From assembly GCA_964017185.1 (NCBI GenBank), contig OZ024870.1:30217621-30281620 (forward strand): DNA of 64,000 nucleotides, read 5' to 3'. Below, one piece after another: positions 1-64,000 of the stretch; the first letter of the stretch is position 1, and each line of letters begins with the position of its first letter. This DNA is from Rugalucina vietnamica (Eukaryota; Mollusca; Bivalvia; Lucinida; Lucinidae). The notes below the pieces were generated by a model, which saw only the letters and a list, made by a program, of their open reading frames with translations, had not been told where the DNA came from and did not search any database. The position numbers and the translations under genes were made by a program.

Positions 1-2
1 TT

Positions 3-93
3 GACTCAGCTCATGGACTCAGCTCATGGACTCAGCTCATAGACTCAGCTCATAAACTCAACTCATACACTCAGCAAACACACTCACCTCATG
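3..93. repeat. 13-bp minisatellite, 7 units
   Basis: Seven consecutive 13-bp units of the form GACTCAGCTCATG. The first four are almost identical and the last three drift. The array starts at the window edge, so it may be longer. Confidence 0.9.
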
Positions 94-94
94 G

Positions 95-210
95 TTTTAG
101 TACCTGCCCCAAGCTTCTCCAGTCCTGATGAGACTTTAAACCAAGATTTCCTCTCCATATGACCTTAGCTGTTGGTGTGCTGTTAAACCCCACACCAACC
201 AACCAAAAAT
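95..210 (+). repeat. SINE C, 3' part
   Basis: The segment ends in GCTGTTGGTGTGCTGTTAAA and a CCAACCAACCAAAAA-type tail. It matches the 3' part of the copies at 1046-1200 and 41105-41516. The tRNA-like head is missing here. Confidence 0.6.
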
Positions 211-1040
211 TCAGAAGATTCACTGGACAATGCAAAATACGACATTAGGGTTTGAAACCAAGAGGGAGAGCCAAAACAGGATTGCTTCCCCAAAATGAAC
301 TGTACATGATGTGTTATGTTTGATTTTGTTGTTTCCAGCCATCATGTCGGAGCTTTTGCTGCCCTACTATTGTTCTAAGCCAAAAATATAGTGTGCTGTC
401 AGTGTGTTACACTACATCATGGCTTCAGAGTCTGACATTCTGCTCTTCTATGTGAATTTAACATAAGGAAGTACAACTCCACCAATGACTAAAAGCTGAA
501 TTTTTACACAAGAATTGTCAGGTGATTACAAACAGCCATGTAAGATAGCTCATGTCAAAGAGTTTCTGACACTTTGTAAACAAAAACAGGCACAGTCTAT
601 TGTCAATCATAGCAACTCACTTCTTTTACAACATGTGTCATGTGTTTTGTCTGTTACATTCTCTGATTTATTTCTCAAGATGTGAATGGGTACATTCATG
701 ATTTGGAAATAATGGCACAATCTCTATCCTTTGACTGTCTTCAAGGCCTAGTGGCTTTAAATTTTATTTGATTTTTGCATTAGATATAAAACTTCCATCT
801 AGTAAATATCTAATGCCAAGCTGGGATAACCGCTTAGACCATCTATGCACTTTCTACACAGATGGCATAACCAGTACTCAGTGTTCACTCTTTCACCTGT
901 AACTGAAAACACTTGGAATCTGGAGCCACACCTCTCAATCACTAACCAAGACATACCACTAACATACTGTGCTATCCAGCCCACAGGGATTACAACCTAG
1001 CATCTTAGAACTTTAGATGTCACTTTTTATTTTTATCAGA
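211..1040. other. No gene recognised
   Basis: AT-rich sequence downstream of the EGF exons seen here. I find no EGF-type cysteine pattern, long open frame or clear repeat on either strand. A missing 3' exon of the EGF gene could still be hidden if it is short. Confidence 0.5.
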
Positions 1041-1045
1041 AAAGA

Positions 1046-1205
1046 CAGAAGCCTCCGCTGCCTGGTGGTCTCATAAACAAGGGGTCATGGATTCAATCCC
1101 AGGCTTCATCTATCTTTCAGATCAGACAATGAATTAAGGTCTCATCTCCATATTACTTTAGCTGTTGGTGGGGCGTTAATCTCAACTCAACAACAATCAA
1201 AAGGA
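1046..1205 (+). repeat. SINE C copy
   Basis: It has a tRNA-like head with a box-B-like GGATTCAATCCC, a conserved body (TCTCATCTCCATATTACTTT), then GCTGTTGGTG and a CAACAA-rich tail. It shares this body with the copies at 29060-29200 (reversed) and 41105-41516. Confidence 0.65.
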
Positions 1206-1373
1206 AAGATTTAGCTATGGGGTCTGTTGCAGACACTATGAACAGTCAGAAACGGTGCCTGTACATGATAAAACACAAATCTCATATGAAACATTAAACA
1301 TTTGCACCAAAATCTGGCAAAATTTCAAGATTTGAATAAAGTTTGGCATGACATCATATGATTTATATAATTT

Positions 1374-1592
1374 GAGCCGCGACACGAGAAAACCAACAAT
1401 CTGCATTATACGAAAACAAATGCGCAGATCAGCTTCGCGGTGACCGTGAAGCTGATCAGCACCTTTGTTTTCGCTACACTACAATTCCTCCTCTTAATTT
1501 CAAGATTCTAGCCTGCTTCTGTGACTTTGCATGCCGGTGCATGTCGGACCTGGTTGGAAATCTTGAAGATCTGTTTTCTCGCGTAGCGGCAC
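1374..1592 (-). mobile_element. MITE family 1 copy, hairpin near left end
   Basis: Termini GAGCCGC and GCGGCAC are flanked on both sides by ATTT. The internal near-palindrome GATCAGCTTCGCGGTGACCG lies near the left end, so the copy is reversed relative to 9466-9706. Confidence 0.9.
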
Positions 1593-2047
1593 ATTTCATC
1601 TAAACAGGAAGCTACATCTCAATGACAACCTACGCCTCTCTGGACTGTACTGATGATTAATCTCCAACTCAAATCTACTGCAAATTCAGAAATTTTATTT
1701 CATGAATTTTCTATTTTTGAATTATCAGCTAGTTCTTGAATTATCGAGCAAGTACCAATGCAGTCAAAGCTTAGGGAATGTCCTTATAAGTAAGAACATG
1801 GAATTCGCAAGGCAACAAATATGTCTTTATAAATAAGTAAGAACTTAGAATTTGCAAGGCAACAAATTTGCAAACATATATTAGCAAAAACTTTATGTTC
1901 TTGCAAGCATTTCCCAACTCACAGTAAAACATGATCCACAGCAGCCAATCTTTAAGATGTGCATGTTGGAATTAAAATCTCACTCATTGACACAATCTGA
2001 GCCACAACATCATGCTCAATTCTCCTTCATTTGGGCTACATCAATAT

Positions 2048-2253
2048 GAGCCGCATCATGATAAAACCAGATTTTTGCCTATGCGAAAAACAAAGGTGCA
2101 GATCAGCTGTGCAGTAACTGCACAGCTGATCAGCGCCTTTGTTTTCGCTACACGGATAGTACAATTCCTCTTTTTTCCTAAATCTTCTAGCCATCCGGTT
2201 TGTGTCAGACCTGGTCGGAAACCCTGAAGTCTGGTTTTCTCACGTTGCGGCTC
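2048..2253 (-). mobile_element. MITE family 1 copy
   Basis: Inverted ends GAGCCGC and GCGGCTC with a flanking ATAT duplication. The internal hairpin is the GCAGTAACTGC-centred variant. Short open frames across this copy are chance translations of the element. Confidence 0.9.
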
Positions 2254-2887
2254 ATATTATGAGCAGGTTTAATTTCATGCTCAATTCTATCACCTTGCGG
2301 CCCATTATGATTCGGGCAACATGCCCATATATTCATGCAGAATTTTATGAACAAAATAACAACACTATTGGACATCAAGTCCTTTTTCTATTTTTGATTC
2401 GGCTACTTGAAACTGCAACAATTTTCAATTGTAATACTTCCGCAGCTGAAGCATAGGCACTTGAAAGGCTGTGGGAACAAAACGTTTTTTGTGACACACG
2501 TCAAGTATGGACATCATACGACCCCTCCCCTACCCATAGCTCTGACGTGTTTGAAAGGGTTGTAAGGTCAGGGGAATGGGTTGGGTAGTTTTTGGTGCTG
2601 AAGTGTCTAATTCACTTTAACATTTTCCTTAATAATTTCTTGAGACTTCTGCTGCTTTGATTCAAAAGCTTTCTATTTTGTAAATAAGGAGAAGACAATT
2701 ATCAACAGATAACAATGATCTCATAAATGTGTTCGCAAAGTTTGATAAAATTTAATCTATAGGTCTTCCAAGATATTCAAGAAACAACATATTATGGACA
2801 GAATGTACTGATGAAAAGGACAACCTGACAGACAAAATGAAAACAGCATAGCCTCTCAAAGTCAGTTTTGGGGCTTAGTTATATCCT

Positions 2888-3149
2888 GGGCCCAGAATTA
2901 CAATCCTCCCTTAAAGTTAAGGAAAACCTTAGTTAAGGTGGCGAATTTCAGCATCCAAAAAATGCATCTTTTAAAAATGTTCTGAAATCAAATTTTTCGT
3001 TTTTATGATGTAAATGACATTTTATTTTACACACCTGTATAGTTTTGTAAAAGCAGTTATTGATTTTAATGGTAAAATATCGAGTCAAAATTTGTCACCT
3101 TAACTTAAGGTCTTCTTTAACTTTAAGGGAGGATTGTAATTTTGGGCCC
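2888..3149. mobile_element. MITE family 3, palindromic
   Basis: The ends are inverted repeats: GGGCCCAGAATTACAATCC on the left and the complement of GGGCCCAAAATTACAATCC on the right. AAAGTTAA and TAAGGTG blocks are also mirrored inside. It lies just downstream of the EGF exon at 3176-3312. Confidence 0.75.
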
Positions 3150-3175
3150 TGATACCTGTAAACAACTACACCTAC

Positions 3176-3312
3176 CTGAGGGACAAATACACTGGTATGA
3201 CGTCGGCCCCGTCACCTGGCACATACCATTATTCTGACAGGGATCCTCGGGGTAACATGGTACGTAAGGTAGTTCACACAGGGTGCCCCGATATTCAGCA
3301 TGACAGTTACAA
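3176..3312 (-). CDS. Multi-EGF gene, exon (EGF5 end, EGF6 start)
   Basis: A coding exon read on the minus strand. The acceptor is TTCTATTGCAG and the donor is CCCTCAG/GTAGGT. Its length of 137 bp is one base completing a codon, 45 full codons, then one base (start phase 2, end phase 1). It supplies the last three cysteines of an EGF module begun in exon 5085-5289, in the pattern C-N-C-x8-C. It then starts a sixth EGF module with C-x5-C-x5-C-x9-C-x-C and stops before the last cysteine, so a further exon must follow at lower coordinates. I did not find that exon. EGF modules are extracellular disulphide-bonded units. The whole protein cannot be named from six modules; Notch-, fibropellin- and slit-like proteins are all possible. 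Confidence 0.85.
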
Positions 3313-3353
3313 CTGCAATAGAACAGAGGATTTGTCAGGTTAAAACAGCATAC

Positions 3354-3586
3354 CAGGACCCAGTTGTTCAAAACTTCTTTAGCTTAACGTCATCGTGAAG
3401 ACGTCAACTCGTTTAGTTAAGCAAATACACTGTTATTTTTTTGTTGAAAAATGTGAGAATCCTTTGCAATGCAAATAATTCTCACATTTTATCAACAAAA
3501 AATAACAGTGTATTTGTAATATTCAAGTTTGAAATTTTAACGAATCGTTAACTAACGACATCGTTAATTTTGAACAACTGGCCCCA
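3354..3586. mobile_element. MITE family 2, long palindrome
   Basis: The ends read CAGTTGTTCAAAA and TTTTGAACAACTGGCCCC. A second inner palindrome pairs AAATACACTGTTATTTTTT with its complement about 70 bp later. Relatives lie at 15308-15557 and 57694-57840. It is inserted about 40 bp upstream, in the sense of transcription, of the acceptor of exon 3176-3312. Confidence 0.85.
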
Positions 3587-3703
3587 GACTGCCACTTGAC
3601 AACATAGAACACCAATCAAAAAGTGTTTGTTAAAAATCGCATTTTCAATCTAAAATCACAGCCCAAGAATGAATGTTTCTAGAATCTTTAATTTGCTTTT
3701 CAG

Positions 3704-3888
3704 AATATGAAGCAAACCATGGTGCATGCTGATCTGTACTTTTGTCATTTATGTATGATGGACACCACGGGATGTACAGCGTTTTCTCTTTTTAAAATTT
3801 AAAGAGAAAACGCTGTACATCCCGTGGTGTCCATCATACATAAATGACAAAAGTACAGATCAGCATGCACCATGGTTTGCTTCATATT
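3704..3888. repeat. Perfect palindrome, 88-bp arms
   Basis: Bases 3704-3791 and 3801-3888 are exact reverse complements over all 88 positions as I read them. They are separated by a 9-base AT spacer (TTAAAATTT). No other copy was seen in the window. It lies in the intron between exons 5085-5289 and 3176-3312. See findings. Confidence 0.95.
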
Positions 3889-4479
3889 ATATTTTAAAGT
3901 TTAAATTGTCATTTGCAAAAGAATTTTTACTTCTCGCCTGTTTAAAGACTAAAATATTTCAACTAAACAAAGACTTTCAGGATGTCTTTTACAATTCTTA
4001 ATTAACTAAATTTGCAACATCTTGAGAAGGATGGCAGAGTCTGATGAAACAGCTCCTGCCCCGAGGAGGCTGTTCATACTTTTCTATCTATTTCGCATCA
4101 TTAATATTGGTGTTATCAAACGATAATAGAACCAATGAAATTATGACATGTTACGATTTTTAGCATATTTACAGATATATGCATGTGACCAAATTTTAGC
4201 AACATTACAGTACATAACCTCCAGTCATGGCCTCTACAATTGATTTTCATGATTTTTTTCCCATGATGCAAGTTAACTAGTAATTTGCTGTCACGCTAAT
4301 TAATGTTCCCACCATTATTTAACCCATTAGAAGACTCTAACTTATGTATTATCATTACAAAAGAGTCTCTATTGTTCGGTGACAATCATCATTGTCTTTT
4401 TAAAGCAGTTTTATGACCGAATTTTTCTAGAACTTGTAATTATATAAATTTGGGCATTTTGAATTGTGGTTAGGCATGA
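3889..4479. other. Intron, nothing recognised
   Basis: Intronic sequence of the EGF gene between two validated exons. No coding pattern or repeat was identified. Confidence 0.6.
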
Positions 4480-4650
4480 TTTGGCAAGGGTTGTCATTAA
4501 TGTTAAACTCTTTAAAAGGTTTAACATCCCAATCATCAACTTTTCATTCATATCAAGACAGAGGAGCTAATGCTCAAAGAGAACCCAGACCATGTGGTAT
4601 TCTAACCACAGATTTCTCCATCCAGTAGTCACTAACTAATCAAAAGGCCA
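4480..4650 (-). repeat. SINE A-like copy, diverged
   Basis: Read on the minus strand it has a tRNA-like head and ends with a body resembling GAAAAGTTGATGATTGGGAT followed by GTTAAACC. This is the SINE A tail motif (…GTTGACTGGGACGTTAAAC) in degenerate form. Confidence 0.5.
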
Positions 4651-4795
4651 CCCATGAAAACTTTTGCATGCTCAACTGAAATAAGCTTGAAATAATAATT
4701 AATTTTGAACCTTTGAAACTTTTTATCCTGCTCTTTTATATTAAAATGGAAGTTATCATATGTTTTATTTATTTATTTCTATTTTTTATTTTATT

Positions 4796-4838
4796 TTATT
4801 ATTATTATTATTATTATTATTTTTTTTTTTTTTTTTTG
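4796..4838. repeat. ATT microsatellite plus poly-T
   Basis: About nine ATT units run into about 17 T residues. On the minus strand this would be a poly-A/TAA tail. Confidence 0.9.
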
Positions 4839-5084
4839 CAATTTGTTACACTCATGTTCAGTTAAACTAAGAAACTTTACTCTTATATTGAGGCTACACG
4901 GTATGATAATATATTGCCTCCCTTGATCAGAACCTTTGTTTTCACTATTTTCTCTCCTGTCTTTATCCCAAAAGCCCAAGGGTTCTGGCATCCTTTTCTG
5001 TATAATTATATTCATTATTAAACCAGTTTAAGTAGAACCTGATCAGCAAGCCTGAAACCTGATAACAAATCTCATATATCTCAC

Positions 5085-5289
5085 ATAAAGCTCCCATGTT
5101 GATTCTGACATGATCCCCCATTCTGACAGAGATTAGGGTTGGCTTGGCACTCATCGATGTCCACCTCACATCGCGATCCCGTCAGACCAAACGGACAGGT
5201 ACACTGGGGGCCGCTCGAAGTTGACGTGCAGGTAGCGCCACTTGCACACGGCTGACTAGCACAGTGGTCCTTCTTCTCACAGTGGATTC
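5085..5289 (-). CDS. Multi-EGF gene, exon (EGF3 end, EGF4, EGF5 start)
   Basis: Minus-strand exon of 205 bp with acceptor GCTCTTTTAG and donor AGCTTTAT/GTGAGA. It enters in phase 1 and leaves in phase 2. It completes an EGF module begun in exon 5995-6135 (IHC). It then encodes a full module with cysteine spacing C-x4-C-x5-C-x8-C-x-C-x8-C. Next comes a DIDEC motif, the signature of a calcium-binding EGF module, followed by C-x6-C-x5-C. Reading on past the donor gives an in-frame TGA at once, which supports the splice. The joined frame with exon 3176-3312 restores the 'HGSFIC' context typical of cbEGF modules. Two junctions therefore agree in both phase and domain logic. Confidence 0.9.
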
Positions 5290-5723
5290 CTAAAAGAGCA
5301 ACATTTTTTTGGAAAACCAGACAATGTGATACTTATCGCAGCAAAACTTGGATCAGCATGTAGCTTGGGCATGTGCCAAGTATTGTCTGCTTCTTGATTA
5401 TATTGTTTTCCTTAGTAAACCAGAGAACTTGTGCATTGCATGTTTTGTGGCTGTACGGGGTGATCGAAGTCATGCATGAGGTCATTTTCTTCTTTCATTT
5501 TTTTAGAAGTGTCTTTTTTGTAGAAAATACTTTCAAGCTTTCAAATGTGTAAAGAAAATCATTCGTGCAGTTTCCGAGCAAGGAAATAAAACTACACTGT
5601 TGTAAAATTCTGTTTTATCAATGAGAGTTTCAAATCATATTTTATTTGTTTTGTTGCTTCAAGATCCATGTAAGACAAATGAGCCCAATTTGGACTGACA
5701 TAGCCTTAACCACACTATCATTT
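5290..5723. other. Intron, nothing recognised
   Basis: First part of a 705-bp intron. No repeat match was identified apart from the MITE that follows at 5724. Confidence 0.6.
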
Positions 5724-5956
5724 CAGCCACCTCATGAGAAAACCAACAATGTGTTTTTGAACAGGTCCGACACAAAGTGGTCTGTACAATCACAGAAGAC
5801 GGGTAGAAGCTTGAAATTTCAGATTTAAGAAAAAGACGGATAGTACTTTCTGAGTAGCGGAAACAAAGGCGCTGATCAGCTTCACGGTTACCGCAAAGCT
5901 GACCTGCGTCTTTGTTTTCGCCTACACAAATTGTTGGTTTTCTCATGAGGCAGCTC
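5724..5956 (+). mobile_element. MITE family 1 copy
   Basis: Ends CAGCCACCTCATGAGAAAACC and its inverted partner, flanked by ATTT on both sides. The hairpin is near the right end. It sits inside the 705-bp intron, only 38 bp from exon 5995-6135. Confidence 0.88.
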
Positions 5957-5994
5957 ATTTTTGTTATACGACTCGGTAACAATGACAATATTAC

Positions 5995-6135
5995 CATGAT
6001 ATTCTACAGTACAGACACAGTGGTACACAGATAGATCACCAGCATCTGTATTGACACAGGTTCCGGAGTTCTGACAGGGGCTGGTTCTACAGGCGCTCAG
6101 GGGACTGATAGATTCACACTGTGAGCCCTCGTAAC
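5995..6135 (-). CDS. Multi-EGF gene, exon (EGF2 end, EGF3)
   Basis: Minus-strand exon of 141 bp: two bases, 46 codons, one base, so phase 1 at both ends. The acceptor is ATATTTTTTCAG and the donor is ATCATG/GTAATA. It starts with the G-Y-E-G segment before the sixth cysteine of EGF2, a near-invariant feature of EGF modules. It then encodes EGF3 with C-x4-C-x5-C-x12-C-x-C. The sixth cysteine of EGF3 comes from exon 5085-5289. The symmetrical phase 1-1 makes this exon one that could be skipped or duplicated without a frameshift. Confidence 0.88.
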
Positions 6136-6229
6136 CTGAAAAAATATTTGGAGCTCAAAACATGCTGCATAATTTTGTACGGCAGCCCCCATGTCTGATT
6201 AAAAGCACAGATTTCATAACCACTCAATC

Positions 6230-6345
6230 ATTCAATCATCTCATTGCTTTGTCTGATGTGGGTTCGAGCCCCACATGCAGCACATGTGAGACACACCAAA
6301 TTCCGCTTGCAAGTGTTCTAGATGGTTTTGCTTTGGGAACTTCCC
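6230..6345 (+). repeat. SINE D, head half
   Basis: It contains GTGTGGGTTCGAGCCCCACA-like box-B sequence, then a body (GAGACACACCAAATTCCGCT) that matches the copy at 57245-57430 and the reversed copy at 23741-23985. The 3' half is missing here. A matching 3' half lies about 1.3 kb away at 7629. Confidence 0.65.
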
Positions 6346-6479
6346 CTCATGAACTTAATTTTCTGAATAGTTTATTAACTTGGCTGAAGTTATCTTATTT
6401 AGTACTGAAGTTTGGCTTAACACTAAATTATTGTCTGATTCCATCTGAACACAAAATCCTTTTGTCTTATTGTTTCTGA

Positions 6480-7610
6480 ACCATGACTGGACATGCTCTG
6501 ATAGATATTCAGAAAGATTCAGAATCTGAAATCAGGCTGAAACATTCTGAATTGTCTGAATCTTTATGAATCTATTGTATGGTCTTAATCTTTCTGAACC
6601 TCATAATGAGCTGAATCTTTCTGAACCAAACTAGTATGAGTTCTTAAATATGAAATAAATCTGAATCTTTCTGAATGGTCTGGATATGTCTGAATCATAT
6701 CCTTTTGAATATTTCTGTCTGCATTTGTCTGAATCTTTCTGAATAATTCAGCAGGAAGTCATGTGACTTCTATGCATGCTGGGAATTTCCTTTTTCAAAG
6801 TTGTCTGCAGAACAAAAAGGTCAAACTCAACAGAAATTTCTATGAAGTAAGTTTTACTTAATTTAAAGAAATTGAATGATGAGGAAAGATGACTGAAACA
6901 TGCAAGAAAATATTAAGAACTAAATGGATGCTTGTATAAGCCTATTGTTCATGTGTTGCCCTGAAATTCACCTTTTAAGTTAAATATCATTACCCCACCC
7001 ACTACAAAATACATGTTACACACTCATTTTTGGCTTGAGAGACATGATCAACCAGGATCAATATGAAAACTTATGGGAATACTTTGAAAAGACTACTTCC
7101 TGAAGTTGATTATGACTGATGAAATATAATGGGTATATAAAGTAAAGTTTGAGTGAAATTGGTGGTGGTGGTGGGGGGGGGGGGGGGGGGATTCAGCCAT
7201 CAGACAAGTTCAGATTAACATTTCAGAAATATTCAGTGTTGGTTCAAGAATCTGAACCAGTTCTGCAAAATGTCTGAATCTTTCCTTAATTGTCCCAAAT
7301 TCAGCAGATATTAAGAAAAGCAGTATTCAGAAATATTTAGATTAAATTCAGAATGATTAAGCTGGCTGAACCTTTCTGAATTACGCACTGAATTTGTTCT
7401 GAAAATATCTGATTGTTTCTACATTAGTTCTGAAAATGACTGAATAGTGCTTATTATTTATGTATCAAATATCTGAACCAGTTCTTCAATTGTCTGAATC
7501 TTTTCTGGATAGTCCCAATTTCAGCAGATATTAAGAAAAGCAATTATAACTAATTCAGACCGATTCAGATTTTTTTTCAGCAGATTTCCAGAAAAAAATT
7601 AGACAAATTC
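6480..7610. repeat. TCTGAA-rich degenerate low-complexity region
   Basis: Dozens of variants of TCTGAATCTTTCTGAA occur at 6480-6760. Both they and their reverse forms (ATTCAGAAA) occur again at 7195-7610. The middle, 6760-7150, is ordinary AT-rich sequence, and a run of about 19 G residues lies near 7172-7190. No coding potential is seen. The two flanks may be arms of an old insertion. Confidence 0.6.
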
Positions 7611-7624
7611 AGACAGGATTCAGA

Positions 7625-7725
7625 CACCAAATTTTCATGAGGGTCTGCTTTTGCCCCACCTGCTGATTAGCCTGTCTCATATGAGCTGAAATTCTCTTGA
7701 AAGCAACATAAAATTGAATAAAACA
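7625..7725 (+). repeat. SINE D, tail half
   Basis: The stretch CTCATATGAGCTGAAATT, followed by a polymorphic AAATTGAATAAAAC tail, matches the 3' part of the copy at 57245-57430. The head is absent. Confidence 0.6.
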
Positions 7726-8525
7726 TTGTAACTTAATACAAGCTATGTATTTCACTTCAGTTTTTTCTTTAGTCTGCTGACTACAGACCGTTTGTATTTT
7801 ATTTTCCAAAAAGCACTGCAGTGGAAGGGAAGTAACTCAAATGAAAAATTATCTTGATTGTTTATTATCTCTAATGTCCCTTGCATTCACAGACAGGGAA
7901 ATAACTTAATTTTACAGTATATTCAAAGTACGGCTTGGTTATTGCCCTTATGATGTTGCTGCAGGTTTCATGCCATACTTTTTGTGAACTCACTAGTCAT
8001 TCATTTTGGTATTTTGTAATAATTCTGGCATCAACATTTCAACTGATCATGAAACAAAGCTGCATGTGTTCATTATCATCAAAACTAGTACACTTTGTAT
8101 GATTTCATAACTGGCTCATATTTTTGCGGTGTCAGAAAATTTGGAATGATACGCAAATTATCCTGCAATAACGCTTACACGTACATGTATGGAGTAACCA
8201 GCCAAGTACTTACCTTTTGAAGACTTGATTTTGCTGCGTAAATTCTCACCACACAAAACATAAAGATCCTAGTGCCTGCGTAAATTCTTACCACAAAAAA
8301 TTAGATTCTAGTACACGTACCAAGTAACATTTGCTGGGTGTACTTCTTATGTACCCAAATCTCCTTCCATACTTACATCAATGACATAGAAGAAAAACAT
8401 TACTTCAAAATAAATTTAAACCAGCACTGAGGAAATATCAAGAAAACATGTCTGTGAAATAAATACCCCCCTTACACCCCAATTTTAAGTAGTTAAACTG
8501 GAGTTTGCAAAGGTATACAATTTTT
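7726..8525. other. Intron, nothing recognised
   Basis: Part of the 8.9-kb intron between exons 5995-6135 and 15077-15222. A short local duplication containing 'GCGTAAATTCTyACCACA' occurs near 8235 and 8280. Nothing coding was found. Confidence 0.5.
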
Positions 8526-8529
8526 CTTA

Positions 8530-8645
8530 TTTTCGGTCCAAAACATAGATTGTGGGTAATCATAGTGTGTCATTAGAACTGCCCCTGCCTCTCCAAGGCA
8601 GTTCTAACGAGTACCCTCAATCTATATTTGAGCAAAAATATGAAA
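8530..8645. mobile_element. MITE family 4 core, diverged
   Basis: It has inverted ends built on CAAAACATAGATTGTGGGTA and its complement with an internal AACTGCC/GGCAGTT pairing. It matches cores at 59930-60005 and 62141-62230. Confidence 0.6.
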
Positions 8646-8648
8646 AAT

Positions 8649-8649
8649 A

Positions 8650-8682
<33 letters not shown>

Positions 8683-9108
8683 CAAAATTTTCATTTTTAC
8701 AACCAAAAAATAACGCAACAGTTCATATTGCATAGGCATGTTTCCATAATAATGCCGATTTTAGAGAAAGGGATATTTTATAACGATGCAGGAGTGATGG
8801 GCAGGGTGGGGACATGGACTAGTCTTACGGTGATTTTGCAGTCAAAATAAACTAAAGATAATATTATGACACCTTTTGATGATTTTTTAATGATTTTTTT
8901 TTTTTTTTTTTTCAAAATTTTCATTTTTACAACCAAAAAATAACGCAACAGTTCATATTGCATAGGCATGTTTCCATAATAATGCCGATTTTAGAGAAAG
9001 GGATATTTTATAACGATGCAGGAGTGATGGGCAGGGTGGGGACATGGACTAGTCTTACGGTGATTTTGCAGTCAAAATAAACTAAAGATAATATTATGAC
9101 ACCTTTTG
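8649..9108. repeat. Tandem duplication, 230-bp period
   Basis: Positions 8683-8878 and 8913-9108 are identical at every position I checked, with an exact 230-bp offset. Each copy is preceded by a poly-T run, about 32 T in the first and 20 T in the second. The duplicated sequence is part of the longer MITE family 4 context. Confidence 0.92.
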
Positions 9109-9246
9109 TATAAATCAGACTGTCTGCAAAAATACTCAAATTTATAATATATTTGCAAACCTTTTGTTCCTAAATGTTTGTTCATAAATATTTTTTTATG
9201 GCATTATTTTTTCCTGTTTTCTGCTACAGCTTCATCTTGTATTCAT

Positions 9247-9458
9247 GAGCTGCACCAAATGCAAACTAAAAAAAACAAAGATGCAGAGACTGTGCATCCC
9301 CTAAAATTAAGCCTTTGTTTTTGCTAAACAGATAGGATTTCTAAATCCAAAATTTCAATCCTCTAGATCTGTATGCCTCATTGTAACTCATGTAACAACC
9401 AATTCAGTCTCTGAACCTGTCTGAAACCTGATGTTGCTGTTTTTTGTGATGCAGCTCT
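9247..9458. mobile_element. Decayed MITE family 1 copy
   Basis: Ends GAGCTGCACC and GATGCAGCTC, with ACAAAGATGCAGAG and CCTTTGTTTTTGCT inside, show an old copy lying directly beside the intact copy at 9466. The hairpin is no longer complementary. Confidence 0.55.
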
Positions 9459-9465
9459 TATATAT

Positions 9466-9706
9466 GAGCCGTGACGCGAGAAAACCGGTCTTCGGGGTTT
9501 CCGACCCGGTGCGGGTGCGACACAAGTCCGTCTGTACCATTACAGAAGCAGGCTAGATGCTTGAAATTTTGGCTATAAGTAGAAGAGGAATTGTACTATC
9601 CGGGTAGCGAAAACAAAGGCGCTGATCAGCTTCGCGGTAACCGCGAAGCTGATCTGCGCCTTTGTTTTCGCATAGGCAAAAATCCGGTTTTCTCACGATG
9701 CGGCTC
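9466..9706 (+). mobile_element. MITE family 1 copy, reference
   Basis: A well-preserved 241-bp copy. The ends are GAGCCGTGACGCGAGAAAACC and an inverted partner ending GATGCGGCTC, with ATAT on each side. An off-centre hairpin has 33-nt arms (GCGAAAACAAAGGCGC…) with one mismatch and a one-base centre. It carries no open reading frame of note, so it is non-autonomous. Confidence 0.95.
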
Positions 9707-10229
9707 ATATAATAGGCACATCTCCATGTCTTCTTGAATGTTTTGCTAGAAGATGATCTATTAATAATATGTTATGTCTGGAGTGAAAAAATTCCACAAG
9801 GGGTCTGATTGTTGCGTAATCCCGCTAAAGCAGCTGTGAATACCATAACGCTACATGAACCCTAGCATGGGCAAACCCGCATCATTATTATGTGTGTGAC
9901 AAGTAGAGTTTTGTAGCAGCTTGGGCTGGTCGACAAGTCTCTCAAAGTGTGCTAAACCAAAAGGATATTTTTGTTGAGAAAAAGATTAATCTCCAGCTCA
10001 CTGGGATAGCTAACAAAATGGCAGATTTGCTGGTTTTCTGAATATGCGGCTCATACAGCTTCCTACTGCCAAACTATATCCCATTATATTTTTCTCCAAA
10101 TGCTCCTGATGTTTTTTCAAGTGCACTTACAGACAACTGTTTCAATCAAGGTATAACATTTAGCCAAACCTTGTGAGTGATGATTGCATAATAATACACA
10201 GGCAGAGTTTGTTTGTTTCTTTCTTTTTC
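9707..10229. other. Intron, MITE 1 end fragment only
   Basis: A lone MITE family 1 terminus (GGTTTTCTGAATATGCGGCTC) lies near 10030-10053. The rest is unrecognised. Confidence 0.5.
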
Positions 10230-10479
10230 CATAAAAAAAAAAAAACAAGTAGCCCAGGGGCAACGATCGCTCACCTGAGAGCCAACAAGTACAGTCACTG
10301 GACAAAGTAGTTGGGGTTTTTACCATATATGCCATTGGGTATGATGGCCATCTTGGTCATGTGACCTTGAAACCATACTTACATCAGCAGAAGAGCTCTT
10401 GTCTGGATTGTGTATCCTCTTTTCTGCCATTTTGGTTCACTTGAAAAAATCATCTAACAAAGTCAGGGTCCTATAATGA

Positions 10480-11880
10480 CCCCCGGGGTTGGGCCATATT
10501 TGACCCCAGGGGCAAGATTGGCATGATTAATGTAGAGCTCCACATGACAATGTTGTATATCAAATATACAAGCTTTGTGTCATGCTGTTGCAGAGAAGAT
10601 TTTTTCATATATTTCCATTATAAGTCTATGGTAGATAATGACATGCCTGGGGCGTGGCCTGTATGGACCCCAGGGGCATCGTTGGCAGGATTTATAAAGA
10701 GGAACACTATACATTGCTACATACAAAATATGAAAGCTCTGGGCCTTGCGGTTTCGGAGAAGATTTTTTTATGTTTTTCCCATGACGCCCCCGGGGCGGG
10801 GCCCGTGTGGATCACAGGGGCACGGTTGGCAGGATTTATAAAGAGGAACACTATATATTGCTACAAACAAAATATGAAAGCTCTGGGCCTTGTGGTTTCG
10901 GAGAAGAAGATTTTTTTAATGTTTTATCCATGACCCCCCCGGGGCGGGGCCCATATGGACCCCAGGGGCACGGTTGGCAGGATTTATAAAGAGGACCACC
11001 ATACATTACTACTGACAAAATATGAAAGCTCTGGGCCTTGTGGTTTTGGAGAAGAAGATTTTTTATGTTTTTACCCATTGTAAGTCTATGGGAGCTAATG
11101 ACCCACGGGGCGGGGCAATTTTTGACCCCCAGGGCATGATTGGCAGGATTTATATAGAGGACCACTAAACATTGCTACATACAAAATATGAAAGCTTTGG
11201 GCCTTGTGGTTTTGGAGAAGAAGACTTTTTTATGTTTTGCCCATGACGCCCCCGGGGCGGGGCCCCTGTGGACCACAGAGGCACAGTCGGCAGGATTTAT
11301 AAAGAGGATCACTATATATTGCAAAAAAACAAAATATGAAAGCTCTGGGCCTTGTGGTTTCGGAGAAGAAGACTTTTTTATGTTTTACCCATGACCCCCC
11401 CGGGGCGGGGCCCGTATGGACCCCAGGGGTACGGTTGGCAGGATTTATAAAGAGGACCACTATACTTTGCTACTGACAAAATATGAAAGCTCTGGGCCTT
11501 GTGGTTTTGGAGAAGAAGATTTTTTATGTTTTTCCCATTGCAAGTCTATGGGAGCTAATGACCCCCGGGGCGGGGCCATATTTGACCCCAGGGGCATGAT
11601 TGGCAGGATTTATATAGAGGACCACTAAACATTGCTACATACAAAATATGAAAGCTCTGGGCCTTGTGGTTTTGGAGAAGAAGATTTTTTTATGTTTTGC
11701 CCCATCACGCCCCCGGGGCAGGGCCCGTATGGACCCCAGTGGCACGGTAGGCAGGATTTATAAAGAGGACCATTATACATTGCTACACATTAAATATGAA
11801 AGCTCTGGGCCTTGTGGTTTCGGAGAAGAAGATTTTTATATGTTTTTCCCATTGTAAGTCTATGGGAGCTATCCGTTGCC
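10480..11880 (+). repeat. Tandem array with three-unit higher-order structure
   Basis: Using GGCAGGATTTATA as an anchor, units start at 10520 (diverged), 10684, 10828, 10977, 11142, 11289, 11437, 11602 and 11750. Intervals are 164, 144, 149, 165, 147, 148, 165 and 148. The longer interval recurs every third unit and carries AAGTCTATGGGAGCTAATGA. The units following it (11142, 11602) share TATATAGAGGACCACTAAAC. Confidence 0.88.
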
Positions 11881-12011
11881 ATGGAAACCAATGTTCTGAT
11901 CCGACCTGGCCCAAAACCTAATACAACCTTTCCCCCTCCTCAATGATGCTTTAGATAAAATTTGGTCACGATTGGCCTTGTTGTCTTAGAGATATTGAAG
12001 TTTGAAAATGT

Positions 12012-12072
12012 GGACGGACGGACGCACAGACGCACGGACGGACGCACAGACGCACGGACGGACGGACGCCGG
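12012..12072 (+). repeat. GGAC/GCAC microsatellite
   Basis: Interrupted tetranucleotide repeat of GGAC with GCACAGAC interruptions, inside the 3' part of the pearl-like element. Confidence 0.9.
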
Positions 12073-12188
12073 CTCGACTACTATACTATAAGCTCACCTT
12101 GTGAGCCTTCGGCTCAGGTGAGCTAAAAATGTAGACCTGTACTTATATGAATAACATGTTCACAGCCGGGCACTTCCTAAAATGAAAT

Positions 12189-12421
12189 GAGCCACCTCGT
12201 GGAAAAACAACAATATGGTTTCCAAACAGGTCCGACACAAACCGGCCTGTACAAGCACAGAAAAGAGCTAGAACCTTGAAATTTCGGATTTAAGTAGAAG
12301 AGGAATTGTACTATCCGAATAGCGAAAACAAAGGCGCTGATCAGCTTCGCGGTTACCGCGAAGCTGATCTGCGTCTTTGTCTTCGCATATGCAGATTGTT
12401 GGTTTTCCCATGAGGCGGCTC
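12189..12421 (+). mobile_element. MITE family 1 copy
   Basis: Full copy with GAGCCACC and GGCGGCTC ends and AAAT on both sides. The hairpin near the right end is nearly perfect. Confidence 0.93.
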
Positions 12422-13140
12422 AAATATTGAATCTTATTTTAGATGCGCACTACAGAAAATTATCCTCCGATCATTAGCAAATTTGCACCTTCTTTTTTTG
12501 CTGTGCAACATTAAGCTCAGAAAGAATGAGCTTATTCATTCTGTAATCATAATCATGCATGATAATTATCGAGACTCGTATTGAGAAAATTAGCCAAACA
12601 GCATGTTATTTTAAATATATCAGAAATATATTTTGTTTGTTTGCAGTTTATAATCCCTGCCAACAATTTTTTAGTGATGTCAAGATTGAACCACATAACT
12701 TTTCGAGGATATTTACCAGTACTATCGGAGTTAATAGAGAGGTTGAGAAAATAAACTTGTAACGTGTACGTGTACTTGTAGCTTTATTTACCCGTACACG
12801 ATCGTTTTGAGTGTAAAATCGTTTGAGAAAATCGAACGTGTACGTGTAGATTTCATAAAGTATATACAGCTGAATTTTTTTATTGTTTATACATGTGTCG
12901 ATTCGCCTTTGGTCAGATATACTTCGGCTGCACGTGCAAAACGATTTGGCAACGCTTCATCGAACTTCGTTTCTGCTTGTACCTACCTGACCTATCGATG
13001 GAAACATATAAAGAAAACTTACAAGTCGCAAATTTATTTCATTCACAGCCTAACTGATTCTCAACGTGTAGCGAGTATTTTGAACTTGTAATAAATGACG
13101 AAGTTTGGGGATAAAACTGTTCTACACGTACACGTACAAG
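12422..13140. other. Region upstream of non-LTR element; nothing recognised
   Basis: It includes several CGTGTACGTGTAC-type alternating motifs between 12765 and 13140. These may be the insertion context or a decayed 5' UTR of the non-LTR element. No coding domain was found. Confidence 0.4.
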
Positions 13141-14565
13141 TTACAAGTTCATTTAGTATTGGAGCGTGTAGTAGAAGGACTCATCCGACAAAGAGTTGGG
13201 ATTGATGAGATGCAGTGTGGGTTTATGTCAGGTCGTGGCACTACAGATGCGATTTTCATTGTCCGTCAACTACAAGAGAAGCACTTAGCTGCTAACAAGC
13301 TGCTCTACATGGCCTTCGTTGATCTGGAAAAAGCATTCGATCGGGTCCCACGGGATGTCATCTGGTGGGCAATGCGAAAATTAGGAATCGACGAGTGGCT
13401 AGTGCGCCTTGTCCAGTCCATATATAAAGACGTTAGAAGTAGGGTAAGAGTTGGCAGTGGATACAGTGAGGAGTTTGGTGTCAAAGTAGGTGTTCATCAG
13501 GGCTCTGTCCTAAGCCCGCTTCTCTTCATCATTGTGTTAGAGGCTTTATCCAGGGAGTTCCGAACAGGCTGCCCTTGGGAGCTGTTGTATGCAGATGACT
13601 TGATGATTAGTGCTGAGTCCATGGAGGAACTATTGGTAAAGCTGAAGACATGGAAAGCAGAGATGGAGAGGAAAGGCCTTCGAGTGAACATGGGGAAGAC
13701 AAAGATCATGGTCTCTGGCCCCAATCTGGACCTTCTGAAAAAATCTGGAAAGGATCCCTGTGGCGTCTGTCAGACAGGTGTAGGAAGAAATGCTATCTTC
13801 TGTGGTGGCTGCTTGTCCTGGATCCACAAGAAATGCAGCGGAATCAAAGGCCCCTTGCGCCCTGATCCTGATTTCAGATGTGCTCGCTGCCTAGGAAAGG
13901 CACGTCCAATAGATGGAAGACTAGTGAAGGAGGTTCAGGTTGATGACGAAACAGTTGAGGCTGTTCCAGAGTTCTGTTATCTGGGAGACATGCTTTCTGC
14001 TGGTGGTGGTTGTGAACTGGCTGCAATAACGCGTTGCAAATCCGCTTGGGGCAAGTTCCGACAGTTACTCCCCCTACTCACTAACCGCAATCTGCCACTT
14101 TTGACCAGAGGTCGAGTTTATTCAACTTGTGTGAGAAGTGTAATGCTGCATGCGGCAGAAACATGGGCCATGACTGTGGCTACACTTAACCACCTATGGC
14201 GCAATGACCGTGCGATGATCCGCTGGATCTGTAATGTCAAGGCGAATGATGAAGTAAGCTCAGACTCCCTTCTTTCAAAGCTTGGACTTCAGGATATAGA
14301 TGTGGTGCTTTGCTCCAGCAGAATGAGATGGTATGGACACGTAGAGCGCAGCAAAGGCTGGATTGCTCAAGTACGCAAGCTGAACATAGTTGCACAGAAA
14401 AGATCTGGCAAGCCAAGGAAATCATGGGATGAAGTGTTGTTAGACGACAGAAAAAAGCTAGGAATGGATACTGCTGATCCTCAGAATCGCTCAGAGTGGA
14501 GAGGTCGTCTAAGAAGGAGACTTGTCAAACAAGTCCAACCCTCAGTAGAGGACAACGGACTATAA
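13105..14565 (+). CDS. Non-LTR reverse transcriptase with PHD-like finger (partial)
   Basis: An open frame of 486 codons, uninterrupted. RT block motifs in order are GFMSGRGTTDA at residues 39-49, the motif A aspartate at 73 (FVDLEKAFDR), HQGSVLSPLL at 131-140, and the catalytic YADD at 162-165. Residues 219-262 carry C-x2-C-x10-C-x2-C-x4-H-x2-C-x14-C-x2-C, which is a C4HC3 PHD-type spacing. The C-terminal part has the RMRWYGHVER block and basic W-rich tail seen in RTE/L2-like elements. The first 20 or so residues are probably flanking sequence read in frame by chance, so the start codon is not meaningful. The N-terminal endonuclease is missing. The reverse transcriptase copies element RNA at a nicked target. 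Confidence 0.85.
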   Translation: MGIKLFYTYTYKLQVHLVLERVVEGLIRQRVGIDEMQCGFMSGRGTTDAIFIVRQLQEKHLAANKLLYMAFVDLEKAFDRVPRDVIWWAMRKLGIDEWLVRLVQSIYKDVRSRVRVGSGYSEEFGVKVGVHQGSVLSPLLFIIVLEALSREFRTGCPWELLYADDLMISAESMEELLVKLKTWKAEMERKGLRVNMGKTKIMVSGPNLDLLKKSGKDPCGVCQTGVGRNAIFCGGCLSWIHKKCSGIKGPLRPDPDFRCARCLGKARPIDGRLVKEVQVDDETVEAVPEFCYLGDMLSAGGGCELAAITRCKSAWGKFRQLLPLLTNRNLPLLTRGRVYSTCVRSVMLHAAETWAMTVATLNHLWRNDRAMIRWICNVKANDEVSSDSLLSKLGLQDIDVVLCSSRMRWYGHVERSKGWIAQVRKLNIVAQKRSGKPRKSWDEVLLDDRKKLGMDTADPQNRSEWRGRLRRRLVKQVQPSVEDNGL

Positions 14566-14572
14566 AACGGAT

Positions 14573-14600
<28 letters not shown>
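13150..14600 (+). mobile_element. 5'-truncated non-LTR retrotransposon
   Basis: The unit consists of an RT-coding frame, a very short 3' UTR and a (GAT)n/(ATG)n tail near 14570-14596. There is no endonuclease domain upstream. The homologous reading begins within the first RT blocks, so the insertion is truncated at its 5' end, as is common for target-primed retroposons. A short 3' UTR with a trinucleotide microsatellite tail is typical of RTE-like clades. The clade assignment is an inference. Confidence 0.82.
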
Positions 14601-14603
<3 letters not shown>

Positions 14604-14702
14604 CAACCTCTCTACTGTGTCTTGCCCAAGGACACAATTTGATGTCATTGGAGAACTACTCCATCCACAAGTCTGATCCTATAACCACTAGGCTACAGTG
14701 AA
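14600..14702 (-). repeat. SINE A-like head
   Basis: On the minus strand a tRNA-like stretch (GCCTAGTGGTTATAGGATCA) is followed by GTGTCCTTGGGCAAGACAC, matching the SINE A body at 29262-29282. It abuts the tail of the non-LTR element. Confidence 0.55.
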
Positions 14703-14754
14703 CCTAGAAACGAATTTCAAAATGCACCATATAGAAAATATACACCCGGAAATT

Positions 14755-14935
14755 CCTCTATCTTATGAGTCCCATCATGGGTATACCAGCTTTATACCTA
14801 TGCGAAAACAAAGACACAGATCAGCGCCTTGTTATAGCTTCACAAATTGTAATATTTCTCTTGGTCTTAAAATTAAAATTTCAAGCTGCTATAGCCATCT
14901 TCTGGTCAGAAACCTTGCGTTGTAGATCAAATTAC
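14755..14935 (-). mobile_element. Decayed MITE family 1 copy
   Basis: Retains TATGCGAAAACAAAGACACAG, a degraded hairpin and TTCTGGTCAGAAACC. The right terminus is missing. Its right end runs into the duplicated exon copy. Confidence 0.5.
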
Positions 14936-15010
14936 ATTACCTGGTTGGCAGGTACATTCCGCAGCTAGAGACCCTTCACAACCTGACATGTAGCGTTATT
15001 GAGACAAACT
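14921..15010 (-). pseudogene. Decayed duplicate of EGF exon 15077-15222
   Basis: This segment repeats the exon's 3' half and its donor site (minus strand CCAACCAG/GTAATG and the following ATTTGAT). Compared with 15056-15160 it lacks ten bases (TGGTACTGGA), which shifts the frame and brings in a TAG. Homology stops at about 15010, so the acceptor and first cysteines are missing. It is therefore a broken tandem copy and not an alternative exon. Confidence 0.85.
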
Positions 15011-15076
15011 GCTGGAGAACACTGGAATCAAACCCACAAGGTGAGTGGTTTAGAATTTTCTATCAAATTACATTAC

Positions 15077-15222
15077 CTGGTTGGCAAGTACACTCTGCGG
15101 CGAGAGACCCTCCAGTACCATTCACGACCCGACATGTTGCGTTATTGAGACAGACAGTGGTTCCTTTAGGGTGGCAGGGGTTGTCAAACTGGCAGTAGGC
15201 ACCAAAGTGGGCACCGTCACAT
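15077..15222 (-). CDS. Multi-EGF gene, exon (EGF1 end, EGF2)
   Basis: Minus-strand exon of 146 bp: one base, 48 codons, one base, so phase 2 in and phase 1 out. The acceptor is TTCTATTTTCAG and the donor is CCAACCAG/GTAATG. It completes EGF1 (CDGAHFGAYC) and encodes EGF2 with C-x7-C-x5-C-x14-C-x-C. The sixth cysteine of EGF2 comes from exon 5995-6135. Two N-glycosylation sequons (NAT, NGT) lie in EGF2. It is separated from the next exon by 8.9 kb and from the previous one by 26.3 kb. Confidence 0.88.
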
Positions 15223-15307
15223 CTGAAAATAGAACAATAGGGTAAGTGAAAAATAAAAAAAAATAAAAAATGGCAAAAAAAGGTGTAAAAGGCTTAATTA
15301 TTGAGGT

Positions 15308-15557
15308 CCAGGGTCGATTTGTTCAAAATCAACGACATTGTTAGTTAACGATTTGCTAAAATTTCAAACATGAATATTACAAATACACTGTTATTTTTTT
15401 GTTGATAAAATGTGAGAATCCTTTGCAATGCTAAGGATTCTCACATTTTATCAACAAAAAATAGCAGTGTATTTGCTTGTGTAGTCAGCATTTACTTAAC
15501 GAGTTGAGGTCTTAACAATAACTTTAAGCTAACAAAGTTTTGAACAACTGGCCCCAG
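15308..15557. mobile_element. MITE family 2 copy
   Basis: A full palindromic copy ending in TTTTGAACAACTGGCCCCAG. The inner AAATACACTGTTATTTTTT/AAAAAATAGCAGTGTATTT pairing is present. Confidence 0.85.
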
Positions 15558-15572
15558 ATTCTCACACCTCTT

Positions 15573-15774
15573 ATCCAGAGACAACCAATGCGACTGAGAA
15601 CAACCAATGCTGATGAAATCCATGCAAGGTTGTATGATGTAAATACTGGAAACAACTTGCCATGGATCAAAACAATCCGTGGCAAGTTGTTCGCAAACAG
15701 ATACTTACTCCCTTTTGTCACTCATTGATTTCATCTGTGTTGGTTGTTCTTAGTTGCATTGGTTGTCTCTGGAT
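15573..15774. mobile_element. MITE family 7 copy
   Basis: Ends ATCCAGAGACAACCAATGCG and its complement; inner pairing CAACTTGCCATGGAT with ATCCGTGGCAAGTTG. It lies 16 bp beyond a MITE family 2 copy. Relatives occur at 25930-26250 and 29647-29765. Confidence 0.8.
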
Positions 15775-15934
15775 TCAGTGTGCATTGGGAAATCTTTGCT
15801 TCAAATGAAGCTATGTTGATTCAAGATAGATAACTCCTAACAAAATACTGGCTAACTGTACATTGAGTTATCTCTCTTTATACAGATGTTACCGTAGATC
15901 TACTTAACACAGCTCATGTCACCCTGACAATATA

Positions 15935-16140
15935 TTTGTTTGTTTGTTTGTATTGAGGTTTAACGTCCCAGTCAACAACAATTTTTCAGTCATGTCGGCA
16001 CAGAGCCAACACTTCCTGGGTTTAACCAGTACTGTAGGGAGTTAATAAGTCTTGCTCAAGGACACAACACGCCTGTAGGGATCGAACCCAGGACCTCTCG
16101 ATTCGGAGTCCGACACTCTACCACTACCCCACCGTGCTCA
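15935..16140 (-). repeat. SINE A copy, full length
   Basis: On the minus strand a tRNA-like head has box A (TGGGGTAGTGGTAGAGTG) and box B (GGTTCGATCCC). The body contains CTTGAGCAAGAC and GACATGACTGAAAAATTGTTG, with GGGACGTTAAACC and a (CAAA)n tail. It is a tRNA-derived SINE and not a functional tRNA gene. Confidence 0.88.
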
Positions 16141-16310
16141 CTAATGACATTATATTGTCTAATACATACACATACAGATACTAAAGCAACCCTGAGCATG
16201 TCACTGACTTGGTCAACCTCTCATCTGCCACAATGTCAATTCTTAGAAAGTTTTATATATCAACAATTGACAGGGAAAGTAACAAAGACTTAAACAATGG
16301 TATACTATAC

Positions 16311-16541
16311 GAGCCATGACTCGAGAAAACCAGTCTTTGGGGTTTCCAACCAGGTCCGACACAAACCGGTCTGTGCAGCTACAGTAGATGGATAAAAGCT
16401 TGAAATTTAAGAAGAAGAGGAATTGTACTATCCGTGTAGCGAAAACAAATGCGCTGATGATCAGCTTCTCAGTTACTGCGAAGCTGATCTGCGCCTTTGT
16501 TTTCGCATAGGCAAAAATCCGGTTTTCTCATGATGCGGCTC
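16311..16541 (+). mobile_element. MITE family 1 copy
   Basis: Ends GAGCCATGACTCGAGAAAACC and GATGCGGCTC. Flanks are ATAC and ATAT, one mismatch from a perfect duplication. Confidence 0.9.
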
Positions 16542-18221
16542 ATATAAGAGTAATTCATGCTTTTAAAGTTAAAGCTCTTAGAAAAGTTTCCACTGAATAC
16601 TTTGCTTTATGCATATTCTGTATTTAAGATGCCAACTTTTCAACTCCATGAAATCGGGCTAAATCGGTACAGGACTTCTTGAAACGCAGTTTGAACACAT
16701 GGTTTATGAAACTGCGCACTCAAAACACTTCATGCCTCATTACAAATTTTGGATAATAATTTTCACAATACCAGCACTTGACTGACAAGCTATTTGCCAG
16801 CACCTAATTATATTAAAACTGCAAATAAAATGTAATTTGAATGCACCAAATATAAGTGTGTCTGACATTTGAGAAGCCACTTAGAGCTTCTAGACCCTTG
16901 AAAAAGAAAATATGACATCACTCTGCTGTCTGCAAACAGATGTAGAAGCTTAAAGGGGTCCGATTTAGATCAAATATGGTACAGTATCCTTACCTGTAAT
17001 TTAAATTATCATATTAGCCATTTCATGAGAAAGCCTGATGTAAGCTGATGTATGCGGAAAAAGCTCTAAGACACAGAGACTAGCTGTTGAACAGCACTGT
17101 TATTGCTTGTATATTAAATATCCGGACCGCTGAATGGGCTAGTTAATGTCTGACTTGGACGGATAACCCTAAATGTTTATTTTTCTCATGCCTTGTTCAT
17201 ATACCCCTATTGTCAACTGTTGATTGCCGGAACTACTTCTTCAAAAGCGAATAAATAATCATACCCCCTAAGCACACTTTTACGCTTTTAATTATGCGAA
17301 TCATACTTTATATGCATTGAGGTATTAAAAAGGCAGCTTTTACACAACATTTTATTAACTTGTACTACTTTTAATAAACTTTTTCAAATGAACAAAAAAG
17401 AAATAAATTGATAAGACCATAGGAATTTATTGACGTGTGCCCTGCATGAGATATAAGGTCAACATAATTTTACAGTATTCGCCCAGCGAGCGTCTTTAGG
17501 GGCTGCCATCTGTTGCCATTGTCACCTGTATGCAAATGAGCCAACGTGAAACAAAACAAATGTGGTAATTAACCTGTGCAGCCTGATACATGAAATAAAG
17601 ACTCACATCAGGCTGGGCATTCTCCAACTTCTATCATAACTACAGCTGATCAGAGTCAACAGAGTGAAAAACTTTTCAAAATTGGCAGATACGAGGTCTG
17701 GCGGTTGGGGCTCATTTGATTTTGTTGGATTTAGTATATATGTGATGGCTCAAACCACTTCCCCTATTTTGTGGGTCTTAAACAATGACAACCATTTAAT
17801 ATGACATCTATCATGATGAAACTGCACTATCCCTTTATATTCATTCAATTTTTCATAAAGGCTCTTATGTAAAAAAGAATCCTGAATAATCCGAAGCCAA
17901 AAATTGTTACTGTTATGTATTCACATTCAAAATTATTGTGAACAGCTTAAAAATAGCATTTTCCATCGATCGAAGCAGTCTCTTTTGGGTTTGTACTGTT
18001 TGGATTTTCTGCCGAAGCTCATGATCATAATGTGTTGGAATAAAAACACCCACAGTTAGTTTTAAATCTAAAATCAGTAGCCAGTTTGAATGAATAGTGA
18101 AAACTCTCACATAATTCACAAATTCACTAAAAAGTTTGGAAATTCAAAACCTGACAAAAAGTGTAGAAATAACATCACAGGACCCATCACCTAACAATAC
18201 AATGTTATTTTATCCACTTAT
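16542..18221. other. Intron, nothing firmly recognised
   Basis: About 1.7 kb of intron of the EGF gene. Only a possible remnant of a MITE 1 terminus (TTTCATGAGAAAGCC) near 17025 was seen. No coding or RNA signal was found. Confidence 0.5.
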
Positions 18222-18463
18222 AACGTGCATGAGAAAACCAATAATTTTGGTTTCCGATCATGTCTGATACAAACTAGCCTGTACAACCACAGAAGCAGGC
18301 TACTAGTAGAAGCTTGAAATTTTGCGTATAAGTAGAGGAGGAATAGTACTATCCATGTAGCGAAAACAAAGGCGCTCATCAGCTGTGCAGTTACTGCACA
18401 GCTGATCTGCGCCTTTGTTTTCACCTAAATATGCAGATTGTTTGTTTTCCAATGCAGTGGCTC
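18222..18463 (+). mobile_element. MITE family 1 copy, left end damaged
   Basis: Retains CATGAGAAAACC, the GCTGTGCAGTTACTGCACAGC hairpin and a degraded right end. The first bases of the left terminus are lost. Confidence 0.82.
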
Positions 18464-18507
18464 AAATGGAGTCCTTCCAGAGACTATAGGGCTGCTAAGA
18501 ACCATAC

Positions 18508-18531
18508 AGAGTGAGGGGGGGGGGGGGGGGG
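18508..18531. repeat. Poly-G run
   Basis: A G-homopolymer tract of about 18 bases preceded by GTGAGG. Its length may be unreliable in the assembly. Confidence 0.85.
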
Positions 18532-18942
18532 TGGTGCCCTAATTCTCTAGCTATCTCAAACCCTCAATGCATTCATACAACATCTACAAAATTCACTTAT
18601 ACTAATTTGATTTGACATAAAAATCAGTGATACTGATTTTTTGTTGTTTCTTCATTCACAATTCAGTCTGCATTACTGAATACAACTTTAATAATGAGAT
18701 TATTTAGCGATAATACCACACTCCACTGTTTGCTCAAGAGACTAGGCGGCATACCCCTTGACCTACTTTGGGAAGATAAATTTACTTTGTTTTTGAAAAC
18801 CGATCAACTGTCCCGAGACTGATACGATACTACGAGATTTTGTCATCATTCTACAGGCATATAAATAATCCTTAGTCACGATAAACACAGCAAATCATTA
18901 TTAAAACCATATCAAAACTATGGCCCCCATAGAATGATAAAT

Positions 18943-19174
18943 GAGCCGCCTCGTGGGAAAACCAACAATGTAGTTTCCGACCAGGCCAGACACAAACCAG
19001 CCTGTACAGTCACAGAAGCAGGGTAAAAGCTTGAGATTTTGGATTTAAGAAGAAGAGACATTGTACTATCTGTGGCGGAAACAAAGGCGCTGATCAGCTT
19101 TGCAGTTTCGGCCAAGTTGGTCTGCGCCTTTGTTTTCGCCTATGCAGATTGTTGGTGTTCCCATGAGGCGGCTC
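18943..19174 (+). mobile_element. MITE family 1 copy
   Basis: Ends GAGCCGCCTCGTGGGAAAACC and GAGGCGGCTC. Flanks AAAT and ATAT differ at one base. Confidence 0.9.
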
Positions 19175-19353
19175 ATATGAGGCAAATATTAAAACAAAAA
19201 AATCATTTATCTCAAGAAACAAAAGGGTATTCTTCCTATTATTACCATTACAAAGCTAATCTATAGCGTTGGACAGATTTTGATGCAATACCAAAGAGCT
19301 TTATAAAGTGCTGATTTTGAAAGCAGAAATGTAAAGATTTCGAAATTATACAC

Positions 19354-19571
19354 GAGCCGCTGCATGAGAAAACCAACAATTTGCATATGCGAAAACAAAG
19401 GCGCAGACCAGCTTTGCGGTATAAACCTTTGTTTTCGCTACACAGATAGTACATTCCCTCTTCTTCTTAAATTCGAAATCTCAAGCTTCTAGCCTGTTTC
19501 TGTGACTGTACAGGCTGTTTGGGACGGACCTGGTCCGAACCCAAATTGTTGGTTTTCTCACCCACAGGCTC
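19354..19571 (-). mobile_element. MITE family 1 copy
   Basis: Ends GAGCCGCTGCATGAGAAAACC and CACAGGCTC, flanked by ACAC on both sides. The hairpin is partly deleted. Confidence 0.88.
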
Positions 19572-19599
19572 ACACCGTATTCACTCTAATAAACGCTCT

Positions 19600-19820
19600 G
19601 AGTCCTTTAACCCATATTTGGTGAATGGACTTTCCCATAATTATCAATTGGGTGAGTCCACTTTCATTTTTAGAGGTGTTAGGAGTGATTTTTAATTTTA
19701 ATATCATTATTCGCTGAAATTCCTCCAAGCAAACAGAATAGCCCCAGATGGGACGCCATGTTCTGCAGCGTCACATCTGGGGCTATTCTGTTTGCCTATG
19801 TCCCATAAAAGGCAGAAAAA
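19600..19820 (+). mobile_element. MITE family 5 copy
   Basis: The right part is a palindrome (AGCAAACAGAATAGCCCCAG and its complement). The left part carries GACTTTCCCATAATTATCAA. A second copy in the same orientation lies at 20420-20645. Confidence 0.7.
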
Positions 19821-19885
19821 AGCAAACTACAGTAGTACAGACAAAATGTTACACATACAGGATATTGTCTTGATGCAATGCATCA

Positions 19886-19908
19886 CCAAAAAAAAAAAAA
19901 AAAAAAAA
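19886..19908. repeat. Poly-A run
   Basis: An A tract of about 21 bases in AT-rich DNA; possibly the tail of an unrecognised retroposed copy. Confidence 0.8.
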
Positions 19909-20284
19909 ATTAAAAATTATAAAATAAATAAATACAGATTTGTTTTGCAAATTCAGAGAAAATAAAATGAACCTCTTTTTTTAAATAATTGAAAAAGTCA
20001 AGAAAACAATTCAATAAAGAACAATTAAGTTCATTGACAAGATAATTGTGTTGATTATCGTGCCATCCGCCAATCTCTCCCAGTCTTGATAAGGTGTTAT
20101 AGCTAGTGAAATATTCATATGTCGGCTAGAATTTGATTGTCTTTACAAAACCTAATGAATGGATCAGTTGAAGACAAAATTCTTGACACCGGCACACTTC
20201 ATTTAGAAATGACTGAGCCAACATTTGAATTGAAATAACTCAGATTTGTGTTAAACTTTGTTTGTTTGATGCAAGGTTTGTCAT

Positions 20285-20395
20285 TCCATTTAACAATTTT
20301 TCAGTCATGTCAGGATGGAAGAGTCGGATTCAAACAGTTGACCTCTAAACCTGAAATTTGACATGCTAACCATGCACTGAGCCACACCGTTTGCC
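20285..20395 (-). repeat. SINE A-like copy, diverged
   Basis: The plus strand shows CAATTTTTCAGTCATGTCAGG followed by a tRNA-like complement with GATTCAAAC. It is the reverse of the SINE A layout and lacks the poly-CAAA tail. Confidence 0.5.
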
Positions 20396-20419
20396 TATAA
20401 CCATCTATTGCTATAATCC

Positions 20420-20645
20420 AGATAGTAACCTGTTTATTAAGAATTGACTTTCCCATTGTTATCATTTGGGTGAGACCACTGTCATTATTAGGGGCATCAG
20501 GGGTGATTTTGAATTTTTATTCAATTTATCAATAATATTTCTGTAAGCAAACAGAAAATAGCCCCAGACGTGATGCCATGTTCTGCGGCATCACATATGG
20601 GACTATACTGTTTGCCTTATGTCCCACAAAAAGGGTGCCAGGCTT
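20420..20645 (+). mobile_element. MITE family 5 copy
   Basis: The same order of blocks as 19600-19820: GACTTTCCCATTGTTATCAT, then a palindrome around AATAGCCCCAGAC. Confidence 0.7.
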
Positions 20646-20877
20646 ATAGGAGTTAACTTGAAATTTTGTAGGCTTTTTGATAACAGAATCTATGATTGTA
20701 CATCCAGACATGTCCCTATATACATTAATTGTACTGGCAAAATATTAATTAGATAATCCATCATAAATAATACCACTATGTCTGGCATGACATGCATTTG
20801 TATAGAGTTTTCAGAAATGTCAAAGCTGAATTTATAATTAATGAAATTTGGACTTTTTCAGGCATGACATCTTATAT

Positions 20878-21112
20878 GAGCCGCGTCGCGAAAAAACTGG
20901 ATTTTTGCTTATGCAAAAACAAAGGCGCAGATCAGCTTCGCTGTAACTGCGAAGCTGATCAGCACCTTTGTTTTCGCTACTCGGATAGTACAATTTCTCT
21001 TTTTCGTAAATCCAAAATTTCAAGCTTCTAGCCACCTTCAGTGCTTGTACAGGTCGGTTTGTGTCAGACCTGGTCCGAATCCCGGAAGACCGGTTTTCTC
21101 GCGTCGCGGCTC
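20878..21112 (-). mobile_element. MITE family 1 copy
   Basis: Ends GAGCCGCGTCGCG and CGCGTCGCGGCTC with a perfect ATAT duplication. The hairpin is near the left end. Confidence 0.93.
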
Positions 21113-21272
21113 ATATTGTACAATTTTTCTGCCAATAACTACTGTGATATAACCAGTGCTATGAGGAGCTTTAAGGACATCACACGGCAGAGGTACGTTT
21201 TGAACCCCCAACCACACTCTCTTGAATCAGACACTCTACAATGCCATCTTGGGCCCGAGAGATTTTCTATCT

Positions 21273-21516
21273 GAGCTGCCGCATAGGAAAACCAACAATC
21301 TGCATAGGCAAAAACAAAGCCACAGGTCAGCTTCGCAGTAACTGCGAAGCTGATCAGCGCCTTTGTTTTCGCTACAGGGATAGTACAATTCCTCTACTTT
21401 GAGTACTTTCTAAATCTAAAAATTCCAGCCTTTAACCATCTTCTGTGACTGTACAGGCCGGTTTGTGTCGGACCTGGTCGGAAATCCAAATTGTTGGTTT
21501 TCTCATGCGCAGGCTC
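21273..21516 (-). mobile_element. MITE family 1 copy
   Basis: Ends GAGCTGCCGCATAGGAAAACC and GCGCAGGCTC, with a perfect ATCT duplication. The small internal repeat TACTTTGAGTACTTTC is private to this copy. Confidence 0.92.
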
Positions 21517-22401
21517 ATCTAAAACTGATAGGCAGACCTAGTTCTTGGTCTCTATTCTTTTCCAGTTTTACTCGCTTTTATTCTTTTCCAGTTTTACTCG
21601 CTTTTAAAACCCAAAATGTCTTTCTTTCCCACCCAGAAGCATTTAGCTCTACATGACGCCCCATTAATGCTGTCAAAATTCATTTGAAAAGGTAAGGTGG
21701 GTATAACAGAATTGCATAAAAATTCACTCCTTTTTTGGCTTAACAAAGCTAATTAATTATAAAAGCAGGTCACAACAAATATTTTTGGACCTTCCGATTC
21801 TGTTCAGTTACATGCACACCACAGTTAATGTACATGTAATATACTTTTAGGTCCATCTTAAAACAGGTAACAGATCTGACTGTTCATTAGCACAGGGTGC
21901 TGATCTGACTGTTCATTAGCACAGCTGATCGGCACACCTTTGTTCTTTGCATAATGCTGAAAGTAAGTTATCTCAATAAGCAGCTTATACAATGACAATG
22001 GCATGCCCAATGCCTTGTTCATGTGGTCACCAACAACAAGTGAAGTAGCCCAGCATGAATGGTCGCCACAGCTTGAGATGAGGGCAGGTTGACAGATGTT
22101 TCTTCAGCTGTCCAGGACAATTGGTCAATCACTGAGTCAGCCCTGTCAGTAACCATGTCTTACAAACTTTGTCAAAAGGGTACAGTTAACGGTCAACAGG
22201 TAATGCTTACGACAACCCACCTTACTTGAGAATCTGTGACAAACTTTGACATTCAAATGCACAATGTCTGTCTGCTGTCAGATAGAACTGTGTCTTTTTA
22301 TTAACATGTATACATTACAAAATCCATAATTGACTCAAATTAAGGGGAAAGTGGGGTAAAATCATGACATGGATCAGGAAGGGAAGGCCACACCAATAAA
22401 T

Positions 22402-22607
22402 GAGCCGCAACGCGAGAAAACCTGTCTTCGGGGTTTCCGACCAGGTCTGACACAAAACGGTCTGCATCTTCAGAAGATGGATAGATACTTGAAAATTCGT
22501 ATTTAAGAAGAAGAGGAATTGTACTATCCATGTAGCGAAAACAAAGGCACTGATCTGCGCCTTTGTTTTCGCATAGGCAAAAATCCTGTTTTCTCATGGC
22601 GCGGCTC
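22402..22607 (+). mobile_element. MITE family 1 copy, hairpin half deleted
   Basis: Perfect AAAT duplication and good termini. About 30 bp of one hairpin arm is missing (GCACTGATCTGCGCC), so it can no longer fold. Confidence 0.9.
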
Positions 22608-23700
22608 AAATGTTAAATTTGTATACAAAGGCTCTGCAATACCAGTGAATGTGGCGAAAATGAGCCTATTTTCATATTAATCATCTTTACACAATCACAA
22701 TACAAAATTCACAATTTTTAAAGCTTTAAGAATAATTTTTAAAGAGACTGGAACCACAATTTTCAATCAGTTTCCTGTTTTCAAAATAGACCAAAAGTTG
22801 AACCTGTCTGTTTCTTAAAGACCAAAAATTGAATAGTCCACCTATCACAACTATTTCCTACAATGTATGAATATGATATGATTCTAGTGGATTTAAAACC
22901 CCCTTTGTTTCGAATCAAATAAAACACAAACAAACCGACTCATGCACTGCCCAACAAAAATTATGAGAATAAAACTGAGAAAGGAAAGTCAAGACAATAC
23001 AATGATCTGACAAACAGCATATATGTGCATAAAACCACCAATGTCATGTGCATGTTCATAAAACAAGTTTTCTCATGATGTGGCACATATGAACTTTCTG
23101 TCAAATATTTGTCTTTTTACTATATACCACAAGCTCAAGAATTCCCTCATTTTGAGGGAAGCTCAAATTACCCTATCTAATCACTAATGGCACTTGTACA
23201 GTTACAGATTTTCACAGAACATTTAACTAAATAAACTCCAGCTGTGAACTGGCTGCAGTGGAAACTCTTCCCATTCAAAGAGTTTATAACCCCATTTATA
23301 TTATGGCAATGTCTCAAGAAAACCTTTTGTAGTGCTTTAACCAGATATTTTACAAACTGGGATGTGCACTTGCAGATTATGCAACATGCCAAAAATTCAA
23401 TTTGAGAAAAAGAAAAAAAAGGGCTAAACAGTTTATTTAGCGAAAACAAAGACACTTATCAGCTTTGTAGTGTTCTGTGCCATGTATACAAAATCAGTTT
23501 TTGTCATAACCTGATTCATTTGCAGTATTGTTGAAATGGAATCATAACTGATGCTACATGTTTAAACCAAGTTGCAAAGTGTAGACAGGAACAAACCTAC
23601 TACTAAGACTAAACTTAAATAAGAAGTTAAACTAATTAACTATAATAATTATTATTATCATATGACATAGCTTTTTTCCAGTGCATAACGTCATGTAATA
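22608..23700. other. Intron, MITE 1 scraps only
   Basis: It contains a lone MITE family 1 end (GTTTTCTCATGATGTGGCAC) near 23065 and GCGAAAACAAAGAC near 23440. Nothing coding was seen. Confidence 0.5.
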
Positions 23701-23714
23701 AAAATTATGACCGC

Positions 23715-23985
23715 ACATGTGTTAACACTTTTTTTTTTTTTTGGGGGGGGGGGGGGGAGGATTCAGTTTAACGTCCCTTTCAAGTTTATTTCAGCTCATA
23801 TGAGACGGGCCAATCAGAAGGTGGGGCGAAAACGGGTGAACCCCGAGAAAAACCACCTGGCACATCCGCATGTCTCACATGTGGCCAGAGCGGCGCTTGA
23901 ACCCCCACCAGACACAGCGGTGAGGTGATCGAGTGATTAAGAAACAGCGCTCTTAACTACTCGGCCACAGGGGCCGCCTGTTGTG
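23715..23985 (-). repeat. SINE D copy, full length
   Basis: On the minus strand it starts with a tRNA-Leu/Ser-like head (GTGGCCGAGTAGTTAAGAGC, a long variable region, GGTTCAAGC). The body contains CTCATATGAGCTGAAAT and it ends GGGACGTTAAACTGAATCC. On the plus strand the tail is bounded by poly-T and poly-G runs (23727-23760). Confidence 0.85.
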
Positions 23986-24035
23986 GGAATACTTAACGTC
24001 ACTAACAACGTCCATAACAACAATGTAAATTTTCA

Positions 24036-24974
24036 TTAAGGATGTTCGCTGCTAACATTTGACATTTCGGAACTTCCGGTTTTTCTTTTCTTGAATATCT
24101 CGTAAATGGTTGCAGATATTTTCCTAATATTTTATACTTGGATACATATTGATAATATGCATTGAATGAGCCATGAAAATTGTCAATCTAAGAAACTTCA
24201 TTTTTTCACCCCATTTTCTGCAACATTTCAGAAAATTATTGTTGTCAGTAAAATTTAGGGGGTAGGGTAGATTAAACTTGAATATTACACATCTGCAAAT
24301 TAATTGCACTAGTTCGATGTTTATTTTAGCAGCAGTGTATGTGTACATGGTCTTCTAAGTCATTCTTTGTGCCTTTGGTGTGCTGGTTTTAAAATTTAAG
24401 GTAGTTTTATGAAATGGGCTTTTAGAAACAAAACAGCCGAAAAAAGGCTGAAAATGGCGATTTTCAAGTTCTTGGTTCTCTCTTATATGCTCACTACCCT
24501 ATATATTTCTTTCTTTTATTCGAACAATATTACCAAATTCTATGTTGTGTGAAAATACAAGAAAAAGTTTGAATCAACAAATATGGGTTTGGTACATTTC
24601 AAAATATTGATTTTTTCCGACTTTTCAAGTATGGGGGTAGGGTTGGAAAAGGAATCCTAAAATTTTGTCATCCAATCAAAGTTGCAAATTTTTCTATGCT
24701 TTTGGTCTAATATTGTCTGCGCTACGTAAATATTATGACTTTTGAAAGTATTCTATGTGTATTTTTGTTCAAGACAGGTATGTTTGAAAGAATTGAAAAT
24801 TAAATTAATTTTACCAAATTTAAAACATGGTGCTCAGAGGTCTCATTCAGAGGCCTCTAGCTTGAAAAAAATGCAAACTACCCTATATTCATTTTGTTTT
24901 CAAATGTCTTGTGTTGTATTTTGGAATCAAAAAAAAAGTTTGAATACTTTTTCATTGGCAGCGAACATCCTTAA
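24036..24974. mobile_element. TTAA-flanked element with 13-bp inverted ends
   Basis: The left boundary reads TTAA/GGATGTTCGCTGC and the right reads GCAGCGAACATCC/TTAA. The 931-bp interior has no transposase frame. TTAA target duplications are characteristic of piggyBac and Kolobok elements. The family cannot be settled without the transposase. Confidence 0.85.
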
Positions 24975-25925
24975 ACAAGGCGATGCAATACTTTTTAGAA
25001 GTCATATGATGAAACCAATTTATGTTACTTAATTTAAATTTAAATAAGGGGTTAAACTAAAAAATATAAAAATCATTGACAATGTATTACTTTTGAATGC
25101 CCCGAGTATTATTGAATCCATTAATTGTTTGATGGACCAAACCTGATCTACTGGTCATGGTCTTCATTGGATGCATTTTCCAGTTTTTTTTATAAACTCA
25201 TAGAATATAACACTTAGCTATCTAAAAAGAGCCCATTTCAAGAAACCTTGTATTTGTGGTTTTCATCTATAGACGTCCGAAGCGAAAATGGTGGAACAAA
25301 AATGGCTCGAGTGTTTACATTTTGAATTTATACAGCACAGGGGTTGTTTTGTCTAAAAGGGACTACAAAGGCAGCGACCAGCAGCACAATTGCTTTGTTC
25401 AGAGGTTTTGTTTTCTCATATGCAACATAGGTTTTCTCATGTTCCCACTAATTTGTTTCTGCAACATGGCATTGGAAAATCAAACAAAACGGTACTAGAT
25501 TGTAGTCGCAAGAATTTTATAAATTTATGTGTTCAGTAGTCTGACTTGTATCCTGACAGAAAGGCATAATGCAGTATATATGTAAACACATTTCACACAA
25601 ATATGTGCAGGCTGGTATTAACCATTGCAAAAAGTATGACATCAAGTACCATTTTTGTTTGACCGGCAATACATTTTTCAGACAGTAGAATACACCACCT
25701 GCTAAGAATCCTCTTGGAGCAATGGGCAGTTTTATGAGGCCATTAACAGGCCACAGTGATATTATCACTAATCTGTGTAAATAATCAATTTCATGCTTCT
25801 AGTTGAAGAAAATTCAAAAGTGTAGCTTGTGAGCTAAAGTATTTTGAGGTAAATCAGTCACTGAAATTTTTAAGTTGTTCAAGTCAAGTTTCTTACATGC
25901 AAATGGGCATCAGACTGGTTACCCA
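24975..25925. other. Intron, nothing recognised
   Basis: No coding signal. A short palindrome-like AAATTTAAATAAGGGGTTAAAC near 25031 resembles a stretch at 23610, suggesting an old shared repeat. Confidence 0.45.
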
Positions 25926-25929
25926 TGGC

Positions 25930-26250
25930 CAAAAACAGAGAACAACCAACACAGATGAAATCAAAATGTTTCACTAAGGGACTGCCAAGGATCATTCTTA
26001 TATCTTTTACATGTTCAGTTATTTCCAAACAAGTATTTGGATTATGCAGAGGCTGCGGTAGTGTAATGGATAGCGTAGTCACTTAGCAATCAAGAGGTTA
26101 CGGATTCGATACCTGGCTGGTACATATGCCTGTCTACCGGTAGTTGGTGACAAATGTTCACCCTGACAAAATAAAGGCAAACCGCCCATAGGGTATGACA
26201 TTTCATACAGTCTGGTTGTTCTCAGTCCGAGTCGCCTTGGTTGTCTCTGG
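25930..26250. mobile_element. MITE family 7 copy with a SINE inside
   Basis: The left arm is AGAGAACAACCAACACAGATG and the right arm ends CTTGGTTGTCTCTGG. Between the arms, about 26050-26190, lies a tRNA-like SINE head (GTGTAATGGATAGCGTAGTC, GGATTCGATACC). The outer bases of the left terminus are lost. Confidence 0.65.
26048..26190 (+). repeat. tRNA-like SINE head
   Basis: Box-A-like TAGTGTAATGGATAGCG and box-B-like GGATTCGATACC with about 35 bp spacing. It lacks cloverleaf complementarity at the acceptor stem, so it is not a real tRNA. Confidence 0.6.
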
Positions 26251-26817
26251 AAAACAGGTGTGAATGTCTGTACATGTATTTCATAAGGAATGTAAACTTT
26301 CTTTGAACTTAAATTAGAACAACAAGGTTGAAGAAACTCTGACAATATGTGTTACAAAGTTGAGAACTGACGTAACATTTCATGCCTGAACATGCTATGT
26401 ACCTGGATTTTCTGGCAAAGTCAAAAAGAAGAATTACCAATGTTTTCCAAAATTTTCCCATCTATTGTTTGAGGAGAGAAAAACAGTGAAGCTGATCGGT
26501 CTGATCTAACATTACTGAGCAGGGTCTGTACTAATTACAGTTCTTCCACTTAAGCATCTCCTATTGGCCCATTGACTCTACTTCACCAAATGTTTAGAAT
26601 AATTGCAGCATTCCGAGTTACATCAGAATTTTCGAATTTGTATTGTAAATTTCTTTACCACATGTTTATTCTTTGTTTGTTTATCAACAAAATACAGGTT
26701 AAGTTATGCTTCAAAGGGAAAACATTACAAGTCAAACTAATTCTTTCTCATTCTTTCCCATAAGATTTGTGCAATCGCAGTAACATATTATACTGCTCCA
26801 TTGCCTCGACACCCTAG

Positions 26818-27323
26818 ATACCTATGATACAACTAAATTTTTTACTGCGCAGACTGATGCAACATCACATGACTCATGATAAAACGGAGTGCAATGATAT
26901 ATTGGAGCTTGGGTCAACTGAGCAAGGTGAACAGCATGTCCTGAGGTAATAAAACTTTTTTCATGCTCAACTCAGCTGAGCATAAAATTTAAACTCCTCA
27001 TAAATGACAAAATAGCCCAAATAAATTGTAACTTCAGGTTTAGATCACCAAAGCCTGTAATTTATCCAGCTCATAAATGTTAAAATGCCAACAATTCTTG
27101 GCATTTTAACATTTATGAGTGGATACATTTTAAGTCTCAAATGAGCTGAGCATGATAAAAGTTTTATTCCCTCGGGGCCAGGGCAATGAACTCTTCACTG
27201 TCAGTTATTGCTCAATGGATCCAGCTTCCAATTATCGCAGTCAGTCCATTTCATCATGGGTCATTGCGATCGAATCTGCTGCATCCATCTGCACAGTAAG
27301 AAATTTGGTTGCATCACAGGTAT
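26818..27323. mobile_element. MITE family 6, 506-bp inverted repeat
   Basis: The ends are ATACCTATGATACAACTAAAT and the complement of ATACCTGTGATGCAACCAAAT. Imperfect inverted homology runs nearly to the centre. There a 22-bp perfect hairpin (CTCATAAATGTTAAAATGCC, six-base loop) sits at about 27073-27120. Confidence 0.8.
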
Positions 27324-27532
27324 AAATGGTGTAAGTGCACATCAAGAATTTGGCCTAAGGTATTCAACTTTAAACATGTAGAGAGCTACTTTCCAGAAAT
27401 AATAAGCATCATTATACTTTTCAGTTCTTGATATTTTTACTTATGAGCAATCATTTTGTATGTTTTATGAATAAGAGAAATTATACATGTGGGGTAAGCA
27501 TTCACAGGATCTGACTGCAGCCAGAACAATGT

Positions 27533-27770
27533 GAGCGACGTCATGAGAATACCGGATTTTTGCCTATATGCAAAGACAAAGATGCAGATCAGCTTCGCAG
27601 TAACTTTGAAGCTGATCAGCACCTTTGTTTTTTGCTACACGTATAGTACAATTCCTCCTCTACCTATACCCAAAATTTCACGATTCTAGCTCTATTCCGT
27701 GAATGCAAAGACCGGTTTATGGCGGACCTGGTCAGAAACCCCGCAGACTGGTTTTCTGGCGCCGCGGCTC
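27533..27770 (-). mobile_element. MITE family 1 copy
   Basis: Ends GAGCGACGTCATGAGAATACC and GCCGCGGCTC. Flanks ATGT and ATGC differ at one base. Confidence 0.9.
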
Positions 27771-27969
27771 ATGCCATCAGTATTGTACACTTATGGGCTG
27801 TTTGTATTTATTTAGAAATAGTGAAATTAAATTTTAGTCCCCAACATGACATGCATGTATCCATTGCTTGCTGTATAATGCAAAGCGCCAAGCATGGTAA
27901 CTTGATGCCTTTGGTATGGCCCAGTCAGGCCTGGAAGCCACAAGCTACTGCAAAACCAACACTCTAACC

Positions 27970-28191
27970 ACTGTAAATTTTGAAATGTTCGCGATAACTT
28001 AATTTTCGCTAATATTTGCAAATTTGTTGCCTTGTGAAAATAAAAGTGTTGATAATTAATAAAGAACAACCACAGGCTTTACAGATTTTATAGTTGATTA
28101 TTCGCTTGCGAGTTCAAGAACTCGCTATAATAATTCAGAAAACGAAAATTTGCGAAATAAAAGTCACGCGAAAATTTCTGAACTTACAGTA
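27970..28191. mobile_element. MITE family 8 copy
   Basis: Ends CACTGTAAATTTTGAAATG and the complement of TACTGTAAGTTCAGAAATTT. Internal TTTTCGCTAATATT and GAACTCGC blocks match the copy at 55753-55965. Confidence 0.8.
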
Positions 28192-28466
28192 CCTACCAAA
28201 TGGGAACCCCTATTGAAAGTCTCATCTGAAGAACTGGAGAAACCTGATCGAACCTACCAACCCTATTTTACTTTGCCAGAGGCTTCTGATATGGTATATC
28301 CTCAAGTTACGATATTCAAGGACACCATCTTATGGCAGTTTAATTCTCTTACAAACCTTGAGGTTAAGCTGGCAGAAAGGTTGAAGTGTACCACTTGTCA
28401 GGAATAAGCATGTTCAAAAGATAAACAGGCTTCTGGAACCAGCATGATGTAGATACAAGATCATAT

Positions 28467-28700
28467 GAGCCACGTCATGAGAAAACCGGATTTTTGCCTA
28501 GGCGAGAACAAAGGCGCAGATCAGCTTCGCAGCAACTGCGAAGCGATCAGCGCCTTTGCTTTCGCTACAAGGATAGTACAATCCCTCTTCTTCATAAATC
28601 CGGAATTTCAATGTTCTAGCCTGCTTCTGTGACTGTACAGGTCGATTTGTGTCAGACTTGGTCGGAAACCCTGAAGATGGGTTTTCTTGCATCGCGGCTC
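28467..28700 (-). mobile_element. MITE family 1 copy
   Basis: Ends GAGCCACGTCATGAGAAAACC and CATCGCGGCTC. Flanks ATAT and AAAT differ at one base. Confidence 0.9.
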
Positions 28701-29059
28701 AAATATTGTTATCACATTATTACTAAGAGACGGCAGAAAAAATGTGTTTTATTCACATTATGAAAAGTCTGCCATGAAAACTTGAATTTTACATTATCAA
28801 AGTTATGCATAAGGCTAGTTAATGAACATTTTTGGGCAGAATTATAGATCATATAAACTTGTCAAAATTTAAAGTTGTTCATGGTTAAAATAACACAAAG
28901 CTGACTTTTTGTTGCTCATACTATAAGCCATGTTAATCTTTTATTTGCTGCTGATGTATTTACTTTCTGATAAATCAAAGAAAATAAACTGTTTTCACTG
29001 CTTTGACAGCTAATATGAACTGCAAAAATCTGGCTTTGCATTTGTTTTGGCTTGCCCAT

Positions 29060-29200
29060 GACCCTCATAAAGTTGTAGGTTCCACTCAACAGCATAGGTC
29101 ATATGGAGATGGAACCCTGATTTTAAAGTCTCATCTCAAAAACTGAAAAATGAGGATCAAACCCACATCACCTGGTTTACAAAGTGGCTTAAGCACTATG
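29060..29200 (-). repeat. SINE C copy
   Basis: On the minus strand a tRNA-like head ends with GGGTTTGATCCTCAT, then GAGATGAGACTTTAAAATCA and CCATATGACCTATGCTGTTG. It lies head to head with the SINE A copy that starts at 29200. Confidence 0.65.
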
Positions 29201-29392
29201 CGCAGTGGCGTAGTGGTAGAGCGCCGGTCTCTGAATCGAGAGGTCCTGGGTTCAATCCCCATGTCCTTGAGCAAGACACATTACTTAACTCCCTACAGTA
29301 CTGGTGAAATCCAGGAAGCATTGGCTCTGTCCCGACATGACTGAAAAATTGTTGACTCGGACGTTAAGCATCAACACAAACAAACAAACTAT
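29200..29392 (+). repeat. SINE A copy, full length
   Basis: Box A (GTGGCGTAGTGGTAGAGCG) and box B (GGTTCAATCCC) head, CCTTGAGCAAGACAC body, GACATGACTGAAAAATTGTT, ACGTTAAGC and a CAAACAAACAAA tail. It is a close match to the reversed copy at 15935-16140. Confidence 0.88.
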
Positions 29393-29537
29393 GCCACCGG
29401 GTGCTTCTAAAGACAATGTTGGAAATGATCACCGTTTCAAGCATGCCAGGCATACAGAAAAAAACATCCGTCATACCAACCATATGGTTTCCTTTGTTTA
29501 TAAAAATTGTTTACCCACAAGAATACTCATAGACTAA

Positions 29538-29620
29538 ATGAGCCATGACATGTGAAAAACTAACTTTCACATATGCAAACAACAACGGCATCAGAATCAG
29601 CTCCTTCAGGTTTTGCTGAC
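29538..29620. mobile_element. MITE family 1 fragment
   Basis: Starts GAGCCATGACATGTGAAAAAC and soon loses similarity. The other terminus is absent. Confidence 0.5.
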
Positions 29621-29646
29621 TGCTAATTTGTCTTTATCAAAGTGGT

Positions 29647-29765
29647 AATCCAGAGACATAATTGAGAACAACCAACACAACTGAGAACAACCAGCACAGA
29701 TGAAAAAATGACGGTGTGGGAACAACTTAACATGGATCAAAATGATCAAGTTGTTCCCAGTCATG
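29647..29765. mobile_element. MITE family 7 copy, truncated
   Basis: It has ATCCAGAGACATAATTGAGAA and a duplicated GAGAACAACCA block, then an inner pair GGGAACAACTTAACATGGAT/AAGTTGTTCCC. The right terminus is missing. Confidence 0.65.
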
Positions 29766-29999
29766 GCAGACATTCACAACCTATTTTCACTTTTATTGAT
29801 GTGTTCAGGCTGTTCTCTGGCATGGGGATTGTCTTGTAATATCTGACATGGTCTATGGGACTCAGGCTTCAATGCTATCTTTTTTGAGGGTCTGACATGG
29901 TTGTGTTTTTCCATTATGTGTCTCATATCAGATTATGTATGAAAGGGTGGTCTGACATAAATAGTTAGAAAATAACACAATCTGGCATATACATCAGTT

Positions 30000-31090
30000 T
30001 CTTTGGCAAAAAATACATCAGTATTTTGGCACACACAAGTTACACCTGTCACACCGTGCATCTCGAATCAAAAGTCATCCAACAATCCAAGTGCAATCAT
30101 TAGAAGCATCATATTTAATATTGCGTGTGATAAAATGTGAAACAAAGAGTAATCGTTTCTGTCTAAAAGAAATTGAAAGATACAAACAATTGAAATATAA
30201 TCTATCCTTACTTGATTCAAAGACTCAAGCCATACTTTCTACCACATGACCATACATGTACATGTATTTTCTTTTGAAAGTGCATTACGCTACTTTGCAA
30301 ACCCATGTTTGAAGAATCTTTTCCAAACTATACTATTTCACTAGATGATAGAAATTTGATTTGTGGGATAGACCCCAACAGTGGGACTGGCATCGTTTGT
30401 GGGACTTGCCCAGCTTGACTGAGTCTTACAAATATCCTGCTCAATGATACATGATTATCTTCAAAGCCCGAACAAATAAATTGAATGAACAAAATTTGAA
30501 AATGCCGAAAGTAATATCATTGTATGACATATACCTCCCTGCGACACTTTCAATAATATTGATCAAAGCGAGAGCAAGAAGCATGATGGGTTTTCTGATC
30601 ATGATAGTTTTTCAATTACGTTTTTGAACTTTAAATTACGCCATTATCAATAATTTCGGAACTCTTTTCTTGTTATAAAACTTGCTGATCTGCTGTTGAT
30701 AAGCGTGGTAATAAAATAATTCATGCCTTAAGAAAATGTGACTTAAGGATTTTCGACCACATCCGAAACAAACTCCATGAAACAGCAACAGACGATGGAT
30801 TATAATTAACTTATATTGGATGACAGGTTATCATACTGTTATACTGTATTAACTGTGCTGCAAAAATAAATGCATTATCATTTATGTTCTTATTTATACT
30901 GCAGATGATCTGCAACTGCATTTTGGTTAATGCAAAGAGCAGTTTATTTCATAAAGTAGCTCAAATTATGAGCTTTCAATAGGACAAATCATTTAACGAA
31001 GGCAATATAAAAATCACTCATTCACAGTTGAGAAAACACAGAAATGATTTCAATTTCAACTTCATTCAAAAACTACCAACTGCTTCATAA
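30000..31090. other. Intron, nothing recognised
   Basis: About 1.1 kb with no repeat match and no open frame of interest on either strand. Confidence 0.5.
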
Positions 31091-31093
31091 AAT

Positions 31094-31296
31094 GTGCCAC
31101 CGCATGGGAAAGCCAACAATCTACATAGGCGAAAACAAAGGTGCAGATCAGTTACTGCGAAGCTGATCAGCGCCTCTGTTTTCGCTACACGGATAGTACA
31201 ATTCCTCTCTAAATCCAAATTTTCCAGCCTCTAACCTACAGCCCTGTTTGTGTCGGATCTGGTCAGAACCCAAATTGTTTCCTCACGCACCGGCTC
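31094..31296 (-). mobile_element. MITE family 1 copy
   Basis: The left end is mutated (GTGCCACC) and the right end reads ACCGGCTC. The AAAT duplication is perfect. One hairpin arm has a deletion. Confidence 0.88.
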
Positions 31297-32186
31297 AAAT
31301 GTCAAAAAACATGGAGTCTGGTGACATCGTGTGATGCACCCTCCTACCTCAAGAAATCTCAGCAACTTTCATTTTTTGCTGTTGTTTTTCAAACTCCTGC
31401 TATTGACCTCCACACTGACGAGATGCACAGCAGTTTCCACCCCACTCCAAAATTAGGCTTTCAATTAAAATTTGCATACCAAAATGTTTTGTTTGTTATA
31501 TATGTAGGGCCATTGCTTCCTGGGTGTTACTACAGTAAGACACAACTCTTAGTACACCAGAATGAGTCAAATTTGCAACCTCTCCATTAGGAGTCCAGAC
31601 TGCACTAACCAAAAGGCTACCACACTTTCCCCTGATTTTTTTTTTCTTTTTTTCAGATCTCTAGATTTACTATAATTTCCAGTGTGTTCACAGCCTTTCC
31701 CTCTCCCCCAACCAGCTCTGTTTTGTTTTTCTTACAAGAAAACATTTATGTTACAGTTTGCACAACAGGACAACCTTTTAAGCGTTTTCCCTTTAACAAT
31801 TCTTTTTCACGCAGTTGCAATTTATTCTGAAGCGGTTTTGTTAGCTCTTTTATTGAGCACAAATCTTTCGGAAAAAGCTATCTAGTTGACTCAAGTTAAT
31901 CAATTAACAGCATTTCAGATAACAATCGAAACTCCCCACTGATTTTGACTCAAAACGCCTTTAGATTCCAATCTCACTTAAGTGAAATGGTATACGCTAA
32001 CAGAAAACCGAATATAGCGGGGAGTATTTCGTGACAATTTAGGTTTAAGTTTGCTTATTTCTTCATTAAAGGACACTTTTAACTAGAATAAATGAGGTGT
32101 TTATAGCAACGTGATTTAAATGAGTACCCACAACATAGCTTTTTAAAAAGAGCTATAAAAATCTCCGAATTACGGTACCATCAGAT
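31297..32186. other. Intron, nothing recognised
   Basis: A short polypyrimidine run near 31640 and a possible SINE scrap (ACCAAAAGGCTACCACAC) near 31600. No gene was found. Confidence 0.5.
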
Positions 32187-32420
32187 GAGCCACCTAATGA
32201 GAAAACCAACAATCTGCATATGTGAAAATAAAGACGCAGATCAGCTTCGCGGTAACCGCAAAGCCGATCAGCGCCTTTGTTTTCGCTAAATGGATAGTAC
32301 AATCCCTCTTCTACTTAAATACAAAATTTCAAGCTTTGAGGCATCTTCTGTGCTTGTACAGCTCTGTTTGTGTCAGACCTGTTCGGAAACCACATTGTTG
32401 GTTTTCCCACGAGGCGGCTC
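32187..32420 (-). mobile_element. MITE family 1 copy next to the DIRS insertion
   Basis: Ends GAGCCACCTAATGAGAAAACC and GAGGCGGCTC. Flanks AGAT and AAAT differ at one base. The DIRS element begins five bases beyond its right end. Confidence 0.9.
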
Positions 32421-32468
32421 AAATATTAAATTTTTATAAGTAAAATTTATTTTAATGATCATACTTAC

Positions 32469-32630
32469 GCTCATAGTTACATAATGCTTACTACTATTTC
32501 CCACGCTTGAAAAAATTTACGAGTCCATCGGAGGTGACCCTTGTATAACAAGGGGCGAGTTGACCCTTATCCAATACCGGGCTTTAGTCCGATAGAAGGA
32601 AACGGAAGTGACGTCTTCAGAATAATTTTC
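32469..32630. repeat. DIRS inverted terminal repeat (3' side)
   Basis: 162 bp that are the reverse complement of 38807-38968 except at one position (AACGGAAG here against AACAGAAG). Confidence 0.96.
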
Positions 32631-32673
32631 CAATCTAAAACAACTGGAAAGGGGGAGGAGGTGGGAACCTCAC

Positions 32674-32770
32674 TGTAACTATGAGCGTAAGTATGATCAT
32701 TAAAATAAATTTTACTTATAAAAATTTAATTTTAATTTCACATACGTTCCGCTCATAGTTACATAATGCT
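32674..32770. repeat. DIRS internal complementary region
   Basis: Bases 32674-32729 are the reverse complement of the 3' terminus (32426-32481). Bases 32728-32770 are the reverse complement of the 5' terminus (38949-38991). Together they spell the two element ends joined through one ATT. This is the diagnostic template that DIRS elements use to complete a circular intermediate. Confidence 0.96.
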
Positions 32771-33016
32771 AGAATAGAAACCTGATGGCAGGCTTTCCAG
32801 CAATAGACGTAACCATCCGATGAACTCGCAATCTGTCCAGAAAGGACCGAGGAATCTAATATGAGATTCCATCTGAAAGAGGTTGTAAAGGAGTAAATAT
32901 GTAATCATAAATGGTAATGTATAACCCCATAGAAACCTCTATCCTTTCTAGACAATGTCTATCAGATCTATTACCTTTGAAGGTCCGGAACAGCTTAGTT
33001 ATGGGCACAGATCCGA

Positions 33017-34105
33017 TTATGACTGGCTTGGACCCGGAACTTCGGGCCCCCCCACGACTCTTTGGGCAGTTACGACTGGGTCGAAGAGTGAGATATTGGG
33101 CTGCTGTCTTGACAGGTCTCGCAAATAATGCTTGGCAAAAGTGCACTGAGATGACCAGGTTGCCGCATTTATAACCTCGTTCAAAGGTATGTTGGACGCA
33201 TATGCCAATGAAGATGCCAACGCCCTTACTTCATGAGACTTAAAACTTAGCAAACTAGAACTACTTAAAGCTATATGTTTGTAAGCTAACTTAATTGTAA
33301 ACTTAATCCATCTTGACACAGAGGATTTATTTATATCATGATTACCCTTAATGGGTATGAACAGACGAGATCTATTACCTCGAGCTGTTTTAGTTCTCTC
33401 CAAATAGCATTTAACGGCCCTAACTGGACATAATTTTCTGTTAAAGCCAATAGATGCTGAAGCCCTCGGAATACTTGGAATACAGATCGATTGCGACGAT
33501 CTTGAGGGCAACTGATTCTTAGCAAAGAATCCAGGCTGAGTACGGATTGTTAGAGAACCATCTGAGTCAGAAAACCGAAGATGGTCCCTGTCCATAGATA
33601 AGGCATGCAGTTCACTAACACGTTTTGCTGAGGCCATAGCTAGCAGAAACGCTGTTTTCATAGTGAGATAGAGAACTGGAGCCTTGCTCAGAGGTTCATA
33701 TGGTGCCTTGCAAAGCGACAAAAGAACCAGTGAGAGATCCCATTTAGGAAATAAAGTTCTGTGAACTGGGCGTTCCAGTTCAAAGGATTTGATCAGTTCA
33801 GAGATGATTGGATCAGAACCAAAATCCCACTTAGAACTATACTTAAGGGTGTTTGAGAGCATGGCACGATAACCCTTAATAGTAGATACTTGAAGCTTCT
33901 TGACTTGAAATAAGAAAAGAAGGAAATCAGCTACAACCGAGGGAGTGACCGAGGCAGGATTAGTCTTCCGGCTTTTACACCAAGCGCTGAAGACATCCCA
34001 CTTGGCATCGTACACTCTCCTTGTAGAGGCCCTTCTAGAGTTAGCAACGAATGTGGCAACGTCTCTAGAAAAGTTTCTCTGTCTGACCGCTCGCTTGATA
34101 ACTCC
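33017..34105 (-). CDS. DIRS tyrosine recombinase
   Basis: The recombinase that would insert the circular DNA copy. The open frame extends to 35929 (970 codons), but upstream of about 34105 it is the out-of-frame shadow of the RT gene. The recognisable domain is its last 362 residues. In whole-frame numbering, R770 (AKRVSEL) is the first catalytic arginine, H899 and R902 form the HxxR box (SHEVRALA), W925 is the His/Trp position, and Y935 (KHYLRD) is the nucleophile ten residues after it. All expected residues are therefore present. The N-terminal part has the STRRVYDAKWDVFSAWC block typical of DIRS recombinases. It overlaps the end of the RT/RNase H frame by about 175 bases, in a different frame. 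There is no convincing AUG at the overlap. Confidence 0.92.
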   Translation of the reverse strand, partial: GVIKRAVRQRNFSRDVATFVANSRRASTRRVYDAKWDVFSAWCKSRKTNPASVTPSVVADFLLFLFQVKKLQVSTIKGYRAMLSNTLKYSSKWDFGSDPIISELIKSFELERPVHRTLFPKWDLSLVLLSLCKAPYEPLSKAPVLYLTMKTAFLLAMASAKRVSELHALSMDRDHLRFSDSDGSLTIRTQPGFFAKNQLPSRSSQSICIPSIPRASASIGFNRKLCPVRAVKCYLERTKTARGNRSRLFIPIKGNHDINKSSVSRWIKFTIKLAYKHIALSSSSLLSFKSHEVRALASSLAYASNIPLNEVINAATWSSQCTFAKHYLRDLSRQQPNISLFDPVVTAQRVVGGPEVPGPSQS

Positions 34106-36057
34106 CAGGCGTGAAGTGCAAGCATTTGCGGATTTTGATGAAGAAACTTCCCGTTCAACTGCCCTAGAAGGTCTGAAGTTATGGGAAGAGTTATTGGACG
34201 TGAGACTAACAGGTCTAACAGGTCCGGAAACCACGCTTTGTGTGGCCAAAACGGGGCAATCAAGACTACTCTGCACCGAGATTGTCTGACCTTGTCGAGA
34301 ACATTCGGAATGACATGAAATGGTGGAAACGCATATCCGTGGATATTGTTCCAATCCATAGTCAGGGCGTCTATCGCCATGGCATTCATGTCCGGAATGG
34401 GCGACACGTAGATCGGAAGGCGATGATTGAGACGTGTTGCAAAGAGATCCATGTTCGGGAAGTTTGTCAACTGAAACACTCTGTTGGCTACAGACTGATT
34501 GAGTGTCCATTCCGTCTGAATAGGCTTGGACATGCGCGAAAGTCTGTCTGCCAGTATATTGAACCTGCCGGGAATATGTCTCACTTGCAGGGCAACTTTG
34601 TGTTGTTGACACCATCGAAGGGTGCTCCACACTTCGAAACACAGGTTCGGTGAGTGTGTGCCTCCTTGTCTCCTGATGTATGACACCACTGTCGAATTGT
34701 CCGTTGACACTAATACCAGAGACCCGCGAATAACTAGTAAGGCTTCGTGAAGCGCTAGAGTTATTGCCTTCATCTCTAATAAATTGATGTGTAGATGGGA
34801 CTGGTCTGGAGTCCAAACACCATGAAACAGAAGTCCCTCTGGTTCTAGATGGGCGCCCCAGCCCAGATTGCTTGCATCGCAAAATAGATGGTGCTTGGGT
34901 GCGCTGACTTTGAGAGGAACTCCCTGAAGTAACCGGTGTTCGTTGGACCACCAAGACAGATGGTGACGAATTTCCGGGGAAATTTGAATTTTCTGGTCTA
35001 GAGAATTGAGATGTGGTCTCCACTGTGAGAGGAGCGAGAACTGGAGTGGTCTGAGATGAAGTCGACCCAACTCCACATAATCCGCTGCTGCATTCAACTT
35101 GCCCAAGAGGGAGAGAAACAGTCTGGCAGAGACTTCTTTCCTCTGGACAAAAAGCGAAACCATGAGAGTCAGTGCCTGAATCCTGTCTATTGGAACTCTG
35201 ACAAGATTCTGTTTCGTAAGAAACTCCATCCCTATGAAGATGAAATTCTGTGATAACTGGAGATCTGATTTCTCCTGGTTGATCAGCAGACCTAGAGATG
35301 GAATCAGTTGCAGAACAAAATGTCTGTCCTGAACGAGACGTAGATAGTTCTGATTTTTTATGAGCCAATCGTCCAAGTATGGAAATAGCGTGATTGAACG
35401 ACGGCGAAGGTACGTGGCAATCACCAGCATCAGACGAGTGAACACATAAGGACTGGACGTCAGTCCAAATGGGAGCGCTCGAAATTGGTAGACCTTTCCG
35501 TGAAGAGTGAAGCGAAGAAACTTCCGGAAGTGTCTGTGAATCGGAACGTGTAAATAAGCGTCCGTCAAGTCCAGAGAGAAAGCCCAGTCTCCTGGAAGAA
35601 TAGCATTCCGGACTTTCTGGCATGATTCCATTGTGAAAGTCCTGGGAGCAATGAATGCATTTAGGGAAGATAGATCGATGATCAAGCGAAGCTTCCCGTT
35701 CTTTTTGGGAACCAGAAAAATTCTTGAGTAGAATCCGGGATCTTCCGGAATTACACACTCCACTGCCCGTTTTCGGAGAAGATTTGACACCTCTTCTTCC
35801 AGTTCTGGTCTGGACGACTGTTGGAAGAAGATTGGGTCCTTTGATAGAGGTGGTAACTCCTCGAAAGGAATTTTGTATCCTCTTTCTATCAAAGAAAGGA
35901 CCCATCGGTCGTTGGTGACCTCTTGCCATTGCTGGACAAAGAGGGCCAACCTTCCACCGACCGGAAGATTTGGTTGTACGGGTAGTGGAGAGGGGGCATC
36001 AGTGACGTCTGTTACCGGCCCCCTTACGAGAGAAAGGATTCTTAGAAGAGTCTTTGC
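33931..36057 (-). CDS. DIRS reverse transcriptase/RNase H
   Basis: The frame is open from 36057, just after a TGA in this frame, to the stop at 33931. It overlaps the last 59 bases of the Gag frame. No in-frame ATG lies before the conserved domain; TTG at 35949 is only a nominal start used for numbering here. RT runs over about residues 50-245 with motif A D127 (SLDLTDAYLH) and the catalytic YLDD at 191-194. RNase H spans about 352-472 with D358, E392, D417 and D468 all present. A downstream region (DLFATRLNHR…) is the conserved linker found before the recombinase in DIRS polyproteins. It lies in the +1 frame relative to Gag, so translation by frameshift, reinitiation or another route has to be assumed. 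The gene is intact. Confidence 0.94.
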   Translation of the reverse strand, partial: AKTLLRILSLVRGPVTDVTDAPSPLPVQPNLPVGGRLALFVQQWQEVTNDRWVLSLIERGYKIPFEELPPLSKDPIFFQQSSRPELEEEVSNLLRKRAVECVIPEDPGFYSRIFLVPKKNGKLRLIIDLSSLNAFIAPRTFTMESCQKVRNAILPGDWAFSLDLTDAYLHVPIHRHFRKFLRFTLHGKVYQFRALPFGLTSSPYVFTRLMLVIATYLRRRSITLFPYLDDWLIKNQNYLRLVQDRHFVLQLIPSLGLLINQEKSDLQLSQNFIFIGMEFLTKQNLVRVPIDRIQALTLMVSLFVQRKEVSARLFLSLLGKLNAAADYVELGRLHLRPLQFSLLSQWRPHLNSLDQKIQISPEIRHHLSWWSNEHRLLQGVPLKVSAPKHHLFCDASNLGWGAHLEPEGLLFHGVWTPDQSHLHINLLEMKAITLALHEALLVIRGSLVLVSTDNSTVVSYIRRQGGTHSPNLCFEVWSTLRWCQQHKVALQVRHIPGRFNILADRLSRMSKPIQTEWTLNQSVANRVFQLTNFPNMDLFATRLNHRLPIYVSPIPDMNAMAIDALTMDWNNIHGYAFPPFHVIPNVLDKVRQSRCRVVLIAPFWPHKAWFPDLLDLLVSRPITLPITSDLLGQLNGKFLHQNPQMLALHAWELSSERSDRETFLETLPHSLLTLEGPLQGECTMPSGMSSALGVKAGRLILPRSLPRL

Positions 36058-38458
36058 TCATAGGGGGTTTACCAGGGCTATACTTCTTAGTATAGTCCTG
36101 TTTAGGCTTTTGAAGAGGAGGAGGCTTTCTAGGAGTAGGTTTCTTCCCCTTAGACTTGTTCTGAGAAACTGGCTTTGGGGCAGTAAACTGTTTTTTGCTT
36201 GTCGAAGCCTCGTCAACTAGGGCATCCCTTTTTTCCTTGATGTCCTTTTGACGAACCTCCTCAAGGGTACCACCAAACAAAGTGTCTGATGTAAGTGGTA
36301 CCTTCTTAAGACTAGCCTTGGCAGAGCTCGATAGAGATTTTCCAGTGGCTATGGTAGCATCTCTTCTGGCACTAAAAAGCTCGGCAGTTAGAACAGAAGA
36401 AAGGCCAGCAGCATGTCTGATGGAAACACCAAGAGACTGGAGGATACGCTTGAGAATCGAGGGGTTAAGCTCCTCTTGCTCAAGGCATTTAAAGGCTGCC
36501 ACTGAGAATGTATCTGCGTGTGATAAAATTCTCATAAGTTGACGAGCCTGGTCCTCCATAGCTGTGATATTTTTCAGTGGAAGTGAGGCGGAGCCAGAAG
36601 CTGAAAAATCCAGCAAATAACCATCTTGATCAAGTTCAGGTGCCTTCAATGAAGGTGTAGACTCATTATGGCACTTATAACTTTTAATTGGAGCTAGTTT
36701 ACTCAGTACCTTAGATTCAACGATCCAATCAGGCTTCAAAATAGCCTTGTCACAGTGTTTCTCAAGATAATTCCATGTATCTTGGATCACTTGTGCTTGA
36801 GGTAAAGAGCATGATGGTTTAGTATCAACCTTCAGTAGTCGCTCAATGGCCGACTGAGGAAGACTAGCGGAAGGGGAAGAGTCTCTAGGATACTCTTCAG
36901 CAGGCAAGAGTTTGTAAATCTCTTCAATGGTCTGTGAGAAGGAGATTGACTCCTCCTGCTCGATAGACTGATCAGTCTGATTGACAGTCGAATGCGATCT
37001 GTGAGAAGTATTATCATCAAATTCATTATCTCTTGCATGAATAGAGATTTTGTCATCATCTGAATTAATGACCCTAGAATGATGACGTGGCGAATCCTTA
37101 GGAATACTCTGTCTGACAACAGAATCCCTAGAATCACGTCTCTTAGTTCTGTCAGGACTCAAAGAGTCTGAAGAAGTGGAAGAAGAGGAGGGGGAACGCT
37201 TGCGCTTCCTATCCTTCTTGTGCTTTTTAGATGTCTTATGTTTCCTATGGAAATCATAAGAGACAGAGGAAGAACTAGACCTATGTTGTCTTTTCTTCTT
37301 GTGACGTTGATGGGTAAAAGGGTTTGAGCCATAAAAATAGCTGATACCCTGAGCTCCTGAAAGATGATCGCGTTGCCATGCTGGCGGATCAGGACCCAAA
37401 GGTCTTAAATCCAATTGTCTAGGAACAAAGGAGTCTCTACGAGACTGCCTATGAGAATATATAGAGCGTTCCTTTGACCGAGATCTATCTCTAGAACGTC
37501 TATGACGATGGAAGTGCCTACTATCCGAATGAATAGAAACAGGACTGCCTGAGGCAGAACGTGTTTTGGGTCTAGAGTTGGAACGACTAAGAGACCTAGA
37601 GTGGTCTCTAGAGTGTCTCCCATGACCTGAGGAACGGCTTGAACCAGACCGGACCGAACCGGACCGAACAGAACCGGACCTCTCCCTAGAACGATGTCGA
37701 GAAGAATCCGACTTTTTCTTGGGAACTGGATTGTCTCTGTGGCTGGAACGGACCGAACCGGACCGGACCGAGTCTGTCCTCTCTTTAGAATGATGCAGGA
37801 CTGAACCGGACCCATTCTTAGAGTTAGACTCATTCAGAGCACCGGACCGAGCACCGGACCGAGCACCGGACCAGACCGGACCGGACTTGTCCTTGGCAGA
37901 GGACTTGGAGAGTCCACTGGATGTGTCCTTCGTACCCGACCGGACCGAGCCGGACCGGACCGAGCCGGACTTGTCTTTGTCCTTGCGATAATCAGAACGA
38001 TCACCGGACCGGACACGGTGGGAGGGATCACCACCGGACCGGACAGAATCCCTAGGGAGACTGCCGGACTTGTCCCTAGCCACATGTCCCCCTTGCTTGT
38101 CGGCTAAACCGGACATTGAAGGAGGATCAGGCTTAGGGGTCGAACCGGAAGGATCGACATCACCCTCGGACTCCACAGCAGACCTCTCGGAAGAGTCTAG
38201 ACCCATCTCGTTGAGTGCTTCCTTGGTTGTTTTGGCAGGAGATTGGTTTGAGTTGTTAGTTCTTCTAACCATCTCGGAATGCTTCAACACCTTCTTACGA
38301 TAAGAACGGCGACGTTCAAACAAAGACCACGTTTGGGAAGGCCAAGTTCTACAAATAGAGCACATATTAGACCTAGAACACTTTGTGCAATTAACACAAG
38401 ATAGATGGTCATCGTAAGAGGCCTTCTTATGGCCACAAGAACCGGTAAGTTGAGGCAT
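35999..38458 (-). CDS. DIRS Gag-like protein, Arg/Ser-rich
   Basis: An 819-residue open frame starting at a true ATG (38458) and the first gene of the element. The N-terminus has a cysteine cluster at C8, C21, C24, C27, C33 and C36, with histidines at 10 and 18, a likely zinc-binding unit. Residues of roughly 120-330 are dominated by RSGSVRSG and SRDRSRS-type repeats, like host SR proteins. A central acidic and hydrophobic part follows, and the C-terminus is very lysine-rich (KSKGKKPTPRKPP). By position it corresponds to the Gag of DIRS elements, which packages the RNA. The homology of the central part cannot be judged by eye. The R/S region is encoded by tandem ACCGGACCGA-type DNA, so its length is likely variable. 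Confidence 0.88.
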   Translation of the reverse strand: MPQLTGSCGHKKASYDDHLSCVNCTKCSRSNMCSICRTWPSQTWSLFERRRSYRKKVLKHSEMVRRTNNSNQSPAKTTKEALNEMGLDSSERSAVESEGDVDPSGSTPKPDPPSMSGLADKQGGHVARDKSGSLPRDSVRSGGDPSHRVRSGDRSDYRKDKDKSGSVRSGSVRSGTKDTSSGLSKSSAKDKSGPVWSGARSGARSGALNESNSKNGSGSVLHHSKERTDSVRSGSVRSSHRDNPVPKKKSDSSRHRSRERSGSVRSGSVRSGSSRSSGHGRHSRDHSRSLSRSNSRPKTRSASGSPVSIHSDSRHFHRHRRSRDRSRSKERSIYSHRQSRRDSFVPRQLDLRPLGPDPPAWQRDHLSGAQGISYFYGSNPFTHQRHKKKRQHRSSSSSVSYDFHRKHKTSKKHKKDRKRKRSPSSSSTSSDSLSPDRTKRRDSRDSVVRQSIPKDSPRHHSRVINSDDDKISIHARDNEFDDNTSHRSHSTVNQTDQSIEQEESISFSQTIEEIYKLLPAEEYPRDSSPSASLPQSAIERLLKVDTKPSCSLPQAQVIQDTWNYLEKHCDKAILKPDWIVESKVLSKLAPIKSYKCHNESTPSLKAPELDQDGYLLDFSASGSASLPLKNITAMEDQARQLMRILSHADTFSVAAFKCLEQEELNPSILKRILQSLGVSIRHAAGLSSVLTAELFSARRDATIATGKSLSSSAKASLKKVPLTSDTLFGGTLEEVRQKDIKEKRDALVDEASTSKKQFTAPKPVSQNKSKGKKPTPRKPPPLQKPKQDYTKKYSPGKPPMSKDSSKNPFSRKGAGNRRH
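37640..38050. repeat. GGACCGAACC-type internal repeat in Gag
   Basis: Many copies of GGACCG/GAACCG variants in short runs, for example three adjacent AGCACCGGACCG units near 37840-37870. They encode the RSGSVRSG and GARSG stretches. Confidence 0.85.
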
Positions 38459-38806
38459 AAGATAGAAGCATAAAAATATTAACCAAGGAAAATATTATTC
38501 TTCAAGTAAGAATAAATAAAAATGCACTCTAAAATTACTAGAAAAAATTCTAGTGAAAGAAAATTTCCTACCTGTCAGAGCAAGACAAAATGTCCGGCCG
38601 AAATGGCTAGCTCGGAAAACGGGTAAGTCCGAATACGGAAAAAAATGACTCACAATAATCCAATTGATGAATGGAAGGGCTAGAAATACTAGCGTCAAGC
38701 GTAGGATAATAACAGCGACGAACAAAGAGACAGAGGGGGCCGAATATTATCTAAAAGATAATAATTTTTGCAGAGCAAAGAATGGCTGAACTGTCACGCG
38801 TCGCTT

Positions 38807-38968
38807 GAAAATTATTCTGAAGACGTCACTTCTGTTTCCTTCTATCGGACTAAAGCCCGGTATTGGATAAGGGTCAACTCGCCCCTTGTTATACAAGGGT
38901 CACCTCCGATGGACTCGTAAATTTTTTCAAGCGTGGGAAATAGTAGTAAGCATTATGTAACTATGAGC
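38807..38968. repeat. DIRS inverted terminal repeat (5' side)
   Basis: Partner of 32469-32630. Outside it the two termini differ: AAATTTTTATAAG at the 3' side, and GAACGTATGTGAAATTAAAATT at the 5' side. Confidence 0.96.
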
Positions 38969-39280
38969 GGAACGTATGTGAAATTAAAATTCCCTTTATC
39001 TGGCCTTCTGTACTGACAACTTTTTCGGGGACAATTATCGGCTTGTTCAATCGCAGAAGTGATAATGAACTGTAAGTTTCTATTACCCAACCTGGTCTAT
39101 AAACGGTCACCATTGACAGGTAATTCAGAAAACTGTGCTAGATTTCACTTATTTATACATAATTATATTCCTGTGTTGAATCCACATCCCGTCTAAATTA
39201 TGAAACAGAGAAAAACGCCACCAATATGGATAGTAATAGCTTGCCTGATAAGGTCAAACATAAAACTTTGATTTACAAAT

Positions 39281-39516
39281 GAGCCGCGACATGAGAAAAC
39301 CGGTCTTCGGGGTTTCCATCCAGGTCTGACACAAACCGGTCTGTTCTGTCACAGAAGGTGGTTAGAGGCTGGAAATTTTGGATTTAGAAAGAAGAGGAAT
39401 TGTACTATCCGTGTAGCGAAAACAAAGGCGATGATCAGCTTCGCAGCTACTGCGAAGCTGATCTGCGCCTATGCTTTAGGCATAGGCAAAAATCCTGTTT
39501 TCTCATGATGCGGCTC
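39281..39516 (+). mobile_element. MITE family 1 copy
   Basis: Ends GAGCCGCGACATGAGAAAACC and GATGCGGCTC with perfect AAAT flanks. The hairpin is near-perfect, centred on GCAGCTACTGC. Confidence 0.94.
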
Positions 39517-40254
39517 AAATTATGCCGAAGTAATTGCAAATGTCCACAAGGGAATATTTCCTAACTAAGCTGCCTACCTACTTTTATCTTCTTGCACAAA
39601 ACCATGGCATTTCTTCTATGTATGTTGTGTTGTTTATATCTTGTTCACCGATTTTTGTGCTACAAACAACGTAGTTCATTTTTGATGCAAACAGTGAGTT
39701 ATGACCCACTCCGTAACTGTGTATTTAAAAAGTTTCAAAGTACCAGATTCTTTATGACCATAGCATAAATATGATGTTTTATATCCAACCAATACCTATG
39801 ATCAGGTGGAGACATGACCTGGTTTGTTTGTTTATTTTAGTTGTTTACACCGAATGTCAACACTCAACAGCTAAGGTCATATTGAGATGGCCTATTACCC
39901 TAACCACGCTGTACTGGGCAAACTTCCTGGAGGCAGTTTACCAGAACTTAGTGCACATTTCTTTCATATAAAGCCCATAACCAAACTGCTCTTGGTCTGC
40001 TCTGTTTACCAAGGCCTATTAATCTGAAAACTGTTTGTTTTGAACTTTAGGATCTTTCCAGCAGCTCTAACTCATAGTAAATTTCTGTTCAAGAGTAATT
40101 ATGTAACCATTTGGTAAGCATAATGCTTGCCAATATAGCTCCAGAAAATGTATCAGAACTGTATCAATTCTTCAGTGATGAATCATTACGCCCCATGTTC
40201 AATCATTTATAAAGCATGAAGTGATAAATATATCAGGAACTAGCATATCTTGAT
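39517..40254. other. Intron with SINE C-like scraps
   Basis: A stretch at about 39840-39960 (CAACAGCTAAGGTCATATTGA) resembles the reversed tail of SINE C. The rest is unrecognised. Confidence 0.4.
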
Positions 40255-40385
40255 TTTTGTTTTTGTTTTCTGGGTTAATGTCCCAGTCAACAAGTTTTCC
40301 ATCATGTCATGACAGAACCACCACTGCCTGGGTATTATCTACTACTATGGGGTACATGCGTCTTGCTCACTGACACAAACCAGGC
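40255..40385 (-). repeat. SINE A-like tail
   Basis: The plus strand reads TTTTCTGGGTTAATGTCCCAG, AAGTTTTCCATCATGTCATGA and CAGAACCACCACTGCCTGGG. This is the reverse of the SINE A 3' part. The tRNA head is not recognisable. Confidence 0.6.
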
Positions 40386-40439
40386 CATAAAAAATGATGG
40401 TATATGTACATGTATGTACTCAAATTATGTATATGTACT

Positions 40440-40590
40440 TTTTGGCTCAATATTTGAAGCACATTTTGAGTGTCATGACATCCTAATGTTGGGTAAAAGT
40501 CCCATAAAATGGAGGCAACGTCCCGACATGACCACTGCTGTTGACTGCGACGTAAAGCATCAATTCAAACAAACAAACAAAATCAATATT
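40440..40590 (+). repeat. SINE B copy, 3' part
   Basis: CATTTTGAGTGTCATGACAT, GTCCCATAAAATGGAGGCAAC and GACGTAAAGC are followed by a CAAACAAACAAACAAA tail. It matches the pair at 60350-61055 and shares its last 60 bp with SINE A. Confidence 0.7.
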
Positions 40591-41104
40591 TGTCAGAAAT
40601 CAACAAAACGTGCCAGACCCCTACATTCTGCATCAGTAAACAATCTTGGTACATGTACTTCATTCTGTTCTTTGAGAGCACCTTCAAACTGCCAATTTAC
40701 TGGGTGCTTTTAGTTCAAGCACCAGGAAACAAAGCAATGGAGGAATAACAAACATTTTTCAAGTGAGACATATTGCTAGAAAATCTGCCTTTGGGTGACA
40801 TTATTTGTGATACTATCTACTTTACAGATCTACCAAATTTCAGAAAGTTCATTTTAAAATTTTCAGGTTAAGAAATGCATTATCATTAAGCCAAGAACAA
40901 ACAATCAAACACAAAACATATGTCATATTTTTCTAATGCACAAATGATGTAGACCTTTGTTTTTTTTGTACATTAATTCAGTGTAATACTATTATGTACC
41001 AAACAGGGGTAGGTTTCTTGATGGTGAGGCATAAGTGTTTCTGTATGGAAACAATATTGAAGAAAATAAAACCATTAAAATAGAAACCTCATCATGGAAA
41101 CAAC

Positions 41105-41516
41105 AGGCTATCAAGGTGGCTTGAACTTGTGGTTCAAAAGCCACTGTGCGTAGTCTTGTAAACCAAGGGTCATGAGTTTAATCCTGGGTTTCTCCAGTCT
41201 TTCAGTTGAGCAGAGTCGCGAGAAAACCAGTCTTCAAGATTGCACCAGGTCTGAAACAAACCGGCCAAGAAAGCTAGAATCTTGAATTTTTGGGTGTAAG
41301 TAGAGGAGGAATTGTACTATCCATGTAGCGAAAACAAAGCGCTGATCAGCTGTGCAGTTACTGCACAGCTGATCTGCGCCTTTGTTTTCACATAGGTAAA
41401 ATTCTGGTTTTCTCATGACGCGGCTAAGTTGAGACTAATGAAACCAAGGCCCTGTCTCCATATGATCTTAGCTGATAAGTGACCAGTATGTAAAACACGA
41501 AATCAACCAACCAGCC
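41105..41516 (+). repeat. SINE C copy split by a MITE
   Basis: The head (TTGTAAACCAAGGGTCATGAG with GTTTAATCCTGGG) ends at CTTTCAGTT. The body resumes after the MITE as AGTTGAGACTAATGAAACCAA and ends CAACCAACCAGCCAAC. Removing 41208-41426 and one AGTT restores the body seen at 1115-1140. Confidence 0.8.
41208..41426 (+). mobile_element. MITE family 1 copy nested in SINE C
   Basis: Ends GAGCAGAGTCGCGAGAAAACC and GACGCGGCTA with a perfect AGTT duplication inside a recognisable SINE. This copy fixes the boundaries and the 4-bp target site of the family. Confidence 0.93.
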
Positions 41517-41556
41517 AACTTTTGTGGTTCATATTCTTGAACTGTGGTATACTTAC

Positions 41557-41632
41557 TTGCATTGGTTTACCCCTGCTGAAGACTCACAGGTGGCACCATG
41601 TAGACATGGATTTGGACTGCAAGATGGTATAC
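41557..41632 (-). CDS. Multi-EGF gene, exon (EGF1 start)
   Basis: The most upstream exon recognised. Minus strand, 76 bp: two bases, 24 codons, two bases (phase 1 in, phase 2 out). The acceptor is TTCTCATTTCAG and the donor is CAATGCAA/GTAAGT, a full consensus. It encodes C-x4-C-x5-C-x8-C then a lysine. Joining to exon 15077-15222 across 26.3 kb gives C-K-C-D-G and completes the six-cysteine module. No signal peptide or start codon was found, so more exons lie upstream on the minus strand, beyond 41632. The short exon is supported by splice sites, phase and EGF spacing together. Confidence 0.82.
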
Positions 41633-41754
41633 CTGAAATGAGAATACAGTTTTGAAAGTAATAAGTGAGCCTGTATCATTTGAACTGCGCCGTTACTGCA
41701 AAAGTTGACTGGTTCCTGGAAATTTACCATCACTCTGGGGAATTTTGTCTTGCT

Positions 41755-41852
41755 CTGAAGGTTGCAATCTGGCCCCAGTGAGATTCGAACCCCAGACCTC
41801 CTGAGCTGGAGTCTGACACACTAAACACTAGGCCACTGCAGCTGCATGTATA
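41755..41852 (-). repeat. tRNA-like SINE head
   Basis: The minus strand gives GCAGTGGCCTAGTGTTTAGTG and GGGGTTCGAATCTCACTGG: a box A/box B pair without a functional acceptor stem. Confidence 0.65.
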
Positions 41853-42019
41853 CAACAGCTGTTTTGTCTTTCAAGATAGATAACTGGCCAAGTCGATGAT
41901 AATCATGTTAAAATAATACAATCAAACTTACTTCAAACAACCTTAATAATGACCAATTATTGGGAGAAAATACTTGATACAAGTGGTAGCTGTTAATGTT
42001 TGTTGGTTTGTAAAGATGT

Positions 42020-42085
42020 TTTTGTTGTGTTTTTTTTTACATCCCAGACAACACTTTTTCAAATATGTTGGAATGGAGCCGCCTC
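42020..42085 (-). repeat. SINE A-like tail fragment
   Basis: Plus strand TTTTTTTTTACATCCCAGACA and TTTTTCAAATATGTTGGAATG correspond to the reversed SINE A 3' end. Confidence 0.5.
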
Positions 42086-42359
42086 TACAAGAGACAATCT
42101 GTATACAAACTTGTTCTCTGCACAGGTATTGAACAATATATCTTCCACCCCCACAATTTCTTGATGACTAAGGATAAAAGCAGGCATTGTTGTGCACTGA
42201 ATGTACCATGTGCAGTACAGACCAGAAATGCTACCAATTTTTGTGTGATTCCGAGCAATTCTCACAAGTATGAGTGACAATTCTCACAACTATGACAAGC
42301 TTGATTACAATTACAAATAATTGTATCTCCTCAAATTTTTGTCATATATAAATTACACT

Positions 42360-42594
42360 GAGGCCCTCCCAGGAATTTTGGGGATTCAGGGAGAAGGGCC
42401 AATTATTTTCAGGGATTTGGGGAGAAGGGTCATTTATTTTCAGGGATTTGGGGGAGAAAGCATAACTCTTTGGGGTTTTGGGGTTGCAGGGAGCAGGGGC
42501 AGGGGGCTGAGGAAAAACATTTAAGGGAGCTGGGGGGAAAGGTCATTTTTGTTTCAGGGAGCAGGGAGCAAAGACACCCCCCTGGTGGGGCCTC
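42360..42594. mobile_element. G-rich repeat element with inverted ends
   Basis: Ends GAGGCCCTCCCAGG and the complement of GAGGCCCCACCAGG. Inside are four or five imperfect copies of about 33 bp containing TTCAGGGATTTGGGGAGAAGG. The plus strand is strikingly G-rich. Confidence 0.65.
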
Positions 42595-43004
42595 TACACT
42601 GTACATACTTGTATGCAAGCAGGGTGCATCATACTCCCATAATATGAGAAATCGGGTATTTCTGATATTTTTGGTTTTCACATTTATGTTGAAATACCCG
42701 AATGTCAGGCAGTCAGCATCAATGTCCCAATATCAACGTCGACTGCCACACGATTTATGTAATAGATCTAGGAGCATCAAAAACAAAAGGAATCTATACA
42801 GATCATATGAAACATATATTTAAAACATTTTCAACATGTCAGGTATCTGTATGAAGTATTGGTACAGGTAGCAAAACATAAATATAAGTCAGAGATATAA
42901 AAAAGAGGTCTTTGAAATACGAGCAGCGTGAGAATTATGTAATTGGCATAACAATATTTTGCATGCAGATGATCATGAATGTTTTCATAATCATATTGAT
43001 AAAT

Positions 43005-43239
43005 AAGCCTGTGCGTGAGAAAACCAACAATCTGCCTATGCGAAAACAAAGACGCAGATCAGCTTCGCGGTAACCGCGAAGCTGATCAGCGCCTTTGTTT
43101 TCGCTACACGGATAGTACAGTCCCTCTTCTTCTTAAATCCAAAATTTCAAGCCTCTAGCCATCTTCTGTGCTTGTACAGCCCGGTTTGTGTCAGACCTGG
43201 TCGGAACCCCAAATTGTTGGTTTTCTCATGCACAGGCTC
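43005..43239 (-). mobile_element. MITE family 1 copy
   Basis: Left end AAGCCTGTGCGTGAGAAAACC, right end CACAGGCTC, with a perfect AAAT duplication. The 33-nt hairpin arms around GCGGTAACCGC differ by one base. Confidence 0.94.
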
Positions 43240-43600
43240 AAATGCATGCTGAATATTAGCAATTGAGCTGCCAAACTAGGAAACTTGTCTTCAGGGTTTC
43301 TAACCTATCTACCCGATCAATTTCTGATCATCACCTGAGGTGTGGGGTGGGTGGTTAAATTTTGAAAAAGCAAAACTTGTTTCCAACAGGAAGCATCACT
43401 ATGTGCTACAAAATGCACACCCACCTATTTAACCATTTTCCTAGTTCCATTCTAAAAGATAACATGTTAACAAAATGTGAAGGCTGTTGTCAAGAGAGTT
43501 CCAAAAATCTAGACTTTGTCAAAGTAGTAGCAAAGTTGTAAGCTTACTCAAGTTACTGGCCTCAGATGCTATCTAGAGCCAAAAGATGACTGTATATATA

Positions 43601-43790
43601 TACACTGCAACCTCATTATAACGCCCCTCATTATAATGCGGTTTTCAGTATAACACGGCCATGTCATGGCTCCCAAATTGATTATTTTAGTATATGTCTG
43701 TAGAAAGTAACCTCATTATAACACGTTCACTTATAACACGGTCTGTTTCGTTGGACCCCAAAGATAGCGTTATAATGAGGTTGACCTGTA
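43601..43790. mobile_element. TA-flanked MITE, Tc1/mariner-like
   Basis: Ends TA/CACTGCAACCTCATTATAACGC and the complement of TA/CAGGTCAACCTCATTATAACGC. A GTTATAA motif recurs inside. A TA duplication and this AT-rich terminus fit a Tc1/mariner-derived MITE. Confidence 0.75.
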
Positions 43791-43794
43791 TATG

Positions 43795-45882
43795 AAAGAA
43801 AAAGAATATTATACTTTAAGGAAAAGATAGATAGATACTTTTATTTCCTCCAATATAAGGAGAGCATAAACAAACAGTACAAATGCAAAATACAACATAC
43901 TACAAGTACAGAATGACAAAAACAGATGAAAATACCAAAAACACATATAAATTAAGCAAGGAAAAAAAAGGAAAAAGAAAAGAGAATATTACATATACAA
44001 CATGCCTCAAATTTATTGGCATGCTTCATTATCTATATTCATTATCAGAAGTAATGAATTTTTACCCGTATACATGTGACATAATCCCTAGTGATTTTCT
44101 TGCTGATGTTGAAAGAATTTCTTAAGGACATGCACAAGAGGAATGGTTGCATTATAATTACGAGTATAAATGATAAGCAAAATTTGCCGAAACGAAACAC
44201 AAACATATGCACATCACATAAACAGGAAATATGGAGAATCTTAAGTCAGTTTATAGCATTCTATACAAAGTAAAGATAATGACTCTCATTAGAATTTGAT
44301 TGTCTTTCTCGTCGACGATAACACCTTCAAAGGTCGACAGCAATGCAACTATTTGATCAAAAGGACTAAGGACATGCAGTCATCATCCCATGACAAATGG
44401 AGGTTGGAAATGTCACAATCACCTTAACCATGTACACATCGAAAAGCAATTACTGAATTAGATTAAAAACAAATGCTAATTGGTACATTTATCATTTTCT
44501 TATAATTACTTTATTTTCAAATACAATGCTATTGCAAATTAGTTGTGAATCATGTGTTCAGTAAGTTATCGCAATTAAATCATGTATCTGATCTCAAAAC
44601 GACTGTTTGATAATTAAGGTGCGTTAATTGGACAGAATATGGTAATTGGTTTATACCTTTTGATGCACCGACACTCAATAGAAGATGTCCAATATAAATC
44701 CAGAAAGAGTGCCTCATCGCGTTTGGTCGCAAATTCCTAATATCACACTACATCAGAATAATTCATATTTATCCAATCTTCGCGCAAATAAAATATAAGA
44801 TCCGAGAAATTAAACTTTTGTTTTTCATTTACATCATCGTTCCAACTTCTACGCGAACTTACAAACTTCCCACTGATTGATGCGCTCGTGCATTGATTTT
44901 AATTCATCCGCGAATATTTAGCGGTACTAAAGGAATTGGTCCTGATCACAACATCGATAAATCGAAAAACTTGTTTTATTCATAATTCTTTGTATATCCA
45001 ATTGTTTATATTTTCTAATATAGACATTTTCAGATTTTATATTTGTCCTTTTTCTCGAGATTACTTTACGTAGCGCATTTATCGGAGAAGCTGTGATCCG
45101 GTTTCATCGTAGACGGATGCACACTGTTAATTTTGCATTAGGGACGGAAAAAACGAAACAAACATTTTAACGGGCAATATTTATTTATTTATTTATTTAT
45201 ATAAATATTCAAGTTTAATTCATTAGAACTCGGATCCCAAATTGATAGTTATACTTGCGGAACGATGTTCCAATCTTTTGCAAGAGCCGTCTCAGTCCTG
45301 GTATTGCACCGCGTGGATGGTCACCGTCGCCGCGAATTTTCCTGTCGGGAATATTCCAAATATGCTATACAGGGAATAGATATGGGCGATAGGCTGGCCA
45401 GAGAAGATCATTAACAAGATCATGCCAGAAAGGAGCAACATTGTGCCTCGTCACCCTGCAGATAACTTAGCGACGTTCAACCAAACGGTATTCGTACGAC
45501 GGGCGTCAAGACGTTGTCATGATAGTGTGTACACATCTTACGGCCGTACGTGCAGTACGCTATCGTGACAACTGAGAATACGTGTATAGGGCCTATGAAT
45601 TTTTAGAAACTTGGCAGACGCTGCATTTCGTTCGGCTAGCAGAAAATACGAATATCTTGGTCCAGCAGGATGGTATTACAGGAGGAACAAGTCGGTTAAT
45701 GTCTCTAAATACTTCGTTGGCACAAATTCGTTTCATTGAGAAGAAAAAATCACCATAACAAAGATGATGATGCCGCGCATCTTGAGCAGTCATATCAGTG
45801 TTCATATCAGTATTCCACTTTACTATTTCTGCATCGAATTTCACTTATTCCACTTTATTATTTCTGCATCGAATTTCAAGTG

Positions 45883-45923
<41 letters not shown>

Positions 45924-45940
45924 ATGTACGTAACTTAAAA
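43795..45940. other. No gene recognised; poly-A at the end
   Basis: About 2.1 kb. There is a short TAGATAGATAC run near 43828, a TTTATTTATT run near 45180, and a poly-A tract of about 37 bases at 45885-45922. Duplicated TATTTCTGCATCGAATTTCA occurs at 45821 and 45860. I found no exon on either strand. Confidence 0.5.
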
Positions 45941-46141
45941 AGGTACAAGTAGGCAAAGATCAGGAAAAGGCGCAATCAGAAAAAGATTCCCACTCCAAAA
46001 ACCGAGGTGGGAAAAAACCAAACTAACAATCAGGTACTTATACCATGAAACATATTGTAAGCCGAATGAGCAGCTATTTTCCCAATAGGTGGCCACTCAG
46101 TTACCTTAATTTAACTAAAAATATGAAAACATACATAAGGC
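45941..46141 (+). repeat. Dispersed 200-bp repeat, copy 1
   Basis: It matches 46650-46850 along its whole length with about one difference in eight. Shared blocks are AGGTACAAGTAGGCAA, CCGAGGTGGGAAAAAACCAA and GGCCACTCAGTTACC. Confidence 0.8.
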
Positions 46142-46649
46142 GCCAAGAGCACAAAAAACTTTTATACACCAAGACATAAAACAAAAAGAACCACCACAGA
46201 AGTATCGACTTGGAACGATCAGTAAAGCATCCTTTACTTGCATGTGCGCTTGCGTGTGCTTCCATTTTTACCCCATACATGTATGTGTGGTTCTATATTT
46301 TTCTCACAATCTACATCTGTTTTTGATTTTGAAACATCAGTATTTCTGATGCTATCATAGTATCTTCGTTCCATTCTAGTAAACCCTTTCTTCCTAAGTG
46401 TGATATGAATCTAACAGCCCATATAATTGGATACATTATGCTTTGACGACTTTGATTTTTTGCGACAAAACGTTTAAATAATACTTTTCAATAGTTACTT
46501 GTCGCATCAAATAATTGTAAAGAGAATAATTGTTGATTTTCTGACAGATTAGCTGCATTATCTCTTTGCTTTTCAGAGTGTCAAATACAAACAAGCAAGT
46601 CTTCAAATAATTTACACTGACATCTTTCAAATATCTCGATAATGAAGAA

Positions 46650-46850
46650 AGGTACAAGTAGGCAATGATCAGGAAAAGACGCAATCGGAAAGAAATTCCC
46701 ACCCCAAAAAATCGAGGTGGGAAAAAACCAAATTGACAATTGGGTACTTATACTAAGAAAAAATAAAGTAAGCCGAGTGAGCAGCTATTTCCCAGTAGGC
46801 GGCCACTCAGTTACCCGAACTTGATTAAAAATATGAAAACGTACATAAGG
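46650..46850 (+). repeat. Dispersed 200-bp repeat, copy 2
   Basis: Direct repeat of 45941-46141, 709 bp downstream. No terminal inverted repeat is seen. Confidence 0.8.
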
Positions 46851-48315
46851 TTCAAACAAAACAAAAATTCGACTCCAAAACATAAAACAAATAGAGCCTG
46901 TCCCGAACTAATTTTCGACCAAGTTTTTACAAGACACGAAATAATGCCACAAACTCTAGAATAAAAAATAAATAGAACACTTTAACAAAAATTATTGTCG
47001 CAAACTGGTACAATCCGAACCCACATTCGGTCATTCCAGAGTAAAAAACTTAAACAGTAAAATATGGAGTCGATGACCCGAAGCTTACAAAAAGAAAAAC
47101 AAATGCGAATTAAAAGTATAATATACAAAGAGAGTACAAGATTTTGTGAGCAAAAGAGAGGGTAGCTCTTACGAAAGCACGCCACAAAACGTACATGTAT
47201 ATGTCAAAAACGCATTTCTTATACCCCATAAAGCAATATTCCTGGGCATAACTCACAATTGCTGACAGAATGTGTGAAACGTTTCACATTTTGCAAAAAT
47301 AATGCGAAAATGTGCAGTCGCATTAAAACATTTGCAGAGGTGTAAAACTCGTGGTTCTGCCGAGCAGTCTATCTTCATTAGCTTTTTTGCGCAACTGTAG
47401 ACATTGAACACTCGTAATCGAGCAAATGAAATGCGTAGATTGAATGTGCCCCTTAAACCTACCAAACAAGTATAGATACAACATAGATCCTATTTGCTTT
47501 GTATCAAAATGTCTGTTTTCTGTAAACCACGACGTATAAAAGTCGGTTGTATTAAAAACTTAAAGTGACAAAACTTAAAACAAATGTGTTCTGGTGTCAT
47601 TGATGAAAGTGTGATTCTTGTTAAAGAGTTTTATAAGCCATGCATTTTTATGCATAAGGGATATTTTAACACTTGTCATCCACTCGTTTTCTCCAGTAGA
47701 TAAATAAATGAATAAATAAAATAAAATAAATTAAAACAGCATCTGTACCAGAAGAAAGAAACTTATTATAAAGGTATGTTCTTGGCAATATCTAAATCAG
47801 TAAACCATTAATATGCCGCAATTTCTCATTGCAAAAGAATGACACTCTCGTGACATTACAAAATTCTACTTCAGTCTGTCTCAACAGACATTAAAAGGAT
47901 TAAACATTTAGATGAACGACTGTGTGCCAAAGTTGCCTTTTTTTACATTGAAAACAAACTGGTGAAATTCTAAATAGAAAGAAATAACAATGTCACCAGG
48001 AGCTGTAAACATGTTACATAACGGTTACTTCAGTTGATAAATTGGAAGAACGTCGGGTCAGAGGTTTTATACGTTATTATTTCATAAATACCCATGTCAC
48101 ACGATATTAACAGCCGTTTATTAATGAAGAGAAAGCCATGCATTAATATTTTAATTCACGCACGCACGTGCTGTTAATACATGGCTTTTACTTATGCTCG
48201 TTACCGGGCGTCACGCAAAGCACGTGCTAATAATGAGAAACTGAAGTCCGCCCGGAACGAGCATAACAACGAATGTTTTTACGGGTATGAAAATGTGATG
48301 AGGCTGTAAAATATA
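46851..48315. other. No gene recognised
   Basis: AT-rich sequence with no splice-supported coding signal. An inverted pairing, CAGCCGTTTATTAATGAAG / CTTTTACTTATGCTCG, near 48110-48230 is too imperfect to call. Confidence 0.45.
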
Positions 48316-48381
48316 GTAGTGGAGCTGCTAAGTGAGAAAATACTTCAGTTGATGATACAAGCATGAAATTTTCACCATATG

Positions 48382-48528
48382 AATTCGTGCAAACGGATTA
48401 TTAATCCGTACAAACGATATATTAATTCGAGCAAATGGGATATCAATTCGTTCAAACGGGATATTAGTCCGTGCAAACGAGATATTAATTCGTACAAACG
48501 ACATATTAATTCGAACAAATGGGACATG
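48382..48528. repeat. 21-bp minisatellite, 7 units
   Basis: Seven units of the form AATTCGTGCAAACGGGATATT, exactly 21 bp each, in the left arm of the 4.1-kb element. The period is a multiple of three, so a 7-residue repeat appears in open frames on the minus strand. I take that as a by-product and not a protein. Confidence 0.92.
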
Positions 48529-48737
48529 ACACACATTAAAAAATGATTCCTGGCCACGTGAAAATTCGGCCATTTTCAAGATGGCCGCCAAAATCCAAGA
48601 TGGCCGACACTTCTGGGGTCTGTGTATTAAATCGATCATATCTCTGGTTCTATTTGGCACAGAACAAACATCTTTGTATCAAATTGAAGCATAATAATTG
48701 CCCTTTTGTCTTATATCCAAATTAACAAGTTGCCTCA

Positions 48738-49310
48738 TTTGCATATTTATGAATATTAATGAGTTCTAATTCTTTGCATCCAAAATCATGAAAATTGCGA
48801 AACATAATTTAAAAAATCACATTATTGAAAATGGAATCTGCTGGAATGTCAAATGAAACATATAACTTAAATTTCACTTTGTCATACATTAAATTAGCAT
48901 GGTTACATTAAAACTTATTTGCATATTTATGAATATTCATTTGAAATTACTCAATATGTCTTCAAATTTTAGCGTTTATCACGCTGTGCTGTACAAAAAA
49001 AAATCATTCAACATATTATTCAAAGAATGAATCATACACAGTTAAAACTCTGTTACTGTCCTTTCTTCCAATGCCCCTAAGAGTTTAGTTCTTATTATAA
49101 ATAAAGTCATGAATATTAATGACATAGTGTCCTAATAATTTAAAAGAGAAAGCAATGGGAATTCAAGAAATAAAGGAAAGGAAATTACATAAATAACATA
49201 TTTTGACTCAAAAATAAAATACTAAGATAAAGGACTCAAGAAATAAAATACAAAAATAAAATACTGTTTAATTCTATTAACCAATAACCATTAATTATGC
49301 AAATTAATAA
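48738..49310. repeat. Degenerate repeat, period about 180 bp, array 1
   Basis: The motif ATTTGCATATTTATGAATATTAATGA or parts of it recur at about 48738, 48918, 49108 and 49287. The sequence between them is diverged. The same motif recurs in the right part of the 4.1-kb element at 51911 and 52099. Confidence 0.6.
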
Positions 49311-49678
49311 TTATTGCTTTCAGTACAGCTCTAATTAAACCGAACTGGCTTTGCAATAAATATATCCAAGCCGATTGCCCAACATATACATGTACATGGC
49401 TGCTGTCATTACGAGAGTCGTTCACAACTGTAAGATTTATTGGTCTTCTTGACAGCTACATGAACACATTTCTGCGCAGGAAAGGCATGAACGGTAGCAT
49501 TTCCCGTACAGTAACTTTATTCAACCAAGTTTTTGTAACTCCTGACAGTATTCGGCAATACCAGACAGTGTTGTCCATTTAGGAACCCATATGTTGTTCT
49601 GCTTGGTCTAGCCCTAATTCAGAGATGGCTACTTTTGTTCAGGCAACTGTTTAAAAGTGCAAAATTACAAAACTTCCA

Positions 49679-50270
49679 TAGGGCTTCCTGTTGTCAAATC
49701 TAAAGGGTCACTGACGAGGCTTAAGTAGCCGAAACCATGTTTTGGTCCACCCCCTTTCTCATTAATATGTTCACTACTCTTGAAAGATCATAGTTTTAAT
49801 TGTTATTTGCTATTACTGCAGCTGGTGTTGTGTCATATGGCGGTCTTAAATGTCCATCCCCTTTCTCATTAATATGTTCACTACTCTTGAAGGATCATAG
49901 TTGTAATTGTTATTTGCTATTACTGCAGCTAGTGTTGTGTCATATGGCGGCCCTAAAAGTCACCCATAGTATAGATTATATTTCTCTTTTGGTCTTTTGA
50001 GATCAGCGAGGACATTCTAAGAAATCAAGAAAATCATTATTGGTTTAGATACATTTCCTAACCATCATTTAATATATTTGGCCCCATTTGGATAATACTA
50101 GTCTTTGTACCTACTACCCAGTTAAATGGTGCAAAAGTACAATAATTACCTTTGGCTTCATGTTGTCAAATCTAAAGGGTCTTTGATGAGGCTTAAGTAG
50201 CCAAACCCATGATTTGGTCCATCCCCTTTCTCATTAATATGTTCACTACTCTTACAGGATCTCAGTTTCA
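49679..50270 (+). repeat. Local duplications (118 bp and 473 bp)
   Basis: CCCCTTTCTCATTAATATGT starts near-identical blocks at about 49750 and 49857, with a third partial block at 50223. The preceding block containing TGTTGTCAAATCTAAAGGGT occurs at 49691 and 50163. The array therefore grew by at least two events. Confidence 0.82.
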
Positions 50271-52250
50271 ATTTTTATCTGTTGATTTCTGTATTGCAAA
50301 CAATTGTATTTCCTTTTGACACTATTACCTGTGCACTTGTTTGTGCAAGTATATTTTTTTTTTCATCACATCTAAGGAAGTTGTTTGGAAGTCTGCTGTT
50401 AACAGTTACTTTCCTCATGATCCTCTTTTCTGTCAGGACTCGCCCTTCTAACTATCCTGACGATAAGTATAAAACGATATCAACTCCGGAGTGTTTCAGG
50501 GCATAGGGCATAGGATTCAATATGAGGTACGATCATCAAAGGTTTTGCTGCTCCGGTGGACACCGCATTAATCAGTCTCATCAATGATCACAGTGTCTGC
50601 ATTTGGCTGTTCATCAGCTGTATTTGTTCCTTGCACTTGGGTGTCAAGAAGCCATGACTTTGTTCAGGAACAAAAAAATGCCATTTTGTGAAATGACAGA
50701 GGACAATTTTGATTTTCATATCATAAAAATTCCTGCAAATCAACTTTTGGCTTTTGCATGAGATAAATAGTCTCGAAAATAGTCTACAGCCATCTTTCAA
50801 ATTGTCAAGCTTACACTTGGCTGATGATTGGTCAGGTTAAACTTTCCTACTGAAAAGAGAACGCTTGTTCTTTGTGACGGGCACATTAAACGAGGGCTTC
50901 TGGTTGCTTGCCATGTCCTTCACTGTCGGGAAGTCTGTGTTTGCTATCATTCGTGTAGACACCATGCGATAGAGAGCATGTTCGAACTGCACATAACTTC
51001 GGAAATCACAAATTGCTTTGCTAATGTTAAATAATTAAAGAAGAATGGTTTCCATATATTCTATCATATGCAGCGTATTGTGGGCATTTTTGCAAGAAAT
51101 ATATCAGATCTAGCAGTGAATTGTTGAGTAATAATTCACTGTTTGGAGGTCAGTTGCAAAGAAGATGAAATCACGAGCGCGGATCTATTTCGTTTCTAAC
51201 ACACAAAAAACAGAATAAAGGTCATTGAAACAGTCGATATAGCTCAGCTTTCCATAATTGCATGCAGATTTCCCGCCAAATATTTGACTGTAATGCGGTT
51301 TTTTTTTGCATACAATCATTACGTTTGTTATGCGTTAAAAGTATTACATCATCTAATGGTATTTGGTGTGATAGGATAGATGACATCACAAATGATATCC
51401 AAATGGCGCAAAGTAACGCCACGCTTATTCTCCCAGTGAAATGTTGCACAATATAACAGTTTTATAAACACTGGCTATATAGGCAAGGTGAGTTAGAATT
51501 AGCAAATGTGTTATTTCTGTTGTCTATATTTAGACCACTTCGCGACAATAAAGTTATCGAAGTGTTCTCAGCAACGAGAAAAATGTTATTGACATTTTTT
51601 TTTTTTATAGTTATAGAATCAAGAATGTATTCTGCATACGAAAGGATATTTCGAAAATAACTTAAAAGCGAGCGGCACCACATATTTTCCGAACTTAGGT
51701 TCAGTCCGATCTGTAAAATTTAACTGTGACGTCACCGTCTTGTACACAAATGATAGCTTACAGAGTTTGCTTCTTGATAGTGATATTGCTTCTGACCAAT
51801 AGACAGTAATATACTGTGTACATGTATGTACTATTATAGGTAAATGTACAGTCCAAAATTCTGTTAAAAAGTCGAAACTCAGTATATAGATGTATCATTT
51901 TCTTAAGATTCATGAATATTAATGAAAATTCTAATGCTCAGCTAGATACCTAATGAAAACAATTATAAAGTTGAACAAAAGGCTCAATCTGGCTTATGTA
52001 TCAGTTTGACATTTAAAACGGACAAAAACTTGTGAAATTGTCAATTTCCAAGTTTTGTGCTACTGATTTTAGCTGAAATGGAGAAACTTATTAATCTCCA
52101 TGAATATGCAAATTAGCATTTTTATTTTTGAACTTTTTTTCAAAAGGGCAATGCCATAGCTATAATTTGGAACCAAAATCATTGTTCTATGATTATCAGA
52201 ATGTGAGTAATGATCATTCATCTACACCAACACTCTTAAATATGTCGGAC
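50271..52250. other. Interior of the 4.1-kb element, no gene
   Basis: No transposase or host domain was seen. A minus-strand open frame at 51222-51449 begins with a hydrophobic stretch but has no splice or homology support. Confidence 0.45.
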
Positions 52251-52486
52251 ATTTTGTTTTTTCGGCGGCCATCTTAAAAATGGCCGAATTCGAAGTGGCC
52301 AGGAATCATTTTGGAATCTGCATCATTTGGAGAACATATGGTGTAAATTTCATGCTTGTATCATCAACTGAAGTATTCCCTTAAATTTGCTAACGAAGCA
52401 GCTCCGCTATAGTGCGCCATTATTTCTTTCGTTTCTGCAGAATTTATGCAATAATAGCGATCAAAAATGATTTTTTCATTCATTAA

Positions 52487-52567
52487 CATTCGCTAGGTCC
52501 CTTGGGAGAATTGAAAACCTCGGGCTACGCCCTCGGTTTTCAACACTCCCTCGGGACCTAGCGAATG
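52487..52567. repeat. 81-bp palindrome
   Basis: The arms CATTCGCTAGGTCCCTTGGG and AACCTCGGGC pair with CCCTCGGGACCTAGCGAATG and GCCCTCGGTT. The only GC-rich hairpin near the IMP3 promoter; probably a short foldback element. Confidence 0.8.
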
Positions 52568-52769
52568 ATCCCTATATTGTGACTGATTCATTAATTGATC
52601 AATATTGCTTTGTAACAGTTCTTTGCTAACCCAAATGGTATATTATGAAGGAAACTCTGAGGAAATTTAGATTTATTTATCTTTTTATTTTGTCTTGTTG
52701 TTATAGATTTTGGAAGCGAAAAATGTTGCGCCCATGATGTCACAAAATTACTAGTGTGCTACCTCAACT

Positions 52770-52843
52770 TTTTACTTCCGGTCAAACTGAAAGTAGAAAG
52801 CGACACACGCGTGTGACAAAACAAACAAAACAACATCATAAAC
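52770..52843 (+). promoter_or_regulatory. Putative IMP3 promoter/5' UTR
   Basis: Within 75 bases upstream of the IMP3 ATG lie an ETS-type ACTTCCGG (52774-52781) and a palindromic CACACGCGTGTG (52804-52815). ETS sites are common in promoters of ribosome-biogenesis genes. No TATA box was seen. The transcription start is not determined. Confidence 0.45.
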
Positions 52844-52980
52844 ATGGTTCGTAAGCTGAAGTTTCATGAAAAGAAGCTGTTGAAGAAGGTAGATTTTATA
52901 TCGTGGAATGTCGACAACAACATTCATGAGTTGAAAGTGATGAAAAAGTACTTTATTCAGCGTCGAGAAGATTATACAAA
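52844..52980 (+). CDS. IMP3: U3 snoRNP protein IMP3, exon 1
   Basis: Starts at an ATG in the context AAACATGG and encodes 45 residues plus two bases, ending at ACAAA/GTAAGT. The residues match the conserved N-terminus of IMP3: [15 protein letters not shown], then a VDF.W segment, HELKVMKKY and QRREDYT. IMP3 is a small nucleolar protein with an S4 RNA-binding domain. It binds MPP10 and U3 snoRNA and is needed for early 18S rRNA processing in the SSU processome. The S4 domain lies further downstream than the exons seen. Codon use and the intact frame indicate a functional gene. It is on the opposite strand to the EGF gene. Confidence 0.95.
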
Positions 52981-53152
52981 GTAAGTTTGGGTGGGTGGGG
53001 TAAGGTTGGATTTCTTACATTGCATTTATCCCTAATGCCATACATCCTCGCAGACCACTTGAAACTTGCTTGGTTCCATTGCTAAAACCATTTTTTCTGA
53101 CTTTTACTAAGTCCAATGAAAAAACTGGCCCTGACTTTTTTTTCCGACTGAT

Positions 53153-53805
53153 CACACTGGTAAACGTAAACGCACTGGCTAAGGCACGAACATATAGGCT
53201 AAGGCAATTTCAACGCTATGGCTAAGAAAGAAAATGGCGGATAGTGAGACACATGTGCAGGTTAACCAGGTTTGTTGTTGTTTTACAGTTTCATTTTCCG
53301 GTTATCAATGATGACAGCTTCTGGCAAGTTAAAAGATTTTTTACTTGAAGTCTTCAGAAACAAATTTGGTAAAAACTAAAATTTATGATTATGACTAACA
53401 CAGTTGTTTATTGTTTTAATCCCTTGTTTATTGTCACTTTATTGCTGTGGCAAATGTTGATGATAACTCAATGGCAATTACCCAATTTGACACCAAATGA
53501 GGTGTTAATCAGAAAAGGTGTGAAAAATGAATGTCCTACCTGGTAATATAAGTGTGCCAGTTAATCAGTTTCAACTATCAATATAGTTTACTTTTCAAAA
53601 CAAATCCTGAGTGAGGTTATCTCTTATTTTGACAGGCCCATGCCAGTAGCTGTCATGATTGATAACCGGAAAATGAAACTGTAAAACAACAACAAACTTG
53701 CACATGTGTCTCACTATCCACCATTTTCTTTCTTAGCCATAGCGTTGAAATTGCCTTAGCCTATATGTTCTTGCCTTAGCCAGTGCGTTTACGTTTACCA
53801 GTGTG
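53153..53805. mobile_element. 653-bp long-TIR MITE in IMP3 intron 1
   Basis: Ends CACACTGGTAAACGTAAACGC and the exact complement, with inverted homology of about 170 bp on each side. The flanks are CTGAT on both sides, a 5-bp target duplication. The interior has no transposase frame. Confidence 0.9.
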
Positions 53806-54289
53806 CTGATGGTCATCATTTTGGGTTTTTCTTGAGTTGGTCACTGATTTGTTCTGATCACAACTTTATGACATCATTTAAAATATCTTAACCTCAAAGT
53901 CAGAGAAAAAAAAATCGTATTTTTCGTCTTTTGAGCAAGCAAGAAACATGTGCTTAGGAATATTCAAGGCATTTTCACCTAAAATATTTTCTTGTTTGTT
54001 ATTATTATAAAACGCCATGACAATCTAATTTCATCAGTTCATTGTCTGGTTTCAGTCTTGTTAACTATTTGCAATGCTCACATTTTAAGTTTTATAATAG
54101 ATTAATTGACAAGACAGCATTAGGTTTGAGCTGTTTGAAGAAAAAAAAAAAGACAGCATTTAGTAGGCTTGAACAGTAAAAAAAAACAACAACAACAAAA
54201 AACAACAAAGAAACAAAGAACAAAAAAACGATGGCCACAGAATGCTTAAAATCATTATTTTTCCTAGTTATGTCATGTGATGACTTCAG

Positions 54290-54397
54290 GTACAACAAGT
54301 TATCAAGACAGATACGAGAACTTGCAAGAAAGATAAAGGAACTGGATGTCAAAGATCCCTTTAGACATGAATCCACCAACCAACTGCTGGAAAAATT
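54290..54397 (+). CDS. IMP3: U3 snoRNP protein IMP3, exon 2
   Basis: The acceptor is ATGACTTCAG and the donor is GAAAAATT/GTGAGA. The exon is 108 bp: one base, 35 codons, two bases. Joining to exon 1 gives Y-T-K-Y-N-K-L-S-R, the expected continuation of IMP3, followed by RELARKIKEL and the LLEKL segment before the S4 region. Read without splicing, the frame stops at once (TGA). Later exons, expected to encode an LGLVPT-like start of the S4 domain, were not recognised between 54398 and 64000. They are either small and missed or beyond the window. Intron 1 is 1.3 kb and about half of it is a MITE. Confidence 0.93.
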
Positions 54398-54557
54398 GTG
54401 AGAAGTAGCTTAAGTGGCTTACCTTTTTTGTGCCAAGTGGCTGTCGTAGCAAGCAGGGAAGACCTAGTTAGACTGCTCTGTTTGCCTTAAGTACTTTTGT
54501 AGTTTTGTATACCAATTCAAAGCAAAAGGGTCTCACTGGAGTCTTCCCTTTAAAAAT

Positions 54558-54785
54558 GAGTAGCAAAGTGAGAAAACCGGTCTTCGGGGTTTCCGATCAG
54601 GTCAAACCGACCTGTACAGTCACAGAAGAAGGCTTGAAGTTTGAAATTTCGGATTCAGGAAAAAGACGAATTGTACTATCCATCTAGCGAAAACAAAGAT
54701 GCTGATCAGCTGTGCAGTTACTGCACAGCTGATGTGCACCTTTGTTTTCGCATATGCAAAATCTGATTTTCTCATGATGGGGCTT
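54558..54785 (+). mobile_element. MITE family 1 copy in IMP3 intron 2
   Basis: Ends GAGTAGCAAAGTGAGAAAACC and GATGGGGCTT, flanked by a perfect AAAT duplication. The hairpin is CAGCTGTGCAGTTACTGCAC. Confidence 0.9.
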
Positions 54786-55047
54786 AAATGTTGTATGAAT
54801 ATCAGATATACCGGTACCATTAATTTTCAGAGGAAAAACAATATGATCAAGGAATTTAATAATGCACTGGTTTTTACGCAAGTACAAAAATTAATTGATT
54901 AAATTGATAAGGATTAGTGAGTGCATTCTGCACTAACCATACACTTATAACACCTGTTCAACTATTACATGTAAATTCTGTATGAAATTTGCTATTTTAC
55001 TGAAACGGTATGTACAACACAATCCTAGAATTAGATTTGGGAAAAAT

Positions 55048-55266
55048 GAGCCACGCCATGAGAAACCCAACAATCTTTATATGAGCAAATAAAGGCCCAG
55101 ATCAGCTTTGCGATAAGCAACTTTGTTTTTGCTACACAAAGAGTACAATTCCCCTACTTTCTAAATCCAAAATTTCAAGTTTCTAGCCTGCACCTGTGAC
55201 TGTACAGGCCAGTTAGTGTCAAACCTGTTTGGAAACCACGTTGTTGGTTTTCTCATGTCGCGGCTC
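55048..55266 (-). mobile_element. MITE family 1 copy
   Basis: Ends GAGCCACGCCATGAGAAACCC and GTCGCGGCTC with perfect AAAT flanks. The hairpin is partly deleted. Confidence 0.9.
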
Positions 55267-55366
55267 AAATGAAGGAACAATAGAAAAAGGTAGCAATTAT
55301 TAATATTCTTGAACACAACCTGTTGTCTATGCATACATTTGTACGTGTGTATATGCGCACATGCAT

Positions 55367-56864
55367 ACGGCTAAAACACAATCAGGGTGGATATTTGGGT
55401 TTCACTTTTGTCAAAAAATGAATTTTAAGTGGGGCATTTTTAGATGGCATTTTTGTTATCCAAGACACCTTGTAGGTGCAAAAACGCAGAAATTTTCATT
55501 TTCTTTTCAGGCTTTCAAAAATTTTACCATATCTATGCCCCTAGGGCTTAGGGGCCTACATATTTGAAAATATAACATGCATAATGGCTAATGCAATTTA
55601 TCTTGTATTGAGAATTTTTACTTTTTGGACACTTTTTTTGTGTCAGATAACAGATTTTATCTGGAAAATCTGTCAAAATTTTTAACTTATGGCAAATATG
55701 AAAATGTGTTGTGTCCGTAGCCCTATCTATTTTCAGACAGTTTTGTCACAAATACTGTAAATCCGGAAAATTTCGCGAGAACTTAATTTTCGCTAATATT
55801 CGCTAAGTCGTTGCTACGCGAAAATAAAGTTCTCGCTAATAAAGAATTACTGTAAGCTTTATAGACTGCACGAGTTCTCGCTCGCAAATTCAAGAACGCG
55901 CTAATAATTCAGAAATCGAAAATTCGCGAAATAAAAGTCTCGCGAAAATTTCCGAATTTACAGTATTAACATGCAATATTCATATGTACTGGTACATTTA
56001 TGACTTTTAATGATGTTTTTGTTTGTTTACAACTCGAAACAAAATGAGATAAGCTTAAAATGATCATTTTAAGCAAACAACAAAAACGGCGGCTACGGAC
56101 ACGACAGGGCTACGGACAGCATAGTTACCGCGATATCTGATGAAACCATTCAGCTAGCCACAAAATGTTTATTATAAAACGTTGAATGGCTGGACCCGCA
56201 AATGAAAGTGAAGGTCATGTTTATATTGACCATTGTTAACATACTTTAATAGGGGCATGAAAATAGGGGGCTACGGACACGACATTTACATGGTGTTACA
56301 AAATTGCATCTGGCAGATTCCACAATCACTTTATATTCAATAAGGGCTTTCCCATCAAAATTCAAAAAGTATCTTAGGCTTAATATGGCATTTGTGATTT
56401 TATATTTTGCAGTTTATTAAGTTTGGAAGCTCCTGATTTGGGGGTATTAAAAAAGCCAAAATGTATAACAAAGGGCTACTTTTAAGAAAAGCTCTTGGAA
56501 ATTTATGCAAAGGCAAGTACCAATGTATTTATCACCTCAGATAAGAGTTTGGGTATTCCTTTTGAATTTCTGACATAAATTTATTGGCTAAAGATGAAAT
56601 TATAATAGCTGGTGCCTTGTAAAATAATAGAAAATTTGAAGTGAAACTTTATAACACTCAAAAATGGCCCAATTTTAGCCTTTTGACTAGGCAGTAAACT
56701 GTTCCTCTACTAATAACCCACACATATTATATATCACTGGAAAGGTTGTGAAATTTCCTATATAGCTATGACAATAACATCATTCTAGGAGTGCACCAGG
56801 GCAAAATACTGGCGTATAACATGTATTTTGTGAAATGTCCACCCTGATTGTGTTTTAGCCGATA
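55367..56864. mobile_element. 1.5-kb TIR element with nested MITE 8
   Basis: Ends CGGCTAAAACACAATCAGGG and its exact complement, about 25 bp of perfect inverted repeat, with ATA on both outer sides. The interior repeats GGCTACGGACACGAC in both orientations (about 55711 reversed, 56090, 56268). No transposase frame was found. A MITE 8 copy is nested at 55753-55965. Confidence 0.78.
55753..55965. mobile_element. MITE family 8 copy
   Basis: Ends TACTGTAAATCCGGAAAATTT and the complement of TACTGTAAATTCGGAAATTTT. Internal TTAATTTTCGCTAATATTCG and GAACGCGCTAATAATTCAG. Confidence 0.85.
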
Positions 56865-57244
56865 GACTATCTACTGCACAGTTGTTGTGTTAAGTTGCCA
56901 TTTTGGATAATCATGTGTCTAATTTAAGCGATCACATGATTTGGTGCTGTTGAGGGCGAGATTTTATCTGATCCCAATTGAAGAAAATAAACCAACAGTT
57001 ACATTTGGGAGAATAACAAATTGCTGCAGCCTGTGTTTTTATTTTTCCTGGTAACTGTTGGCTTCAGCCACCAGTTGTTTCGGCCTCATGTTGTTGCAGC
57101 CAATTTTCTTGGGGAGTTTTTTGGTCCTGATGTAAGTGGAAAACTGTTTACTAGGTTGTTAAGCCATAAAACCATCTTCATTTACAAGTAAGCTTAGCAT
57201 AGGCCAGGCTTTTTTGTGAACGCTTATAATGTAAAGCTATGACA
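56865..57244. other. No feature recognised
   Basis: About 380 bp with no repeat match or coding pattern. It should belong to IMP3 intron 2 if the gene continues to the right. Confidence 0.45.
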
Positions 57245-57430
57245 TTAAATTTTATCAACACTGCTGTGTCTGGTGTGGGTTCAACACCCACATGGGGCAT
57301 GTATGAAACAAGCAAAATTCTGCTTGTGGGTCTGCCAGGAGTTTTTTCTCAGGGTTCTCCCATTTGCCCCTCCTAATGATTGGCTCATATGAGCTGAAAT
57401 TATCTTGCAATGGATGTAAAACTGAATAAT
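57245..57430 (+). repeat. SINE D copy
   Basis: Box-B-like GGGTTCAACACCC, body ATTCTGCTTGTGGGTCTGCC and CTCATATGAGCTGAAATT, then a GAATAATAATAAT tail extending to about 57490. Confidence 0.78.
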
Positions 57431-57693
57431 AATAATAATGATAATAATAATAATAACAGAAATAATAATAATAATAGTAATAATTGAATAAAAAAAAATA
57501 TCAAGTCACTGTTATGAATCTGAATCAATAAAAAAAAAATAAATCAAAATATGAAATTGTGAATGAATATGATAAATTTTACCACAAATCTGATTAATCT
57601 GTGTCCCCAAAATGCATGTTTTTGACCAATAACCTCTTCTTTTTCAAGAGAGTGCACTAAACAAATAGAATTGCAGCTGCTGCACTCGGCAAT

Positions 57694-57840
57694 CTGGGCC
57701 CAGTTGTTCAAAATTAATGATGTCGTTGATTAACGATTCATTAAAAATTCAAACATGAATAGTACAAATACACTGTTATTTTTTGTTGATGAACCAAAAA
57801 TAACAGTGTATTTGCTTATGTAGGCTGCACATTGCAGCAT
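57694..57840. mobile_element. MITE family 2 copy, truncated
   Basis: Left end CCCAGTTGTTCAAAATTAATG and a shortened inner palindrome AAATACACTGTTATTTTTTG. The right terminus is missing. Confidence 0.75.
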
Positions 57841-58187
57841 GTAATGACCAAATAAGTTTGTTTCTTAATAAAGGGCGACGTGCATTAAGAGCCAAAAATA
57901 GCCCCCAACCGAGCTGAGTGACAATGATGTGAAATATAGCCTGGTTATTGCTCTTCATGAAAATAATAATAAAATATGTGTATGACCTTTCTCATAGGAA
58001 TGACCTTGGGTCAAAGGTCATGACCCATTCAAAGCAATTTCAATATTGATATATCAGCTAATGGGAAAAGTTGGTCATATTTCAGCTTTTACTTGTTGTA
58101 GACCACTGAAGTTGGTATCAATTTAGAGCTTACACACCTGCCTTGCATTAATTGGTGTTATAATGAAAATTATATTGAATTTTCATT

Positions 58188-59460
58188 TTCATAAATATTA
58201 ATGAAAATACTGAAAGTAATTGGAAAACAAGTATGTCTGTTAGAACTTCATTACTTCATTAATATCAGTTCAAACCATAGAATGATATGTTGCTATGGCG
58301 TCATTAATACTTCTGAACAAGTCATTCAATTACAATAAAGAAAAGTGGTCATGTCAAAATTCATGAATTTTAATGAAAAACAAAAAGAAATGACTAAACT
58401 CATATCCATCTTTAAGGGTTGGCTTGTGATATTTAGACCTTCGTTACATACTTCAGAAAGAACATCACTGAAGCATTATAGTAAGAGGGACCTCCTTAAT
58501 GTAAAAATGAGAGAAAAACCCATAAATTCTGCAAAAGTGCATATGTATAATGCATATATTCATGGCTTCCATAGCAACCGATACTACAGTTCCAATAAGT
58601 TGAATAAGTAATTACTCGTATTCAAATACTAACATTGTCAACCTAATATGTTATTAAAAATGCTTCGGCTCAGCTTTTGAACCTAATCTGCATTCAATAT
58701 GCAAAATATGAAATTTGCATATTCCATATTCATGAATATTTATGAAAACCAAAGCGCTTTATCAATAATTAACGAACAGAATAAAAATGTTTTGAGTGCC
58801 TTACAGATGTAAATGTACCTATATTGCACTGGTCCAATACCATAAATACCATACAGAGTCAACTTTATGCTAAGCCACTGTGGTTATGCAAAATTTCTAA
58901 TTTGCATATTCATGAATATTAATGAAAACTTTGGAAAATACAGGAAAAAACCCAAATTAATACTGTTTACCACAACACGCTCTTAATTCATCACGTCTGC
59001 TATAGAATATTGAACAAGCATTAACTAAGAAATGGTTACAAACAAAACTTATTACACTGATCAGAGGTGCAAATTATCTAATTTGAATACCATGAATATG
59101 CAAACTATCTAATTTGCATATGAATGATTATTTATTTTTATTCACCAAAGTAATCGAATTAATCACAATTTCAAACTTTAACGAAGCAAGTCTAAGATTC
59201 AACAGATATGACATGGGGATAAATCACTCAGCTTTGACTTATATGGATAGACAGATAGATTGATTGATGCCACTGGTTCGATACTTTTGTGAATATTCAA
59301 ATTTTCACATAGATCCATTACATGTTAGGTCATGCACATCGCATAAATGATTAACGACAACTTGACACGATGCTGGTGTTTGACTTAAATAAGTATGTTT
59401 ACGGTTTTAATTGAACTTTCTTTCAATATCTTATTTTCAGATCAATATTCATGAATATGC
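58188..59460. repeat. Degenerate repeat, period about 180 bp, array 2
   Basis: The motif family TTTGCATAT…ATGAATATTAATGA recurs at about 58191, 58361, 58545, 58725, 58905, 59085 and 59442 (the last reversed). Spacing is 170-185 bp apart from the last. It shares the motif with the interior of the 4.1-kb element at 48316-52410. Confidence 0.62.
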
Positions 59461-59482
59461 AAATATTTTAAGAATTAGGTAT

Positions 59483-59579
59483 GAGCCCAGCTAAATACCA
59501 AAAAGATATTTTCACATTTTGTGCATCTTTGTAATACTAATCTTTTATGAAAATATCTTTTTGGTATTTAGCTGGGCTC
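59483..59579. repeat. 97-bp hairpin with 32-bp perfect stem
   Basis: GAGCCCAGCTAAATACCAAA and the following 12 bases are fully complementary to 59548-59579. The loop is 33 bases and AT-rich. It could be a small foldback element or a hairpin RNA. There is no evidence of expression. Confidence 0.9.
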
Positions 59580-59929
59580 TATGTAAACTTCTCTTTTAAA
59601 CCTCTAAATTTCAGTCCAAAATTGTGATTTTCCTACTTTAGCCCATATTGGCAGCCATTTTGTGTAACCATAGCAACCATAAAAGTGAAATCAATATTAG
59701 ATTAAAACATTTGGACATTTCATCTATTAAAACATCTAAGATAAAATGTCGTAGGTTTATTTTTTGGCTTTTGGGTGGGCCAGAAAACCCTGTTAATGCA
59801 CGTCCCTCTTTTCCCTTGCATAATACATCCTGCCCATCAGGAAAATATGTCCATGATAAACTACACTTTTATATAGAAAAACTGGGGGTTGCAGGGGTAT
59901 ACAGGTCTATTTTTCTTATTTTTCATCCA

Positions 59930-60005
59930 AAACATAGATTGTGGTACTCAGTACTCGTACATGGTTCTTACGTGTACCAACAATCAATGTTTTGAGCAAA
60001 ATTAT
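59930..60005. mobile_element. MITE family 4 core
   Basis: Inverted CCAAAACATAGATTGTGG and CAACAATCAATGTTTTGAGC around GTACATGGTTCTTACGTGTAC. The flanks (GGGTTGCAGGGGTATAC, CGCATGGGCAAGTTTTCATAA) resemble those at 8460-8770. Confidence 0.65.
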
Positions 60006-60349
60006 TAAAAATACATTTGTATCCAAAAATTTTCCTATGAAATTTTCAATTTTCGCTTTTGAAAAAAAAATCTAAATATCGCATGGGCAAGTTTTCATAA
60101 TGTTCTTAAAAAGTTGTCGCATTCACACCATTTGACACGATAATGTCTCAATTGTGATGCAAAATCTCACTTAAATTGTTACTAATGTATCTCAAATTGA
60201 TTTTTAATTGGTCTTATCCTGTGGCTGGCAATTGAAACTGTTGTGGCACCCCAAGGCAAACCCTTTAGTGGTTTTGTCAGATACACTATAATTGACCATG
60301 GTAAGAATTCAGTCATGAATACCCTATCAATCCGGTTCCCCCTACCCAT

Positions 60350-60755
60350 TTGGGGCTGTGGGAAATAGATGGGCTGCTTGTGCCTCCTCCCTAAGAAAAG
60401 TGGTAAAGTAAAAAACATCCACACATAAGTCATAGTTATTTACTTGGGTGGTTATATTTTGAAGCACATTTTGCATGTTATAGCATTCCAATATTGGGTG
60501 GGTTGATAGTTCGTCTCTCACTAATGAGAAAGACCATCATTATTTCTTGAATAGTGCTGATGTGCATACATGTGATACATTCTTAGGCCCAAATAGGGAG
60601 ATTGGACATTTTTGGTAGGGAGATTTAGGTCTGAAATAGGGAGGTTTTTTCTCGACAAAATTATAGCCGATTTTACCCCGGAAAATATTTTCAGCAGTCC
60701 AGCTGGGTTAAGTCCCATCAAAGTAACATTCCAACACGACCATAGCTATTGAGTA
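60350..60755 (+). repeat. SINE B copy
   Basis: It has GGAAATAGATGGGCTGCTTG, a diverged middle, TTTTGAAGCACATTTTGCAT and AAGTCCCATCAAAGTAACAT. It meets the next copy tail to tail at about 60755. Confidence 0.6.
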
Positions 60756-61055
60756 TTATTGAGTTGTGGTTTATCGTCCCAGTCTACAGCTATGGTGAAG
60801 TCAGGACCTTACCTCCATTTTATGGGACTTTAACCCAAAATTAGGTTGCCATTACATCCAAAAAGTGCTTCAAATATAACCCCCCAACTAAGCTAATATG
60901 GCTTACATGTACATGTATTGATGGTTTGACTTGAACCACTTTTCCTGGACAGGCTCAGACCGGAGCGATTAACCAGTAATCAGATGGCCAATCAGTAGCG
61001 TAGACGCTTTGCCCAGAGGCACAAGCAGCCCATCTATTTCTTTAGGCCCCAATAG
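60756..61055 (-). repeat. SINE B copy, reversed
   Basis: The plus strand reads TTTATCGTCCCAGTCTACAGC, CTCCATTTTATGGGACTTTAA, AAAAAGTGCTTCAAATATAAC and AAGCAGCCCATCTATTTCTTT: the reverse of the SINE B blocks, with a more complete head. Confidence 0.65.
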
Positions 61056-61709
61056 GTGGAGCCTGAATATTGAGTATTGTCAGAGGAGTCTTGGCGAACA
61101 GTGCAGATCCAGATTAGAGAATTCCAGGAAATAATTTTCTCTACAAGCCTCTCTACAAAGACAAGCCTTATGAAATAGTTGTGTCACATCCTTCCAGTGC
61201 AGTGATTTTCCTATAAGAAATTACGATAAAGTGAAGTGATATTATTACAAAAACTCAAGTGACTGTGTCATTGAGATGAAGTTAAATTACCACTAATCAA
61301 GCTCTTTTGGGAGTTTGATCATTTTTCGGCCTAATTAAGAGAATTTCTTGATACTTCAATTGAATTATAAGATGGGGGAAGAGAATGGATGGGAAATTAA
61401 TCTGCTGTCGACAGCCTATTGTTCATGCTGTAGTTATTGTAAAATTAAGGATATGTTTCTGGGGGAAAATATGTGAATGTGTGTATCTGTCTCTGTCTTC
61501 TAAGGTATGGCTTAGGCCGCACAAATATTTGCCAATCACTTTGGCAGCACAAATATTTGCCAATCAAAAGATTAACAGTAAATAAAATGTTAGATTTGCT
61601 TGTTTTCAAAGTTTCCTAGACCTTGGGCCATACGAATCCTTAATAACTATTCTGTTATACCCTTCTAAAGGGACATAACCAATGTGCAATTAGACCATTG
61701 TATGCATTT
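61056..61709. other. No gene recognised
   Basis: About 650 bp without a repeat match except a duplicated CACAAATATTTGCCAATCA at about 61519 and 61548. Confidence 0.5.
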
Positions 61710-61925
61710 GAGCCGCCGAATGGGAAAACCAACAACTTACATTGGCGAAAACAAAGGCGCAGATCAGCTTCGCAGTGCCTTTGTTTTTTGCTACATGGAT
61801 AGTGCAATTCCTCTACTTTCTAAATCCAAAATTTCCAGCCTCTAACCATCTTCTGTGACTGTACAGCCCGGTTTGTGTCAGACCTGCTCGAAACCCAAAT
61901 TGTTGGTTTTCTCATGCACAGGCTC
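61710..61925 (-). mobile_element. MITE family 1 copy
   Basis: Ends GAGCCGCCGAATGGGAAAACC and GCACAGGCTC with perfect ATTT flanks. One hairpin arm is deleted. Confidence 0.92.
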
Positions 61926-61939
61926 ATTTACAAAATAGC

Positions 61940-62040
61940 ATAGTCATTCCAGTAGTGGTCAACACACTCTCTTGATCACCTCTGTGGTCTGGGTTCGAAT
62001 CCCGACCAATGGTCGCCTGTCGAAGGTTGGTTGTAAATTT
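61940..62040 (+). repeat. tRNA-like SINE head
   Basis: Box-A-like CAGTAGTGGTCAACACACTC and box-B-like GGGTTCGAATCCCGACC. Degenerate as a tRNA. Confidence 0.55.
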
Positions 62041-62140
62041 CACCAGGTTCATTACGAAAACATGCCTATGCAATATGCAGAGATTTTTAAAGTTGTAAAA
62101 TATGAAATTTTTCTGTAGAAAAAAATTGATATTTTTCTTA

Positions 62141-62230
62141 TTTTTGCTCAAAACATAGATTGTGGGTACAATATGCCTCGGCGAGGTGGTTCTAACGTGT
62201 ACCCACAATCTATGTTTTGGAGCAAAAATA
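62141..62230. mobile_element. MITE family 4 core, best preserved
   Basis: TTTTTGCTCAAAACATAGAT and the following GTGGGTAC pair with GTACCCACAATCTATGTTTT. The small inner palindrome is GCCTCGGCGAGG. Confidence 0.85.
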
Positions 62231-62434
62231 AGAACTAGAAATGCGTGTTTGTAAAACACTATACCCCCAACTGTATGTTTGTCCCTAAACTGGCAGTTTG
62301 TATGACCATTTATTTCATTCGAATGAAGTGAAATTTAATTTTCTGAGGTAGCTGTTCGGTTGCCACTGTTTTGACCTTGATCAAGAAACAGAATGTAAGT
62401 TTTTTGTGGCTGCTTTTTTTGCAGGCAAGAAATG

Positions 62435-63125
62435 GAGTAAAAATTTCAAAATGAAGTAATTTTGTCAAAATATGACGAAAAATGCTGAAAAGTTAATCAG
62501 GTGTTCTTCTTCTCAGCCCCAATCAGTTTAAGAAATATGAAGGCTCTAGCTCAAATACTTTTTGAGATATCTCGCACACAAGATTTTCAAATTTTGTTTT
62601 CAAAGGGACATAACTCCAAAAAGGGGCATAACTCAGACATGACAAAAAATACGGATCAATCATTTTTTCATGTCAGAGGAATCTGTCTATGAAATTTCAA
62701 AACCCTAGCTTCCACCGTTCCAAAGTTTCAATTTCACCGAAAAGTGGAAAAATCAATCAAAATTCAAAATTCTGTATTTTTGTCAAAATTTGACGAAAAG
62801 TTCTCAAAAGTTAATCAGGTCATCTACTCCTCAGCCCCAACAATTATACCAAATTTGAAGGCTCTAGCTCAAATACTTTTTGAGATATTTTGCACACAAG
62901 ATTTTCAAATTTTGTTTTCAAAGGGACATAACTCAGAAAAGGGGCATAACTCAGACATGAAAAAAAATACGGGTCAACTATTTTTTCATGAGGAATACAC
63001 ATATGAAATTTCAAATCCCTAACATGCACCATTCAGAAGTTAACGGACGCACACACACACAGACAGACAGACAAGCCGAAAGCAATATGCCCTTCCAACT
63101 TTTTCAAAGTTGGGGGCATGAAAAT
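62435..63125 (+). mobile_element. Second pearl-like element, two core units
   Basis: Two core units with a period of 318 bp (TCAGCCCC at 62513 and 62831) share GGCTCTAGCTCAAATACTTT and TTTTCAAAGGGACATAACTC. Then come an ACGGACGCACACAC/AGACAGAC microsatellite (63042-63072) and a 3' hairpin (CCAACTTTTTCAAAGTTGG within TGCCC…GGGCA). The plan is the same as in the element at 10240-12127, with unrelated core sequence. Confidence 0.68.
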
Positions 63126-63630
63126 AGGTATACCCCTGCGTACCCCCGTTTTGAGGTGGGGTAGAAGGGGGTATACATATCACTGATATGTTTTCCTGAT
63201 GTCTTCCTCTACCATGTATGACTACATCACGCCAACATCTCTGCCTCCAAGAACACGTGAAGAGTTTTCTTAAATTTAGGCGCAAAAGTGTGCCGCCTGC
63301 AAGCATAAGGTTAAGCTTTTATTTTATGTCCAAATTTTTGGAATTTTTATTTTAAAGCTATAGTTTTGCTGTCTCTGATTGGATTTTGATCATAGAAACC
63401 TCTTCAGATTTTTTTGCCTGCAGCTGAAAACCAAAATAGTTTGAATTCTAAAATTGTTCAGTGGTATAAAATTACATCACATAAAATTGTCATTTAAAGA
63501 AACATCCATCATTTAAAGAGATGCTGGAAAAAAAGATCTTACAATCACAGCCTATGCTTGTTAATGATAAATGAATTAGAGAAATCTCTTAAGTAGCAAG
63601 ACACATTCACTCCCCTTATTTTTGATAAAC
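63126..63630. other. No feature recognised
   Basis: A GTATACCCCTGCGTACCCCCGTTTT stretch near 63130 resembles the TATACCCCC context of MITE family 4 in part. Otherwise nothing. Confidence 0.4.
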
Positions 63631-63862
63631 GAGCCGCTTCATGGGAAAAACAATGTGGTTTCTGAACAGGTCAGACACAAACCGACCTGGTTCAGTCACA
63701 GAAAAGAGCTAGAAGCTTGAAATTTCAGATTTAAGTAGAAGAGGAACTGTACTATCCAGGTAGGGAAAACAAAGGCGCTGATCAGCTTCGCACTTACTGT
63801 GAAGCTGATCTGCGCCTTTGTTTTCGCCTATACAGATTGTTGGTTTTCCCATGTGGCGGCTC
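63631..63862 (+). mobile_element. MITE family 1 copy
   Basis: Ends GAGCCGCTTCATGGGAAAAAC and GTGGCGGCTC. The flanks do not match (AAAC, AATG). The hairpin is near-perfect around GCACTTACTGTG. Confidence 0.9.
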
Positions 63863-63940
63863 AATGTAATACCCAGGAAGAGGTGGCTCCATCTGTAAAT
63901 GATGTGCTGGTAAGCATCAGCTCCAACATACAATCTATAT

Positions 63941-64000
63941 GAGCCGCCGCATGAGAAAACCAACAATCTGCAAAGGCGAAAACAAAGGCGCAGATCAGCT
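63941..64000 (-). mobile_element. MITE family 1 copy cut by the window end
   Basis: Left end GAGCCGCCGCATGAGAAAACC and the start of the hairpin (CAAAGGCGCAGATCAGC). The rest lies beyond the window. Confidence 0.88.

Follow-up and report, generated by a model that had tools for sequence, protein, structure and literature searches.

A recently amplified DIRS1-like retrotransposon in Rugalucina vietnamica with a recombinase frame kept open across the reverse transcriptase gene

Comparison with described DIRS1-like elements

The DIRS1-like elements described in PMC3266345 have inverted terminal repeats (ITRs), internal complementary regions (ICRs) that overlap at a 3-bp joint, a right extension, genes for gag, reverse transcriptase/RNase H/methyltransferase (RT/RH/MT) and a tyrosine recombinase (YR), and no target duplication. 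The element studied here, which lies in a window of 64,000 nucleotides of R. vietnamica DNA, has the same layout (Table 1), although its RNase H scored only below the curated cut-off. A long overlap of open reading frames (ORFs) is also an already known DIRS1-like feature, present in half of the 28 elements in Table 3 of that paper. None of the five mollusc elements in the table is listed with a long overlap, whereas the window element has one and is longer (6,567 bp) than the table maximum of 6,283. By its table description, LgDIRS2 of Lottia gigantea resembles the window element in its start AAT, end AAT and joint ATT, all read in gene orientation, and in its conserved ITR (141 bp, compared with about 166 in the window), but is 5,036 bp long and without a long ORF overlap. 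The Dictyostelium DIRS-1 element, as presented in PMC5633606, resembles the window element in its inverted repeats and in having ORF2 (RT/RH/MT) overlapping ORF3 (YR), and its circles are stated there to be experimentally verified. The window family is an additional member of this known kind; no relatives were found in viral contigs. A PAT-like or Ngaro-like identity was rejected, as the element ends are inverted repeats and split direct repeats were not found.

Table 1. Features of the DIRS1-like element, in window positions.
Feature	Position	Strand	Remarks
Whole DIRS1-like element	32425..38991	- (genes)	6,567 bp
Inverted terminal repeat, 5' side of genes	38807..38972	.	99% complementary to 32465-32630
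Inverted terminal repeat, 3' side of genes	32465..32630	.	99% complementary to 38807-38972
Outer end complementary to one ICR half	38949..38991	.	43/43
Second outer end and right extension, complementary to other ICR half	32425..32481	.	
Internal complementary region (ICR)	32674..32770	.	reverse complement of joined ends, 97/97
Left junction, positions 1-6 AATATT	32422..32427	+	
Right junction, positions 1-6 AAAATT	38986..38991	+	
gag-like ORF, 819 aa, ATG to TGA	35999..38458	-	without Pfam match
gag stop codon TGA	35999..36001	-	sole stop between gag and in-phase YR frame
RT/RNase H/methyltransferase-like frame, 708 aa	33931..36057	-	+1 relative to gag
YR frame, 993 aa stop to stop	33017..35998	-	in phase with gag
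Tyrosine recombinase domain (core-binding and catalytic part)	33020..34141	-	PHROG_1; Foldseek on low-confidence model
RT/YR frame overlap, ~2.06 kb	33934..35998	-	0 YR-frame stops vs 31.2 +/- 4.0 in synonymous shuffles

The extent and anatomy of the element agreed with the original prediction, as did its uninterrupted frames for gag, RT/RH/MT and YR and its 97-bp ICR, which spells the right end, ATT and the left end at every position. The near identity of the ITRs, predicted to differ at 1 of 162 positions, was also found: each is 166 nt, with one mismatch at the repeat edge and one in the interior (38830), the latter private to the window copy among the ten copies described below. The RT frame opens 56 nt upstream of the gag stop.

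Pfam identified the reverse transcriptase in the window (RVT_1, E=1.5e-19) and gave weak RT_RNaseH scores (window E=0.035; relative L051 E=7.5e-4), both under its curated cut-off. A methyltransferase-like domain after RNase H was indicated by weak PHROG_111 matches in three of three pol C-termini (window E=0.0021, best 9.1e-5); the Pfam search of the window frames returned no methyltransferase match. The integrase family PHROG_1 was matched by all three YR-domain sequences (window E=2.3e-7, best 3.8e-12). Pfam support for the window YR was only weak, and the top Foldseek matches of a predicted YR model (mean pLDDT 43.6) were Cre-type recombinases. A PDB sequence search with the YR and MT profiles gave no match, and an Rfam scan of the window nothing at the gathering score. 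DIRS elements are established to lack an aspartic protease and a DDE integrase, and a Pfam search of the three frames at E 0.1 matched neither. The catalytic residues of RT, RNase H and the recombinase were read by eye only.

Copies and insertion sites

Ten full-length copies, including the window copy, were found in the genome, separated pairwise by 8-39 substitutions over 6.56 kb (0.12-0.6%) and with 3-15 private substitutions each. All three frames are open in eight copies, and two copies are broken. The ten copies together have 4 interior ITR mismatches, about what the private rate predicts. Private variants in gag included fewer amino-acid changes than expected (N:S 17:15 vs 2.69:1, one-sided P=0.013). 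Near-identical truncated members were absent among the matches scored (best 40 of 57, 21 of 21 and 63 of 3077 candidates). The insertion had been predicted to be young, and this is supported because the ten copies are so similar, are mostly open and have private variants short of amino-acid changes; with such copies in the genome, it does not hold that the other copies are all old. In identity, youth and insertion mode, the window element is very probably an autonomous, recently amplified DIRS1-like retrotransposon. Recent activity of the window copy is supported by these comparisons, and the copy may be active at present.

In all ten copies the ICR equals the copy's own joined ends. The ICR of relative L051 (66% DNA identity) is likewise equal to its own joined ends and clearly different from that of the window, which shows that the ends and the ICR change together between the two families. 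In the degraded relative L049 the match of end to ICR was 90% over 80 columns and incomplete. The insertion targets of nine of the ten copies read AAAA[T/C], three of them with CA after AAAA, and the related empty sites for L040, L041, L042, L044, L045 and L048 run through one AAAA stretch. The window copy is the only one of the ten in which the shared core is merely ATT, and L051 shares only AT. A single exchange point at position 4 (one A) fits all ten copies, eight of which are informative; ten young insertions with sharp junctions thus place the exchange between circle and target at one base. The base common to all ten is one A, so the predicted single ATT joint stands for the ICR and for the window insertion but not as a general integration core. 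The T at position 3 of the left junction probably came from the flanking MITE, hence from the target. The empty site of the window copy was not found in the genome, as the sequence to its right occurs nowhere else until a MITE is reached.

No separate target-site duplication was seen in the ten insertions and related empty sites, the core being common to ends and target. The AAAA on both sides of nine copies could be taken for a 4-bp target duplication produced by a staggered cut and repair, in place of site-specific recombination at a shared core. We regard this as highly improbable, as the repeated letters are identical in the nine insertions and already within the ICR. Moreover, the two junctions of the window copy differ (AATATT at the left, AAAATT at the right), and the core of L051 is only AT. 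It is also very unlikely that the element is old and its copies have been kept alike by gene conversion or assembly collapse. A single assembly was examined and ten near-equal copies could in principle be homogenised, but every copy has its own flanks and its own private changes, and the differences between ITR arms match the private rate. The established DIRS model would have the RNA copied to cDNA, the ICR bridging the two ends so that the circle closes, and the encoded YR recombining the joint of the circle, between GAAATTAAAA and TTAAATTT, with a target that is mostly AAAA[T/C].

The YR frame is kept stop-free across RT

The phase of the three genes was compared in eight families of the same genome. 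Seven of these (the window, L051, L056/L061, L057, L058, L059/L064 and L060) have gag and YR in one frame with one stop codon between them and RT in +1; in the eighth, L062, an in-phase gag could not be assigned. The RT frames of the other six in-phase families are 43-63% identical to that of the window. The gag stop is TGA in six of the seven and TAG in one, and the next codon is not conserved.

Stops of the YR frame in the overlap were counted in synonymous shuffles, which altered neither the RT protein nor its codon counts. None was observed in the window (31.2 in shuffles), L051 (33.5) or L064 (31.0, over 576 codons), and the shuffles of these three families never had fewer than 17. These counts lie far outside chance expectation and show that the YR frame is kept stop-free across ~2 kb of RT. 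Across the whole overlap, YR-frame identity between the window and L051 was 244/684 against a null of 190.6 +/- 9.3 and was strongest at both ends, an excess that may in part be plain shared ancestry; comparison of the window with L058 or L059 gave no clear excess over the overlap.

An open YR frame over RT might be an untranslated by-product of composition or codon usage. Consistent with this, fourfold sites in the overlap are not far from random between the window and L051 (0.358 identical, 0.256 expected), which implies weak conservation of the YR-frame protein over most of its length; the corresponding values in the unshared part of YR were 0.427 and 0.290. The stop counts argue strongly the other way, in that zero was observed against a shuffle minimum of 17. 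In addition, the third frame had an excess of stops over the shuffles, not a shortage, in the three families (44 vs 35.2, 58 vs 50.8 and 71 vs 53.5). The control L063, whose YR frame of only 400 aa is without a long overlap, had a near-normal count (40 vs 43.8 expected; 20 vs 27.4 in the piece with ~410 nt overlapping YR), and YR frames of ~950-1000 aa are found again at YR identities as low as 36%. A by-product is therefore disfavoured, and we find it scarcely credible.

Candidate routes to RT and YR

As read from the frames, Gag would be made by termination at one UGA, RT in the window element would need the frame to move by +1, either at the gag stop or within the final gag codons, and YR would most simply arise by read-through of the gag stop to give a Gag-YR fusion. 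The in-phase gag and YR, together with the stop-free overlap, favour recoding at the gag stop, and read-through is a plausible, if not quite probable, route to YR. We propose with similar reserve that the gag stop may be a three-way switch, at which stopping would give Gag, a +1 shift Gag-RT and read-through Gag-YR. Such a switch, if true, would impose two reading frames on the same 2 kb and would explain the recurrence of long ORF overlaps in DIRS elements. Folds at the seven stops established no common RNA structure there (z -2.50 to +0.80 for the 100 nt downstream; -3.10, in the window, to -0.18 for the 100 nt upstream); in the five-sequence alignment used for this, one row is out of register and RT coding dominates. 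Sharp synonymous conservation at the gag stop was not seen.

YR might instead be a separate product of ribosomes that re-initiate at an AUG shortly after the gag stop, with no read-through. A YR-frame ATG does follow the stop at 72 nt in the window, 99 nt in L051, L056 and L061, 81 nt in L058 and 66 nt in L059. However, L057 and L060 have none within 131 and 129 codons past the stop, respectively (where the fetched pieces end), yet are stop-free over those codons, against shuffle expectations of 7.25 and 6.94. We consider re-initiation rather unlikely. A conserved YR start codon past the gag stop was ruled out, the ATG of the window, L051 and L056 being absent from L057 and L060. Splicing of the mRNA, or initiation at a codon other than AUG, might likewise deliver YR. 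That gag and YR are in phase in seven families, and that stops are strictly avoided over 2 kb, turns the long-noted DIRS overlap into a testable question of recombinase production.

For RT, the first ATG in its frame is 370-373 nt downstream of the gag stop in the window, L051 and L057. In some families a separate start for RT is conceivable, as an ATG lies 197 nt upstream of the stop in L056/L061 and 10 nt downstream of it in L059.

Copies and condition of the DIRS1-like element

The search for near-identical copies proposed with the original prediction bore it out. In the 1.09-Gb assembly, where the window is G000:C2:30217621-30281620, the same ten copies were recovered by every query (an RT stretch, an end stretch, the RT protein and the YR domain). 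After these, among the best candidates scored, there was a gap to relatives of at most 84% identity, a value reached only over a 282-base fragment and otherwise at most 78%. Scoring was restricted to the best candidates, and the numbers of diverged members are therefore minimum values.

All ten copies were full length, with gag deletions of 37 bp in copy L041, 12 bp in L046 and 2 bp in L047. With indels left out, they differed pairwise by 8-39 substitutions over 6.56 kb, and private substitutions numbered 3-15 per copy (85 in total; 11 in the window copy). Apart from an edge difference that every copy shares, the arms of the inverted terminal repeats differed once in the window copy and in L047, twice in L048 and not at all in seven copies, approximately the rate of private changes among the ten copies. 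The one interior mismatch reported earlier for the window copy was confirmed, lies at 38830 and is private to that copy among the ten.

The gag, RT and YR frames were all open in eight of the ten copies, including L046, whose deletion is in frame; L041 and L047 each had a shifted gag frame and one RT stop, and the YR frame was open in every copy. Private variants in gag had a non-synonymous to synonymous ratio of 17:15, versus 2.69:1 predicted by the spectrum (one-sided P = 0.013), and those in the unshared part of YR a ratio of 4:6, versus 2.50:1 predicted (P = 0.038). Ratios this low suggest that a large share of the private variation dates from copies under selection. Within the RT/YR overlap, two stops in RT, found in the broken copies L041 and L047, stem from private variants, and none arose in YR. 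The window element is of an ordinary type, is very well preserved and has recently spread; its arrangement of gag, RT and YR frames deserves testing.

Phase and openness of the gag, RT and YR frames

In the window element gag and YR share a phase, with a TGA alone (36001-35999) between them, and the RT frame is +1, opening 56 nt before the gag stop. The same arrangement was found in seven of eight families (window, L051, L056/L061, L057, L058, L059 and L060); for the eighth, L062, an in-phase gag could not be assigned, and stops occur in that frame shortly upstream. Gag ends with TGA in six families and with TAG in L058. The first RT-frame ATG lies 370 nt after the stop in the window element, and 370-373 nt after it when L051 and L057 are included; it lies 124 nt after the stop in L060, 10 nt after it in L059 and 197 nt before it in L056/L061, and there was none in the piece of L058 examined.

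The YR frame is open over RT from the gag stop onwards. Its first 114-160 codons had no stop in any of the eight loci, versus 4.8 to 8.8 in synonymous shuffles keeping the RT protein and codon counts. Over the whole overlap there were no YR-frame stops in the window element (31.2 +/- 4.0 in shuffles) or L051 (33.5 +/- 4.1), nor over 576 codons of L064, of the L059 family (31.0 +/- 3.9), and third-frame stops in these three exceeded the shuffles (44 vs 35.2, 58 vs 50.8 and 71 vs 53.5). In L063, a YR element with a YR frame of only 400 aa, two RT pieces had 40 stops versus 43.8 +/- 3.6 and 20 versus 27.4 +/- 3.3; the lower number in the second can be due to its overlap with YR for ~410 nt. Counted by eye, ~50 of 128 YR matches in the genome, down to 36% identity, sit in open frames of at least 950 aa, and 21 of 24 matches at 27-33% identity in frames of 393-421 aa.

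Between the window element and L051, fourfold sites in the overlap were not far from random (0.358 vs 0.256 expected), and selection there therefore appears mainly to remove stops. The two were more alike in the YR frame than the null predicts (identity 244/684 vs 190.6 +/- 9.3), mostly close to either end of the overlap (47/98 vs 28.1; 37/85 vs 21.9), and no clear excess was found between the window element and its two most distant relatives.

We favour a scheme in which RT would be made by +1 recoding and YR by read-through of the gag stop, because the openness begins at that stop and two families have no AUG there. It is possible that re-initiation, non-AUG starts or splicing deliver the products instead. 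The stop contexts are not conserved between families. TAG CAA in L058 and TGA CTC in L059 resemble known leaky-stop contexts; the other five families are unlike these.

PMC3266345 describes a long ORF overlap for half of its 28 elements, with no mollusc element among them, whereas the window element has a long RT/YR overlap. Overlap or a frame-shifted YR is mentioned in PMC5633606, PMC3783388 and PMC9210276. In the open-licence literature, as far as its text was accessible, no statement of a common gag/YR phase or a stop-free overlap was found, and one may be printed elsewhere; the literature search lists the frameshifting review PMC5009743 with 0 occurrences of the term DIRS.

In several other DIRS families of the genome, whose RT is 43-63% identical to that of the window element, the RT and YR frames are open in copies with almost the same score, and from these sequences DIRS elements overall seem to have been active recently in R. 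vietnamica.

Ends, circle joint and integration site

PMC3266345 describes DIRS1-like elements as carrying inverted terminal repeats, an internal complementary region (ICR) that has a 3-bp joint, and gag, YR and RT-RH-MT. Outside its inverted repeats the window element has dissimilar ends, a trait of those DIRS1-like elements that carry a right extension. The ICR was found to spell the joined ends at every position, as originally described.

Features of the window element
Feature	Position	Remark
Whole element	32425-38991	genes on minus strand
Inverted repeats, 166 bp	32465-32630 and 38807-38972	
ICR	32674-32770	reverse complement of right end + ATT + left end, 97/97

By the established DIRS cycle, the element would be copied, converted to an ICR-bridged circle and inserted by YR. 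L051 has 66% DNA identity to the window element over ~3 kb. Its joined ends align to those of the window element with numerous mismatches and gaps, but its ICR agrees with both of its own ends, at 56/56 and 43/43 positions. This joint change of ends and ICR gives the circle model comparative support. The ICR and left end of L052 are the same as in L051, and in the degraded relative L049 the ICR matches the left end at only 90% over 80 columns. L050 is what is left of an older relative: at L050:4201-4964 one end directly faces the inner portion of the other, an arrangement such as a deletion or inversion between inverted repeats would leave.

When the circle joint is numbered as AAAATT (positions 1-6), the left junction reads AATATT in the window copy and AAAATT in the other nine, and the right junctions read AAAATT (three copies), AAAATG (four) and AAAACA (three). 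One rule fits all ten: the left junction is target through position 4, then circle, and the right junction is the reverse. The three ACA copies confine the exchange point to position 4 or further left and the four ATG copies to position 5 or further left, the window copy requires it to be past position 3, and the other two give no information. In the window copy, position 3 is a T that probably comes from the flanking MITE, because 24 of 39 other scored MITE matches, counted by the span of the match alone, run through that base. L051 has only AT in common with its target, at the same place.

Related, non-orthologous sites that lack the element continue through a single A run for L042 (tandem repeat units), L044, L045 and L048 (MITE-like copies), and L040 and L041 (repeats). 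Such matches were less exact for L043 and L047, and the same search found none for L039 and L046. The L042 copy lies inside a tandem array of a ~373-bp unit, the other units providing clean empty sites next to it. Three of the ten insertions share GAAAACAAAGG as their site in related MITE-like repeats, which are very common in the window.

A MITE-like, partly palindromic repeat of ~240 bp lies on both sides of the insertion (32185-32424 and ~39276-39517) and at some 20 further places in the window; a first look at the genome gave 4,568 and 5,235 candidates, 40 of each being scored. Elsewhere in the window, an open frame at 13099-14565 that matches reverse transcriptase (E = 2.5e-28) and a PHD finger (E = 4.1e-6) is probably part of a non-LTR retrotransposon.
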